Below are positions 1 through 60,000 of a DNA stretch of 60,000 bases, one piece after another. Location of the stretch: the NCBI GenBank assembly GCA_949358305.1, contig OX442315.1:2792001-2852000 (forward strand). The letters run 5' to 3'. The notes under the pieces were generated by a model. That model saw nothing but the letters and a program-made list of their open reading frames with translations, did no database searches and was not told where the DNA came from. Position numbers and translations under genes: made by a program. Numbering within the stretch: position 1 is the stretch's first letter; each line of letters begins with the position of its first letter. The DNA is from Strigamia acuminata. Taxonomy: Eukaryota > Arthropoda > Chilopoda > Geophilomorpha > Linotaeniidae.

Positions 1-110
1 AACCACACGTGTCGTATGTGGTCGCAGGTCTGCTGCAGCAATGCAGCGGTAGCAATAGGAGAAGCATGAGATTCTGAACCCCTAGACACTGAATAAAGAC
101 CTTAAAACCA
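1..110 (+). repeat. 3' fragment of a SINE-like repeat
   Basis: This stretch matches 30708-30820 almost base for base, including the shared tail (CCCCTAGACACTGAATAAA and a CTTAAAACCA end). Only the 3' part lies in the window. The copy near 30.3-30.8 kb shows the fuller element. Confidence 0.6.
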
Positions 111-550
111 GAAATTTATTGGCCTCATTTGAACTTTCTGGAGGCAATAACCTTGACAAAATATCTGCTTTGTTTTGGAGACCAGGTTTGTGTCTGGTGG
201 TGTAATAAATATAATTTCCCACCAAAACGACAAATGCTGTACAATACTGTATAGTTTTAACAATTTTAAAACCCCTAAAAAATACTAAATCGAGCTTAAG
301 TTATTCAAATTACACTATCCTTTTATGCCAAGCACTTAAAAGTAATTCTACATTACTCGATCTTGCAGTCGTAAATAGTCAGATTGCAGCCGAAGAAACA
401 TACACAGTGTAATAAAAATATGATAGTTACAAACCATCTGCTAACACTATGATACCGGAATGTTCTTATTTCTCTGTCCACCAATCACGACTCGCCACCT
501 TCCACACCAACACGATTAACATCCGTAGTGTTTAAAGATCCAAACCTAAA
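111..550. other. Upstream region of the cyclophilin gene, no recognised element
   Basis: AT-rich sequence between the SINE-like fragment and the first cyclophilin codon. It must hold the promoter and 5' UTR, but I see no convincing TATA box or initiator and no coding signal. Confidence 0.3.
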
Positions 551-3500
551 ATGAAGTACATTACGGTTTGCCTCACTGCAGTTGTGTGTATTAGTTTAAT
601 TAATACGGTATTTGGACAAGAAAATAAGGAAGAGCCAGAAGTAACGGATAAAGTATACAGTACACACGCACAACTTTACACAAGTTTACAATTCCCTTTA
701 CGCAAATTTCTTCTTCCAGGTTTGGTTTGACATCGAAATTGGAGTGCAAGAGATTGGACAAATAGAAATCGGTTTATTCGGCAAAATCGTTCCAATAACG
801 GTCAAAAACTTCGCCGAACTGTCTAAGAAACACTTAACTAACGTAAACGTATGTACACAAGTGCGCTATTTGCAGTGTTGTGCGCGGTCCCGGTCTCGGA
901 CCGGCGATCCAGGACCGGGACCGCGTTCCTTTTAAAAGGTCGGTCCAGGACCGCAGACCGAGACCGCGCTCCTTTTAAAAGACCGGTCCAGGACCGCGGA
1001 CCGGGACCGCGCTCCTTTTAAAATTCCGTGGACCGCGGACCGCTTTTGCGGGACATCTCGCGGTCCGCGAGAAAACACGAGATTCTCTTTTTTTTTTTTT
1101 TTCTTGAGCATTTTTGATAATTTTGTGCCATTTTTTGTTGGTCTAAAGACCGTGTTTTTATCGATGAATATGTTTATTCTCTATTGATTTCGATGTTACC
1201 TTTTATTTAACGCTGTCCCGTATGTAATTCCATACTTTTATCCCATTCACATATGATTTATTCTATCACCAAGTGATTTGTTCTCAATTAATGCTAATTT
1301 CCGGCACCAGAGTGCCACCGTCACTGTTATCTGAATCCAAGATGGCGACACACACAGCCGTGTGTGTCTTAGCTGATTTTCTTCCAAGATTGGACCCTTT
1401 TGTAATGTATTATGCTTATATTAAACTTGTTTTATTGTTTTAAACATTGTCGTTCATTTAGTGCACATTTCAGTGCATTTGTTAGCGCTTATAAGCGGCA
1501 TTAGGCCGCGCGCATTTGCTGAAGTCGATACGCGTCGTATCGCGCCCGTTCGTACGCGTAGTACAACTCGCTTGTTTATTTTCACGCTTCCGATCAGCAA
1601 TTACGCTGATAATTGCGCACTCCTCTGCTACATTGGTAGCAGAGGATGGTTGTTTACTAATTTTTCGCCCAATTTTCGGCGCATTTTTCGCGAAAATCGC
1701 GATTTTGCACGGAAATTTATATTTTCAGGTTTTCGGCCGCCATTTTGACCGGATTTTCGTCTCGAGAACGCCGCCGACGTACTATCGACGTTCCGCAGAA
1801 GCCCGTGCTGCTTCCCATTCGATTCTACGCTTAATTTCGGTCGAAATTCCGCGGGTTCGCGAATTTCGTGTCGAATTTTCTTTTTATTTTCAGGTTTTCG
1901 ACGTTTTGCGATTCGACAACGTCGAAATAATTATTTTCACCGAGAAACGAGTCGATTCTCGCTGTGTCATACCCCGGCGTATGCACAGTATCGCCGATCT
2001 TGATTTATTTACGACGATTTTGCACTTTTCTTGCGAAGAGCCTCATTTTATGAGAAGAATTTGGATTTTCGAATCCAAATTGCGCTTTTTCTCCGGTTTT
2101 TTCGAGAAAAACCGCGCCGTGCCTTCATTTGCACGAGGACTGCAACCGCAGTTGATTCACCTATTTCTCCTATTTTCGCAATTACCTTTGTTAATTTTAA
2201 GAGGGGATTTTGGTGGGTTTATTAGACTCCTTGGCGCCCTACGCTCGATTCCGAGCACCGCGTCATTGTATTCTGTGGTGAGGCTGAGCCCTGCGCCACC
2301 TGACATTCCCGTGACCCCAGGTGGTCGTAAAGGACGTCAGGGGGACACTCACCACAGGTTATCAGGCAATTGTAGCATTGCCTCCCAATTCGTGGTTTTC
2401 CGCTTCGAAAGTGCTAGTGACGTGCTTCAGTGCAGTGCTCCGATCAAGTGTACCACATCAGTGCCATTCTCTGAGCCTTTGTGTTCTCCGCGTTGTGTTT
2501 TGTCTAGCGATTCACGATGCAAAAAGCAGCAGCTTCGAGTGCTCTAGTTCCGGTCCTCGGTGTCGGAAATTACGAGGACTGGCGGATGGCGATGCAGTTC
2601 CTGTTAAAATCCGAGGGGCTCTGGAGACACGTGACAGAAGACAAGGAGGCGGACCACATTGCAACCCTGACGCCCAAGGAACTCGACCGTTATATGATAA
2701 AGAAGGACAAAGCACTAGGGCACATTTACATTCACGTGAGCCCCAGCAAGCGCACAGTTCTTGAGACTTGCAACACGCCAAAGGAGGCGTGGGAGACGCT
2801 CGCCAAGATTTACGCGCCAAGTTCCAGGGCCCGTCAAGCGGCCATGCGCTGGGACTTCTTAAATCTGCAGCTTCAACCCAACGAGGACATGCCAGATTTT
2901 ATTGCCCGCGTGGACAATTACGTGCGCCAATTAAGGGATGTTAATGAAATCATCAGCCCAATTCATCACGCGTATCAATACTTAAAGTGTTTGCCGCCTG
3001 AATACGCGCAGGCTACCTTCGCGATCTATCATTGGCCAGACCCAAAGTTTACGCCGAAGGATGTTGCCGAGCAACTGATATCCGAACATATGCGTCTTAA
3101 ATCAACTGGGCTGCTCGGATCATCTGAATCGTCAGCTCATGCTTCTAAAGGACAATTTCGGCCGCGTAATAAATCTGGTCCACGTGATTTATCAACCGTG
3201 AAATGCTTTAATTGTGATCAATTTGGACATTATGCGAACAGATGTCCACGTCCACCTCGACAAAATCAGAATCAACCCACGGTCACGCTGCAACGTAATT
3301 CTCGCAGCAAAAGTCGCAGGCGTAACAAAAACGCTGCCGCGAAGGTCAATAATACCAGACCCCGTGAAAACTCTCTTCCACATCGAGAGGGGACATTCTT
3401 TGTCAATGCGCCGCAAGTTGTCCAACGTCCAGTAGCCCATTTCATGCAATCCAATGAATGGATACTGGATTGCGGCGCCACAGACCATGTGTCTCACGTG

Positions 3501-6500
3501 CGTGCGGGATTCACCGAATTCACCGATGTGATCCCATTTGACATTGAGTTAGGACAGGGCAAGTCCCAAGTAACGGGCAAAGGAACGGTTCGACTTCTCC
3601 TAGCGATTGACAAGACGCGATGCACCGTTAATTTGACCAATGTCTTATATGCGCCGAATTTCGAGGCAAACTTGATCTCCGTGTCCAAGATTGATAAAGC
3701 TCGGCATCATATCCACATTTTCAACAGTGAGATTCATGTTTACCAATCGGACATTCGCAGCCCTCTCATCCGTGCAAAGGAGAGAGGTGGTCTTTACTAT
3801 GTGGACGGTTTATGTTCGAATCCGACATTTGCGACGACGGTCTCTCCTACGACACAACCGACGATTCCCGCGTCGCCACCGCAAATGTACGTGACAACCG
3901 AAGAAGATTTCCCGAACATTCCGAAGCATAGACAGGGAAAAGGGTCGAAACAGCGAGAAATAACGGATTTCCGGATTGAGATGCCAGCCATTGAACATGT
4001 AAAGCAAATTTCTGTACAACAAGCTCCTCAAACCAATCCGATTCCTCCTCCCATTCCCACGCAAATCCATAATAACCTGACCACTCCTCCATCCTATGCG
4101 GGTGCCTTGCAGTCAATCCCAACGGCAAATCCAACCGCGATTCAGAACGCAAATTCCTTTCCTCCCCTCGGCAATCCGTCTCAATTGAAGAAGAAGGTCA
4201 TTGCCAATCCAGCTTCCGTCAAGGACGCTACCGGCTTATGGCACAGCCGACTCGGCCACCTTCACACCAAGGGAATGAAGTTGTTGGCCGCAAACGACCA
4301 AGTCTACGGAATGCAACCAGGGGAAGTCAACAGGGAATTGGCCTGCAACGATTGTCGGATCGCCAAATCGATTAGAGCTTCTCACAAGCCCGATCCGAAC
4401 CCCTCAACAACGAAGCCTTTGGACCTTCTCCACATGGATATTTGGGGGCCCGCCCCTATCCCATCGTTTGGAGGAGCGCGTTTCGTCCTTACTGTCATCG
4501 ACGACGCGACACGCTATTGCTGGATTATACCGCTAGCGCTGAAATCACAAGTTTTCGCAACCTTCAAGGACTTTGTTGCTCGAGTGGAAAGAATTCAAGA
4601 CTCTCGAGTAAAAGCGATTCGGACGGATCGAGGCGGAGAGTTCATGTCAAACGAATTTCTCCGATATCTTCAGGATAAAGGCATTCAAGGGCAACGGACG
4701 AACCCGTCATCGCCACAGATGAATGGCACGGCCGAGCGCATAAACAGGACAATGCTCGACAACGTCCGCGCGATCATTTCGGAAACCAAACTTCCGGATG
4801 CGCTCTGGGCCGAGCTCGCAGTTACGTTCGGATACATCAAGAACCGGTGCCCTCATTCTCGACTTAACAATCAGGTCCCGTACATCCTTTGGCGACAGAG
4901 AGCCCTATCGTTACGACACCTCCGCAAAGTCGGCTCAAAGTGCTGGGTGCACTACACCGCACCAGGCCGGAAGAAACTGGATCCGCGGGCCTGGGAGGGA
5001 TATTTAGTCGGCTACGCCACAGGGACCCGCGGATTCAGAATTTGGAACCCAACTGACAACAAAGTCTACGAGTCGATTCATGTCAAAGTCGATGAACGCC
5101 AATCCTATCGGAAATCGATTAAAATTTCGTCTCAACGACCTCAAGAATCGTTCACCGGCCCTGGACAGCAATCCGTCACATTCGATGATAATCTCCAATA
5201 CCATCAATGGCCGAGGGGATCCGACTCCGAGGCGTCGGAACACTCTGCGAACGATTCCGAACATGTATCAACGGCATCCGCTTCGATGCACACACCTCCT
5301 GCGTTTCTGCATATCAACATTCCACCTCCGACGACTCCGGAACGGGTCTTGCTGGATTTATGTGCGACATTACCTCCGGGTTCCGCATCCCTTCGACAAT
5401 CTCATCACATTTCATACGAAGAGGAACGCGACACCGACCACGATATCCGAGACATGGATGAGCTATCGGTTTATCCCGAGACGTCCGAACTCATTGACGC
5501 GTCAGCGGAACCATCGTCGCATCAATTACCTCCTTCGACACCTCGTCAATCTGCCCCACCATCGCCTCGCCCATCAGCACCACCCTCACCTCAACGTTCG
5601 ACAGCGCCTCCTCTCCCACGTGAAACGCCGATACCGACGCCGAGATTTATTACGACGCGTCGTCAGCAACGTGTTGATGATCAGGCTGCGCAAGGGTTCC
5701 AAATTTTCGACCCCGATCCCAATTCACCAGCGACTGCGCGCCACACTACTCATAAGTGGCGATTCGTCGGTGGAGATGGCGAGTGCCGTGAATGGGTACG
5801 CGAGGAACATCTGAGAAAGGATCAAAAACCCGGGAAGATCTTAATCGACGTCTATTATTTTCCAACTCCGAAGATTCGTCTAAGATCTTATCACGACATC
5901 GAGGAGTATTGTATGTTGAACAATATTGATTACGACCCCGGACTGTTTTTCTTCGGTAATCTCGAACACAAATTGCCAACACTTCCGGGCGTTCGTCACG
6001 CGGCTCATCTGTGCCGAACCGAACCGGCTTCATTCGCCGAAATACCGAAATTCACTGATGCTCCGAAATGGCGTGAAGCAATTGGAGAGGAGCTCGATAT
6101 GTTCAAAGAGCGAGAGATCTATGAAGAAGTTCCCCGACCACCCGACACCACTATTCTTGGCTGCAAGTGGATTTTTAAACTCAAAACTGATGCAGCCGGA
6201 ACCGTCACTCGATACCGAGCACGCTTAGTAGCGCAAGGTTTTTATCAAACCCTCGGAGTCGATTTTGATGAGGTGTTTAGCCCAGTCGTGAACTTCATAT
6301 TGATTCGTCTGTTTTTCTGTCTTCTCGTCGTATTACGTGGTTGGAAGGACGCCCACCTCGACGTGAAAGGTGCGTACCTATACGGGGAATTAAAGCACAA
6401 AGTCTACATGCGAATCCCCGCGGGTGCCACATGCTCCGATCCAAACAACGTGTGGCTGCTCCTCAAGTCACTTTACGGCCTCCACCAGTCGGGTAGACAA

Positions 6501-9500
6501 TGGTTCGAGAAACTCGACGAGACGTTACGGGCCCTCGGATTTCGAAGAATGCCGGCATGCAACTGCGTATACGTTGTCGCGCTCAACTCTAACCGTCGCT
6601 AACTCGTGGGTTGATTACTTAATTCGACTAACTCACTACCGCTTTGCTCAAGCGGTTTACCCAAAGAAATGATTACACAGATATAAAAGGTAAAATATAA
6701 TATAGATTTATTCTGTGGGACAATGTACAGATATATCTTATATATATATATATATAAAAGGTAGGTAAAAGGTAAATCGGAATGGGTGAAGGGAAATGGA
6801 AAGGTAAAGGTATGATGAAAGCTGGCTGGAATCGGCGAGGTCGTCTGTTGTCTCGGTCGTGTCCAAGATGGCGTCCTCGTTGTAGCAACGTGATGTCGTC
6901 TTGGGCCGGCGTGGCAATATGGCGTCCTCGGCTCGTCTCTGGCTGGTCCTTCGGGCTCACGCTGGTCGGGCGCGAGTGAATGCTTAGTTAAAAGGCTTAC
7001 TTCGGGCTGTTGTCTAGGTTTTTGTGTGGTGTCCGGCGATCACACAGCGGCGGACTCTTCTGGCTCCCGGCGATCACACAGCGGCGGGAACGCTCGTCGT
7101 GGTTTAACTGCAGTTTAGGCTTGTGCGACCGTTTGTCTGCACAACTCGCTAAACTGGAGTGGTTTTTACTATTTCTAGCTGGTGTGCTAAAATAGTGTGG
7201 TAATCTTATCTCGCAGGTTACTCTGCGGAGTTTGACACTGACCAAACGTACTCACGGTAAATTGTCCTTTGTCCTTGGTCAATCCCAGTATATTTTACTT
7301 GGGCCTGATCTTGTAGGACGACGGGTTTACGTGTGTTTCTCGTTTGATGGTTGTGTTGGTTCTGCCCGCTCAGTGCAAGGCACATTCCTTTGCACAAAGC
7401 GGGGTTGACAGGTGACCGGAATCACCCAATGGTGGGGTGGACGAGCCATCCCCACTCCCTCAGGGCAGACGCCTGTCCATTGACTAGATGTCAATGCACT
7501 GAGGGAAGGGAGACGCGCTTGCGGCTCCCCTTACACCCGAAACGAGGTCACGAGAGAAACTCTTCGTTGACCCCGGTCCAGTCGGGTCACAACACTTCCC
7601 CCTCCGAGCTCAGACCGTGGGGCTGAGCGATCACTTCTTTCCTGGGGGACCCGACACTGAGTCCGTCACCTGGGCGTAACTCACTCCAGGGACAGGCGGT
7701 TGAGTGCCGGGTGGCGCGGGTAGATCGCCTACTAACGCCGAGGACCGATCTCGGGGGTCCTCATGCTCCGTAATGAAGCATAATGCATGGCCGTCAACTG
7801 GCTCATGCGGGGCACGCGTCCTCTCGTGTAACCAAACGCTCGGGATGTAGGCGGAGAAGCCGGTGTTCGTATGCCGGATGGCATTGGCTTCCGCTGGCGT
7901 CACTGGCACACGGTGGGCTCTCAGCAACCTCTGGTGGAAGATGAGGTCTCTAGTCTTCCGGATCTGGTTGTGAAGCCAGATGAAGACTGATTTGCCTTTG
8001 TCCCGCTGCGCGAGGATAAACCTCCTGGTCGCCGTCGTCATCGAGAGATGGGGAAACTCTTCGATGATTCGCCCGTAATAGTCTGGCGGAGGCGGTGCCG
8101 GCTTCGGCTTCTGGGTGGCCGCGGGAATAGCGGCTTGCGTCGTTGTCGCCGCTCGGGCCGGTGAGGTCCCGGGCGGTGTCGGCTTCGTTTGCTCGACGGA
8201 CCTGACGGGTGGCGTTCGGCACAGCAAGCGCTTTGGTTTACCCGCCACTTCGAACAGGGCGGGTCCTTGCGGGGATACCTCCGCAGGCATCGGTGGCGGA
8301 ATCGGAACTCCGCTCGTCGGCGAGATCACCATTTCTACATCCTCTGCCGATTCTTCCGTCTGGATGGTCAAGGCGCGCAGTTGTTGGGTAGGCGCCGCTG
8401 TCCAGGTGGCGGAGGTATAACGAAACGCCGTGCTTCGCAACTTGTACCCCTCAAATTCGGGGTTTACCACATCCCTGGTTAGCTCGTACCGAGTCAACAC
8501 AGGGTCGGGCAGAATGGAGCTCCACTCTGCGAGGAGTGCACGGGGAACCTGTACACCCTCTCTGTCCACGACAGACCATGCGGCCATCGCCTGACGCCCT
8601 TCTCCGAAGAGTGCTGGGGTTAGCAGCTGCATCATGACCTTGGTCAATGATAGCCGTAGGCTGCGACGATTCACTGGATTCGATCGCTCCGAATCCGCAG
8701 TGAAGGCACACGAGAGCTTACTCATCATCGCCGTTGCCCATTCGATGAAATATCGCTGGGCCTGATCCACACCTCGCAAGGCGGGCGCGGAGACTCTTGG
8801 GTCTTCCATCACGAAGCGAAACGCTGAGAGCTCGGAGATAGTCGGATTGGCGGCTTCTCTCGCGAGTCGCGCTTCTTCGTCTCGCCTCTCGAAAAACAGG
8901 GCCGAGGAACCGGATCGGGGTTGGCTCGGCCTGTAAATGCCGGTCAAATTGGCTCGACATTCCTGCGCAATGCTCTGTCCAACGGGGAGAGGGACTGAGC
9001 GGTCGGTGGGTAAATCCGGCGGATCGCTCGAATTCAACAACGACGGCGGCGGCAGGTTCGGAGGCGGCTGCGTCTTGGTCGGCAGCGTCGGCGTCGGCAG
9101 CGGTGGTGTTGGCTGCGTCGGCGGTGGTGGCGTCTCCGTCGTCTGCACTCCAGTCATTGCGACTTGGAGCGCCGGGAGATGTTGTCCGGAGCCTGAAGGC
9201 TGCACGATGGCGGTTGGCATGCCATCGGGTCGTGGTCGCGAATTAATGTAGTCTGCGAGCCACCTTGCCACCTCGTGTGGGGTCACCTTCCCGTCGGTGA
9301 CAACACCCATCTTCCTGGCGTGTTTCATCGCGGGATCGAAACGTGTCAGTTTCGTCCGCTTCATCTGAGTCAGAATCTCGCGAAGGTCCCGCGTATCTGC
9401 CGCTGGGACGTTTCGCTCACCTGACTGGCTACCACCTCGTCGACCCGCTCTCTTGGAGGCGTAGGCGGGTTCGGGGATGGGACGGCCCCGAGCTTCGCAC

Positions 9501-12500
9501 CTCGCGAAGTATCGCTCTTTGCGATCTTTTTTCCGCTGCTCGCGATGAGTCAGCGGACGTCTAGAAGTGCTGGGACGAGAGACTCGCTCTTCGTCACCAG
9601 ACATCCAAACCTCCTTGTACTCCTTACCGTCTTTAATCTGACGGTTTACGAAAATTCGCGGTCGGGAATACTGCGAAGGGTCACGCACCGTACTAGTGGA
9701 TGGCCCAGCTTCGTTGCTTTCAGTCGTGTTTTGAGCGACACGCTGCTTCTTGGTTGTCACCGGGGAACGCGACTGGCTGTCCCCGGCGCCTTTGGAGCGC
9801 TTGCGCTTCCGCGGGTAGCTGCTCTTGGGCCCCAAAATCCCCAGGTAGTGGAGCTGCCACATCTCGGCTTGGGACGTCAAAATTCCCATCCGAGGTCTCC
9901 ACTGGGGCGTACTCTCTCCCAATCGCAGCCTCTCAAACCACAGATGAATATCATCCGCGGTCATCCCCTCGTTTTGGAGGATGCGCTCGGCCACTGCCGT
10001 AGCGGTATCCACCAGCTGTTGTCTATAATGCTGGTAGATGGCCTCACGGGCCTCTTCTGTCTCGGCTGCTCGCCACGCATGCAGCACGTGTTCCTCTGCC
10101 GGGTTGCCAGTGTACTGACTTGACAATCCGGGGTGGAAAATCGGCGATTTCGGGTCATCGTCACGAGCTAACTCTGTGGCGATGCCTTCGCGCATTCCCT
10201 CCGGGAACGTATCCAGGAGCGTGCAGTCTCGTACCCAACGTCGGGCGATGCATCGGGAATGTAGTATTCGCAGGCGCCAAGGGTCGGCGTCTTCGCCGAA
10301 ACATCGTCGGTAAAAATCGGGCAGCGCGCCTCGAAATATCCCGCCACGAGAGATGCAAGCGGGGTCTAATGGTCCCCATGTTTTACGTAGTGCCATCTGG
10401 AAGGATGGAGAAATAAACAATTAATAAAAAGTTAATATTTAAATACGTAGATAAATGGTTGGTTTCGAGGGACGTTGCCAGTACGTGCAGCCGTCCGTCG
10501 AGACCGATTCCTGTCTATCGGTGCAAACGTAGGACGAATTGTCCCTCGTCGGATAGAAAAAAAAGAGAAGTCATCACGTGAAAAATCTGTCTCATGTCCA
10601 AAACGCACAGCGAGACGGAATCGAGCCTTTAATCCGGATTTTTATCATCAGATTTTACTTCAAATTAATTCTAACATTAATTAGAACATTACTAATAATT
10701 AAATTAATAATTATCAGTCATTCGTAAAAAGAATTCGTCGGGTGTAAATTATTACTAAAATTGCACAATAAATGTGCTTGTCGAAATTTTATTAAATAAA
10801 TAAACCTAATAAAGAATTATTCCGAAGTCGGACTTTGTCTAATTTTTAAAAAAAGTTAAAGTCAAATTAAATTTATCTAACACATCGAAAAATTCATCGT
10901 ACGAATGTGAAGTTGCATCAATTTGATGCGTCAAATTACTTGTGGAGAAAAATATTCTTTTACAGAATATTCTCCCCTTGTCATAAAATTATATATGGCT
11001 CGAGCCCATTGTCTCGCTCGTGACTCAAGTCATGAGGAATTTTCGAGACGCGAGGCGACGTGAAGTCTGCGCTCGCACCTCGAAAACAAATTAACAAGGA
11101 AAAAAATACGATCGTGTGAGCGATCGCGGTTAATAATTAATTATACGCTATTTCGAGTGCAAAGCACTCATGTCAGGTATTAGTCAACAAAATTTCTTCT
11201 TCAGCAGCACGGAACTAGTTCTCATGTGCCGATGCCGACTTCTACCTGATCGGGCTGGACTTGGTTTACATCGCGGTCCCAGTTTTCCTCGTCCTCGTGC
11301 TCGATGGCCAGCACGTCGTTCTCTTCCTCGTCCATGGCGAGGAGCGCGCACAAAAATCTCAATCACGATTTAAAAAGGATGATAAAACTATCTCAAAAAC
11401 TCGGTGAAAAACTCGGTAAAACGTTAAAAACGAGGATCACGCACGAATGCAGCGATCAGCTGTGAAAAGCGGAAGTCTGTGTGAACACGAGGTAATCGCG
11501 ATGGATTCTGGGTAATATACTCCAGAACCCGGGTGTTTGAGACTAGTGCGCACCTACCCGTGCGCATGTTACGCTACGGGTCTCCTTTGTTCTCACTCCC
11601 GTGCGCGATTGCTGCTACGGGGTCTTTTGCACGCGGTATCCGACCCGTGCCGATAATTTTGCTACGGGTCCCGCGCTTCCACGCCATCTCGTGACGCGAA
11701 TTCGACCGATATCCGCTTTGTTGGACTTAGCGAAATTTTCTGCGACGTGATGGCTTGCACTATCGGTCGATTACATTTATTTTTAGTGCCGCCATCGACT
11801 CGTAATTTATTTTACTTTTTTCCTACGACCTTTCCGCCTTTTATAAACGGATTATCTCTTTTTGGTCGCAGGTTACGGATCGAGGCAGGTACGATATTTT
11901 TTGTTGTTTTTTGTGTCTGTACCTCCTCATTATTGTTTTCTTTTTTATCCGTGTTTTTTGTGTTTGTTTCAGGAGTTTCTCCTGTTTCCCCCCCGACCAA
12001 AATTGGATCCGGAACGGATTCAACTATCTCGTTTACCGGAGGTGAAGGGGCGTCGAAATACTCCTCGTTGTCACTTGGCGGTGCTTTTTCCGACTCGCCA
12101 GTGAACATATCGACGATTTGGCCGTCAGTTTTAGACTTGACTTGGCCCTTGGCCCACATTTCTTGCGGGAATTCCGGAATGTACGGAGTTAACTCTCGTA
12201 CCTGGATCGATTTTTGCTCGGTGTTGTCCTCGAGCTTGCGTAATTTATACGCGTTACCGCCATGCTTGCCGATGATTACATACGGACCATCTCTCTTGTC
12301 GGCCAAGCTGGCGGTGATCCCTCTCGCTGCATTTGAGAGGGTGTGTGCATCTTTCCACACCAAATCATTGATCTCGAAATTCACGAATTTTCCACCGCTT
12401 TTATCTTGTAAAATGCGGTCGCGCATGTTAAAAATGTGCGCCATCATATGCTTGTATGTGTTCGAAATTGTTTGCTCCAATTTATACACATACTCATGTG

Positions 12501-15500
12501 GTTTCTCTGGGTCCACCACATTTACCGACTCTGCCACTCGTGGGTCCCAAGGCACTCGTAGCTCTCGGGCGAAGTTGAGGTAGGCCGGAGAAAAATCTCT
12601 CGTCCTCGAGACTGTTGTTCGTATGCTGAACGCGATCTCCCTCAAGTATTCATCCCACCTATTGTGGATGTCAGTGAATATGCTTAGTGCATATTTAATG
12701 TCCCTGTTGAGTCGCTCAACGGGATTTGTTCTGGGATTGTAGGTCGAAGTATGTGACGCCACAATCCCGAATTTCTCACAAAACTTACCCCAAATTTTCG
12801 AGATAAATTGGGGTCCGTTATCGGATATTATTTTACGTGGAAATCCGTAACGTAACGCCACGTCGTAGATACATTCAACGATTTTCTCTGCTGAAGGTCT
12901 AGCGACGGCGTACAACTCGGGCCAACGAGTTGCCACGTCCATTATAACGATAATGTACGCATTTTTATTTCCCGTAACGGGTTTTGGGCCCATCACATCG
13001 ACACTTAAACAATCAAAAGGCGCGTAAGGCCCTAAGAAAATAGTTTCGAATGGTGATTTACTCCTCGGCTTGCACGCTTGACATCGCTGACATTGGTGGA
13101 CAAAAAGAGCGATATCTTTTTTCATCCCTGTCCAGTGAAAAAGCTGTGTAGCACGATAGAGTGTTCTGCTTACTCCCGCATGGCTCGCAAGCGGGTGCCC
13201 GTGTAACAACCACAGCACGCGACCGATTAAGGAAGCAGGTATTACTACCTTTACTGCGGTGTCCGATTCACTCAAGTCATCTTGGTGATTTGGGTGATGT
13301 TTCACTAAAAGGCCGTCATCCAATAGGTAATCTATGGATTCGTGTGCATAACGACGCTTCTGCCTTCTGGTTAAGTTGGGCGGATATCTTCCTGTCAGTA
13401 CGAATCTAGCTCTGTCCTGACATTTTTTGTCTAATTTTTGTTGCACAATTATTTCCTCCCTTGTCGGGGGACTGCTTTGCATCTGCTCGCCGACATGAGC
13501 GTGGAAGGCGCTTAGAAGCGGGTCATTTATTCTCCGCTCTAGCTTAAATTCCTTCCTTGCATTTGGGTAATTGTCAGCAGCTGGTTGGTATAACCGCGTC
13601 CAAAATCCACAGAATTTTACATCTGCCGGAGACGCGGTGGGAATTTCATTCATCTTCCTTAAATCCCAACGGTGACAACTCGTAGGGCAATAAATGATGC
13701 GGGAGTCATCCTCGCCATCATCGTCAGCGTCGATTGGATCTGACACTGGTGCCCGTGACAGAGCGTCAGCCACGACGTTATATTTGCCGGGCTTGTATTG
13801 AATGGTCAAGTCGCATGCCATCAGTTCTAACTGCCATCTGGCTAGTCGACCGGCTGGCTCTTTTAATTTCATCAGCCATTGTAACGCTTGATGATCTGTG
13901 TGGACCACAAATTTGGTATATTCGAGATAATCTCTGAATTTCCTTATGGCCCACACAACGGCCAAACACTCCAACTCGGTGGCATTGTAATTTTTTTCAG
14001 CGCCTTGGAGTTTGCGACTTATAAACATGCACGGCAGGTCTTGTTCGACTCCGTCGCGCACGTGTGTTTGAAGCAACGCGGCTCCCAACCCAACTCTGCT
14101 GGCGTCCGTATGTAATATGAACGGCCGGTTTAGGTCGGGTAGAGGCATTACGCCGACTTCCGTCAGCATCCTCTTTATCGCATTAAATGCGATGTTGCAC
14201 TCATTTGACCATACAAATTCGTTTTCATTCTTCAGGAGGTCGGTAACTGGGGCTGCCACCTCAGCTAGACCCGGTAGCAACCTGCCGAAGAAGTTTATCA
14301 TTCCCATAAACCGTTGGACACCTTTAACGTCCTCGGGTGGTGGGAAACGATTAATCGCATCGATTTTTTCGGGGCCAATAGCTAAACCATTGACTCCAAT
14401 GCGATAACCCAGGAAGGCAAGCTCCTTTCGACAGAACTTGCTTTTGCCCGGATGCACGTGTAACCCAGCTTTTGCCAGCCGGGTGAGCACTTGGTCGATG
14501 TGCTCAATGTGCTCTTCGAATGTTCTAGAGGCAATAACTATGTCATCTAGGTATGCCCACACAAACTGATGCAGGATATCACCCAATACGCTTTCGATTA
14601 GTCTCTGAAAGGTACTGGGAGCATTCACTAAACCAAATGGCATGACGTTGAACATCAACCGTCCAATTGGCGAGTAAAATGCTGTTTTTAACTTATCCTC
14701 TGGCCTCATCTCAACTTGCCAGTATCCCTTCGACAGATCCATCGTCGTAACCCAAGAAAAGGGGCTAAGCTCTCTCAAAATGGATTCGATAGACGGCATC
14801 TGTATGGGATCTATTTCTGTCACCGCGTTTAATGGGCGGTAATCAATGCATAGGCGTGGGTCCGAGCCCGGGCGCATCACGAGCACAACTCGCGTCGCGT
14901 ATTCTCCCTGGGCCTCGGAGACAATGCCACTGTCTAGCATTTCTTGGCACATTTTTTGCACTATTTCACGTTTTTGCGGGTTCATTCCCTTATACGCAAC
15001 TCGTATAGGTTTATTATCCGTCAATTTAATTTCGTGAATAGCCTTATTCGTTCGGCCCGGTTTTTTCGACAGGATCCCCTCATATTTAAGTAGGACCCTT
15101 CGTAGGGCTGCCGCTTCGTTTAATTCTAAAGCGGCGTCGGCGACAAGCGTTTCCACTACATTAGGGGGTTTCATTATATGAATGATTTTGCAATTTTGTG
15201 ATTTTGCATTAATCACAAAATCATTATTTTTTGATGCCTCCAAAAATGGGATTACATTGAATTAACCCAGTCAATTTTGCAATTGTGTGATCTGGACAAC
15301 TTTGTGATTTTTGAGTATTGCCATGTGATATCTGTTCTACCAATCACATTCACATTCAATAAAGTACAAGAGAGTAAAAACACAAAATCCCAAAAACATC
15401 TAAAAGGTAGTTTTTGTGATTTTGATAAGAAGTGATTTTGAGGCTTGTGAAACTCAAAACAAAATGGAGGCATCCAAGCTCTATCTAAGTGGCCAACTTG

Positions 15501-18500
15501 TATCCTTGTATATCATTAATATGCTGATGCATCCATGACTGTATAACAGCTAGGAAACTCAATTAGTGGCTCTGGTGCAATCTGTGAAACTTATATTTAT
15601 TAAAATGTACCTTTTTAAAAAAAATTTTGTTCCATCACACAGGGTGAGTCCAAAGTCTGGAAACACCTTTTTTTCTTGAAAATAACCGAAGATATATCAA
15701 TTCTATTGATGTAGGCATATAGGAAGTTGATGGTGGGCTATCCAGTGGTGATCTTAAATTTGACCCGGAAGGTCATCTTCAAGGTCATTCACTTTCTAAC
15801 TTTTAAACCGTTTAAGATACAGCAAAATTTCCAATTACAAAGTTGTAGAGCACCATCAAATTAGTATTATGCAACTTATCTTAGTCACTTTAAGTAAAAT
15901 TGTTTTTTTTTAAAAAAATAAAAACAAATCAGCAAATTGAAAATTTTTATTCCTATAAAAATAAAATAATTTAGACATTAAAAAAAGACAGTGGTTTTAC
16001 TTGTTTACTTACATAATAATGCAAATTTCAATACATTTATTGAAGAAATTTAGTACTTTTGCAGTAGAAATTTAAGTTTTGTCACAATGGCTGGCTTTAC
16101 TTCAGCTGATTTGTTTTCATTTTAAAATGAAAACATTTAAATTAAGATGTCTAAGATAAATTGTATAGTACTAATTCGATCGTGTTCTACAACTTTGTAA
16201 TTGGAAATTTTGCTGTATCTTAAACGGTTTAAAAGTTAGAAAGTGAATGACCTTGAAGATGACCTTCTGGGTCAAATTTAAGGTTACCACTGAATAGCCT
16301 ACCATCGACTTCCTATATGACCACAACAATAGAATTGACATATCTTTGGTCATTTGCAAGAAAAAAAGGTGTTTCCAGACTTTTGACTCACCCTGTAAAA
16401 CTAGTTATTTTGCATCACATTTTAAAATTGGTTGGATATAACTAAAACTCAATATGATGGATAGGAAGTCATGTGACTATTTAAATAATTGCAAAATTGC
16501 AAAATCATGAGATTGTTTTTGCAACTAATTGTTAATCACAATTTGTGATGGCCACTTGGATTGAGCTTGGCTGCTGCCATTTTGCCAAAATAGCAAAACT
16601 ACCTTTGATTTTGTGATTGTGTATTTTTTCTGTTTTGTGTTTTTGCAATTATGCACACGATTGGTGGAACTGATATCATGTGACAAATCCAAAAGTGCAA
16701 AATTGCTAAAGTTGCAAAATTGCAAAATTGCTTAATTAATGAAACCCCCTATTGTCCCGTTGCAATTCTGTTACGAATGCTTTAAAATCGTAATCTTGAA
16801 CGAATTTCTTTAGGCCTTTCTCCCACTGTGTCTTGTCGGCCGCTTCTTTTACAAGAGCTGGTGGCACGACAATTGCGGGTCTTTCCTTATCATTTCTGAT
16901 ATAATTCCAAGATTTCGTTATTGGATTGGGTTGTATTTCCATTGACGCCATGAGGTCTAAGCCCAACAGAAAAATTCTGTCGCATGTGGGCAGGACCAGG
17001 AAAGGGTGCTGTTCTACCCCTCCGAGCCACTCCATGGTCAATAATATAACTCCTTTTGGACGCGCCATTCCGTTGGCGGTTTTTAGACGTATATTTTTAT
17101 TAACGCCTTTTATCTTATCGGTGAGACCCAATGATGCTACTATGTCTTCGGAAACGAACGAGCGATCTGCTCCCGAGTCTAGTAGTCCCATAATTTTTTC
17201 ACGTTCTATTGTCATGGGCAACATGCATAGGCGGTTGGTGTATTCGACCGCCACGTTGCACATGAAAACACGAAATTCTTCTGTGTCTTCGACTACTTGA
17301 GGTAATTCTTCAAGCAGTAGGTTCGGTTCTTCCGCCTCAGCCTCAGCGTTTGCGGTAATTACCTGCAAAGCGTTGTTGGCCCTGTCTTGAATTTGGGCGT
17401 TAGCTATGTCACTACCCATTTCTTTGACTGGTGGCGGCTTATCGAACCCTTTGTTAAACCCCTTCTTCTTCATGAATGGCGCAGACGGTCGAGAAGTTAT
17501 TTCTTCGCCGCCTGCGCTGACTCGTTTTTTGACTCGTTTTTTGCCATGGCGAGTTTAATCTCTGCCATCTGCTTCATTATTGCGTCAAATTTAGCGTCTT
17601 CTTTCGCTGTTCTTGGGCACTCATTGGAATAGTGGCCCGGTTGGTTACACTTGAAACAGCGAATATTTGATTTGTCTCTTGGGGCTTCAGTCGATTTTTT
17701 CTTTTCAGGGTCTGCTTTCGACGGTGGCGTGTAATTTTTCCGAAAATACTTCGGAATTCGACCGGCATTTGGTTTTAACCTGGCGCGAAATTCTTCTACC
17801 GCTCTATCTCGATGGATGAGATGTACTAGCGGTCCTTCCTCATCGCAACCCGTTGATAAGGTATCGCGATAGCTTCGTATTTCTTCGTCCGTCGAATAAT
17901 CGTCTTTTTCTTCTTTTTCGTCTGATTTTCCGGCATCTTGTCCGGCTTCCTCCCCCTCCTTGACCTCCTCCAGTGTCGCTTGCATGGCTGACGCTGTCGG
18001 TGCCTTTTTAGGGGCGGCCAAAGGGTTGGAAGGCAGCGTGGATGTCAGTTTATTTTTTATTTGTAAACCAACGCTAGCTTCTGCCAGCTCCATTATACCG
18101 CTAAGATATTCAGTAGGGCGCATAATTTTATCTGTCGCCCCATATCTTTCCGCACTCAACTTGAGACGTTTAGCGGTTGCTGCTTTCTCCGCTTCTGGTA
18201 AAGCGGAATAATATCTTTTCTCGATATCTATCGTGTTCTCAAACAGGAAGGCGCTCATCTCCTCGTAGCTGCCTCCTGTCGGTGCCCTTTCTTCAAGTAG
18301 CACCCGTTGCGAGTATTCCGACAAACCGCCGAGAAAGAAAAGGTTGAATCCCGTGGCATGAAATTCCATCGGGGCCTTTTCGAACAACAATCTGGCGCGA
18401 ATGTCGTAATCCATTATGGTTTCACCAGGCATCTGGCGAAGACCTCGCATCTTTCGGCTCACCTCTTCGGGTGTCTCGCCGTAGCGTAGGTCGAATCTCA

Positions 18501-21500
18501 TTAAAAAGTCGTCCCAATTGACGCCTTTCAATCCTTGGTACCACTCACGTGCCGAGCCTGTCATTAGCTCGACAATACCGTGGGTGAGCATGTCTCCTAC
18601 GGTGGCTTTAGTGGCAGTCTTAATTCGAATTACTTCGTCAAGGAAGCGATCTCCCGCTTTCCATGACCCGTCGAAACGGTTCTGAATATAAAATTGCCAC
18701 CTAATATTCCCGGTAACACTCATGGTGTCACGTCGGGAGACAGCGTATTTTTTCTTTACGCGGTCACCAGTGCTACGATTACGATCGTTTCGTTTGCTCA
18801 GATCGATTCCCTCGGCTTTTAACGAGCCAAGTAGTGCTCTTCCAAGCTCTCCCATCGTATACTGCCGACCCGTCGAATCGGTAAACGCGCTTTGTCGGGG
18901 AAGGTCCTGAAACTCCTCCCGTCGGTGGTCGCTATTTTCCGATCGACGTCGTTTCTCTCTATCGCGCGGAGAGTTGGATCTCTTCCGGCGATTACTTGAT
19001 TTTTTCTTTCGTCTGTCGTCGTTGGATGAGGGGTCGGAGCTGGGGTCGGGAGACGGTGAGCGGCGTGGCGGGTTGCGCCGTGAAGAGTTTGACTCTTTCC
19101 GGCCCCTACGACGGTCGTCACGTTCCCTTTCTCTGCGTTCATCGCGTTCTCTTTCCCTTCGTCTTTCTCCGGAACCTCTCTCCGAATCGTGATGACTGGG
19201 TGCATTTGACTCCAGTCCATCTGACGACGAATCACTATTTCCGTAGTGAAAATATTTCGGTCTTTCATCGCGTTTGCCTTCTTCTCGCGAAGAGGTGCGA
19301 TCATGCGATTGTCTCCTTGACGACTCGTCGTCTTTAAGGATGGGCACTGGTTGTTGCCACTCAGTCCCTTGTGGATTATCATGCTGTTGGCTTGTGAGAG
19401 CTTGCTCTTCATTTCGCCTAGCATTATTAGCGTTGATTAATCGCGTTATCGCATTATTTGTGGCTGAATCGAGAGCTTGCATGCGGGGCCGAGTTTGTTG
19501 TTCTCTGGCCGACGCATCTCTCTTGCGCGGAGTAGCTGGTGTTGCCCTCTCCGGCTGGGGTTTGGGTTTGGCCTTCGGCGTGCGCTTTGGGTCTCCCTCT
19601 AGGCTCTCGTCGGACAGCTCGGATGAACTGATCTCTGGTTTGCGAACGGATTTCGGGTCATCTCGTCGCAATCTGGCCATAAATGCTCGCTCTGCTTCTT
19701 GTTGCGAGTGGAAAGCATATCGATGTGCTCTCAGGGCTCGGTCAACTATTTCTACCTCCTCGGGAGTAGTCGGATTGGGCTGGGTTCTGCCGTACTCGAG
19801 AGCTTGCGCTTCTCTTTCCGCCAGCTTCCTCCGTCTCTCGCGAATGGCTTGACGAGCCTCGTTCTCTGCATCCGCTTCAAATTGAGCGGAATCAACCAAT
19901 TGTTGAGCGTGTGCACCTTCAACAATGGTGATTTGTGGGGATACACTGTGCGCTTTTAAAGCTGCACGTACGATCTGTAACGTTTCGTACACGGTAATTT
20001 TCCCCGTCGGAAGGGTGTATCTCACTCCTTCCGCCTGTGCCAATTGCATCGCATCAATCAAGGTGCCCGAGACGCTGTAAGGCTGGCTCGAAACACGCTT
20101 GACAGAGGATGAGTTGGACTTGTGTCCTTCGGACCTGACCGAAGCTGGGCGGCTTTGCGTAATTGGCGTGTTTAGTGCCGAATTAGCGGTCGTATTTGAG
20201 GCCGTCTTTTGTATCGGAGACGCTGCTTTCGGACTGCCCACCTCGGTGTCGTGCGTTAGACGAGGCGATTGGTTACGGGATAAAACCTCGTTTCCGCTCG
20301 TCTCGCCGTCACGGTTAGAACGCGGCAGTTTGGAGTGAGATTGCTCTTCACCCCGCTCTGTCTCGTCCAATCGCTGCCTCGTCTCGGTGCGAGACGGGTG
20401 CGATGCCTCGGATGCGCTTCTACGATCGGGTTTAGGCTTACGCCGTTTTTGCCTCGCTTCGTGCGCTGAGGCTTTGGGTAAGGGACCTCCAGATCGCAAG
20501 TGATAGTCGGCGCCTTTACGACTGCCGGCTCTCTTGTTTGCGTCGGAGTCGGAATCTGTTACTCGGGTATTATCTGCCATTTCTTGCTTTGGGTATGATG
20601 TAATCACAGGTTAGAATCAGTTATTCGACTTGATCCCGGACAGGCCCCCACGTGTCGCGCTCAACTCTAACCGTCGCTAACTCGTGGGTTGATTACTTAA
20701 TTCGACTAACTCACTACCGCTTTGCTCAAGCGGTTTACCCAAAGAAATGATTACACAGATATAAAAGGTAAAATATAATATAGATTTATTCTGTGGGACA
20801 ATGTACAGATATATCTTATATATATATATATATAAAAGGTAGGTAAAAGGTAAATCGGAATGGGTGAAGGGAAATGGAAAGGTAAAGGTATGATGAAAGC
20901 TGGCTGGAATCGGCGAGGTCGTCTGTTGTCTCGGTCGTGTCCAAGATGGCGTCCTCGTTGTAGCAACGTGATGTCGTCTTGGGCCGGCGTGGCAATATGG
21001 CGTCCTCGGCTCGTCTCTGGCTGGTCCTTCGGGCTCACGCTGGTCGGGCGCGAGTGAATGCTTAGTTAAAAGGCTTACTTCGGGCTGTTGTCTAGGTTTT
21101 TGTGTGGTGTCCGGCGATCACACAGCGGCGGACTCTTCTGGCTCCCGGCGATCACACAGCGGCGGGAACGCTCGTCGTGGTTTAACTGCAGTTTAGGCTT
21201 GTGCGACCGTTTGTCTGCACAACTCGCTAAACTGGAGTGGTTTTTACTATTTCTAGCTGGTGTGCTAAAATAGTGTGGTAATCTTATCTCGCAGGTTACT
21301 CTGCGGAGTTTGACACTGACCAAACGTACTCACGGTAAATTGTCCTTTGTCCTTGGTCAATCCCAGTATATTTTACTTGGGCCTGATCTTGTAGGACGAC
21401 GGGTTTACGTGTGTTTCTCGTTTGATGGTTGTGTTGGTTCTGCCCGCTCAGTGCAAGGCACATTCCTTTGCACAAAGCGGGGTTGACAGGTGACCGGAAT

Positions 21501-24500
21501 CACCCAATGGTGGGGTGGACGAGCCATCCCCACTCCCTCAGGGCAGACGCCTGTCCATTGACTAGATGTCAATGCACTGAGGGAAGGGAGACGCGCTTGC
21601 GGCTCCCCTTACACCCGAAACGAGGTCACGAGAGAAACTCTTCGTTGACCCCGGTCCAGTCGGGTCACAACAACGTTTACGGAAACACAGCTGTTATGCT
21701 GGTCTACGTGGACGATATTGTTATATTTTACGCATCCGACAATGTTTTCACTCAACTGATTCGACTCATCAGTTCGAAATTCGACATCGTGAACCTTGGC
21801 CCGATCACGAGACTTCTAGGCGTCGAATTCATCCGCGACGCAGGACGCACATTTATCACCCAGCGTGCTTACATCGCCAAGATTATAAAGAAGTTCGGGA
21901 CATCGACCAATAACCTCGTCAAGGTGCCAGTGACACCGGGAACAACGCTCGTCAGAGGGTCCACCGAAAACCTCGAAGATTTCCCCTATCGATCGGTAAT
22001 CGGTTCACTGTTGTTCTTGGCATCGAGAACTCGTCCCGATATCCTATACTCCGTGATCGCCCTAGCACAATACAACACGTGCTACAACCGAACCCACATC
22101 CGCGCTCTTCTCCAGGTTCTCCAGTACGTGGCAAATACTGCAGACCTTTGCATCGAGTTATCTGGCTGCACATCGAGCCAGTTATCGGCTTTCACCGACG
22201 CATCGTGGGCGAGCGACCCGGAAACCTCCTTGAGTTTCGGAGGATACATCGTGTACATCGGCAATGTCCCTATCGGCTGGTCCTGTCGAAAACAGTCGAC
22301 CGTTGCATGCTCTACTATGGAAGCGGAATTTATCGCCCTGGTAGAGTGTGTAAAGGAGCTTTTCTGGTTGGACTCCGTGTACACCGATTTCCCGATTCTC
22401 AATCGATTGGCTCGACCTGTTGTTTACTCCGATGCCCTGGCCGCTATCCAATTCACGTCTAACGACATTGAGAACGCGAAGACTCGACACATTCGCGTGA
22501 AGTATCATTGGCTCAGGGAGTGGTATACGACAGGAGTCTTCGATCTTCGAAAAGTTGCATCCGAAGTGAATATCGCAGACATTTTTACGAAATGGCTCTC
22601 ATCCGAACGTTTGCGGTCACTCATTTCGAAGATCTTCCGAGCATAACTTTATCGTGACATTCCTGATTTAGTTTCACCCGATTTCGAGGATCATCGAGTT
22701 TCTGTGGGAATTCCGAGCTTAGTTAAGTGATAACCACGACAGTACCCGGCTCGATGATTCGAATTTATTATTTTTCTTTTTTTCGCCACTGATCAACTGT
22801 AATTCCAGTATGCGTTTGTCTTGTCCCCTGATAAATATTTTCATCGAAGAGGGGATTTGTTGGTCTAAAGACCGTGTTTTTATCGATGAATATGTTTATT
22901 CTCTATTGATTTCGATGTTACCTTTTATTTAACGCTGTCCCGTATGTAATTCCATACTTTTATCCCATTCACATATGATTTATTCTATCACCAAGTGATT
23001 TGTTCTCAATTAATGCTAATTTCCGGCACCAGAGTGCCACCGTCACTGTTATCTGAATCCAAGATGGCGACACACACAGCCGTGTGTGTCTTAGCTGATT
23101 TTCTTCCAAGATTGGACCCTTTTGTAATGTATTATGCTTATATTAAACTTGTTTTATTGTTTTAAACATTGTCGTTCATTTAGTGCACATTTCAGTGCAT
23201 TTGTTAGCGCTTATAAGCGGCATTAGGCCGCGCGCATTTGCTGAAGTCGATACGCGTCGTATCGCGCCCGTTCGTACGCGTAGTACAACTCGCTTGTTTA
23301 TTTTCACGCTTCCGATCAGCAATTACGCTGATAATTGCGCACTCCTCTGCTACATTTTTCTAGTCTTTTTGAGGATTTTGTGCCGTTTTTCGAGTCTGTT
23401 TTTGCATTGTGTTGCGTTTTTCGAGTATTTTGTGACGTTTTTCGAGTATTTTGTGCCGTTTTTCGACTTTCGAGTCTGTGTTAGCATTTTGTTGCGTTTT
23501 TCGGGTATTTTGTTGCGTTTTTCGGGTATTTTGTGCCGTTTTTCGAGTATTTTGTGCCGTTTTTCGAGTCTTTTTGAGGATTTTGTGCCATTTTTCGAGT
23601 CTTTTTGAGCATTTTGTGCCGTAGATTCTCGTATTTTGCGGTATAATCTCGGGATCCACGAGAAAACACGCAATCTCGTGTTTTCTCGTGGACCGTGAGA
23701 TGTACCGCAAAAACGCGGTCCCGGTCCTGGACCGGGACCGCGTTCCCGGTCCGCGGTCCGCGGTGCAACGTGGACCGGGACCGCGGTCCTTTTCAGCTGC
23801 CGGAACAGGACCGCGGACCGCGACCGCAGTACCAGGACCGCGGACCGCGCACAACACTGGCTATTTGCAAAAAGTTTATTTTCCCCCGCGCGCAATTGGA
23901 TACTGTGGTGTATTTGCACCACAAGGAATTATGCTGGTTTGAGCACAGTTAGGGAATACATTGTATTGGCAACAATACAATATACAGGGTGTTCTAAAAG
24001 TCTGTACCCCTCCAAATATTTCCTGAGCAATTGCATCTAGGCCAAATTTGATGAAGCAATCGTATAGTAAGTTGGGTGAGAGCAATCCAATGACATCATC
24101 AAATTTGACCTTGAAGGTCATTTTCAAGGTCATTTACTTGCTAACTTCTAAATCAATCAGGTTAGAGCAAAATTTCCAATTACAAAGTTGTAGAGCACCA
24201 TCAAATTAGTACTATCCAACTTATCTTAGTCATCTTAAGTTAAATGTTTTCTTTTTAAAAAGGAGACAAATCAGCTGAAATAAAGCCAGCCATTGTGACA
24301 AAACTTCAATTTCTATTAGAAAAATACTGAATTACTTAAATAAATGTATTCAAATGTGCATTATTATGCAAGTGAACAAGAAAAACCACTGCCTTTTTTT
24401 AATGCCTCAATAATTATTTTATCACAAGAATAAAAAATTTCACTTTGCGGATTTTTTTGTCTAATTTGCCTACTTTTTAAAAAGAAAACATTTAACTTAG

Positions 24501-26837
24501 GATGACTAAGATAAATTGGATAGTACTAATTTGATGGTTCTCTACAACTTTGTAATTGACTTTTTTGCTCTAACCTGATTGGTTTAGAAGTTAGCAAGTG
24601 AATGACCTTGAAAATGACCTTCAAGGTCAAATTTGATGACGTCATTGGATTGCTCTCACCCAACTTACTATACAATCGCTTCATCAAAATTGGCCTAGAT
24701 GCAATTGCTCAGGAAATATTTGGAGGGGTACAGACTTTTAGAACACCCTGTATACTAGTCAAATCCATATATCCTCATACTCCTGTGAAAGTGATAGAAA
24801 TAAAATATTTGGATTGACCTCAAATTAAATCTAGTTTGAATTAAACCTTGAAATTTTAAGCAGTTATATAGATACATCTGAAGAAAGTATAAGCAAAATC
24901 TCATGTCAATCGGACTTGAATTAATAAAACTAGAAGCATATTTCAAAGTAACATTTGATTCATAAATCCTCATACCAGCTTGCACATGGTACAAAAATCT
25001 TCATACTCTGTATTTTAAGGTAAGAATATTTACATTCACAAAATAGTTTTGTATAAATATGATTTTGCTAGTAGGAATAGCATAAAATATTTCAATTATA
25101 GATCATTTGTCAGTAAAATGGCACTAGGAAAAAGAGATTACAGCACTAAAATATGAGTGGAATAGCAAAGTTGCACATTGATCAGAACTAAATGGCATTT
25201 GTGCCCTGGTAACATGTGCTAGGCTAGTAGCAGGTAAAATGTCAGATACAATAGAGCTTTCAGGCACATCTTGTACTATTTTTATGTGTCTTACAATTAC
25301 ACAGCAATCAGAGCACCACGAGCAGAGAATTCACCATTTGATCATCATATGAAAAACAATGTTCTAGATGTGTTAATGTACTTTGTCTCATTTTTGCATG
25401 AAAATAACTCAATTTAGATGTAGGAGAAGCAATTGGCATGACTGGAAGTTGATGATGATGTGCAAACAGGTGAAAAATTGAGTGGCGGTTCTGTGGCACA
25501 TGTGAGTGGAATTTTCAGGCCTTGATAAACCAGATATCAGGTTTTTTCGGTGGTCATATGAACTCGCTAACCAGTAGCAGTATGATAAAAGATGAAATCA
25601 AGAACATACTGCTGTTCTTAAAGGGAATACTATAAGTTTTAAAAGGAAAATATCCTGGTCAATGTGCAACTTGTTCAATAGAGTCAGGTTTCAGCGCTCA
25701 CAACAGCCTTTCCTGGAGATATTTTACTGACAAATTATCTATAATTAAAAGGTTTTATGCTATTCTTACTCGCAAGATCATATTTACATAAAGCTATTTT
25801 GTGAATGTAAATATTCTTACATTAAAATATAGAGTATGAAGATTTTAGTATCATGTGCAAGCTGGTATGAGGATATATGAATAAAATGTTATTTTGAAAT
25901 ATGCTTCCATTTTTTTTATTTCAAGCCAGATTGCCATGAAATTTTGTTCATACTTTCTTTAGATCTACCTATTTAACTGCTTAAAATTTCAAGGTTTAAT
26001 TACAACTAGATTTAATTTGAGGTCAATCCAAATATTTTACTTCTATCACTTTCACAGCAGTATGAGGATATATGGATTTGACTAGTAAAGCATCATGCAG
26101 TTTCTATATTATCTCCTAGCAACGGTTGGCCAGGTAATGATAATAAAGGATTTTCACTTCTGTTAGTGAAGAATGTTGTTTTAGGCACAACTCTTGGCCT
26201 TTTGATTTTGAATTTGGAAGCAAAGATACAAAAGATACCCGCAGATGATTAAATATGATAGTCATTTTTCTTTTCCCACAGGAGACGGGTGATGGGATAT
26301 TAGTCGGATACAAAGGCAGCATTTTTCACAGAGTTATCATAGGGTTCATGATCCAAGGTGGAGATTTCACAAATGCAGATGGAACCACAGGTCTAGCAAA
26401 AAGAAAAAAACAGCGCTAACTCAAATGTAAATGAATGTTAAAAAAGCATCCATTTAAGGTGGGAGTATTTACGGAAAAAGATTTGCTGATGAAAATTTCA
26501 AGTTGAAGCACTACTCCGGTTGGGTGTCGATGGCAAATGCTGGAAAGGACACAAACGGCTCGCAGTTTTTTATTGCCGCCAAAAAACTGCCACATCTCGA
26601 TGGGAAACACGTTGTGTTTGGCAAAGTGCTGAAAGGAATGGTAAGGAACACGATTAAAATTAATTATTCATTCAATATTTTAATATATTTGTGGCGTATT
26701 TTCAGAAAGTAGTTCGTAAAATTGAAAAAACAAAGACAAATGCACACGACAAACCAATCGTAAATGTTGTTATCGCCGACTGTGGTCACGAAGTGGTGAC
26801 TAAGCCATTTAAGGTCGCAATCGCCGCTGCAGACTGA
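551..26837 (+). CDS. PPIB-like: Secretory cyclophilin (peptidyl-prolyl cis-trans isomerase B-like), five exons
   Basis: Exons read as 551-652, 720-848, 26282-26390, 26459-26640 and 26706-26837, all with GT-AG borders and compatible phases, giving 217 residues, close to the usual size of cyclophilin B. Residues 1-23 form a hydrophobic signal peptide ending near FGQ. The isomerase core follows: FDIEIG near the start, FHRVI and FMIQGGDF carrying the catalytic Arg, GSQFFI, and DGKHVVFG. The C-terminal stretch with IADCGHEV also fits the ER-lumen type. The family catalyses prolyl isomerisation during folding of secreted proteins. The Trp that normally precedes LDGKHVVFG and contacts cyclosporin is His here (26593-26595). 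Intron 2 is 25,433 bp because of nested transposons, whereas the other introns are about 65-70 bp. The exons have no frameshift or stop, so the gene looks functional. Confidence 0.9.
859..872 (+). repeat. Left stub of a GC-box MITE split by the hAT-like insertion
   Basis: The short stretch ending GTGCGCTATTTG continues at 23868 with CAAAAAGTTTATTTTCCCCC and GCGCGCAATTGG. The joined order matches the left part of the 328 bp MITE at 50493-50820. This suggests an older MITE remnant already sat in the cyclophilin intron. Confidence 0.4.
1136..1632 (+). repeat. Copia-1 left LTR (497 bp)
   Basis: Matches 22858-23354 over its full length with no difference seen. It starts TGTTGGTCTAAAG and ends CTGCTACA. 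TG...CA borders and the 5 bp TSD fix its limits. Confidence 0.93.
1634..1651 (+). promoter_or_regulatory. Copia-1 primer binding site (initiator tRNA-Met)
   Basis: TGGTAGCAGAGGATGGTT is complementary to the 3' end of metazoan initiator tRNA-Met (including CCA), as I know that tRNA. It starts one base after the LTR and would prime minus-strand DNA synthesis. The last bases of the LTR form a 10 bp inverted repeat with it. Confidence 0.85.
2273..2383 (+). promoter_or_regulatory. Structured 5' leader RNA of copia-1
   Basis: A 10 bp stem (2273-2282 with 2348-2357) encloses a 65-nt core that is nearly identical in copia-2 at 40519-40583. In the core, CCACC (2296-2300) can pair with GGTGG (2320-2324) and TGAC (2301-2304) with GTCA (2336-2339), an interleaved, pseudoknot-like order. 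A hairpin follows at 2364-2383 (AGGCAAT with ATTGCCT). Differences from copia-2 in the stems are compensatory. It lies about 135 nt upstream of the polyprotein start, so translation control, packaging or dimerisation are possible roles. The function is unknown. Confidence 0.75.
2517..22646 (+). CDS. Copia-1 gag-pol polyprotein, interrupted by a gypsy insertion
   Basis: Read as 2517-6574 plus 21677-22646, the frame is open for 1676 codons. The order is typical of copia. A gag capsid domain of the UBN2/DUF4219 type spans residues ~20-200. A CCHC zinc knuckle ([14 protein letters not shown]) starts near residue 230. The protease motif DCGATDHV is near 318. A GAG-pre-integrase region with [10 protein letters not shown] is near 570. 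The integrase DDE triad is D641, D704 and E740, with exactly 35 residues between the last two. Reverse transcriptase with YVDD (residues 1363-1366) and RNase H follow. The protease has DCGA where most copies have DSGA or DTGA. The insertion lies just before YVDD, between CVYV and YGN, so the present copy cannot make reverse transcriptase. The first half alone ends at a stop in the gypsy LTR (6600-6602). Confidence 0.9.
6575..7594 (-). repeat. Gypsy-1 3' LTR
   Basis: A 1020 bp direct repeat of 20653-21672. It contains an AT-rich (TA)n stretch near 6736-6757 and is bordered inside by the polypurine tract (CTTCCCCCTCC on the plus strand, 7595-7605). Confidence 0.93.
7631..10396 (-). CDS. Gypsy-1 third ORF, unknown protein (921 aa) in the env position
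   Basis: The first ATG (10394-10396) follows a pyrimidine tract ending CCTTCCAG, a strong splice-acceptor-like context, so I start here. This suggests expression from a spliced subgenomic RNA, as gypsy env genes are. I recognise no domain. Visible parts are a charged, Trp/Arg-rich first 190 residues, a basic nuclear-signal-like stretch ([11 protein letters not shown]), a long Pro/Thr-rich linker with PPPP runs, an alpha-helical region around [14 protein letters not shown], and a C-terminal part with [13 protein letters not shown]. There is no signal peptide, no transmembrane segment and no Cys pattern, so it does not look like an envelope protein. The frame is fully open and the codon use is GC-rich like the other gypsy genes, which argues for selection on the protein. 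Confidence 0.75.
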   Translation of the reverse strand: MALRKTWGPLDPACISRGGIFRGALPDFYRRCFGEDADPWRLRILHSRCIARRWVRDCTLLDTFPEGMREGIATELARDDDPKSPIFHPGLSSQYTGNPAEEHVLHAWRAAETEEAREAIYQHYRQQLVDTATAVAERILQNEGMTADDIHLWFERLRLGESTPQWRPRMGILTSQAEMWQLHYLGILGPKSSYPRKRKRSKGAGDSQSRSPVTTKKQRVAQNTTESNEAGPSTSTVRDPSQYSRPRIFVNRQIKDGKEYKEVWMSGDEERVSRPSTSRRPLTHREQRKKDRKERYFARCEARGRPIPEPAYASKRAGRRGGSQSGERNVPAADTRDLREILTQMKRTKLTRFDPAMKHARKMGVVTDGKVTPHEVARWLADYINSRPRPDGMPTAIVQPSGSGQHLPALQVAMTGVQTTETPPPPTQPTPPLPTPTLPTKTQPPPNLPPPSLLNSSDPPDLPTDRSVPLPVGQSIAQECRANLTGIYRPSQPRSGSSALFFERRDEEARLAREAANPTISELSAFRFVMEDPRVSAPALRGVDQAQRYFIEWATAMMSKLSCAFTADSERSNPVNRRSLRLSLTKVMMQLLTPALFGEGRQAMAAWSVVDREGVQVPRALLAEWSSILPDPVLTRYELTRDVVNPEFEGYKLRSTAFRYTSATWTAAPTQQLRALTIQTEESAEDVEMVISPTSGVPIPPPMPAEVSPQGPALFEVAGKPKRLLCRTPPVRSVEQTKPTPPGTSPARAATTTQAAIPAATQKPKPAPPPPDYYGRIIEEFPHLSMTTATRRFILAQRDKGKSVFIWLHNQIRKTRDLIFHQRLLRAHRVPVTPAEANAIRHTNTGFSAYIPSVWLHERTRAPHEPVDGHALCFITEHEDPRDRSSALVGDLPAPPGTQPPVPGVSYAQVTDSVSGPPGKK
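10397..11811 (-). other. Non-coding spacer between pol and the third ORF of gypsy-1
   Basis: About 1.4 kb without a convincing ORF. It holds three tandem short stem-loops with CCCGT...ACGGG arms (11557-11580, 11598-11621, 11644-11668). Next to the third ORF it ends in a splice-acceptor-like TTCCAG. It could be the intron or leader of the third-ORF transcript. Confidence 0.55.
11812..15162 (-). CDS. Gypsy-1 pol: reverse transcriptase, RNase H and integrase
   Basis: The pol part of a gypsy polyprotein, read continuously from the protease frame once the 1588 bp insert is ignored (RDN before, VVETL after). RT has the LCIDYRPLN region, [14 protein letters not shown] and YLDD. RNase H has [13 protein letters not shown] and [11 protein letters not shown]. 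The integrase has an HHCC zinc module ([12 protein letters not shown]...CQRCQAC). Its DDE core has D in SVDVMG, D in SDNGPQF and E in [13 protein letters not shown]-type C-terminal module (DGPYVI) follows. The insert supplies a foreign N-terminal extension to this ORF and separates it from the protease, so this copy is no longer autonomous. All catalytic residues remain. Confidence 0.93.
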   Translation of the reverse strand, partial: NVVETLVADAALELNEAAALRRVLLKYEGILSKKPGRTNKAIHEIKLTDNKPIRVAYKGMNPQKREIVQKMCQEMLDSGIVSEAQGEYATRVVLVMRPGSDPRLCIDYRPLNAVTEIDPIQMPSIESILRELSPFSWVTTMDLSKGYWQVEMRPEDKLKTAFYSPIGRLMFNVMPFGLVNAPSTFQRLIESVLGDILHQFVWAYLDDIVIASRTFEEHIEHIDQVLTRLAKAGLHVHPGKSKFCRKELAFLGYRIGVNGLAIGPEKIDAINRFPPPEDVKGVQRFMGMINFFGRLLPGLAEVAAPVTDLLKNENEFVWSNECNIAFNAIKRMLTEVGVMPLPDLNRPFILHTDASRVGLGAALLQTHVRDGVEQDLPCMFISRKLQGAEKNYNATELECLAVVWAIRKFRDYLEYTKFVVHTDHQALQWLMKLKEPAGRLARWQLELMACDLTIQYKPGKYNVVADALSRAPVSDPIDADDDGEDDSRIIYCPTSCHRWDLRKMNEIPTASPADVKFCGFWTRLYQPAADNYPNARKEFKLERRINDPLLSAFHAHVGEQMQSSPPTREEIIVQQKLDKKCQDRARFVLTGRYPPNLTRRQKRRYAHESIDYLLDDGLLVKHHPNHQDDLSESDTAVKVVIPASLIGRVLWLLHGHPLASHAGVSRTLYRATQLFHWTGMKKDIALFVHQCQRCQACKPRSKSPFETIFLGPYAPFDCLSVDVMGPKPVTGNKNAYIIVIMDVATRWPELYAVARPSAEKIVECIYDVALRYGFPRKIISDNGPQFISKIWGKFCEKFGIVASHTSTYNPRTNPVERLNRDIKYALSIFTDIHNRWDEYLREIAFSIRTTVSRTRDFSPAYLNFARELRVPWDPRVAESVNVVDPEKPHEYVYKLEQTISNTYKHMMAHIFNMRDRILQDKSGGKFVNFEINDLVWKDAHTLSNAARGITASLADKRDGPYVIIGKHGGNAYKLRKLEDNTEQKSIQVRELTPYIPEFPQEMWAKGQVKSKTDGQIVDMFTGESEKAPPSDNEEYFDAPSPPVNEIVESVPDPILVGGETGETPETNTKNTDKKENNNEEVQTQKTTKNIVPASIRNLRPKRDNPFIKGGKVVGKK
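15163..16750. mobile_element. 1588 bp TIR element inserted in gypsy-1 pol (copy A)
   Basis: The ends are AGGGGGTTTCATTA inverted repeats flanked by ATT on both sides (15160-15162, 16751-16753). Removing the element and one ATT restores the pol frame exactly. The subterminal regions form long, diverged inverted repeats rich in CAATTTTGCAA. No transposase is encoded. The same sequence lies inverted at 28444-30031. The 3 bp TSD does not assign it clearly to a superfamily. A TA duplication with GGGGG ends is the alternative reading. Confidence 0.85.
15640..16395. mobile_element. Palindromic foldback MITE nested in the 1588 bp element
   Basis: A 756 bp near-palindrome with ends CAGGGTGAGTC and its complement. 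Each arm is about 300 bp and includes the shared blocks TTTCCAATTACAAAGTTGTA and AAGGTCATTCACTTTCTAAC. It is flanked by CA and TA, a possible worn TA duplication as used by Tc1/mariner MITEs. A relative lies at 23985-24750. Confidence 0.75.
16736..17473 (-). CDS. Gypsy-1 protease region, pol N-terminus
   Basis: A retropepsin-like aspartic protease with [15 protein letters not shown] (active-site DSGA) and a hydrophobic LLGLDLMA stretch downstream. The frame is -1 relative to gag and is already open over the gag stop (17497-17499), so a -1 ribosomal frameshift near AAGAAATAAC would fuse gag to pro-pol. I list the first ATG at 17473 only as a marker. The last 5 residues come from the inserted 1588 bp element, where the native frame is broken. 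Confidence 0.85.
   Translation of the reverse strand: MKKKGFNKGFDKPPPVKEMGSDIANAQIQDRANNALQVITANAEAEAEEPNLLLEELPQVVEDTEEFRVFMCNVAVEYTNRLCMLPMTIEREKIMGLLDSGADRSFVSEDIVASLGLTDKIKGVNKNIRLKTANGMARPKGVILLTMEWLGGVEQHPFLVLPTCDRIFLLGLDLMASMEIQPNPITKSWNYIRNDKERPAIVVPPALVKEAADKTQWEKGLKKFVQDYDFKAFVTELQRDNRGFH
17497..20580 (-). CDS. Gypsy-1 Gag (1027 aa) with zinc knuckle
   Basis: Starts at the first ATG (20578-20580, MADNTRV). The N-terminal two thirds are low-complexity and highly charged, with Arg/Glu/Ser-rich stretches ([12 protein letters not shown]). A retrotransposon gag capsid-like region follows ([29 protein letters not shown]). Near the C-terminus lies one CCHC knuckle, [14 protein letters not shown]. 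Gag packages the RNA. At 1027 residues it is long compared with common gypsy Gags of 300-500, because of the disordered N-terminus. Confidence 0.88.
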   Translation of the reverse strand: MADNTRVTDSDSDANKRAGSRKGADYHLRSGGPLPKASAHEARQKRRKPKPDRRSASEASHPSRTETRQRLDETERGEEQSHSKLPRSNRDGETSGNEVLSRNQSPRLTHDTEVGSPKAASPIQKTASNTTANSALNTPITQSRPASVRSEGHKSNSSSVKRVSSQPYSVSGTLIDAMQLAQAEGVRYTLPTGKITVYETLQIVRAALKAHSVSPQITIVEGAHAQQLVDSAQFEADAENEARQAIRERRRKLAEREAQALEYGRTQPNPTTPEEVEIVDRALRAHRYAFHSQQEAERAFMARLRRDDPKSVRKPEISSSELSDESLEGDPKRTPKAKPKPQPERATPATPRKRDASAREQQTRPRMQALDSATNNAITRLINANNARRNEEQALTSQQHDNPQGTEWQQPVPILKDDESSRRQSHDRTSSREEGKRDERPKYFHYGNSDSSSDGLESNAPSHHDSERGSGERRRERERDERRERERDDRRRGRKESNSSRRNPPRRSPSPDPSSDPSSNDDRRKKKSSNRRKRSNSPRDREKRRRSENSDHRREEFQDLPRQSAFTDSTGRQYTMGELGRALLGSLKAEGIDLSKRNDRNRSTGDRVKKKYAVSRRDTMSVTGNIRWQFYIQNRFDGSWKAGDRFLDEVIRIKTATKATVGDMLTHGIVELMTGSAREWYQGLKGVNWDDFLMRFDLRYGETPEEVSRKMRGLRQMPGETIMDYDIRARLLFEKAPMEFHATGFNLFFLGGLSEYSQRVLLEERAPTGGSYEEMSAFLFENTIDIEKRYYSALPEAEKAATAKRLKLSAERYGATDKIMRPTEYLSGIMELAEASVGLQIKNKLTSTLPSNPLAAPKKAPTASAMQATLEEVKEGEEAGQDAGKSDEKEEKDDYSTDEEIRSYRDTLSTGCDEEGPLVHLIHRDRAVEEFRARLKPNAGRIPKYFRKNYTPPSKADPEKKKSTEAPRDKSNIRCFKCNQPGHYSNECPRTAKEDAKFDAIMKQMAEIKLAMAKNESKNESAQAAKK
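20633..20650 (-). promoter_or_regulatory. Gypsy-1 primer binding site
   Basis: On the minus strand TGGGGGCCTGTCCGGGAT starts two bases inside the 5' LTR. It differs from the well-known tRNA-Pro binding site at two adjacent positions, so tRNA-Pro or a close isoacceptor is the likely primer. Confidence 0.65.
20653..21672 (-). repeat. Gypsy-1 5' LTR
   Basis: A 1020 bp repeat of 6575-7594 that carries the promoter for the minus-strand transcript. A diverged plus-strand LTR of the same family starts at 59107. Confidence 0.93.
22858..23354 (+). repeat. Copia-1 right LTR
   Basis: Identical by eye to 1136-1632. Preceded by the purine tract at about 22846-22857 and followed by TTTTT. Confidence 0.93.
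23985..24750. mobile_element. Palindromic MITE with TA duplication
   Basis: A 766 bp foldback element with ends CAGGGTGTTCTAAAAGTCTG and its complement, flanked by TA on both sides. It shares core blocks with the 756 bp palindromic MITE (CAGCTGAA.TAAAGCCAGCC, TTGTGACAAAACTT), so the two are one family. The TA target and the ends fit non-autonomous Tc1/mariner elements. Confidence 0.8.
24755..26085. mobile_element. Long foldback element with TA duplication
   Basis: Ends CTAGTCAAATCCATATATCC and its complement flank 1331 bp. The arms remain inverted-similar for about 400 bp, and short inverted blocks continue towards the centre (GTTGCACATTGATCAG against CTGGTCAATGTGCAAC). TA lies on both sides, separated from the preceding MITE by only a few bases. 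No coding sequence is seen. Confidence 0.75.
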
Positions 26838-27030
26838 AATTTACATTCCATGGCTTATACATTAAACATGTTTTATTTTTTCGTCTATAAATACTTGATT
26901 TACTTCAACTGTAAAATATTGATTCATTTCACCCTGAGCGGCCAAAAATCAATGTTCCAAGGGGCTCGCGCTGAAAATATGCCACCAGGGTCAAGTCCTC
27001 AGCCAGGTCTCATCGATACGCCTCTACCTA

Positions 27031-27174
27031 AATTTCATGAAATTTGCCCAAGTCTCGGGCTGGGAAGAAAACCCGGCCTGGGATTTGGCCTACATGGTCT
27101 CCAAGTGGTTGAGCAACATCAACAAGGGTAGAAATCGCCGCATCAACGAGGTGGTGCAACGAGACTCATTTCAC
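27031..27174 (+). other. Unrecognised coding-like fragment
   Basis: An open stretch with balanced composition, distinct from the AT-rich flanks, reading KFAQVSGWEENPAWDLAYM and then SKWLSNINKGRNRRINEVVQ. I do not recognise the family. It could be an orphan exon or the relic of a mobile element. No splice sites or start are convincing. Confidence 0.3.
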
Positions 27175-27639
27175 ACCCGAGACAAATGTCTGATAGTTAC
27201 AATGTTTACATGTACTCTGTTTTCCAGAAAAGTTAAAATTCGGATTTAATTTATCCGGAAAACCGTATATGTTTACATGCCCCTTGTTTTCTGGTAATCA
27301 TCACGCCACATATGAGTTACCCATAATGCATTTTGATTATCTGGAACAAGAAAATGGTTATTGATCTATTTCAGCCCCTAAACAAATCAAATTCTGACTC
27401 CGAAAATCGTGTTTTCAGCTCATTTCACATCGTTTTCGGTACTAAGTCTCGTTACTACGACGATTCGATGATATTTTGATCGAAGTTGTTAATTTTTGCA
27501 TGCACGGGTGTTTACATGCAGTTTTCAATGCGCAAAACGCCCGAAATATACCTCGTAAACTGTTTCGTTTACAGGATCAACTGGCTTTAATTAAAATATA
27601 AAATTTTATTTTATTTCTACCACTTATAGATTGCATAGC

Positions 27640-27768
27640 GTGTTTGAAATTGTTGACAGGACATTTTTTTAAATTGTTGACTGCATATTTTGTTTAGAAT
27701 TGTTGACTGCACATTTTGTTTGAAATTGTTGACAGCACATTCTGCTTAAATTGCCAACAGATAAATTG
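27640..27768 (+). repeat. About 29 bp tandem repeat
   Basis: Four to five copies of a unit around AAATTGTTGACAGCACATTT with point differences. Confidence 0.6.
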
Positions 27769-27829
27769 CAACATGCACATTTTACATAAACTCTTTGTAA
27801 AAATACATGATATTTCAAATTGTAGGTTG

Positions 27830-27833
<4 letters not shown>

Positions 27834-27866
<33 letters not shown>
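27834..27866 (+). repeat. (AAT)n microsatellite
   Basis: About ten uninterrupted AAT triplets. Confidence 0.9.
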
Positions 27867-27872
<6 letters not shown>

Positions 27873-28042
27873 AATATGGTGTATGCAAAGAACCAACCTC
27901 TCCAATTATGGGCAATTGGATTCGAGCATGCTTACACAACAATACTAAAAAAAGAATTTATCCAGTCGTACATAAGTAGTGCGCTCGCATTCAATAGTTA
28001 GAGACAGAAGAGAAGATTATAAGATTAGGAAGAAGTTGCGCG

Positions 28043-31000
28043 ATGACCGGTAGATACAAAACACGTGTGTACGCATTGAAACCGAAACCAAGAATGAGAC
28101 GACAATTAAGAAAGAGAAAAGCATCAACAATTGGATTTCGTGCACTTGGTTTGTGCTTGTGCTTTGCTTCCGCTCTTGTGTGCATTTGGCAACTATCGGG
28201 TTGTGTGCAACTCTTTGTCGCAGAGCCAATCAGCACCAATACAATCATGGAAAACGATCTTGACAATTACACTTACCCCGTAATTGTTGCATGCCCACAT
28301 CAGTTTGTAACTGGTGAATTGGCCAAGAAAATGACAACATCAAATTTTTCTTTGGATTTGTGGGCAAACAACAGCATGGTCGGCTCCAAGTTAAAGAAAA
28401 TGGTAGTAGATTATCAACATTATAAAAAGTAGAAAATGATAGTAGGGGGTTTCATTAATTAAGCAATTTTGCAATTTTGCAACTTTAGCAATTTTGCACT
28501 TTTGGATTTGTCACATGATATCAGTTCCACCAATCGTGTGCATAATTGCAAAAACACAAAACAGAAAAAATACACAATCACAAAATCAAAGGTAGTTTTG
28601 CTATTTTGGCAAAATGGCAGCAGCCAAGCTCAATCCAAGTGGCCATCACAAATTGTGATTAACAATTAGTTGCAAAAACAATCTCATGATTTTGCAATTT
28701 TGCAATTATTTAAATAGTCACATGACTTCCTATCCATCATATTGAGTTTTAGTTATATCCAACCAATTTTAAAATGTGATGCAAAATAACTAGTTTTACA
28801 GGGTGAGTCAAAAGTCTGGAAACACCTTTTTTTCTTGCAAATGACCAAAGATATGTCAATTCTATTGTTGTGGTCATATAGGAAGTCGATGGTAGGCTAT
28901 TCAGTGGTAACCTTAAATTTGACCCAGAAGGTCATCTTCAAGGTCATTCACTTTCTAACTTTTAAACCGTTTAAGATACAGCAAAATTTCCAATTACAAA
29001 GTTGTAGAACACGATCGAATTAGTACTATACAATTTATCTTAGACATCTTAATTTAAATGTTTTCATTTTAAAATGAAAACAAATCAGCTGAAGTAAAGC
29101 CAGCCATTGTGACAAAACTTAAATTTCTACTGCAAAAGTACTAAATTTCTTCAATAAATGTATTGAAATTTGCATTATTATGTAAGTAAACAAGTAAAAC
29201 CACTGTCTTTTTTTAATGTCTAAATTATTTTATTTTTATAGGAATAAAAATTTTCAATTTGCTGATTTGTTTTTATTTTTTTAAAAAAAAACAATTTTAC
29301 TTAAAGTGACTAAGATAAGTTGCATAATACTAATTTGATGGTGCTCTACAACTTTGTAATTGGAAATTTTGCTGTATCTTAAACGGTTTAAAAGTTAGAA
29401 AGTGAATGACCTTGAAGATGACCTTCCGGGTCAAATTTAAGATCACCACTGGATAGCCCACCATCAACTTCCTATATGCCTACATCAATAGAATTGATAT
29501 ATCTTCGGTTATTTTCAAGAAAAAAAGGTGTTTCCAGACTTTGGACTCACCCTGTGTGATGGAACAAAATTTTTTTTAAAAAGGTACATTTTAATAAATA
29601 TAAGTTTCACAGATTGCACCAGAGCCACTAATTGAGTTTCCTAGCTGTTATACAGTCATGGATGCATCAGCATATTAATGATATACAAGGATACAAGTTG
29701 GCCACTTAGATAGAGCTTGGATGCCTCCATTTTGTTTTGAGTTTCACAAGCCTCAAAATCACTTCTTATCAAAATCACAAAAACTACCTTTTAGATGTTT
29801 TTGGGATTTTGTGTTTTTACTCTCTTGTACTTTATTGAATGTGAATGTGATTGGTAGAACAGATATCACATGGCAATACTCAAAAATCACAAAGTTGTCC
29901 AGATCACACAATTGCAAAATTGACTGGGTTAATTCAATGTAATCCCATTTTTGGAGGCATCAAAAAATAATGATTTTGTGATTAATGCAAAATCACAAAA
30001 TTGCAAAATCATTCATATAATGAAACCCCCTAGTTTATTTTCTTTTCAGTGCAGGGAAGCAATTAACCAACATTGTGTTCCAGGCGAATGGCCAGGAGTT
30101 CCCATAGACACAGTTCAGGGGCGCTGTTACAAATTTATCAATGGTAAGCAACAATCAATAATAAACTGTACGGATTAAATGTAAATTTATCTTTTTATTA
30201 GATAACGTCTATCGCTTTACTGGGACCGATTCCTTACATTCTGAATTAGAATTTCCCAGACTAAACATCACATCAACAGCCCAGGTTTGTTGTTTTGTCC
30301 GATTTATTGCGCCGATACTTTCATGTTTAAACGTTGAGGGGTAGTGTGTGACCGATAACCGGCCATCGCAACACGGAACCCATGTGGTTCAATCCAACTA
30401 CACCTCGCCAGGTGGCGTTGACGGTTGAAGAGTAATGATCCGGATGACGTCAAATCCGGTCACTGATCCCACAACCAATGTGAGACGGTACTCTCGTACC
30501 CATGGTGCTAGAGTGGGCTATAAGAGGGTCAACATCCTGTTGAGAGCTCAGAGTTACTTAGGAACAGCTCTCGTTAACATCTGGCTGTTCTCCACTCTTG
30601 TTCACCATGGTGATGCTCAGAGACTTGGCCGGTCTGTCAGTCCCAGTACCGTGAGCGATCCATGGGCCGAATGAACAGCTGTATGACCACGCTGCACAAC
30701 CGGTTAACCCTAACTACATGTGCCGCATGTGGTCGCTGGTCTGCTGCAGCAATACAGCAGTAGCAATAGGAGAGACATGAGATTCTGACCCCTAGACACT
30801 GAATAAAGGCCTTAAAACCATTAACACAGTCTTTTGTGCTCAATTCTATGAACGTGTCGTGCGTCCGGCGCTGTTTGGGCATTCCCATGCCGGAATGGCG
30901 TCCGTCCACATTCACAACTTGCCAAAAGGCTAAATACTTGACACCGATCTAGGCAAAGTTTATTCATTAAAGTTTAAGAATTAAGTTGCAAGATTTTGTT

Positions 31001-32270
31001 TAATTTCAGGTATTCTTTGTTTCATCTGTATCGGTGTATAAATACAATTTGCATAATAATGATCTTGGTCGTGACCTAAGGACCGATTTATACATATCAA
31101 TGACTCAGGTAAATGATGAGAAATAAGTTTGCAAAGATGGAAAAAGGCAAAACCCAATTCATTCCTAAAAATACCAAACACTTTCTTAACCCTCGGAGGC
31201 ATAAGGGTTAAATGTTCCCGTATTGGTAAGATATAAAGGCCTTCTTAGCCAACTGTTCCAAAGGAAAAATATGGAAGCTGCATGATGACATTCTTGATGG
31301 CATTCCTCTCAATGCAATCCAATCACTATTAACTCAAATGTCACAATTTAAAATCTATTATCAGTTTCAGAATATCAATTCATACCGTAATCCATGTTGG
31401 TCCGAAGACAAAGTCATCAATTGTTTGAATTTATGCATGGATAATTTACTTCTTAAATCAAACATCACATGCACGGTACGAAACCATAAATAGAAAGTAA
31501 GTTACATAATAGGGAAGTTTGTAAAAACCATCTACACCGTGTAAATTCTAATTGTGTATACAAAGTTCCAGGATGGCTACAATGTGAATAACATACTGTA
31601 GCACATCTTGGTCCTTCTTCACTCTACTTCACCATAGTAATGTGTTAAGATCGGACAGTTAAGCCATTCCCGGTACAGTGAGCGATACATGGGATGGGTC
31701 TCTGACCCACATGAAACAATGGCAATGGTAGACCACAATTACAGACTTTTCTTTTGTTAAGTTATTATTTCTTCGTATATATACAGATACAAAACTTGGA
31801 ATTGGACATAATTTGAAAAAATAACATTAGTCTTTGTCCAGTTCAAAGTTGGTTTTTACTTTTTACTTGGGCGAAAATTAATAAGATATATTGCTCGGCT
31901 TCGAAAGTTGCCATTTATGAACACAGGTCTTCGTTTTTGTTCAACGTGGGATGAAGTATCACGATTCTATGGAACCGAGTTGAACTTCGCGTACATGCAG
32001 CGACACACTTGCAAGTGTAGACGACCCTGCAACTCGTCAATTTATTCAACAGTTGTCAAGACCCGTTCATCGAATCATTCGCTAAAAGTTGCCGAATTTT
32101 TTATTGTAATTCCGACAACAGTGGTTGCAGAGTCATTGGCATATCCCCTTTCCTCGCTGACAGCCGACATGTTGAGCAATGTTGGCTTTTTCGTAGGCAT
32201 TTCAATGCTCACTATATGCGATTATATTATAAAATTGTTAAAAGCAATCACCAGAACTAAAACACATTAG
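28043..32270 (+). CDS. DEG/ENaC-type sodium channel subunit, gene 1 (six exons)
   Basis: Exons read as 28043-28402, 30050-30143, 30202-30284, 31010-31108, 31365-31475 and 31908-32270, all GT-AG with matching phases, giving about 367 residues. The N-terminus is short, basic and cytoplasmic, followed by TM1 (about residues 35-57). The post-TM1 motif YPVIVACPHQF is the family FPxVTxC box. Extracellular Cys segments include NPCWSEDKVINC. The C-x-C-RRPC element precedes TM2, and TM2 carries the G-I-S selectivity motif after SSLTADMLSNVGFF. These channels are trimeric plasma-membrane cation channels. The family His-Gly gating motif is replaced by Ile-Gly, and the length is below the usual 450 or more, so an exon between 31108 and 31365 may be missing or lost. 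Intron 1 holds the 1588 bp element and intron 3 a SINE-like repeat. Confidence 0.78.
28444..30031. mobile_element. 1588 bp TIR element in intron 1 of channel gene 1 (copy B)
   Basis: Same length as 15163-16750, inverted, with no difference seen in the stretches compared. It is flanked by AGT on both sides (28441-28443, 30032-30034). It ends only 18 bases before the exon 2 acceptor, so it supplies most of this intron. It contains the same palindromic MITE at 28799-29554. Confidence 0.88.
28799..29554. mobile_element. Palindromic foldback MITE nested in copy B
   Basis: The 756 bp counterpart of 15640-16395 in opposite orientation. It sits at the same place in its host element, so it was inserted before the two host copies separated. 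Confidence 0.75.
30336..30820 (+). repeat. SINE-like repeat with a Pol III B-box-like motif
   Basis: Lies in intron 3 of channel gene 1. Near the left end GGTTCAATCC (30386-30395) fits the tRNA B-box consensus, and the A box is weak. The 3' part, from TGTGGTCGC to CCTTAAAACCA, is shared with bases 1-110. A worn copy of the middle occurs at about 31590-31715. Its tail module (GACCCCTAGA...TAAAGGCC) also ends the repeat at 34933. Confidence 0.55.
31590..31715 (+). repeat. Degenerate fragment of the SINE-like repeat
   Basis: Similar to 30588-30676 over CTTCACCATAGTAATG and CGGTACAGTGAGCGATACATG, with many differences. It lies in intron 5 of channel gene 1. Confidence 0.45.
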
Positions 32271-32397
32271 ACTTTATAGGCTTGCACTCGAAATTCACAA
32301 CACTTGGAAAAATACTAACTTTCAATTGTTTAAAATTTAGTTTGCTGTATTCACTGTGTTAAAATTGTCTAAATAACGAAAAACATCTATAGTCACA

Positions 32398-32451
32398 CAA
32401 GTCAAAAACATATGTGAGTATTTTGTCTTTGTCACATATGTTTTTGACTTG
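32398..32451. repeat. Perfect 20 bp hairpin downstream of channel gene 1
   Basis: The arms at 32398-32417 and 32432-32451 are exact complements around a 14-base loop, 128 bp after the stop codon. It could be a tiny MITE or a transcribed hairpin. No host homology is known to me. Confidence 0.6.
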
Positions 32452-32464
32452 TTGAGTCATATAC

Positions 32465-33062
32465 CAGGGTTGTCCAACATCCCAGCTTTTGCGGGCCACA
32501 TGGAGAAGAAGAGGAATTATCTTGGGCCACACATAAAATACACTAACACTAACGATAGCTGATGAGCATAATTTTCGTGATGTACACCATCACAGATAAG
32601 CAAAAATCTCCTCGTGTAATAATCCTAATATTAATACTGTTTGCTGTCCGAAGAGTACAACATATGCTTGGTTTTAATCATACCATTATGGAAATGTAAT
32701 AAAAATATTAAATCAAACAATATGTAAATGTAATGGAAATATGAAATCAAACAGTATGTAAATGTAATGGAAATATGAAATCAAACTGTATGGAAATCAT
32801 ATGGAAAGATGGTATGGAAAAGATGTCTTTTTATGTGGAAATGTGATGTGTAAACATAACCTTTACACAGTTGGGAAATTTAACATTTACACTCATGGAA
32901 AGTAGGTCTTTCCATAACATTTCCTACACATTTTCCATACCAGAAATCTCATTTTTTTGCAGTGCATTAGAATCCAAAAAAAATCTCTTCCTATTTAATC
33001 AAGTATGTTGGGCCGCACCCACGGCCTTCCTGGACCACATGCGGCCCGCTGGTTGAACACCT
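32465..33062. mobile_element. hAT-type MITE remnant
   Basis: The left end CAGGGTTGTCCAACATCCC, with GCGGGCCACATGG behind it, mirrors the right end CCACATGCGGCCCGCTGGTT, then GAACACCTCTA. Such ends are typical of hAT-derived elements. The TSD is not clear. Three copies of a 34 bp repeat (GTAAATGTAATGGAAATATG...) lie inside at about 32692-32800. Confidence 0.5.
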
Positions 33063-34046
33063 CTATCTTGACTTGAGTAGTTGTGTATTTTCCAAAATTG
33101 CAAATATGAAAAGTCAGCTGCCGATGTACATATCTTTAGGATCCAGACTGATCCAGTATAAGAGAAAAAATTAAATTTAGAATTCACTAATTGTGTATAA
33201 ATAAAAATGCAAATTTAATTGTTTGTACTTCAGATTAAGAAACGCTGTTAACCGTGATATTAAGAAGAGTTTTATTAGCCATAAAGCAACAACTTTGTAA
33301 TTGATTTAACACTGCATTTCAAAACCATTTGCTTAAAGATATAAATTCATGTATTTCATGATAAATTTCATGATAAATATAATGATAAATATAATAAATA
33401 TAATGGAATGGTACTTGTGGCTTATAAAAAGTCAAGTTTATTATTATTATTATTATTGTGTATTCACAAATAAATCTTGTAGTTGAACTGATGATGACTT
33501 ATTTTCTCTATTCTTTAACATAAACTGAAACTAAAAGCTATAAATTGTGGGTATTATACATAAAAAATATAAATTGTAGGCATTATTTTCCGTGAATTTA
33601 ACAAAAGAATTGGGCGAATTTTTTCTACTGTAGTAACTTGACGTTTTATAACACACAAGTACGCTTCCACAAACTCTCTAATAAATGTGATGTAAATGGT
33701 ATGTTTATACAATAATACAAGTAAATGTGATGAAAAATTGGTGATAAATGATAAATACATCACTAGTTGCAATGCATTATTATTATTAACACAAACAACA
33801 ATATTTTTATTATTTTTAGAGATATTACTTATTCTCCATGGTTAATGTGCAAGAATTAATCTATCTCCCAACTCTGATCAGCATCATAGCAATATGGTGA
33901 AAGCAATGAGACAAACTGAATAAAAAGGCGCTAAACCATAAAACATGCGTCACGACTAGTTAGTGGTATTACTAGAAGTCTAATAACACCTTCCCTTAAT
34001 TAAAAACCAATTGCATGGTATGTTTAATTAACACAATAGATGTGCT
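33063..34046. other. AT-rich intergenic stretch between two convergent channel genes
   Basis: Contains ATGATAAAT-type short repeats (33355-33405) and a (TTA)n run near 33437-33457. No gene is seen. Confidence 0.4.
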
Positions 34047-37000
34047 TCATTGGGGAATTAATTTAAAAATTTGCACAGTGAAATGGCATATACTGAGCAT
34101 TGAAAGACCAAAAAAGAAACCGACATTGCTCAATATCTCAGCAGCCAGTGAGGAAAAGGGAAACGATAGAAACTCAATAACAACTGTTTTTGGAGTCTGA
34201 ATGAAATAAGATGTCCACTTTGCCCAAGATTCTTCTTTTAGACCTTCTACATGTGCCGAATAAGTTATTGATTTGCAGGGTCGTCTGCATTTGCACGTAT
34301 GACGATTCATGTAGGCCTCGTTTAATTTACGGTAGAAAAGCGTGTAAACGTCATCCCAAGTTGAACAGAAAGGAAGATCTGTTTTCAGGAATGGCAACTG
34401 AAAAAAGCATTCAAAAATTACTATTTTTTTTAACAAATAAACAGATTTGAACAGATATCTTATGTGTTTGCAGATACTTTTCATACCATACATGTAGGTT
34501 TGGTATCAAGAAGTAACTTATCCATGCACGAATTCATGCAGTCGGTGACATTATCTTGAGACCAGCATGGATTGCGACGCGTATTAATGTTCTGAAACTG
34601 AATAAACGAAGTCGTCGAATCCCGTTGCATCAAATGGCGATACTTTGTGACCGCTTGACCACCCTCGGTGACCTGCGTTACTCCACACATCGCCTAGTGG
34701 CCCCAAGCCGTCCCCCTCAAGGCGTGGACTGGTCTAGCTGAGGAGTGTATTGTTCTCACATTGTTGATGATGAGGTGATGTGTTTGATGCAAGTGTTTGT
34801 GTGACCGGCCACGTCATACAATGGGAGCAATCCCTACGTGTGACGGGTCGGTTGCTGGTGTAGCGTGCCTTTACGGCACTGCGACACATGGATAAGTGGG
34901 AGACTCCGACCCCTAGAACAACGATTAAAGGCCAACAATCTCGAGTTTTCTATTTTATTACGTGAGTATGCGTCCCAAACCAGGGTAACCAGTCCCCAGG
35001 TTGCCTTGGCGAAGACAATACCAGTCACACGCGGTTGTTGGCGAAGTCTAATCAATGCGGATTGAAGCGACTTATGATGGCATAGCAGAGGGGCTAGGGT
35101 TCAGGTGTGGGGTGGGTGTCTAAGAGGAGTCTGGCTGCAGCGTCTGGGTCACCGTCGAAGTGGATTTCATGAAACAACCCTCAATTTTTAAAAATTTCAA
35201 AAATTTGGAATTTGATGCAACGGGATTCGATGAAGTGATCGAAAGTAACTTGAAATTAACGGGAAAAGAAGTAATTTCATACAATTATAGGTTGAACCTC
35301 GCTATTGGTAACACTGTTATAGCAAAATTCTCGTTATTAAAAACTAATTTTGTTTCCGGTTGGTCCGTATTTTGAGAAATACAAAATTGTTCTATTTACC
35401 TCAGATAAAGAGAAATAAACAAAATTCATGCAGCTGGCGGTTAGTTTAAAACTCTGCTGATTATATTTATCCACTGCTTCGGGTGAAAGAAACAACTGAC
35501 AAAACAAATACTCTATATTCACCACTAGTAAAACCCATAAATATTCATGATAAAACAAACCTGGGCCGATGCCGTGAAGCTGAGTTTGGGAAACGCTGTA
35601 GCTGTCTGCCAATTGTGTCCGCCTGTATAACGATATTCATTTTCTAAAACAAACGCAATTGTACATTTAACATTTCATTTTGGCTTTTTCTTTTCTATTA
35701 TTGCTTTACTATTAAAGAATTTGTAACAATGTCCTTCGACAGTGTCTATAGGAATTCCATACGATTTGTTTTTTTCACAATCTTTGTTGATTGCTTCATA
35801 ACACTGCAATTAAAGACAAATAATTGACCGAAATAAATTTGAATACAGTGTAGGCTGCGTAGCCCGGACATAGGACGGGACCCAGAAACTTGTCCGGTCC
35901 GGACAATGTCCTTTCTGTAGGGCATATACACTCTCTGTTCCGGACAAATGCCACATGTCCAGACTAGAGAGTTAAAGCAAATCAATTTCTGCTGCATTAA
36001 AACAAGGCATCGATTTAAACCCCCCCCCCCCCCATTTTTACTAAATTTTGCCCCCTAAGTGGTATAAAATTTTCCCCCAACCAAAACCCCCCCTGTAAAC
36101 TAAATAACCGCCCCAAACTTTACTTCCCCCTAATAATGTATTCCCCCCCAACCCATTTTACACCCAATAATTTCTAAGGTACTCCCACGTAATCCCAATG
36201 TCATAACGTTGTCTTCTCACTGTGTAAACAAGGCCCTCTTCGCTCTAGCTGGCCGCCCGCGTTTCCTTTTTTGGCCAATGGGAATGGTTTTAGCCTCCGG
36301 TGGCACAACAAGCAAGTTCTCGATAACAGCTATTCCAACAATGTGTTTACAAATGTAAATCTTTGCAAACACGGGGCAAGTGCACGTTCCCGTACTCTAT
36401 GCATCATTTGTAATGCTAACCTGCCACACACTACTTCTCGAGTGTAGGTATGTGCCGCATTCGGTCAGCTTGCGGAGAATCAACTCGTACTCACAACTAT
36501 CGGAATCGGATTCGGTATCGGAATCGTTAATTACTAGTCGAGTAGGTGCCATTGTTCTTACTACAACAGTGCAACAGTGTTTGATGGTTGTGGGATTATT
36601 CTGGACTGACTTATATACAACAAAATCAAACCATAGACAAGACGTAACAATGGGTAACGTTTACGAAACGTAGGGGGTGATATAAATAATGTTGGTAGTT
36701 CGTTTACAAATAAATGGGGGTTTATTGGTTGGGGGGAAAATGCAATATTAGGGGATATTACAGTTAGGGGGTCCTTTAGTTTACTTGGGGGAGTTTGGAG
36801 GGGGGAAATAAACCCCCTTTAGGGGGAAAAATCTAGTCAAAATAGGGGTTAAATAATTTTCCCCCTTAAAACAATTCAAAAAGGCCGATTTTCTAATGAA
36901 ACAAATTAGAAAAATAATTAAAAACACTAAATTTTAATAAAATTTTAATTTATTGCAGGTGCACATATGTTATGTCATGTCTACGTTCGTGAACACGTGC

Positions 37001-37779
37001 ACATTACGACGTGCACATGGCGCACAGTACCTTTTCCAACCTTTTCCAACCCTTTTAAACATGCAATAAATTAAATTTTTATTTAAATTTTAGTGTTTCT
37101 AATTTTTTTCTAATTTGTTTCATTAGAAAATCGGCATTTTGGGTTTTTGTCCAGACTACACAGCGATTTTTTCCTATACGGGACGCATCGCTTAGTCTGA
37201 ATTCCAGAAGGGGGAGCTGTCTGGACCACAGAGCAAATTTAGCATTGCTCCTTATTGGTTGGGTCCGGGCTCCGGCAAACTTGTCCGGACCACACAGCTG
37301 TCCGGTCGGTACTATGTCCGGGCTACGCAGCTTACACTGTATCTTGAATTATCTACCTCATGAAATCCCATTGCTTCCAACAAATCATTCTTCTCCCACA
37401 CATCTGAATCAACATGAAATGTCTTACTTTCTTGCAATTTTATTCTCATCATTTCAATAAATCGATATGGGCACGCAACGATTGTGGGAAATTTGTAACT
37501 GCCGATATTATTTTCTACGGCAACAGAAGTGCCGACTGGCTCCGAAAAATAGCGAATTAAACAGATTGATACTTGCCAAATGCACGCCAGAAAAGAAATC
37601 AAGCCAAATATGAAGCGAATTGCGAAAAAGCCAACTGCTACCGCTCGTTTCAATCTCTTCGGTCCGGCGCTTCGTTTCTTTTTCATTACAGGTTTCACTT
37701 TGGTCTGGCGCAAAGTGCGCAGATTGTAAATTTGGGTGCTGTATTTCTGATTCATTATTCTAATCAAAACACTGTCCAT
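34047..37779 (-). CDS. DEG/ENaC-type sodium channel subunit, gene 2 (six exons)
   Basis: Exons on the minus strand: 37357-37779, 35710-35803, 35561-35643, 35400-35495, 34487-34597 and 34047-34397, with GT-AG borders. The middle exons are 94, 83, 96 and 111 nt, against 94, 83, 99 and 111 nt in gene 1, so the two arose by duplication. A Lys/Arg-rich N-terminus precedes TM1 (GFFAIRFIFGLISFLACIW) and then FPTIVACPYRF. NPCWSQDNVTDC, CKCRRPC and a TM2 with FPFSSLAAEILSN and a G-L-S selectivity motif follow. The protein is about 386 residues. It points towards gene 1, so the two are tail to tail. The family His-Gly motif before TM1 is absent. Intron 1 contains a 1.5 kb nested TIR element and intron 4 a SINE-like repeat. 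The frame is open throughout. Confidence 0.78.
34676..34933 (+). repeat. Second SINE-like repeat type
   Basis: GC-richer than its surroundings, within intron 4 of channel gene 2. It ends with CCGACCCCTAGAAC and ATTAAAGGCC, the same tail module as the repeats ending at 110 and 30820, while the body differs. Related GC-rich sequence may run on to about 35160. Confidence 0.45.
36013..36852 (-). mobile_element. Mutator-like element remnant with C-rich long inverted repeats
   Basis: The left arm, a poly-C run followed by repeated CCCCC blocks (TTTTACTAAATTTTGCCCCC), is mirrored on the right as GGGGG blocks ending AAAATCTAGTCAAAATAGGGG. The arms are about 200 bp each. The centre carries a SWIM zinc-finger ORF on the minus strand. 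Long inverted repeats plus SWIM suggest a MULE. No clear TSD was found. Confidence 0.55.
36217..36552 (-). pseudogene. SWIM zinc-finger ORF of Mutator-type transposase, one internal stop
   Basis: Read on the minus strand from ATG 36552-36550 to TGA 36219-36217, 111 codons with a single in-frame TAG at 36399-36397. The N-terminal part is acidic (DSDTESDSDS). After the stop comes CTCPVFAKIYICKHIVGIAV, a CxC...CxH SWIM zinc finger, then a basic KRKRGRPARAKRAL tail. This combination is common at the C-terminus of MULE-type transposases. Only this domain is present and the catalytic core is missing. It is either a decayed captured piece or a small DNA-binding protein broken by one mutation. Confidence 0.6.
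36885..37136. repeat. Palindrome inside the TIR element
   Basis: The left arm, with CGATTTTCTAATGAAACAAA and TTAAAAACACTAAATTTTAA, is inverted on the right as TTAGTGTTTCTAATTTTTTT and TTTGTTTCATTAGAAAATCG. It is about 250 bp and probably a separate small MITE. Confidence 0.55.
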
Positions 37780-37971
37780 TTGGAATAAATAAAAAAAATT
37801 AAAAAATTTAAATCAGTTTAAATCCCTTCCCATTGATTGAAACAAACATTATGACGTAGAACTACGATTGAAGGTGGAAACACTAAAAACACAAGGGAGC
37901 GAGTAAAATTTAAAATCTTGCTTTTACTTGAAAAAGCGGCTAAAAACTCGCCGCTTGAGGAAACACAATAG

Positions 37972-37989
37972 TGGTAGCAGAGGATGGTT
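37972..37989 (+). other. Orphan copia-type primer binding site
   Basis: The 18 bases TGGTAGCAGAGGATGGTT are identical to the copia-1 primer binding site. The match includes the complement of CCA, so it is not part of a tRNA gene. No LTR pair is recognisable around it, so it is probably a relic of an older copia insertion just upstream of channel gene 2. Confidence 0.55.
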
Positions 37990-38017
37990 CCAACGTTATA
38001 GGAACGTTGCAACATCT

Positions 38018-38870
38018 TGCGTTTTTATTCAAAGTTTTGTTTTGAAGCGAGTTTGTACTCACCCGCTCGGAACAAACTGAGTTTGATTTACCAGCTTCAA
38101 GCTTGCTGGTGTTTTGGTCTTGTGACTTTGACAGCCAATCAGAATCGAGAGGAAATTCTAATATATTCTAATAAGATAAGTTGTAATTTATTACTTACCC
38201 AACAGCTATGAAGTTGTTGTTTCTACTGTAGCTTAATATTGGAAATGTAAATCATAAATTATCATTCCAATTTCTTTGAATCACAAACTCTAACTTTGTG
38301 TATTGTCAATAAAGAAAATGTAAATATTGCAAGTGAGAAAGTTTACTTTTCATGCAAATTAATTCAATGTAAATTTACATACTGCACTGTTTAATGAAAG
38401 CAAAGCTAGATTTCATAAAATATTTAATGTTGACATCAGTTTGTGTCAACATCTAAAGCATACAAATGAGTACGTTTGAACAAACATTTTGTTGAATGCA
38501 TGAAAGCATGAAAGCATGAAAGAATGAAAGCATGAAAGCATGAATGTAGGCAAAGTAAACACATCCAAGGCACGATTCATAGAATGTCAACATCACACTA
38601 AAAAGGAAAAAAGACCTATTGCATTTTAATGAATGAATGCAAATATTTACGTTATTTTGCATATTTTGCTTCTGCTTCTACCAGCTCCTTTGCCATTGCC
38701 ACCTTACCTAGTGTTTTTTGTTTTCGTGTTTCAAGTTTCTTAAGGTTAAAGTAGCATGATGTGGCAAAAAATATTACAGGTCGAACCAACTACGAAGAGG
38801 TCGGAAACAAAAATTGAGCTCTTAAAGGTCATAGGAAGAGAAAAATAAAAATTGACATGAAGATTATTTA
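38018..38870. other. Intergenic region with a short tandem repeat
   Basis: AT-rich. A 10 bp repeat, GCATGAAA(G/A), occurs about four times at 38500-38547. No gene is seen. Confidence 0.4.
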
Positions 38871-39215
38871 GGGGTGCCGTTCCAACGGCGAATCTGGCCA
38901 TTCGTACGAATGGCAAATTTCTGTTTTATTCCGTCCAAAAGCAGTCCCAATGGCAAATTTCTCCCAATTCGTCATTGGGAACGTATTTGGACCTTTCTAA
39001 TGGCAAATTGGTAAACATTAAACCAATGGCAAAATGGAAGAAATTAGCCACAGGGGCGCACATCTAGCGCGACATTATTTACTTCGACAGCGACAAGCCG
39101 TCCCAAAAAAATGGTTTTGCATAAAAAAACCAGTAAGGTTAGGTTCAGGGGGGTCAAGGTGGGGGGGCTGCGCTCCCCCCCTTGGGAGTTGGAAGGAGAA
39201 GAAATACCCAAAATA

Positions 39216-39772
39216 TGTTGGACTTTAGAACCACTTTTGAGTTATTTAAATCATTTTTCGATGTGAAATGGCTTTGAAACGTTTATTTTATCATTTATCG
39301 GTAATTGTTTCCATTTTCCTGGGTTATTCAGTGTTTATTTAGTGTTTTCATGCTTGTTTGTCAGGAGAATGCATGATACCGGGTTAAATGTACTCAATAC
39401 ATTAGGTTTCATGCATCCTCTATCTTGTTCTTATGCTTTTCATTATTATTGTTTATAATATCGGCCACCAGATGTCTCTGGCACATTACAAATGGCCGCT
39501 CACACGGGTAGTGTGTTTCCTTGTGTTTGTCCAGTGATTCTGGACCCATTATGTAAGTTTTCTCTTAATAAATGTTATATTTTTGGTTAACTATTGTATT
39601 TAGTTCGGCACTACACGTTTCTATAAGTGTAGTGCACGCGAATTTGATCGTAAGTCCGCTCAAACTCGCGTACGCGCATCACGCGCATTTGTCCGCACTT
39701 AGAAGTGCGTTTGACTCAGTTTTACGCTTCCTATCGCCTATTTCGGCGATATTTTTGCGCCACACAGCTACA
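39216..39772 (+). repeat. Copia-2 left LTR
   Basis: Starts TGTTGGACTTTAG and ends CAGCTACA, 557 bp, matching 45170-45726. A shortened primer binding site (TGGTAGCAGAGG) begins three bases after it, at 39775. Confidence 0.93.
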
Positions 39773-40508
39773 AGTGGTAGCAGAGGCCTGGAAAGCCACC
39801 AGTGCCTCGTTTTTCCATTAATTTTCCGTGAATTTCGCGATTTTTCGCGATTTTTGCGGAAATTTTTGTTTTTTTCAGATTTTCGACGATTTCCGGCAGT
39901 CAACAACGTCTTTATGACGTTCACAACCCCGGAGTGCGGTCGTAATCGTCGATTTTTGAATTTTTTCAACCTTTTTTCGTGTTTTTCGAGTTAAAAACAC
40001 TGTTTTTTTGTGTTTTTCGAGTTAAAAACACTGCTTTTTGTGCATTTATTGTGCAAGATAGCGACAATTGACCTAGGAAAAGTCTTGTTCCTTTTTTTTT
40101 TCCCTCTAATTTTTCGTGAATTTCGCGATTTTTCGCGATTTTTGCGGAAATTTCATTTATTTTCAGATTTTTTCGCCGATTTTCATCATTTGTCACGTTC
40201 CGACAACGTCTGAGCGACGTTTTCATCCAGAAACGGGCATAACCCGCTGTCTGCACCCCGGAGTGCGACAGTATCGGCGATTTTCGAGAAGTTTTTCCCG
40301 GTTTTCGAAATCGGTCGGCGATCTTTTGAAGAATTCCGCATTTTTTATGCGCGGTGTGCACAGGGACGTCTGTGCATACAGATTCACCAACTTCTCCTTC
40401 TTTTTATTTCAGATTTCGAATTTATTTGTTAATTTTAAGTTTTTGGAGTGGGTCCCGATTAGTATCGGCACAGCCCTTCGGACATTCCGTCCAAGCTGTG
40501 CTTGTATT

Positions 40509-40619
40509 CTTAGACAAGGCTGAGCCCTGCGCCACCTAACATTCCCGCGGCCCCAGGTGGTCATAAAGGACGTTAGGGGGACACTTGTCTAAGGTTCTTA
40601 GCCAATTTTAGCATTGGCT
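40509..40619 (+). promoter_or_regulatory. Structured 5' leader RNA of copia-2
   Basis: The counterpart of 2273-2383. The outer stem is CTTAGACAAG (40509-40518) with CTTGTCTAAG (40584-40593), and the enclosed core is again 65 nt. The inner pair is TAAC with GTTA instead of TGAC with GTCA. The following hairpin, AGCCAAT with ATTGGCT (40600-40619), has a G-C pair changed to C-G. It precedes the gag start by about 140 nt. Confidence 0.75.
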
Positions 40620-40755
40620 CCCCGTCGAGGTTTTTCCGCTTCTAACAACGTTTAGTGAAGTGCTTCGAGTGAAAAGTGCTCCGATTACGTCTTTAGTGCC
40701 TCGAGTGTTTATGCGTGCTCATTATCGCCATTATCTCCGATTTTCCTCCGGAAAA

Positions 40756-43203
40756 ATGCAGACAGCAAGAGCCAACTTGAATTGGAATCGGTACACGAAG
40801 GAAACATCGGCTTTTGCTATGGACAATCGTGGATGCAATCAATCCCGACCTCCTCGTCCGATTTCGCAGGTTCGCTGTTTTAATTGCGGCTTTTTCGGCC
40901 ACTACGCGAATAAGTGCCCCCGCCCTCGCAAACAGGGCAAGGAACCGCAACCGGTCGCGTCTCAACAAGGCCGACCCCGCAGTAAGAGCAAACGACGGCA
41001 GAATAACAGTTCGCAGCAATCCGGTGGTCAAAACCGTGATGTTTCTCGTCCCCGAAGGGACGCCGCTTACCTGTTGTCGGCTCCACCGGTGATCGAAGCT
41101 CCGGTTGTACATTTTCTCCAGTCCCACGAATGGATTGTCGATTGTGGGGCCACCGACCACGTTTCGCACGTCAAAGCGTGGTTTACGAACTTTGTTTCCG
41201 TTGTCCCGTTCAACATCGAGTTAGGCCAGGGCAGTTCGAGGGTCACAGGCAAAGGTGACGTTCCGGTCAAGTCGCTCATCGATGGCTGCGAATGCACCGT
41301 ATTGCTCCGCGACGTCTTATTCGCACCTGACTTCGGCGCAAATCTTATCTCGGTTTCTCGGATTGATAAATGCGGACATCACATCCACATTCACAACTCG
41401 GAATTGCATACGTATGAAACGGACATCAAACTAAGTGTTCTTCGGGCGAAACAGAAGTCTGGACTTTATTTCGTGGATGGGCTCATCTCGCCATTCGCCG
41501 CTCCGACTAATGTTTCGAGTTCGTCTGTTTCATCATCACTTCCGACTTCGACACCGACAACTCTAGTGACGAAGGAAGAGGACTTTCCCGCATTGCCCAA
41601 GTCTTCCAACAAGACTAAGAAGAAGTCGGCTGACAATATGACCGATTTCCGCTTTCCCGTCTCCTCCAACACCTTGCTTGTCCCTTCACTTTTCCCTACC
41701 AGTCCTGCTCCTATTCCCGGATCCCAACCTCAACAAATCCGGATGTATTCCAATGCCCTCACATCTCCTCCTCCCGTTGCCAAGTCAAACGCAGCATTAC
41801 CTCCCAAACCAGTTAATCCTTCGGTTGCCAACGTCGCAGACGCCACGGGATTGTGGCACGGCAGGCTGGGTCACCTGCATACGAAGGCCATGCGGACTTT
41901 AGCGGCTAACTCCCAGGTTTATGGGCTTGATCCAGCTGCTGTTCGCCAGGAACTTTCCTGCAACACGTGCCGTGTTGCCAAGTCCACGCGTGCTCCACAT
42001 AAGCCAATTTCCGCGCCTTCAACCACGAAACCGCTTGAATTGCTTCACATGGACGTCTGGGGCCCGTCGAGACTGCCTTCCATCGGCGGTGCTAATTTTG
42101 CCTTCACCATTATCGATGACGCCACCAGGTACGCCTGGCTTTTCCCGATCGCCCGTAAATCTGATGTTTTTGCTACGTTTAAAGACTTTGTTTCCCGCGT
42201 TGAACGTATTGCTGATTGCCGAATTAAAACAATTCGCACCGACCGTGGAGGAGAATTCATTTCGAGGGATTTTGACCGTTTTCTTGCCGACAAGGGTATT
42301 GTTGCTCAACGGACCAATCCCGCATCGCCACAGATGAACGGTGTCGCCGAACGCCTGAACGGTGTCGCCGAACGCCTGAACCGGACAATGGGCGACTATC
42401 TCCGCTCCATCAACTCCGAAACCGGATTTTCGCACACGCTTTGGGCTGAACTTGCCGTGACGTTCACATATATCAAAAACCGCAGTCCGCATTCGAAGCT
42501 CAACGACGAAATCCCATACATTTTGTGGCGCCAGCGTGCTCTTTCCGTCAGACATTTTCGTAAGATTGGTTCCAAGTGCTGGGTACACTTCACCGCACCT
42601 GGACGCAACAAACTGGATCCTCGAGCGTGGGAAGGATTTCTCGTTGGCTACGCTTCGGGAACTCGAGGGTATCGAGTGTGGAATCCGGCTACGAACACCG
42701 TCACCGAATCTGTTCACGTCCAAATCGATGAACGGCAGAACTTTAAGCGCTCGCCCTTTTATGTTCTAGATCCGGATGACAATGCTCCACCCATGGAGGA
42801 GCCTGCTCGTGGCCACACCCCGTCACGTGTCACTTTTCGTGATAACTTTCCAACTCAGCCTTGGCCTCGTCGACGTCACGATTCGGATAACGACTCTTCT
42901 GCTGACAGCAGTGACGAGGATGGTATTGCCAGTCGTGCTCCCTCCGTCGCTTCGAGTGCTCTGTCTTTCGCTTCATTCGCACCATCTCTTCCTGCAGCTG
43001 ATGGTCTCATCGCCGCTGCTGACGGCTTAGCTGCTACGACTGATGGCTCTGTTACCGACGCTGATGGCTCTGTTACCGTCGCTGATGGCTCCGATAATGT
43101 TACGACCATTGCAGGACATGGACAATTTACACCGACCGTACGTTCCACCTCGCTTGCCTCATCTACGGCGTTCGATGTCCTACCCATCTCTCCCGGGTCT
43201 TGA
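40756..43203 (+). CDS. Copia-2 truncated gag, protease and integrase
   Basis: Starts at an ATG placed like the copia-1 start (MQTARANLNW). Only about 40 residues precede the CCHC knuckle CFNCGFFGHYANKC, against about 230 in copia-1, so the gag capsid domain is deleted. Protease has [10 protein letters not shown]. The pre-integrase region has LWHGRLGHLH. The integrase core has [15 protein letters not shown] and the catalytic Glu region, which carries a 21 bp tandem duplication (42337-42378) so that NGVAERL occurs twice. The end is low-complexity (ADGS repeats) and leaves the frame. The Gag defect alone should make this copy non-autonomous. Confidence 0.88.
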   Translation: MQTARANLNWNRYTKETSAFAMDNRGCNQSRPPRPISQVRCFNCGFFGHYANKCPRPRKQGKEPQPVASQQGRPRSKSKRRQNNSSQQSGGQNRDVSRPRRDAAYLLSAPPVIEAPVVHFLQSHEWIVDCGATDHVSHVKAWFTNFVSVVPFNIELGQGSSRVTGKGDVPVKSLIDGCECTVLLRDVLFAPDFGANLISVSRIDKCGHHIHIHNSELHTYETDIKLSVLRAKQKSGLYFVDGLISPFAAPTNVSSSSVSSSLPTSTPTTLVTKEEDFPALPKSSNKTKKKSADNMTDFRFPVSSNTLLVPSLFPTSPAPIPGSQPQQIRMYSNALTSPPPVAKSNAALPPKPVNPSVANVADATGLWHGRLGHLHTKAMRTLAANSQVYGLDPAAVRQELSCNTCRVAKSTRAPHKPISAPSTTKPLELLHMDVWGPSRLPSIGGANFAFTIIDDATRYAWLFPIARKSDVFATFKDFVSRVERIADCRIKTIRTDRGGEFISRDFDRFLADKGIVAQRTNPASPQMNGVAERLNGVAERLNRTMGDYLRSINSETGFSHTLWAELAVTFTYIKNRSPHSKLNDEIPYILWRQRALSVRHFRKIGSKCWVHFTAPGRNKLDPRAWEGFLVGYASGTRGYRVWNPATNTVTESVHVQIDERQNFKRSPFYVLDPDDNAPPMEEPARGHTPSRVTFRDNFPTQPWPRRRHDSDNDSSADSSDEDGIASRAPSVASSALSFASFAPSLPAADGLIAAADGLAATTDGSVTDADGSVTVADGSDNVTTIAGHGQFTPTVRSTSLASSTAFDVLPISPGS

Positions 43204-45121
43204 CGACACCGCAGCGATGTCTGAACAGGGTTCAGATTTTGACGAAGACCTTCTCGACGAAGCGGCTGCCTTGCCTGTCCGACTTCCGGGTACGCCTAAT
43301 TTGGCGCCTTTACGCGCTCTTCATTGCCCTTGGAGTTTTGTTGGCGGCGTTTCGCCCTTCAGCGGATGGAGGAGAGAAGAGCATCTCCGGAAAGATCAGG
43401 TTCCGGGGAGGATTAAAGTCGACGTTTATTATTATCCGGAGCACGGTGTCCGCTTGCGGTCGCACACAGATATCGCCGCTTATTGTTTCGCACACCGGAT
43501 ACCGTATGATGAGTCCGTTTTCTTCTTCGGCAATTTAGAACACCACATGCCATATGCTCCGCCATCGCCTCCTCGTGTCCACATGTGTTTTCGGGAACCG
43601 GCCACATACGCCGAAGCTGTGAAATTGCCCGAAGCACCGAAATGGACCGAAGCAATCGACGAGGAACTTTCGACTTTCAAGCAACGAGACGTTTATAAGG
43701 AGGTTCCGAGACCCCCTGACAAGACTGTGCTCGGTTGCAAATGGATTTTTAAGTTCAAAAGTGACATTACCGGAAAGATTACCCGATATCGTGCTCGACT
43801 GGTCGCCCAAGGATTTCGGCAGACAATGGGCGTTGACTACGATGAAGTTTTTAGTCCCGTAGTCAATTTTGTCCTAATCCGTTTCTTCTTTTGTCTGCTG
43901 GTTATTCTCCTCGGATGGAGGGACACGCACCTCGACGTGAAATGTGCCTACCTCTACGGCGACCTTGACCACGAGATTTATATGCGGATTCCCGCTGGTG
44001 CCACATGTTCCTCGCCCGACAACGTATGGTTGTTGACCAAGTCGCTTTACGGTCTTCACCAGTCGGGGCGCATGTGGTACCAGAAACTTAATGAAACATT
44101 GACAGAACTTGGATTTCAAAAGTTTCCAGCATGTAATTGTGTGTACGCCTACGGACATTCGGCCATTATGCTGGTATACGTCGACGATATTGTTTTATTT
44201 TATGCTTCGGAAAACATCAGGGATCGAATACTCAAGCTGATCACGAGTAAATTCGACATCGTCGACCTGGGGCCAATCACCAAACTGCTGGGAGTCGAGT
44301 TCGAGCGTCGTGACGGGAAAGTCTTTATGACTCAACGCAATTACATTGACAAACTCCTCAAAAAGTTTAATGTTTCATCTGACGCGCTCATCAAGGTGCC
44401 AGTCACACCTGGGACCACGTTAGTCAAGGGACCGCTCACCGACCTTCCGGATTTTCCGTATCGATCACTCGTCGGATCTTTATTGTTCCTGGCTTCACGT
44501 ACTCGCCCCGACATTTTGTACTCGGTGATCGCATTATCGCAGTACAACAACTGCTACACCGAGAGCCATATCAAGTGTTTGCTGCAGGTCCTTCGTTACG
44601 TCGCGAACACGAGCGAGTACGCCATCGAACTTTCGAAATGCGATTCGAGTCAACTGTGGGGTTGCACAGACGCCTCTTGGGCCTCCGACATCGCTACATC
44701 GAGATCATTCGGCGGATACATTGTTTACATCGGAAGTGTGCCCATTGGCTGGAACTGCAAGAAGCAGACCAGCGTCGCTTGCTCCACAATGGAAGCCGAA
44801 TTTGTCGCACTTGTCGAAATCGTCAAAGAACTCTATTGGCTCGACAGTATTTATCAAGTGTTTCCACCTTTACGTCGATTATCGAAACCGATCATATTTT
44901 CCGATGCCCTCGCCTCGATTCAGTTCACGAACAACGACATCGAGAACTCGAAAACGAAACATATTCGAGTGAAGTTTCACTGGCTTCGTGAGTGGCACAT
45001 TGCCGGATGTTTCGAACTCCGCAAAATTCCGGGTGAGATAAATGTATCCGACATTTTCACCAAGTGGCTCAGTTCAGAGCGTCTTCGAAATTTATTATCT
45101 CGGATTTTCGTCTCGAAGTAA
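43043..45121 (+). CDS. Copia-2 reverse transcriptase and RNase H
   Basis: Reads +1 relative to the upstream ORF. The homologous frame begins somewhere between about 43110 and 43180, so the ATG at 43043 is only the ORF limit. RT has [21 protein letters not shown] and YVDDIVLFYASE. RNase H has STMEAEFVALVE and a C-terminal [13 protein letters not shown]. In copia-1 the same junction is one continuous frame, so the shift here is probably a mutation. The RT domain itself is intact. Confidence 0.9.
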   Translation: MALLPTLMALLPSLMAPIMLRPLQDMDNLHRPYVPPRLPHLRRSMSYPSLPGLDDTAAMSEQGSDFDEDLLDEAAALPVRLPGTPNLAPLRALHCPWSFVGGVSPFSGWRREEHLRKDQVPGRIKVDVYYYPEHGVRLRSHTDIAAYCFAHRIPYDESVFFFGNLEHHMPYAPPSPPRVHMCFREPATYAEAVKLPEAPKWTEAIDEELSTFKQRDVYKEVPRPPDKTVLGCKWIFKFKSDITGKITRYRARLVAQGFRQTMGVDYDEVFSPVVNFVLIRFFFCLLVILLGWRDTHLDVKCAYLYGDLDHEIYMRIPAGATCSSPDNVWLLTKSLYGLHQSGRMWYQKLNETLTELGFQKFPACNCVYAYGHSAIMLVYVDDIVLFYASENIRDRILKLITSKFDIVDLGPITKLLGVEFERRDGKVFMTQRNYIDKLLKKFNVSSDALIKVPVTPGTTLVKGPLTDLPDFPYRSLVGSLLFLASRTRPDILYSVIALSQYNNCYTESHIKCLLQVLRYVANTSEYAIELSKCDSSQLWGCTDASWASDIATSRSFGGYIVYIGSVPIGWNCKKQTSVACSTMEAEFVALVEIVKELYWLDSIYQVFPPLRRLSKPIIFSDALASIQFTNNDIENSKTKHIRVKFHWLREWHIAGCFELRKIPGEINVSDIFTKWLSSERLRNLLSRIFVSK

Positions 45122-45169
45122 CTTTTTTTCGATTGTTTAGCACCGACATTTTACATCGAAGGAGGGAAT

Positions 45170-45726
45170 TGTTGGACTTTAGAACCACTTTTGAGTTATT
45201 TAAATCATTTTTCGATGTGAAATGGCTTTGAAACGTTTTTTTTATCATTTATCGGTAATTGTTTCCATTTTCCTGGGTTATTCAGTGTTTATTTAGTGTT
45301 TTCATGCTTGTTTGTCAGGAGAATGCATGATACCGGGTTAAATGTACTCAATACATTAGGTTTCATGCATCCTCTATCTTGTTCTTATGCTTTTCATTAT
45401 TATTGTTTATAATATCGGCCACCAGATGTCTCTGGCACATTACAAATGGCCGCTCACACGGGTAGTGTGTTTCCTTGTGTTTGTCCAGTGATTCTGGACC
45501 CATTATGTAAGTTTTCTCTTAATAAATGTTATATTTTTGGTTAACTATTGTATTTAGTTCGGCACTACACGTTTCTATAAGTGTAGTGCACGCGAATTTG
45601 ATCGTAAGTCCGCTCAAACTCGCGTACGCGCATCACGCGCATTTGTCCGCACTTAGAAGTGCGTTTGACTCAGTTTTACGCTTCCTATCGCCTATTTCGG
45701 CGATATTTTTGCGCCACACAGCTACA
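45170..45726 (+). repeat. Copia-2 right LTR
   Basis: 557 bp, one substitution from the left LTR as far as I can see, followed by AAATA. Confidence 0.93.
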
Positions 45727-46207
45727 AAATACAAGTTTCAAAGTCGCTGTAGATTCATGTCGCAACACATCCACAGATTCGCCATTGGAAACGCAAATAA
45801 CGTTTCCAATGGCGAATCGTTTCCAATGGCGAATTTCAATGCACCCAGATTCGCCATTGGAAACGCAAATAACGTTTCCAATGGCGAATTTAAATATACC
45901 AAGATTCGCCATTAGAAACGCAAATTACGTTTCCAATGGCGAATTTTCCTAGATTCGCCATTGGAAACGTCAAAATAGCTTTCCAATGGCAAATTGTGGA
46001 ATTTCGCCCTTAGACGATTCGCCATTAGAACGGGTACCCATTATTTATGTCATTATTAGACAAAATCCATTGTTTATACGTGTTCAATTGTTTCTAGATT
46101 GTAAAATCATTCGTTTAGACTTTGGAGAATTGTTAAATGTCCTCCATTTTTAGTTTTCGAAAGTTTCCAAAAGTTGCCGTTGGTGGCGCTTTTTATGACG
46201 TCATCGA

Positions 46208-46734
46208 TAAGCCTGCTATTTTTGCGGGCTTAAAATGACACAATTGCGGGCGGAAAGCGGATCAAAAAACTGCCATTTTGCGGACGTATTGTGGACGTAT
46301 AATGGACCATTATTGGCCAATAATGGCCCGTTATTGACAAATTGCGGATTTTCCGCAAAAATTACGGTACAACAGTCGAATTGCGGAAAGCGCAGATCAA
46401 AAAGTATCTCTAAATTAAAAAATTTTAGTGCCAATTCTATCTGCAAGTATGGAAACATTTTGGGGAAAATTTATTTTGCGCAAAAAATAGCAGGCTTATC
46501 TATCACACCCGCAATTGGCCAATAATGGACGATTGTTGGCCAATAATGGCTTATTATTGGCAAATTGCGGACTTTCCGCAAAAATTGCGGTTCAACGGTC
46601 GAATTGCGGAAATTGCAGATCAAAAAGTATCTCGAAAATTCAAAAATTTTAGTGCCAAAATGCTGCATTTGTTCTATCCGCAAGCATGGAAACATTTTTG
46701 GGAAATTTTATTTTCCGCAAAAATAGCAGGCTTA
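46208..46734. mobile_element. TIR element with 8 bp duplication and two internal units
   Basis: The ends TAAGCCTGCTATTTTTGCGG and its near-complement are flanked by GTCATCGA (46200-46207, 46735-46742). Inside, two units of about 240 bp repeat in tandem, each with GCCAATAATGG, TTCCGCAAAAATT and an AGCAGGCTTA end. The 8 bp TSD fits hAT. Non-coding. Confidence 0.8.
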
Positions 46735-46742
46735 GTCATCGA

Positions 46743-47075
46743 CGACAAACAAGCAGCTTTTTAGCAGGGGCTTGGCTTCATTTAAGAGCTATGGAAATTT
46801 TTTTCTATTAGTTTGACAATACTGTTACGTTATTGGGATTTTAATATTCAGTAAATATTCAAATTTGCTATTTGGTGCATGTGTATACGTATAAAATAAC
46901 TAATAATAAATTTTCCAAGCCAAGCCCATACTATTCGGCCGTATTTACCTCGGAGATATGTCCCCCACCCCTAGGAAGTTTGTCTCCGTTTCTATCCAGT
47001 AGGTTGTATTGGAGGTAATGTAGTAGTATAAAACACACTTTTCAAACATTACAATTTAATTTGATGTCTTTATAC
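46743..47075. other. Intergenic stretch without a recognised feature
   Basis: AT-rich sequence between two TIR elements. No ORF or repeat is recognised. Confidence 0.4.
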
Positions 47076-47745
47076 CGGATCACTCCTTAATAGCGAATCC
47101 CATTTTAGCGAATTATAATTTTATAAACTTATTTGAGCAAACTCATTTTAGCAGAAAGTAGATTACATTGGATACATTTTAGCAAAGCCCGTTTTAGCGA
47201 AGACTCGTTTTAGCGAAAATGGCGTCCACTTCGGTTCTCCAGAAGTTACCCGAGTTGTTTGAAAGTGTTGAAGGATAAGCTGCCACGGTTTCTTTTATCT
47301 GCAATCTATCATTCTACTTGCTGTGTAATCATTTTTTAGGAAATCACACAAGAATAAATTGCTATAATAGTTTATTGAATTCACTAAACGCATTTCCGAC
47401 TGATTTCTCCAACTGCTTCAGTCCGTCCGTGACCGAGTCCGAGTCCGAATTCCCGCCGGAATTGGAGTTACTGCTGGAACTTGAATTCCCGCCGAAATTG
47501 GAAAGCCCGCTGGAACTTGAATTCCCGCCGTAATTGAAGTTACTGCTGGAACTTGCGCTCAAACCACTGCTGGTGAAATTGAAGACGAACGAAAACGAGT
47601 TGATCACACCGACAAAATTTCGACCACGTCGTTTTAGCGATTTTATTTTAGCGCCGCCTAACCTTAGCGATCACATCGTTTTGGCGAATTTTTGGGCGCT
47701 AAAATGGATTCGCTAAAGTAAAAATCGCTAAAACAATGTGCACTC
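47076..47745. mobile_element. TIR element with 8 bp duplication CTTTATAC
   Basis: Flanked by CTTTATAC at 47068-47075 and 47746-47753. Both ends are made of TTTTAGCGAA-type blocks in opposite orientation (AGCGAATCCCATTTTAGCGA, and GCGCTAAAATGGATTCGCTA on the right). The centre holds a short ORF starting MASTSVLQKLPELFESVEG (47219-47278, plus strand) and a Ser/Gly/Asn-rich open stretch on the minus strand (47362-47607). Both may be remnants of a captured or transposase gene. Confidence 0.65.
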
Positions 47746-48122
47746 CTTTATACTATACAAGAGTGGATTCATTTCTCTAATTTTTTTCAGTGTATTATAC
47801 AGTATATGTATAATTTTAAAACAATGGTAATTAACAAAATTGTGGCTTGTGGGGAAAAAGCTGCATCCATTATCTGTGCGTCATTCCTCTTCCAGCAGGG
47901 TCCCAAAGAGTTTGTACGCATTTTTTTTATTTATTTCCAATCAAATTTTCATCCTTTTAATGCGCAATCCAATTCTTTTTATAGTATTCAAAACAAAATC
48001 GAATATACTCAGCATTGAGATGCCAATGAAAAAACCCACATTGCTCAATATTGTCACGTGTACGAACCGTGTCGATTAATGCGCGATTCGTAACACGTAA
48101 TTTGATCCATTATTGGTTTACA

Positions 48123-48536
48123 TGGCGTTGGCTCCGCGACCAGGTCGACCAACCGAAAAAACAGCACAAGATTTGGTTCTTCCCCATACCGGCGGAGGAA
48201 CACTGGATCATATACGTGTTCGATATGGAGCGTTCTCCGCCGTGTGTGGGGTTCTACGACTCGTCGGGAAAGCCACACGTGGATCATTTCACGTGGTGGT
48301 GTAATATTAAACTCAATTTAATAGGTGCTGGATACGAAATACCGAGTTACGAGCCATGGGAACCACCAAAAGCAGCCCAGCTTGATGGGGACAGCTGCGG
48401 GCCCATGATTTTACATTTTGCTCGTAGATACGTTGAGTGCCGAGACCTGATGAAACTAGCGGAGGGCTCGGAATTGCGAGTTCGAATCCTGTACGAGATC
48501 CAGCACGGAAAATTCGAACCTTTTGAAGAAATCTAA
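48123..48536 (+). CDS. Ulp1/SENP-like (C48) cysteine protease domain, 5' truncated
   Basis: 137 residues in an open frame that runs in from the LTR remnant. The catalytic layout of Ulp1-type proteases is visible: His in AEEHWIIYVFD, Asp in VGFYDSSGK, Gln in AAQLDGDSCG and Cys in the same motif. The family removes SUMO or ubiquitin-like modifiers from proteins, and related proteases process viral proteins. The ORF has no own start codon left, because the N-terminal part went with the internal deletion. It lies directly upstream of the polypurine tract, so in the intact element it would have been the last coding region. No stop or frameshift interrupts it and all four key residues are kept. Confidence 0.75.
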   Translation, partial: WRWLRDQVDQPKKQHKIWFFPIPAEEHWIIYVFDMERSPPCVGFYDSSGKPHVDHFTWWCNIKLNLIGAGYEIPSYEPWEPPKAAQLDGDSCGPMILHFARRYVECRDLMKLAEGSELRVRILYEIQHGKFEPFEEI

Positions 48537-48836
48537 AGTTTATTTTTTATTTTGAGTTATTTGAGTTTTGTACTTTTCATTTCATTTCAGAAAAAAAACA
48601 TGTAAAATAAAACATAGAAATACAAAAGATCTGTATAAATTAAACTAAAAGGGAGTACATGTAAAAATTGTGAAATTTTCTTTTGATTTTGAGAAATAAT
48701 TGTAAAACAGCTGAGTGATAACTTGTATAAAAAGCAAAGAGCAACCGAACATTCCTTAAGAATGTCCGACTTTAAAAGAGACCTGTCTGGACCGAAATTT
48801 GTAATTTGGGGTCCAAATCACAGCAAAAAAGGGAGT

Positions 48837-49404
48837 TGTCACGTGTACGAACCGTGTCGATTAATGCGCGATTCGTAACACGTAATTTGATCCATTATTG
48901 GTTTAGTGTTGCTAAATTTCGGCAACAGATGGCGTGGCGATTGGAAACCGTCATCGTCGTCTGTTAGACCGATCAATTCGATTAAGGGTAGAATAGGAGA
49001 TTTCCTATGAACTGACCCACTCTAAGACAGCTCACTTAATCTTATGTTGCTTTTCAGAGAACATCAATTTAACTTACTAGCCTAATGTCGCCCGATAAAC
49101 AAAGGGTACGGCTGACGGCTATCTTCTGATATTATGATTTATGCAATTTATCACCCAGTTGTAAAGTGTTATTTAGTTGTACTGAGTTAATATAATATAA
49201 ATGCCATTTCATTCAAAGTTGTTGATGATGATTTATTCGATTTGTAAAGCGCATAATTATTGAAGGTCGAACAGACTTTGTCTGTCCGATCTAATAAAGT
49301 TTAAGTTTGGGATTTAAAATATAAACACGCCTCATTCTTTCTCTATCACTCAGTCAAAATACAGTTGCGTGGAACTCGGATTGAAGCCCAGAATCCACGT
49401 AACA
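48837..49404 (+). repeat. Right LTR of the Ulp1 element (568 bp)
   Basis: Starts TGTCACGTGTACGAACC after a purine tract and ends CGTAACA. Its first 69 bp repeat the left end of the element exactly. Confidence 0.8.
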
Positions 49405-49914
49405 ATATGTCAGCCATGAGTGAAGAAAAAGGATAAGACAAAACTTCAATTACAACTATTTTTGGAGTTGTAATGAAAATGTGGACCGTTTTCTCAGTTA
49501 TTTTAAAATCGGAATTTCCCTGTACCACTGTCGTATAAGTGGCTGAATTGCAAGGTCGTCTGCATTTGCACGTATGGTGTTCCATGTACGCCTCATTCAA
49601 GATGTGGTCGTAAAAATAAGAAACTTTCTCCCAAGTTGAACAAAAAGGCAGTTCTGTTTTCAAGAAAGGCAACTACGGAAGCCACATAATAATTACGGAG
49701 TATTTTTAAATTTCATTTTTAAATATTAAAAAATTATCCCGTTGGACCAAATAAAACCGGTCCGACAATACATGGTGTCACAAAAAAATGTGTACATTGT
49801 TCAATTGAATATAGTTTAATCGGCGAATTGGGACAAAAATTGATTAAGAATGCAAATATCTCAAGAACGAAAGCTCGATCATCAAAACGAAAGAGCGGTA
49901 AAAATGGCAATATG

Positions 49915-50170
49915 TAGGGTGGAAGAAAAGTCTGTCACTCTACTAAATATTTCTGAAAGTGCTGACAATGCATCTAATCTAATGATCGTAAAGTATTAAA
50001 GTTGGGTGGGGCAATTTTTTGGTGACCCAAAATTTGACCTCAGAATGTTTCTTCAAGGTCATTGGAAAATTATCTTGGAAATCGTTACAGATAGACAGAA
50101 ATTTCCAATTGTAAACTTGTAGAGCAACATTAATTTAGTTTAAAATGACCACTCCTCAAATCTTTTGTAC
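49915..50170. repeat. Diverged arm of the palindromic MITE family
   Basis: Shares block order with 23985-24750: a GGTG...AAAGTCTGT start, AATTTGACCT, AAGGTCATT and AATTTCCAATTGTAAACTTG. Only one arm is recognisable. It lies in intron 5 of channel gene 3. Confidence 0.5.
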
Positions 50171-50492
50171 TACATTTTTTAAAGAAAATTGCAATTTCCT
50201 AAAGTAGACACAAGTCAAAGGCCAAAATTAAAAAAAGTGTCAAAATGTGCACATCTGGCACCGTTGCAGAGAAATGGGCAGAAAACTAAGTTTTTGATGA
50301 CTTTTTCTTTTCAAAAACTCAGTTTTCTGTATGTATACATTTTTGAGACATCCTTAGTGACCCTCTTTGCATTGTCAAGGCAGGTTTTATTTGGGCCCCC
50401 AGGTATATACTTTGCTTATACAAAGTGATCTAGAGAGACCTAACCACGTTTTTGACAGTTCCTAAGAAATTCAGTTAGAAATTCACTAGTTA

Positions 50493-50820
50493 CCGTATAT
50501 ATTCCAATAGCGCCCCCGTGCGCTATTTGCCAAAAAAAAATTTTACCCCGCGCGCAATTGGAGGTCCGCGCAGAATTAGAGGCCGCGGGTTATTTATACG
50601 TTAAAAAAACCCAATTCTGGGTTTTTTGAATGTATTTGAATAAAAAACGGCAAAAAAGTGTGACAAATAAAACGTTTTCCATACGTTGCGGTAATTTCCT
50701 GCTAAAACATATGCAAAACGTTTCAAACCCGCGTGTTGTTCGATGTCCGCGCACTATTTACACCAAAGAATTTTTCCCCGCACGTTAATCGAGACCTGCG
50801 GACAATTGGAAGATATACAG
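50493..50820. mobile_element. 328 bp MITE with TA duplication
   Basis: The ends CCGTATATATTCCAAT and the complement of CTGTATATCTTCCAAT are flanked by TA. Inside are GCGCTATTTG and CCCCGCGCGCAATTGG blocks. Its left third matches the remnant that surrounds the hAT-like insertion in the cyclophilin intron. Confidence 0.7.
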
Positions 50821-51485
50821 TAGTTCGAAGTTAGTCTTTTTTATCTAATTTTTCACTTCAAAGTAGTTTTGAGAATTCAAAATTACACTGTAGCTAATAA
50901 TTACCATTTTTTTTTAAAGTGAAATCATTGTTCAGTTTGAAATGCCATTGTCTGGAAAATTATACCACTCACATGCGTTCCTTGCTTTGTACATTGTTCC
51001 ATGACTACTGAAATGGCCTTGGTTGAGGTACTTAAATTGCTTTCCCCAACAATGACTGCTCTAGTCAGAATGGTGGCTAAAACATAAGCGTACAAAAATA
51101 TTCAGGTCTTACTTGCTCACAAGGAGAGCATCCGAGTGAAATAGTTTCCCAGATATAAAAATTGCATTTAAAACCCTGTTATGGTTTTAGTTTCAAATGA
51201 AAATTTGAATTAGTAACGGGGTTTCAAAACCATCAGGTCTCTCTGGCTCATCCTGTACTATAAACTTATCATACCACGCAAGTCATATTTGTATGAAGAA
51301 GTATATTATCCATGCACGAATTCAAGCAATTGGTGACATTGTCTTCGGACCAGCACGGATTGTGGTTTGTATTGATGTTCTGAAACTGAGTAAAATATTG
51401 CATTTAATTTCAGCAATTACCTGTGCATAAATTTGTGGATAAATGCTTTGCAAATATCATGAATTTTGGATTTGTCAATTGAAAG

Positions 51486-51630
51486 CACTCTCACTTCTCT
51501 GTAAAGCACACTCACTTCTCTGTAAATCACACTCACTTTTCTGTAAATCACACTCACTTCTCTGTAAATCACACTCGCTTTTCTATAAAGCACACTCATT
51601 TCTCTGTAAAGCACACTCACTTCTCTGTAC
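51486..51630. repeat. 21 bp tandem repeat in intron 4 of channel gene 3
   Basis: About seven copies of CACACTCACTTCTCTGTAAA plus one base. The open frame across it is a by-product of the 21 bp period. Confidence 0.8.
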
Positions 51631-52136
51631 GACTTAGCTGCTTTCTAAAACTCTGCACATGAAAACATTTTGCTAATGTCAATGTGTATAAGATTTACCT
51701 CAGTAATTCTGAAAAAAAGGAAATTCAACAATTGTCGACCAAGTTTTATATTTTGCAGATTGTATTTATACACCACTTTGGATGAAAGAAATATCTGAAA
51801 CAAAAAAACATTTGACAAACCGCATCAATCAAAATCTATTTCTTCAAATCACAAAATAACCTGAGCCGATGCTGATGCGTTCATCTTCGGAAAAACTAAG
51901 TACGACTGCCAATAATCAGTTCCAGTAAAACGATAAACATTATCTAAACGGCAAAAACAAATCTAAAATTCCCATTTGCCAACATTAATTTTCAAATTCA
52001 ATCCTACCGTTAACGAATTTGTAGCAACGACCCTCAACCATGTCGATGGGAACTCCCAGTGCCCTGCCTTCAATACATTTGTCGCTAATTGCTTCGGAGC
52101 ACTGAAATATATTAAAATATTATCTACAGTGTAAGC

Positions 52137-52313
52137 TCCGTAGACCGGACATAGGACGGGTCCAAGAAAGTTGTCCGGACTAAAAGGCTGTCCGGATGGG
52201 AGAGGGGATTTAGTATTGCTGAGTATAGTTTGGGACCAAATCAGGACCTCCAAACTGTCCAGTCCACACAGCTGTCCAGACGGTGCTATGTCCGGTTTAC
52301 AGAGCTTACACTG
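52137..52313. mobile_element. 177 bp MITE with TA duplication in intron 1 of channel gene 3
   Basis: The ends CAGTGTAAGCTCCGTAGACC and a near-complement are flanked by TA. Same family as the ends of 35846-37339. Confidence 0.8.
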
Positions 52314-52727
52314 TATACGAATCACGGCACGAGACTCGAATACCTTTTGCCCAATCATCGAACCATCCAAATCGTTTTCCTTCCAAGATTCAAAATTAAA
52401 AGAAAAGTTGGACTTTCCGTTTTTTAATTCCTCAACGACGTGGTGGATAATTTCATTGGGACAAACGACGATTGTGGGAAAAGTGTAATTATCAATATTG
52501 TATTCCATGACAACAATAGTGCTGATTGGTTGCAGCAAATACCGATTTAAGCAGTTTGACACTTGCCAGCCGCACACGAGAACGGAAAGAAAACACAAGC
52601 TAACACGAATTGCTTGAAATGCATTTTTATACAGTTTAGTACGCCAAAATGTGTGTGTTTGTTTCTTTTTATTTTTCAGTTGAGTTGGTTTCCATGCATA
52701 CATATGGTGTGCTGGTGGGCCAGCCAT

Positions 52728-53150
52728 TATTCCTATTAGTAAAATAAATTTACAAATATAAATAAGTAAAATTTACATCAAAATTGAAAATTTAGCATAG
52801 CGACGGAGAAGAAGGGAAATGTCTATTGATCCTTTTTGACTTTAACACGTTTATAATAACAACACGTCATTATCTAAAGCACACTCCTTAATATTTGGGC
52901 TCTCATTTAACTAAATCCAATTATTTTTTGTTGAAAAATAATTACCGGGGTGTATATTTAGCTGGAAAATATTTTAGTCTTTACAAAACTTTTTTTGTAT
53001 TCAGAAATGATATTTTTTCATCATTACATTTCATCACGTTGTGGTTTATTTAACTGCACTCGTCATTCTTGTAAAAAATAATAACAGTAATAGTAATAAA
53101 CTCACCAGAATATCTCATCAATAAAAATATGATGACGACTATCACTACCA
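52728..53150. other. Upstream region of channel gene 3, nothing recognised
   Basis: AT-rich sequence without a visible gene or repeat. Confidence 0.4.
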
Positions 53151-53189
53151 AACTGATAGTGAGAATTTACCGTTAGAAAATAATGTAGA

Positions 53190-53398
53190 TAGTGAAAATG
53201 AGATAGTGAAAATGAGATAGTGAAAATGAGATAGTGAAAATGAAATAGTGAAAATGAAATAATGAAAATGTGATAGTGAAAATGAGATAGTGAAAATGTG
53301 ATAGTGAAAATGAGATAGTGAAAATGAGATAGTGAAAATGAGATAGTGAAAATGAGATAGTGAAAATGAGATTGTGTAAATGAGATAGTGAAAATGAG
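53190..53398. repeat. 15 bp minisatellite
   Basis: About 14 copies of GATAGTGAAAATGAG with few changes. A 15-base period leaves the minus strand open, which explains a spurious repetitive ORF. Confidence 0.9.
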
Positions 53399-53700
53399 AA
53401 TTTACCTTGAGATTAGACCTCGCAACACAACAATCGTTCTCTCGACCAATCCCATGACATTTTACATCTGATGCTTGGTTCGTAAAGGCCCCACCGGGGG
53501 GCGCTAGCATGAGAAAAATTTCTGGAAATTATGCATGGCGCCAGGAATTTCTTCCCGGTAAGAACCAATCAGACATCAAAAGCGGTTTGTTACGCGCCTC
53601 GGGATTGGTCGGTAGAACGATTGTTGTTTTGTTAGGCCTAATCTCATTCATATTTATTTATAGCCCAAGCTAGTGGTAAATTCTCGTATCAAATACACCT
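53395..53700. repeat. Inverted-repeat element next to the minisatellite
   Basis: GAGATTAGACCTCGCAACAC and ACAATCGTTCTCTCGACC on the left are mirrored by GGTCGGTAGAACGATTGTTG and TTAGGCCTAATCTC on the right, around a short unique centre. No clear TSD. Confidence 0.55.
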
Positions 53701-53929
53701 CGCGCTTGAGTAATTGTCGGGATTAGGCAGCACTCATCTTCTTGTCAGATAAGATCTTATCAGGATTATGCCACCCCTCGGACCTGCACAAAGTTCAACT
53801 TAATACAATGACATAATCCTGAATATGTCTTGCCTATCCAAGACACTTCTGCTTCTGGCTGGCCGTGTAACACTTTACACAAACCAGCGCCCTATTCTGC
53901 GGGCCTATGAAAACCTACATCGCTCGTAC

Positions 53930-54165
53930 ACTTAACGTGGAGATGGTAGTAACGCCTCCATGTCCGGGTTCCCGATGACGGTCGTGTGACCGTGAGGAGA
54001 CTGTAGCCGGGATTGTGGGTATGGATCTTGGGTACGGTAAATCTCATCAGTGGACCACAAGACTATAGCCGAGTTGTGGGTATGACTGCGGCTATGGTGG
54101 AACCCTCATCTAGCATGTAGCCAGGGTCGTGGGTATGGACCTTGGTTATGGCTCATCAAAACACT
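53930..54165 (+). repeat. Degenerate tandem repeat in a SINE-like block
   Basis: The motif TGTAGCCGGGATTGTGGGTA recurs in three to four diverged copies (with TATGGATCTTGGGTACGG after it). The block is GC-richer than its flanks and may be part of a longer dispersed repeat starting near 53870. Confidence 0.45.
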
Positions 54166-54454
54166 AACTTTTGTAACATTTCAGTGAAAAACCCAGAATA
54201 GGTTCACTTGATTTAACTAGCCAACCATCTCTAGCTGCAGGTTCGACATCGTCACAACCTAATTATCCTGACAATTACACGTCGCACTCGGTATATTACC
54301 TATGAGAACAGACGAGATAAAATAAATTGTGTTGTGTAATTTCCTAAACAAAGTCCACCTAGTGACAGTACATAAGCTTATGACAACGGAATGCCAATAA
54401 ATTAATGCAAACAAACAAACACAGCGCCAATTTCGTCAACGCAGAATGAAATTC

Positions 54455-54589
54455 CTACAAAAACCACTGACCATTCGGACATTTAGCAACATGATGACCT
54501 TTGACGCGGCACTTAAAGCATGTAACTTGAGCCAACGGTTGAAACCGCCGCGGCGCTCGAGCCCTCGGACGGGAATTGGAGATTCCCAT
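54455..54589 (-). CDS. Small CCHC zinc-knuckle ORF or exon (44 codons)
   Basis: On the minus strand, ATG at 54589-54587 opens an Arg-rich segment (SRPRARAPRRFQPL) followed by CFKCRVKGHHVAKC, an exact C-x2-C-x4-H-x4-C knuckle, and a stop at 54457-54455. An ATAG acceptor lies upstream (near 54607) and a GTCAGT donor follows AAATGTCCGAATG, so this may be an internal exon of a nucleic-acid-binding protein instead of a complete gene. It stands out in GC content from the AT-rich flanks. It could also be a gag remnant of a retroelement, but no other retroelement part is seen near it. Confidence 0.45.
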   Translation of the reverse strand: MGISNSRPRARAPRRFQPLAQVTCFKCRVKGHHVAKCPNGQWFL

Positions 54590-54609
54590 AAAAATAAATC
54601 GAGGAACTA

Positions 54610-55840
54610 TAAAAATAAAAATTGAAAATGAAATTTAACAATATTGTGTAATGACATTTTTCATAAAAATTGCCTCTATGCGTCTTGTGGTCCAATGCGT
54701 CTTATTGTCCCCAAAATACGTTAGCACCGTCTACAAGTATTTAAAATTAAAAATTCTGAGATAAAATTACCTTTACTGCACTTTCTGCTATCTACTGAAA
54801 ACACACTAAAACATAGTACGATGCAAAAAGTAATTTCTTGCAATAGTAACAACGACCAAAGCACGTAAAGTAATATACCATTGAAGCAAAATGTGAAATT
54901 GCTTATAATTTATTTTTTTGGTTAATTTCTCAAGTTTAATGTTACAATCATCTCAGTTTATGTCTCTTAATGATATACACAAAAAAAATGCAGCATACAA
55001 TTCACAAAAAAACTGACACAAATTGAAATTGATTAACTACCTCTACAAACGTTTGAGTTTAATAAACAGCACGGTAGACCATTTAGTGTAGACAGCAGTA
55101 GACAGCAAAAAAAAGTAAAAAACATAAAATTGCAATTTGATGGCACCAAATGACATACTCTACACTCGTAAAATACTTTTAATGTCTTAATAGTTTGCTT
55201 AATTTACTTTTGCACGGTACGCCGATTCGTGTCTTCGGTAGACAGAAAAAAGTGCATCAAAAATTACAAAATTTCAATCCACGGTTTTTGTTAGCAATTG
55301 GTCGATTAATTACCGTAATTATCTGCTTTCATTCTCGCGCTCATTTGATCTGGATCTCACAAGTCGGGTTCTTGATTTTTGTTCGTCTAAAAACGAGAAG
55401 TTAGAATTAGTGTTTTTGTTTATAGTTATTATTGACACCTATTTATCTAATTATCGTTTATTGTAGTCGTTTTGAGAGATTCTCATGCTGTAAAACTCAA
55501 GGAACGTGCATTACACGAGCCGAGCCATGCAATGATCGGTTATGTAGCTGTAATCGGAGACTCGAATTAATATAAAAGTTCACACGCTTTTATTATATTG
55601 CCGATAGACTTACTTCTTATTAGTTTCCGTCTGCAAAGACGAGATGGATCGAGAAGATGCATTCTCGGGACGAACTTGAGTGAAGTTCGTTAGCGTGGTC
55701 AGCCATTTTAGTTGCAAAGGTCCCAGATCTTGCTTCGTCGTGTCTATTCTTTGATTAGTTAATTAGTTAATTAGTTAATTTAAACTTTTACATATATTTA
55801 AGTTTCGTATTGAATTTAGATGTTAATTTAGAAGTTAATT
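54610..55840. other. AT-rich stretch, nothing recognised
   Basis: No convincing coding region. Short open frames here have AT-driven composition. Three TTAGTTAA repeats occur near 55760. Confidence 0.4.
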
Positions 55841-55841
55841 C

Positions 55842-56316
55842 AAATGAACTTCTCTTTTGACATCGGGAGACATCCGCAGCTCCAATCACAGGACTCCACA
55901 CATTCCCGCTAAAACCAGCCAATGACAGTGCAGCTTACTAAAGGTAATGACATCATTGTGAGCATAGCCGGAAGTTTGATTTTCCATTAAGATCACAATG
56001 TCTGAACTAAAAAATAGTCGTGGCTCGTGGCTTCGAGCAGCGCAATGACATCAAAGGCAATCAACAATACACCCACTAATGTTACTTTTTGCATCTAAAT
56101 GTTTCATTTTGTTTCCTTTAGTTGGGCACAGACTGCTCGGCATCACCGTGGTTCAGACATTGTGATCTAATGGAAAATGAAACTTCCGGCTATGCTCACA
56201 ATGATGTCATTACCTTTAGTAAGCTGCACTGTCATTGGCTGGTTTTAGCGGGAATGTGTGGAGTTCTGTGATTGGAGCTGCGGATGTCTCCCCGATGTCA
56301 AAAGAGAAGTTCATTT
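55842..56316. repeat. Near-perfect palindromic element (475 bp)
   Basis: Arms of about 175 bp run from AAATGAACTTCTCTTTTGAC inward to ACATTGTGATC-type sequence and are complementary with very few differences. The centre is about 130 bp. A foldback MITE is likely, but I find no clear TSD. Confidence 0.7.
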
Positions 56317-56471
56317 CACAATGATCATCACATTTCAAACTCTTTCAGCTAAACTGCCTACTTGTTCATATTCTTCATGTCTTTTTAAATGCTTTTATTC
56401 AACTTGGCTTGAATGTTTGTTGGTTTGTGTAATTTGGAGAAAAATAGAATTAAAAACTTCATCATAAGCTT

Positions 56472-56512
56472 GGAAAGTAGACTTTTCTGATGCAGTTTTT
56501 GGTCTACTTTCC
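56472..56512. repeat. Short hairpin
   Basis: GGAAAGTAGAC and GTCTACTTTCC face each other across 19 bases. Confidence 0.5.
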
Positions 56513-57108
56513 AATTAATACGATAACATTTGGATTAAAAGTAGTTAAGAGGGAGAAAATAGCCATTTACGGCGCAATGTCTCATCAAACCGGAGCACCA
56601 CCTGGCGGATCCCGAGTGCTTTAATGGATTAAAAAATAATTTGATCTTGCTAATTTCCCAAAAATTGTCCCGCCATTTTCTACATGTTCGAAATGTGTCT
56701 ACAACAGCCACCGGAGAAAGTAGGTCAGATTTCTGAGCCAATGGGAGAGCGACAGGAATGCTGTCCTTAGTCGGTTGTAAGTAAGGCCATGAAATAACTT
56801 TTTTTTTACAAGTCAAAGTATGATTTAGTGTTGACCTCTGATATTCAATTTTTTTTAAATCAAAACCAACCATTTTGAAGACAGAATTTCTTCAAAAGTG
56901 ACATCAAACACTGCATAAATGGTTGCTTTCAGTGGTTTGTACCAATCACATTTTTTTGGTTGGCCATAGAGCAGACGGTTTTGGATTTGACTTTATCTTC
57001 TAGATAAAGTCGAAGTTGCAAAATCGACTTTTGTTGAAATACTTCCAAGTGCTCGCATCAGAATGTAGGGTAATTTGAACAATATTTATAACTTTGTTCG
57101 TTCCTTAA

Positions 57109-57510
57109 CCTTCCCATAGCCATGGTGTTTACTACACATGTGCAGCCATGGTCGGTCATTTCTGTCTTCTTTTAAAAAATCCTTCTGCACATGTGCACAA
57201 TCACATTTTTCCTGGTGCAATCGCATTTTTCCTGGTAAAAGCACATGTTTTAAGACTAATTTTAATACGCCACCTTGTGCAAACAGATGGCAAAGTGGTG
57301 TATCGCACTCCCATTAAGGGTGTTTTGTGTTATAAATATTAAATTATCTTAATAATAATTGAAAAACTATTCGTATTTCGACATTATAAAATAAGAAAAA
57401 AAGGTTTTTGAGGAATAAGTTAACCTCATTAATTAATTTTCAGAAAAAAAAGAATTACAGTGATTTTTTCACTTCTGTAATTTTTTTGACCCACCATGGC
57501 TATGGGAAGG
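57109..57510. mobile_element. piggyBac-like MITE with TTAA duplication
   Basis: The ends CCTTCCCATAGCCATGG and the exact complement are flanked by TTAA on both sides (57105-57108, 57511-57514). A TTAA target is the hallmark of piggyBac (and Kolobok) elements. 402 bp, no coding sequence. Confidence 0.8.
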
Positions 57511-57623
57511 TTAAAAATATGAATGAAATATAATCTTCCATAAAAGATTAGACAATTAAGATAATTCTTAGGGTTAAATTTGATAAATGAAAAATCATCA
57601 ACATTCAAGCAGCACAGGGTTGA

Positions 57624-58384
57624 ATGAGAATGATTATCTTCAGCTTTGCACTCATTCTTTTACTGGCTGCAGGTAAATTTGAATTAGTACATTGACATCA
57701 TTACTTTTTACTATTCCTTTAAGGTGTTTCTGCTGGAAGACACTTCGTACAAGCTGAACGAGGAGATTCAATATCATTTGAATGCAGTACAAGTACCACT
57801 CTGTGTGAATTATACGTTTATGGTCAGCGTGGCAAAGTGCCAATAATCACCAGATTCGACTCATTTGTAGAAAATTTCAAAATCAGAGATTCACACTCTT
57901 GCATTGTTGACATTACTAGCATCAAGTTGCTTGATTCTGGTGAATACCACTGCGTCACTGACAAAGAATACGAGGTGTATCATGTGGAAATCAAATGTCA
58001 GTCCCATAACAATAATCATTAATTTTTTTTTACTAATTTTTAATTATAGTTTCAGAGATTCCATTCAAACTGTTTTATGGCGAGAAATTGTGGACAAATA
58101 ATTCAGACCATTTGATAGATATTAGTGATGAAGGGTATCTAAACTTTAAATGTCAATTTTACTCAAGTGCGGAAACAACAGCCAATTTTGTCTGGACGGT
58201 GAACGATGAGAGAATAATAAGAGATTTTCAATACAGTCAACATCATACTGATGTGTGGAAAACTGAGTCAAACTACCAGTTTTATTTCATTGCGGGTGAA
58301 AATGAAAAAGAAATCGCATGTCAAATTGAATCTGAATTTAAACACACACTTCTAATTGGAAAATTTGGAATAACCTGTGAGTAA
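57624..58384 (+). CDS. Two-immunoglobulin-domain secreted or surface protein, partial
   Basis: Exons 57624-57672, 57724-57996 and 58050-58376 (or to the in-frame TAA at 58382-58384), with GT-AG introns of about 50 bp. Residues 1-16 form a signal peptide (MRMIIFSFALILLLAA). The first Ig domain has Cys in SISFEC and the typical DSGEYHC before the second Cys. The second has FKCQFY, a Trp in FVWTVN and ACQIES. The third exon ends at a good donor (GTGAGT). Either the gene continues or the protein ends four codons later with ITCE. No transmembrane segment is visible. If more exons exist, a TIR element and a gypsy LTR lie in the next intron. I cannot assign it to a named family. A recognition or adhesion role is only a guess. 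Confidence 0.65.
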
Positions 58385-58559
58385 TAGAATTAAGAATCCC
58401 TAACCTATAGTCAAAGCAAAAAACATCTTCACTACTCAAATTTACCTACTGTACGGCCTCGAACCTACAAGTAGGACGATTTACCACAGGACTTCACATC
58501 TAGCAAAATTTCATTGTTAGACTGTAAACGATTCTGTCTTGTGATCGTGGCGCCATCCG

Positions 58560-59100
58560 ACCGTAATGGGACAAAATAACGTTATTTTGCGGGCAAATGG
58601 CGGACAAGTGACATGACATTCCGTATTTTCATTTTTAGAAGACATTTATATTTTATTTTTAAGTTAAAAATAATGTCTGAAAATTATTTATTACATTTTT
58701 AGATATTATTTTTTCTCCATCTTTGCCCTGAGATGAGAAATGAACAGGACCAGCTGTTTGGCCTAAAGGTTTCTTCTCTACTTCTCTAAACAAAGTAGAT
58801 GCTTTATTGTCATGTAACCTGACCAACTGTCACTAAGGGAAAAAGATGGAAACTGCATGCTGCTTTATACCTTGTATTGTTGTCAATACAATGTACTTTT
58901 TCAATGCATTAAAACCTGCATTAATTCCTTGTGGTGTTAATACACCACAATTTTTAAATCAAATGTTAAATAAAATTTAACTACGTTATAACGTCCTCCA
59001 AAAATGTAAATGCGGGATGTCAATTGTCCGCCATTTGCCCGCAAAAAATTTTAACAATGCAAAGACAGATGGCTCTTTCTTCGCATTTCTACGGGACAAC
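58560..59100. mobile_element. Diverged TIR element
   Basis: TTTTGCGGGCAAATGGCGGA near 58593 is inverted as TCCGCCATTTGCCCGCAAAA near 59028, with GGGACA-type sequence towards both ends. The boundaries and TSD are uncertain. Confidence 0.5.
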
Positions 59101-59106
59101 TTAGAT

Positions 59107-60000
59107 TGTGGTGACCCGACTGGGGTGGGGCACGAAGAGTTTCTCTCGTGGCCTACATACGGGTAAAGAAGGGGAGTCGCACGCGCGCCTCCCTTCCCTC
59201 AGAGCATTGACATCCAGTCAATGGACGGGCGTCTGCCCTGGGGGAGTGGGGGAGATTCGTCTTCTCCACTATTGGGTGGCTTTAGTCACCTGTCACCCCC
59301 CGCTTTGTGCAAAGGAATTCGCCTTGCACTGAGCGGGCAGAACCAACACAAAAATCAACCAAGATACACGTAAAAGCCAAACGTCCTAAAACGATCAAGC
59401 CTAAGTACAAAGACTTCAGGAGTGACCTAGGACAAGGGACTTTCAACGTGAGTACGATTGATTTGTGTTAACCTCCGCAGAGTAACCTGCGAAACAAGAT
59501 TACCACACTATTTTAGCAAGCCAGCTAGAAATAGTAAACCTACTCCAATTTAGCGAGTTGTGCAGACAAACGGTCGCACAAGCCTAAATTGCAGTAACCA
59601 CGACGAGCGTTCCCGCCGCTGTGTGTATCGCCGGGAACCACCAAGCGTCCGCCGCTGTGTGATCGCCGGACACCTACACAAAACCCTAAACCTAGACAAC
59701 AGACCAGAAGTAAGACCTTTTAGGCATTCACTCGCGCCCGACCAGCGTGAGCCCGAAGGACCGAACGAGAAACGTGAGACGAGGACGCCATTCATTGCCA
59801 CGCCGGCCCAAGACGACACCACGTTGCCACGCGGACGCCATCTTGGATCCAGAGCGCCTACAAAGGACGACCTCGACCAGTTTCCCGCCAACTTCACACA
59901 CCCCAACCTTTTACCTTTTTATTCCCTTACATATTTTATTCCTTTTACCTGTACATTCCCGTATAATAAATACATTTATTATATTTACCATTTTACATTG
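59107..60000 (+). repeat. LTR of a second gypsy element of the same family, cut by the window end
   Basis: Reverse-complement match to the gypsy-1 LTR in the same block order (GTGACCCGACTGG, GAAGAGTTTCTCTCGTG, GTGCAAAGGAAT, CACTGAGCGGGCAGAACCAA), with clear divergence. It is oriented plus and starts after the Ig-domain exons. It may be a 5' LTR of an element outside the window or a solo LTR. Confidence 0.8.

Follow-up and report, generated by a model that had tools for sequence, protein, structure and literature searches.

An 85-nt block shared by two copia elements of the centipede Strigamia acuminata is, on comparative sequence evidence, the middle one of three hairpins that make up a cis-acting RNA domain in the 5' leader of related copia elements. 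Comparison of its divergent copies shows a selected RNA fold that keeps a fixed place before gag. As to function, we regard a role as packaging or dimerisation signal as an even call. The first-pass annotation had proposed a functional, covarying RNA in the copia leaders, and the retention of the outer stem together with the covariation lends this proposal strong support. All coordinates are those of the window, i.e. the whole stretch of 60,000 nucleotides that was analysed, and the hairpins, 5' LTRs, primer-binding site and start codons described lie on its forward (+) strand.

In the window, the block occupies positions 2273..2357 in copia-1 and 40509..40593 in copia-2, exactly as first annotated. 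Its outer stem (P1) is a perfect 10-bp helix in both elements, and the five differences between the two stems are, as had been claimed, without exception double and compensatory. The core differs at five positions: the change from TGAC/GTCA to TAAC/GTTA is one compensated pair, and the others are a change of U.G to C.A at facing positions and a change of A-U to G-U. The LTRs of the two elements are nearly unrelated, again in agreement with the annotation: blastn with words of 11 returns no match between them, and words of 7 return a single weak stretch (53 bp, 70%, E 0.01) at the U5 end. Patterns from the 5' and the 3' half of the block, allowing up to 3 mismatches, each match these two window sites alone, with 0 matches in 100 shuffles. 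A covariance model built here, whose training set included both window blocks, matches these two blocks and nothing else in the window (E 6e-28 and 2e-26).

Judged by the identity of their LTRs, both elements look like recent insertions. The 5' LTR of copia-1 (1134..1632) has its 3' copy near 22856-23356, and the two are identical at 501 of 501 positions, counting a base or two past the LTR end; the 5' LTR of copia-2 (39212..39773) and its 3' copy near 45167-45727 show 99.6% identity over 562 bp. The sequence adjoining the LTR end of copia-1 provides a primer-binding site (PBS, 1634..1649), which we take to be of the initiator tRNA-Met type. The gag start codon of copia-1 (2517..2519) lies 160 nt after P1 and opens a reading frame (2517-6602) with a Retrotran_gag_2 domain and a CCHC zinc knuckle. 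In copia-2, a capsid-less gag-pol frame starts at 40756..40758, 163 nt after P1, and an additional in-frame ATG is found 118 nt after P1. Two repeats of ~1 kb (about 6571-7594 and 20650-21672, 99.9% identical) flank some 13 kb starting inside copia-1 pol, and probably belong to a nested, very recent LTR element. Tandem repeats are found at 53146-53441 (units of ~14 nt), 51461-51649 (21 nt) and 23357-23619 (irregular, 10-21 nt).

The block is abundant in the genome, with hundreds of copies outside the window, and the covariation strengthens as they are included. A 30-base pattern from its 5' half, with up to 3 mismatches, has 311 matches in the 237.5 Mb genome and none when reversed. The corresponding 3'-half pattern has 230 matches, but 23 for its reversed control, and copies are therefore counted with the 5'-half pattern alone. 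Among the matches listed, the divergent copies collected amount to at least 34 distinct rows (hairpin plus the downstream hairpin P5), corresponding to 28 distinct hairpins; as the searches are dominated by copy-rich types, rarer types may be missed. Several of the collected types are multi-copy and differ at many stem positions. In addition, 88 loci of three kilobases, all fetched via the block, represent 74 distinct genomic copies. Pattern searches outside the genome gave one chance match among viral contigs (L110), none in a second search, and three chance matches in a collection of genome contigs (L111-L113); all four loci lack the remainder of the motif and were excluded. These collections consist of bacterial, archaeal and viral DNA, so that absence there means little. 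A protein search with the copia-1 Gag returned three matches, two of them from Strigamia maritima (47 and 59% identity) and one from an orchid.

Comparison of the copies shows a central fold that is nested and irregular. In copia-1, the helices are P1 (2273-2282/2348-2357), P1b (2285-2286 and 2289-2291 with 2342-2344 and 2346-2347), P2 (2299-2304/2336-2341), P3 (2307-2309/2332-2334) and P4 (2311-2316/2323-2328); a 7-nt bulge (2292-2298) separates P1b from P2, and an apical loop (2317-2322) closes P4. The hairpin of copia-2 has the same architecture, at the copia-1 coordinates plus 38236. In alignment numbering (2268 = 1, an insert column ignored), P1 corresponds to 6-15/81-90, P1b to 18-19 and 22-24 with 75-77 and 79-80, P2 to 32-37/69-74, P3 to 40-42/65-67, and P4 to 44 and 46-49 with 56-59 and 61. 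The outer stem persists in the other copies, with 339 of 340 cells paired over the 34 rows; the remaining helices are kept in 168/170 (P1b), 203/204 (P2), 101/102 (P3) and 190/204 cells (P4). Thirteen of the 14 failures in P4 fall at position 45 facing 60 and one at 46-59. At 45/60, 21 rows have U.G, 11 have C.A and 2 have A.G (16, 10 and 2 of the 28 hairpins); since U.G and C.A wobbles are isosteric, this non-canonical pair is a covarying one as well. Among all covarying pairs, 45/60 (window 2312 and 2327), alternating between U.G, C.A and A.G, ranks second in strength. The 7-nt bulge and the apical loop, C-Y-A-G-G, hardly vary in the alignment; as read from the alignment, the loop could pair with itself except at the central A (A.A), i.e. 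the palindrome is imperfect. A second register for P3 was rejected, with 69.6% of its cells paired.

Paired cells and double changes were counted on an alignment (A4) of 23 of the 28 distinct hairpins, leaving out the near-copies L072, L074, L084, L116 and L121; L099, in which one arm of P1 is broken, was excluded from the covariation sets. Without the pairs 45/60 and 19/79, 99.4% of 644 cells are paired, and double changes occur in 14 of 28 pairs (65 cells). Shuffles of the same set reach 90.6%, 6.6 pairs and 16.4 cells, and slid controls at most 48.9%, 5 pairs and 10 cells. For a test against phylogeny we used our own R-scape-style script (not R-scape), which combines a G-test with average-product correction; the null comprises 200 alignments that place the substitutions reconstructed with a FastTree tree in random columns. 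By this script the covariation exceeds the tree-based null. The top ten of 6,105 column pairs are all structural, and structural pairs also take ranks 12, 14 and 15; the pairs at ranks 11 and 13 include column 20, next to the indel in P1b. Taken over all column pairs, the first two have E below 0.005, followed by 0.005, 0.04 and 0.11; all others lie above 0.4. Scaled to the 37 structural pairs, all 13 structural ones named fall below 0.04; the same data had served to choose the helices, which makes this scaling partly circular. In an earlier run, 38 longer sequences put the same helices in front, with weaker E values (best 0.03) and one non-structural neighbour pair at 0.28. On the tree, structural pairs show 39 co-change branch events versus 1-12 in slid controls.

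The central hairpin is flanked by two further ones, P0 and P5. Mean identity among seven leaders, in bins of 30 bases, is 0.84-0.91 over 2262-2381 versus 0.05-0.77 elsewhere. P5 (2364..2383 in copia-1) has 7 bp and a 6-nt loop and folds alone at z -2.6; alignment and folding place it at 40600..40619 in copia-2. It is kept by compensatory change: 190 of 196 cells are paired, double changes are repeated, and the six-base loop is conserved. P0 recurs upstream, at 2232..2265 in copia-1 (outer stem 2232-2237/2260-2265, inner stem 2243-2247/2252-2256) and at 40467..40502 in copia-2 (RNAfold). RNAfold predicts this two-step hairpin in 33 of 33 distinct 51-nt upstream segments, each folded on its own, despite quite different arms between types; the weakest is that of L120 (-4.7 kcal/mol).

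A pseudoknot that had been proposed for the core, in which CCACC/GGTGG interleaves with TGAC/GTCA, fared less well. Its CCACC/GGTGG helix is complementary in both window copies, but the other copies do not support it. As a conserved state, the helix (29-33/53-57) was rejected: it shows no double changes, and its middle pair is broken in 8 of the 28 hairpins, position 55 being A or C in 9 of 34 rows while 31 stays A. In two rows, position 57 changes to A together with a change of 48 to U inside the competing P4 hairpin. The RNAfold minimum-energy fold includes CCACC/GGTGG in copia-1 and L089, not in copia-2. Minimum energy and comparison thus disagree on the fold, and, being part of the copia-1 energy minimum, the helix may still be an alternative second state. 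A different pseudoknot, C-C-T-G with Y-A-G-G, can pair in 136 of 136 cells; both strands are nearly invariant, hence without covariation, and it competes with P1b. The pseudoknot of Ty1 lies partly in gag coding sequence; among the 34 rows here, no interleaved helices of the Ty1 type are backed by covariation.

Within the leader, the position of the domain follows the gag start rather than the PBS, as the spacing to gag is near-constant and that to the PBS is variable. A PBS was recognised in 81 of 88 loci, at 459-1069 nt from the block, with one locus at 341 nt. All 7 loci of further types and 56 of the 74 distinct copies match the capsid region. The gag start follows the end of P1 by 158-177 nt in 55 of these 56 copies and by 152-192 nt in 6 of these 7 loci, so that 61 of 63 lie within 152-192 nt. 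The exceptions are L075 (252 nt) and L128 (617 nt), the latter a copy with interrupted P1. L128 overlaps L099, i.e. it is the same genomic copy, and was taken in for the spacing count. In this copy (C6:13171560-13172660, gag start 617 nt downstream) the 3' arm of P1 is replaced by foreign-looking sequence, probably a later insertion.

Among 63 of the three-kilobase loci, 58 have the gag AUG as the first ATG downstream of the hairpin, as do 5 of the 7 loci of further types. All of the 13 leaders analysed are depleted in ATG (1-3 observed versus 6.0-16.1 expected from dinucleotide shuffles), and in no leader do more than 33 of 1,000 shuffles reach counts this low. No depletion is seen for GTA, TAG or TAA. 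Like ATG, TGA is scarce in most of the 13 (e.g. window 1634-2516), for which start-codon avoidance offers no explanation. At the other end of the leader, the LTR end beside the PBS repeats it in inverted orientation in copia-1 (window 1622-1645) and in 9 of 10 other copia-1-like leaders (L070, L071, L074, L076, L077, L078, L083, L086 and L087). The exception is L085, whose PBS is doubtful and whose leader may be misbounded. In copia-2 and L009, the inverted copy amounts to about 5 matching bases only. In leaders with the inverted copy, U5 could fold onto the PBS.

A number of the elements that carry the domain have no capsid. The first 300 residues of copia-2 (40756-41655) give no match to Retrotran_gag_2, whereas copia-1 matches, and the copia-2 start region runs on to the zinc knuckle. 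Altogether 18 of the 74 distinct block-bearing copies lack a capsid match, namely all 17 distinct copia-2-type copies fetched and L070. L070 (no match) and L076 (partial match) carry two other in-frame capsid deletions and keep domain and start. Three different in-frame deletions of the Gag capsid are hence seen in separate copia types (copia-2, L070, L076), which looks like a repeated origin of Gag-dependent parasites; we infer that the capsid-less copies depend on the Gag of another element. Type-specific 30-base patterns have 37 exact genome matches for the copia-2 type and 43 for the capsid-intact L009 type, and the 85-nt block is identical letter for letter in these two types. They are also similar over 40296-40439 (95-97% identity) and 41196-41495 (92-98%), and diverge over 40440-40499 (P0) and 40700-40779 (before and at the start codon), both at 35-65%, as well as in their LTRs (51-88%). 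Given these further near-identical stretches, the elements are mosaic and the block does not stand out as their sole island of identity, so that its sameness in the two types may stem from shared ancestry or recombination.

The annotation had offered ribozyme, IRES and packaging signal as functional options. Of these, a packaging-type signal in our judgement fits best, and ribozyme and IRES find no positive evidence. On genomic RNA the domain lies between PBS and gag start, where a packaging or dimerisation signal is looked for; and, among copies selected by the block, elements without capsid match keep it, as a packaging signal would be kept. Position, the conserved unpaired bulge and loop, and retention in capsid-less copies favour packaging, none of them being specific to it. 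Retention is not specific because the start codon and the downstream reading frame are kept as well, nor can it be turned into a rate, because all copies were found through the block and capsid-less copies without it are invisible. Among the copies collected, none bears the domain while having no ORF at all. If the domain acts in packaging, it would mark full-length element RNA for Gag, possibly also for dimerisation, with the 7-nt bulge and the C-Y-A-G-G loop as putative sites of contact with protein or RNA. Its retention in capsid-less families such as copia-2 would then let intact relatives supply the Gag that packages them. The fixed spacing before the start codon, set against the variable distance to the PBS, fits control of translation equally well, and on this ground translation control is the strongest rival: the domain would govern initiation at the gag AUG as an IRES, as the landing structure of a shunt or as a brake on scanning. 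That the gag AUG is mostly the first ATG after the hairpin speaks for it as well. The IRES version would be looked for in leaders hostile to scanning, with many upstream ATGs. Depletion of ATG in 13 of 13 leaders is instead what is expected if leaders are scanned, and suggests that an IRES is not required. Known IRES families are included in Rfam, and none is among the Rfam matches. Overall we consider translation control unlikely. Still less probable is a two-state switch that sorts the RNA between translation and packaging, with P2 and P4 forming one state and CCACC/GGTGG, which uses some of their nucleotides, forming the other; were it true, the packaging state would be the one exploited by parasites without a capsid, such as copia-2.

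A long irregular hairpin with nearly invariant nucleotides in its bulge and apical loop, retained in capsid-less copies, could also be an RNA export element of the constitutive-transport type, its internal loops recruiting an export factor for unspliced RNA. The domain contains nothing specific to export, and in simian retroviruses such elements lie near the 3' end, which counts against this possibility; we hold it to be improbable. A self-cleaving ribozyme, suggested by the compact conserved core closed by a covarying stem, is very improbable indeed. A cut between PBS and gag would destroy the template of reverse transcription, no covarying pseudoknot was found, and no Rfam ribozyme matches around the blocks even up to E 10. 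Over the 60 kb, Rfam gives 0 matches at or above the gathering cut-off; up to E 10 near the blocks it returns only mir-2076 (E 2.8) and chrB-b (E 1.3), both far below their cut-offs and outside the hairpin. A twister-like reading, prompted by some block letters that we take to resemble twister, was rejected since the helices differ and Rfam has no match. Finally, the block might have no selected RNA function and reflect shared ancestry or gene conversion of the leader between copia families. The copies are related, the copia-2 and L009 types share the block exactly and other stretches nearly, and single-sequence folding of three hairpins is only mildly more stable than that of shuffles (z -2.2, -1.5 and -1.0). 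Against this stand the co-change branch events, in which both sides of a stem change at once, and we judge this explanation to be extremely improbable.

To our knowledge, only yeast (Ty1) and, to a lesser degree, barley (BARE) offer well-studied packaging and leader signals of copia elements. In Ty1, a structured 5' domain with a long-range pseudoknot is tied to translation initiation, packaging, dimerisation and reverse transcription (PMC5454406, PMC4974528); this TIPIRT domain of a yeast member of the copia superfamily has its 5' pseudoknot (S1/S2) in the first 326 nt, together with kissing hairpins. The centipede domain is likewise a structured 5' domain of a copia-superfamily RNA, a likeness drawn from published descriptions. 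Unlike the long-range pseudoknot of Ty1, it is local and nested and lies mostly 460-1070 nt after the PBS, before gag. Barley BARE2 cannot make Gag, yet particles contain its RNA, whose signals for dimerisation and packaging are described as conserved (PMC3735527). As with BARE1 and BARE2, a family deficient in Gag is kept beside a Gag-bearing relative, BARE2 being known from particles and copia-2 from its sequence. BARE2 has lost the gag start codon, whereas copia-2 keeps the start and loses the capsid domain only; a covarying RNA fold is found here, and none is known to us for the BARE1/BARE2 signals. The centipede domain also resembles retroviral hairpins of the SL1 type, a likeness that implies no homology: it lies between PBS and gag, and its C-Y-A-G-G loop is partly self-complementary, though unlike in retroviral dimerisation hairpins the palindrome is imperfect at the central A.A. 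Retroviral psi and dimerisation hairpins such as SL1 are situated between PBS and gag. Among the matches listed in literature searches, with most subscription journals outside their scope, there was no account of this RNA. The Ty1 5' domain and the BARE signals are the closest systems known to us, and the function of the centipede domain is unproven.

In a group of animal copia elements, natural covariation thus resolves a compact RNA of ~85 nt, accompanied by flanking hairpins, down to its base pairs, and Rfam holds no family for it. The comparative fold corrects what energy minimisation alone would give. With capsid-intact and capsid-less families sharing the block in one genome, the requirements for carriage by the Gag of another element become testable with short RNAs.
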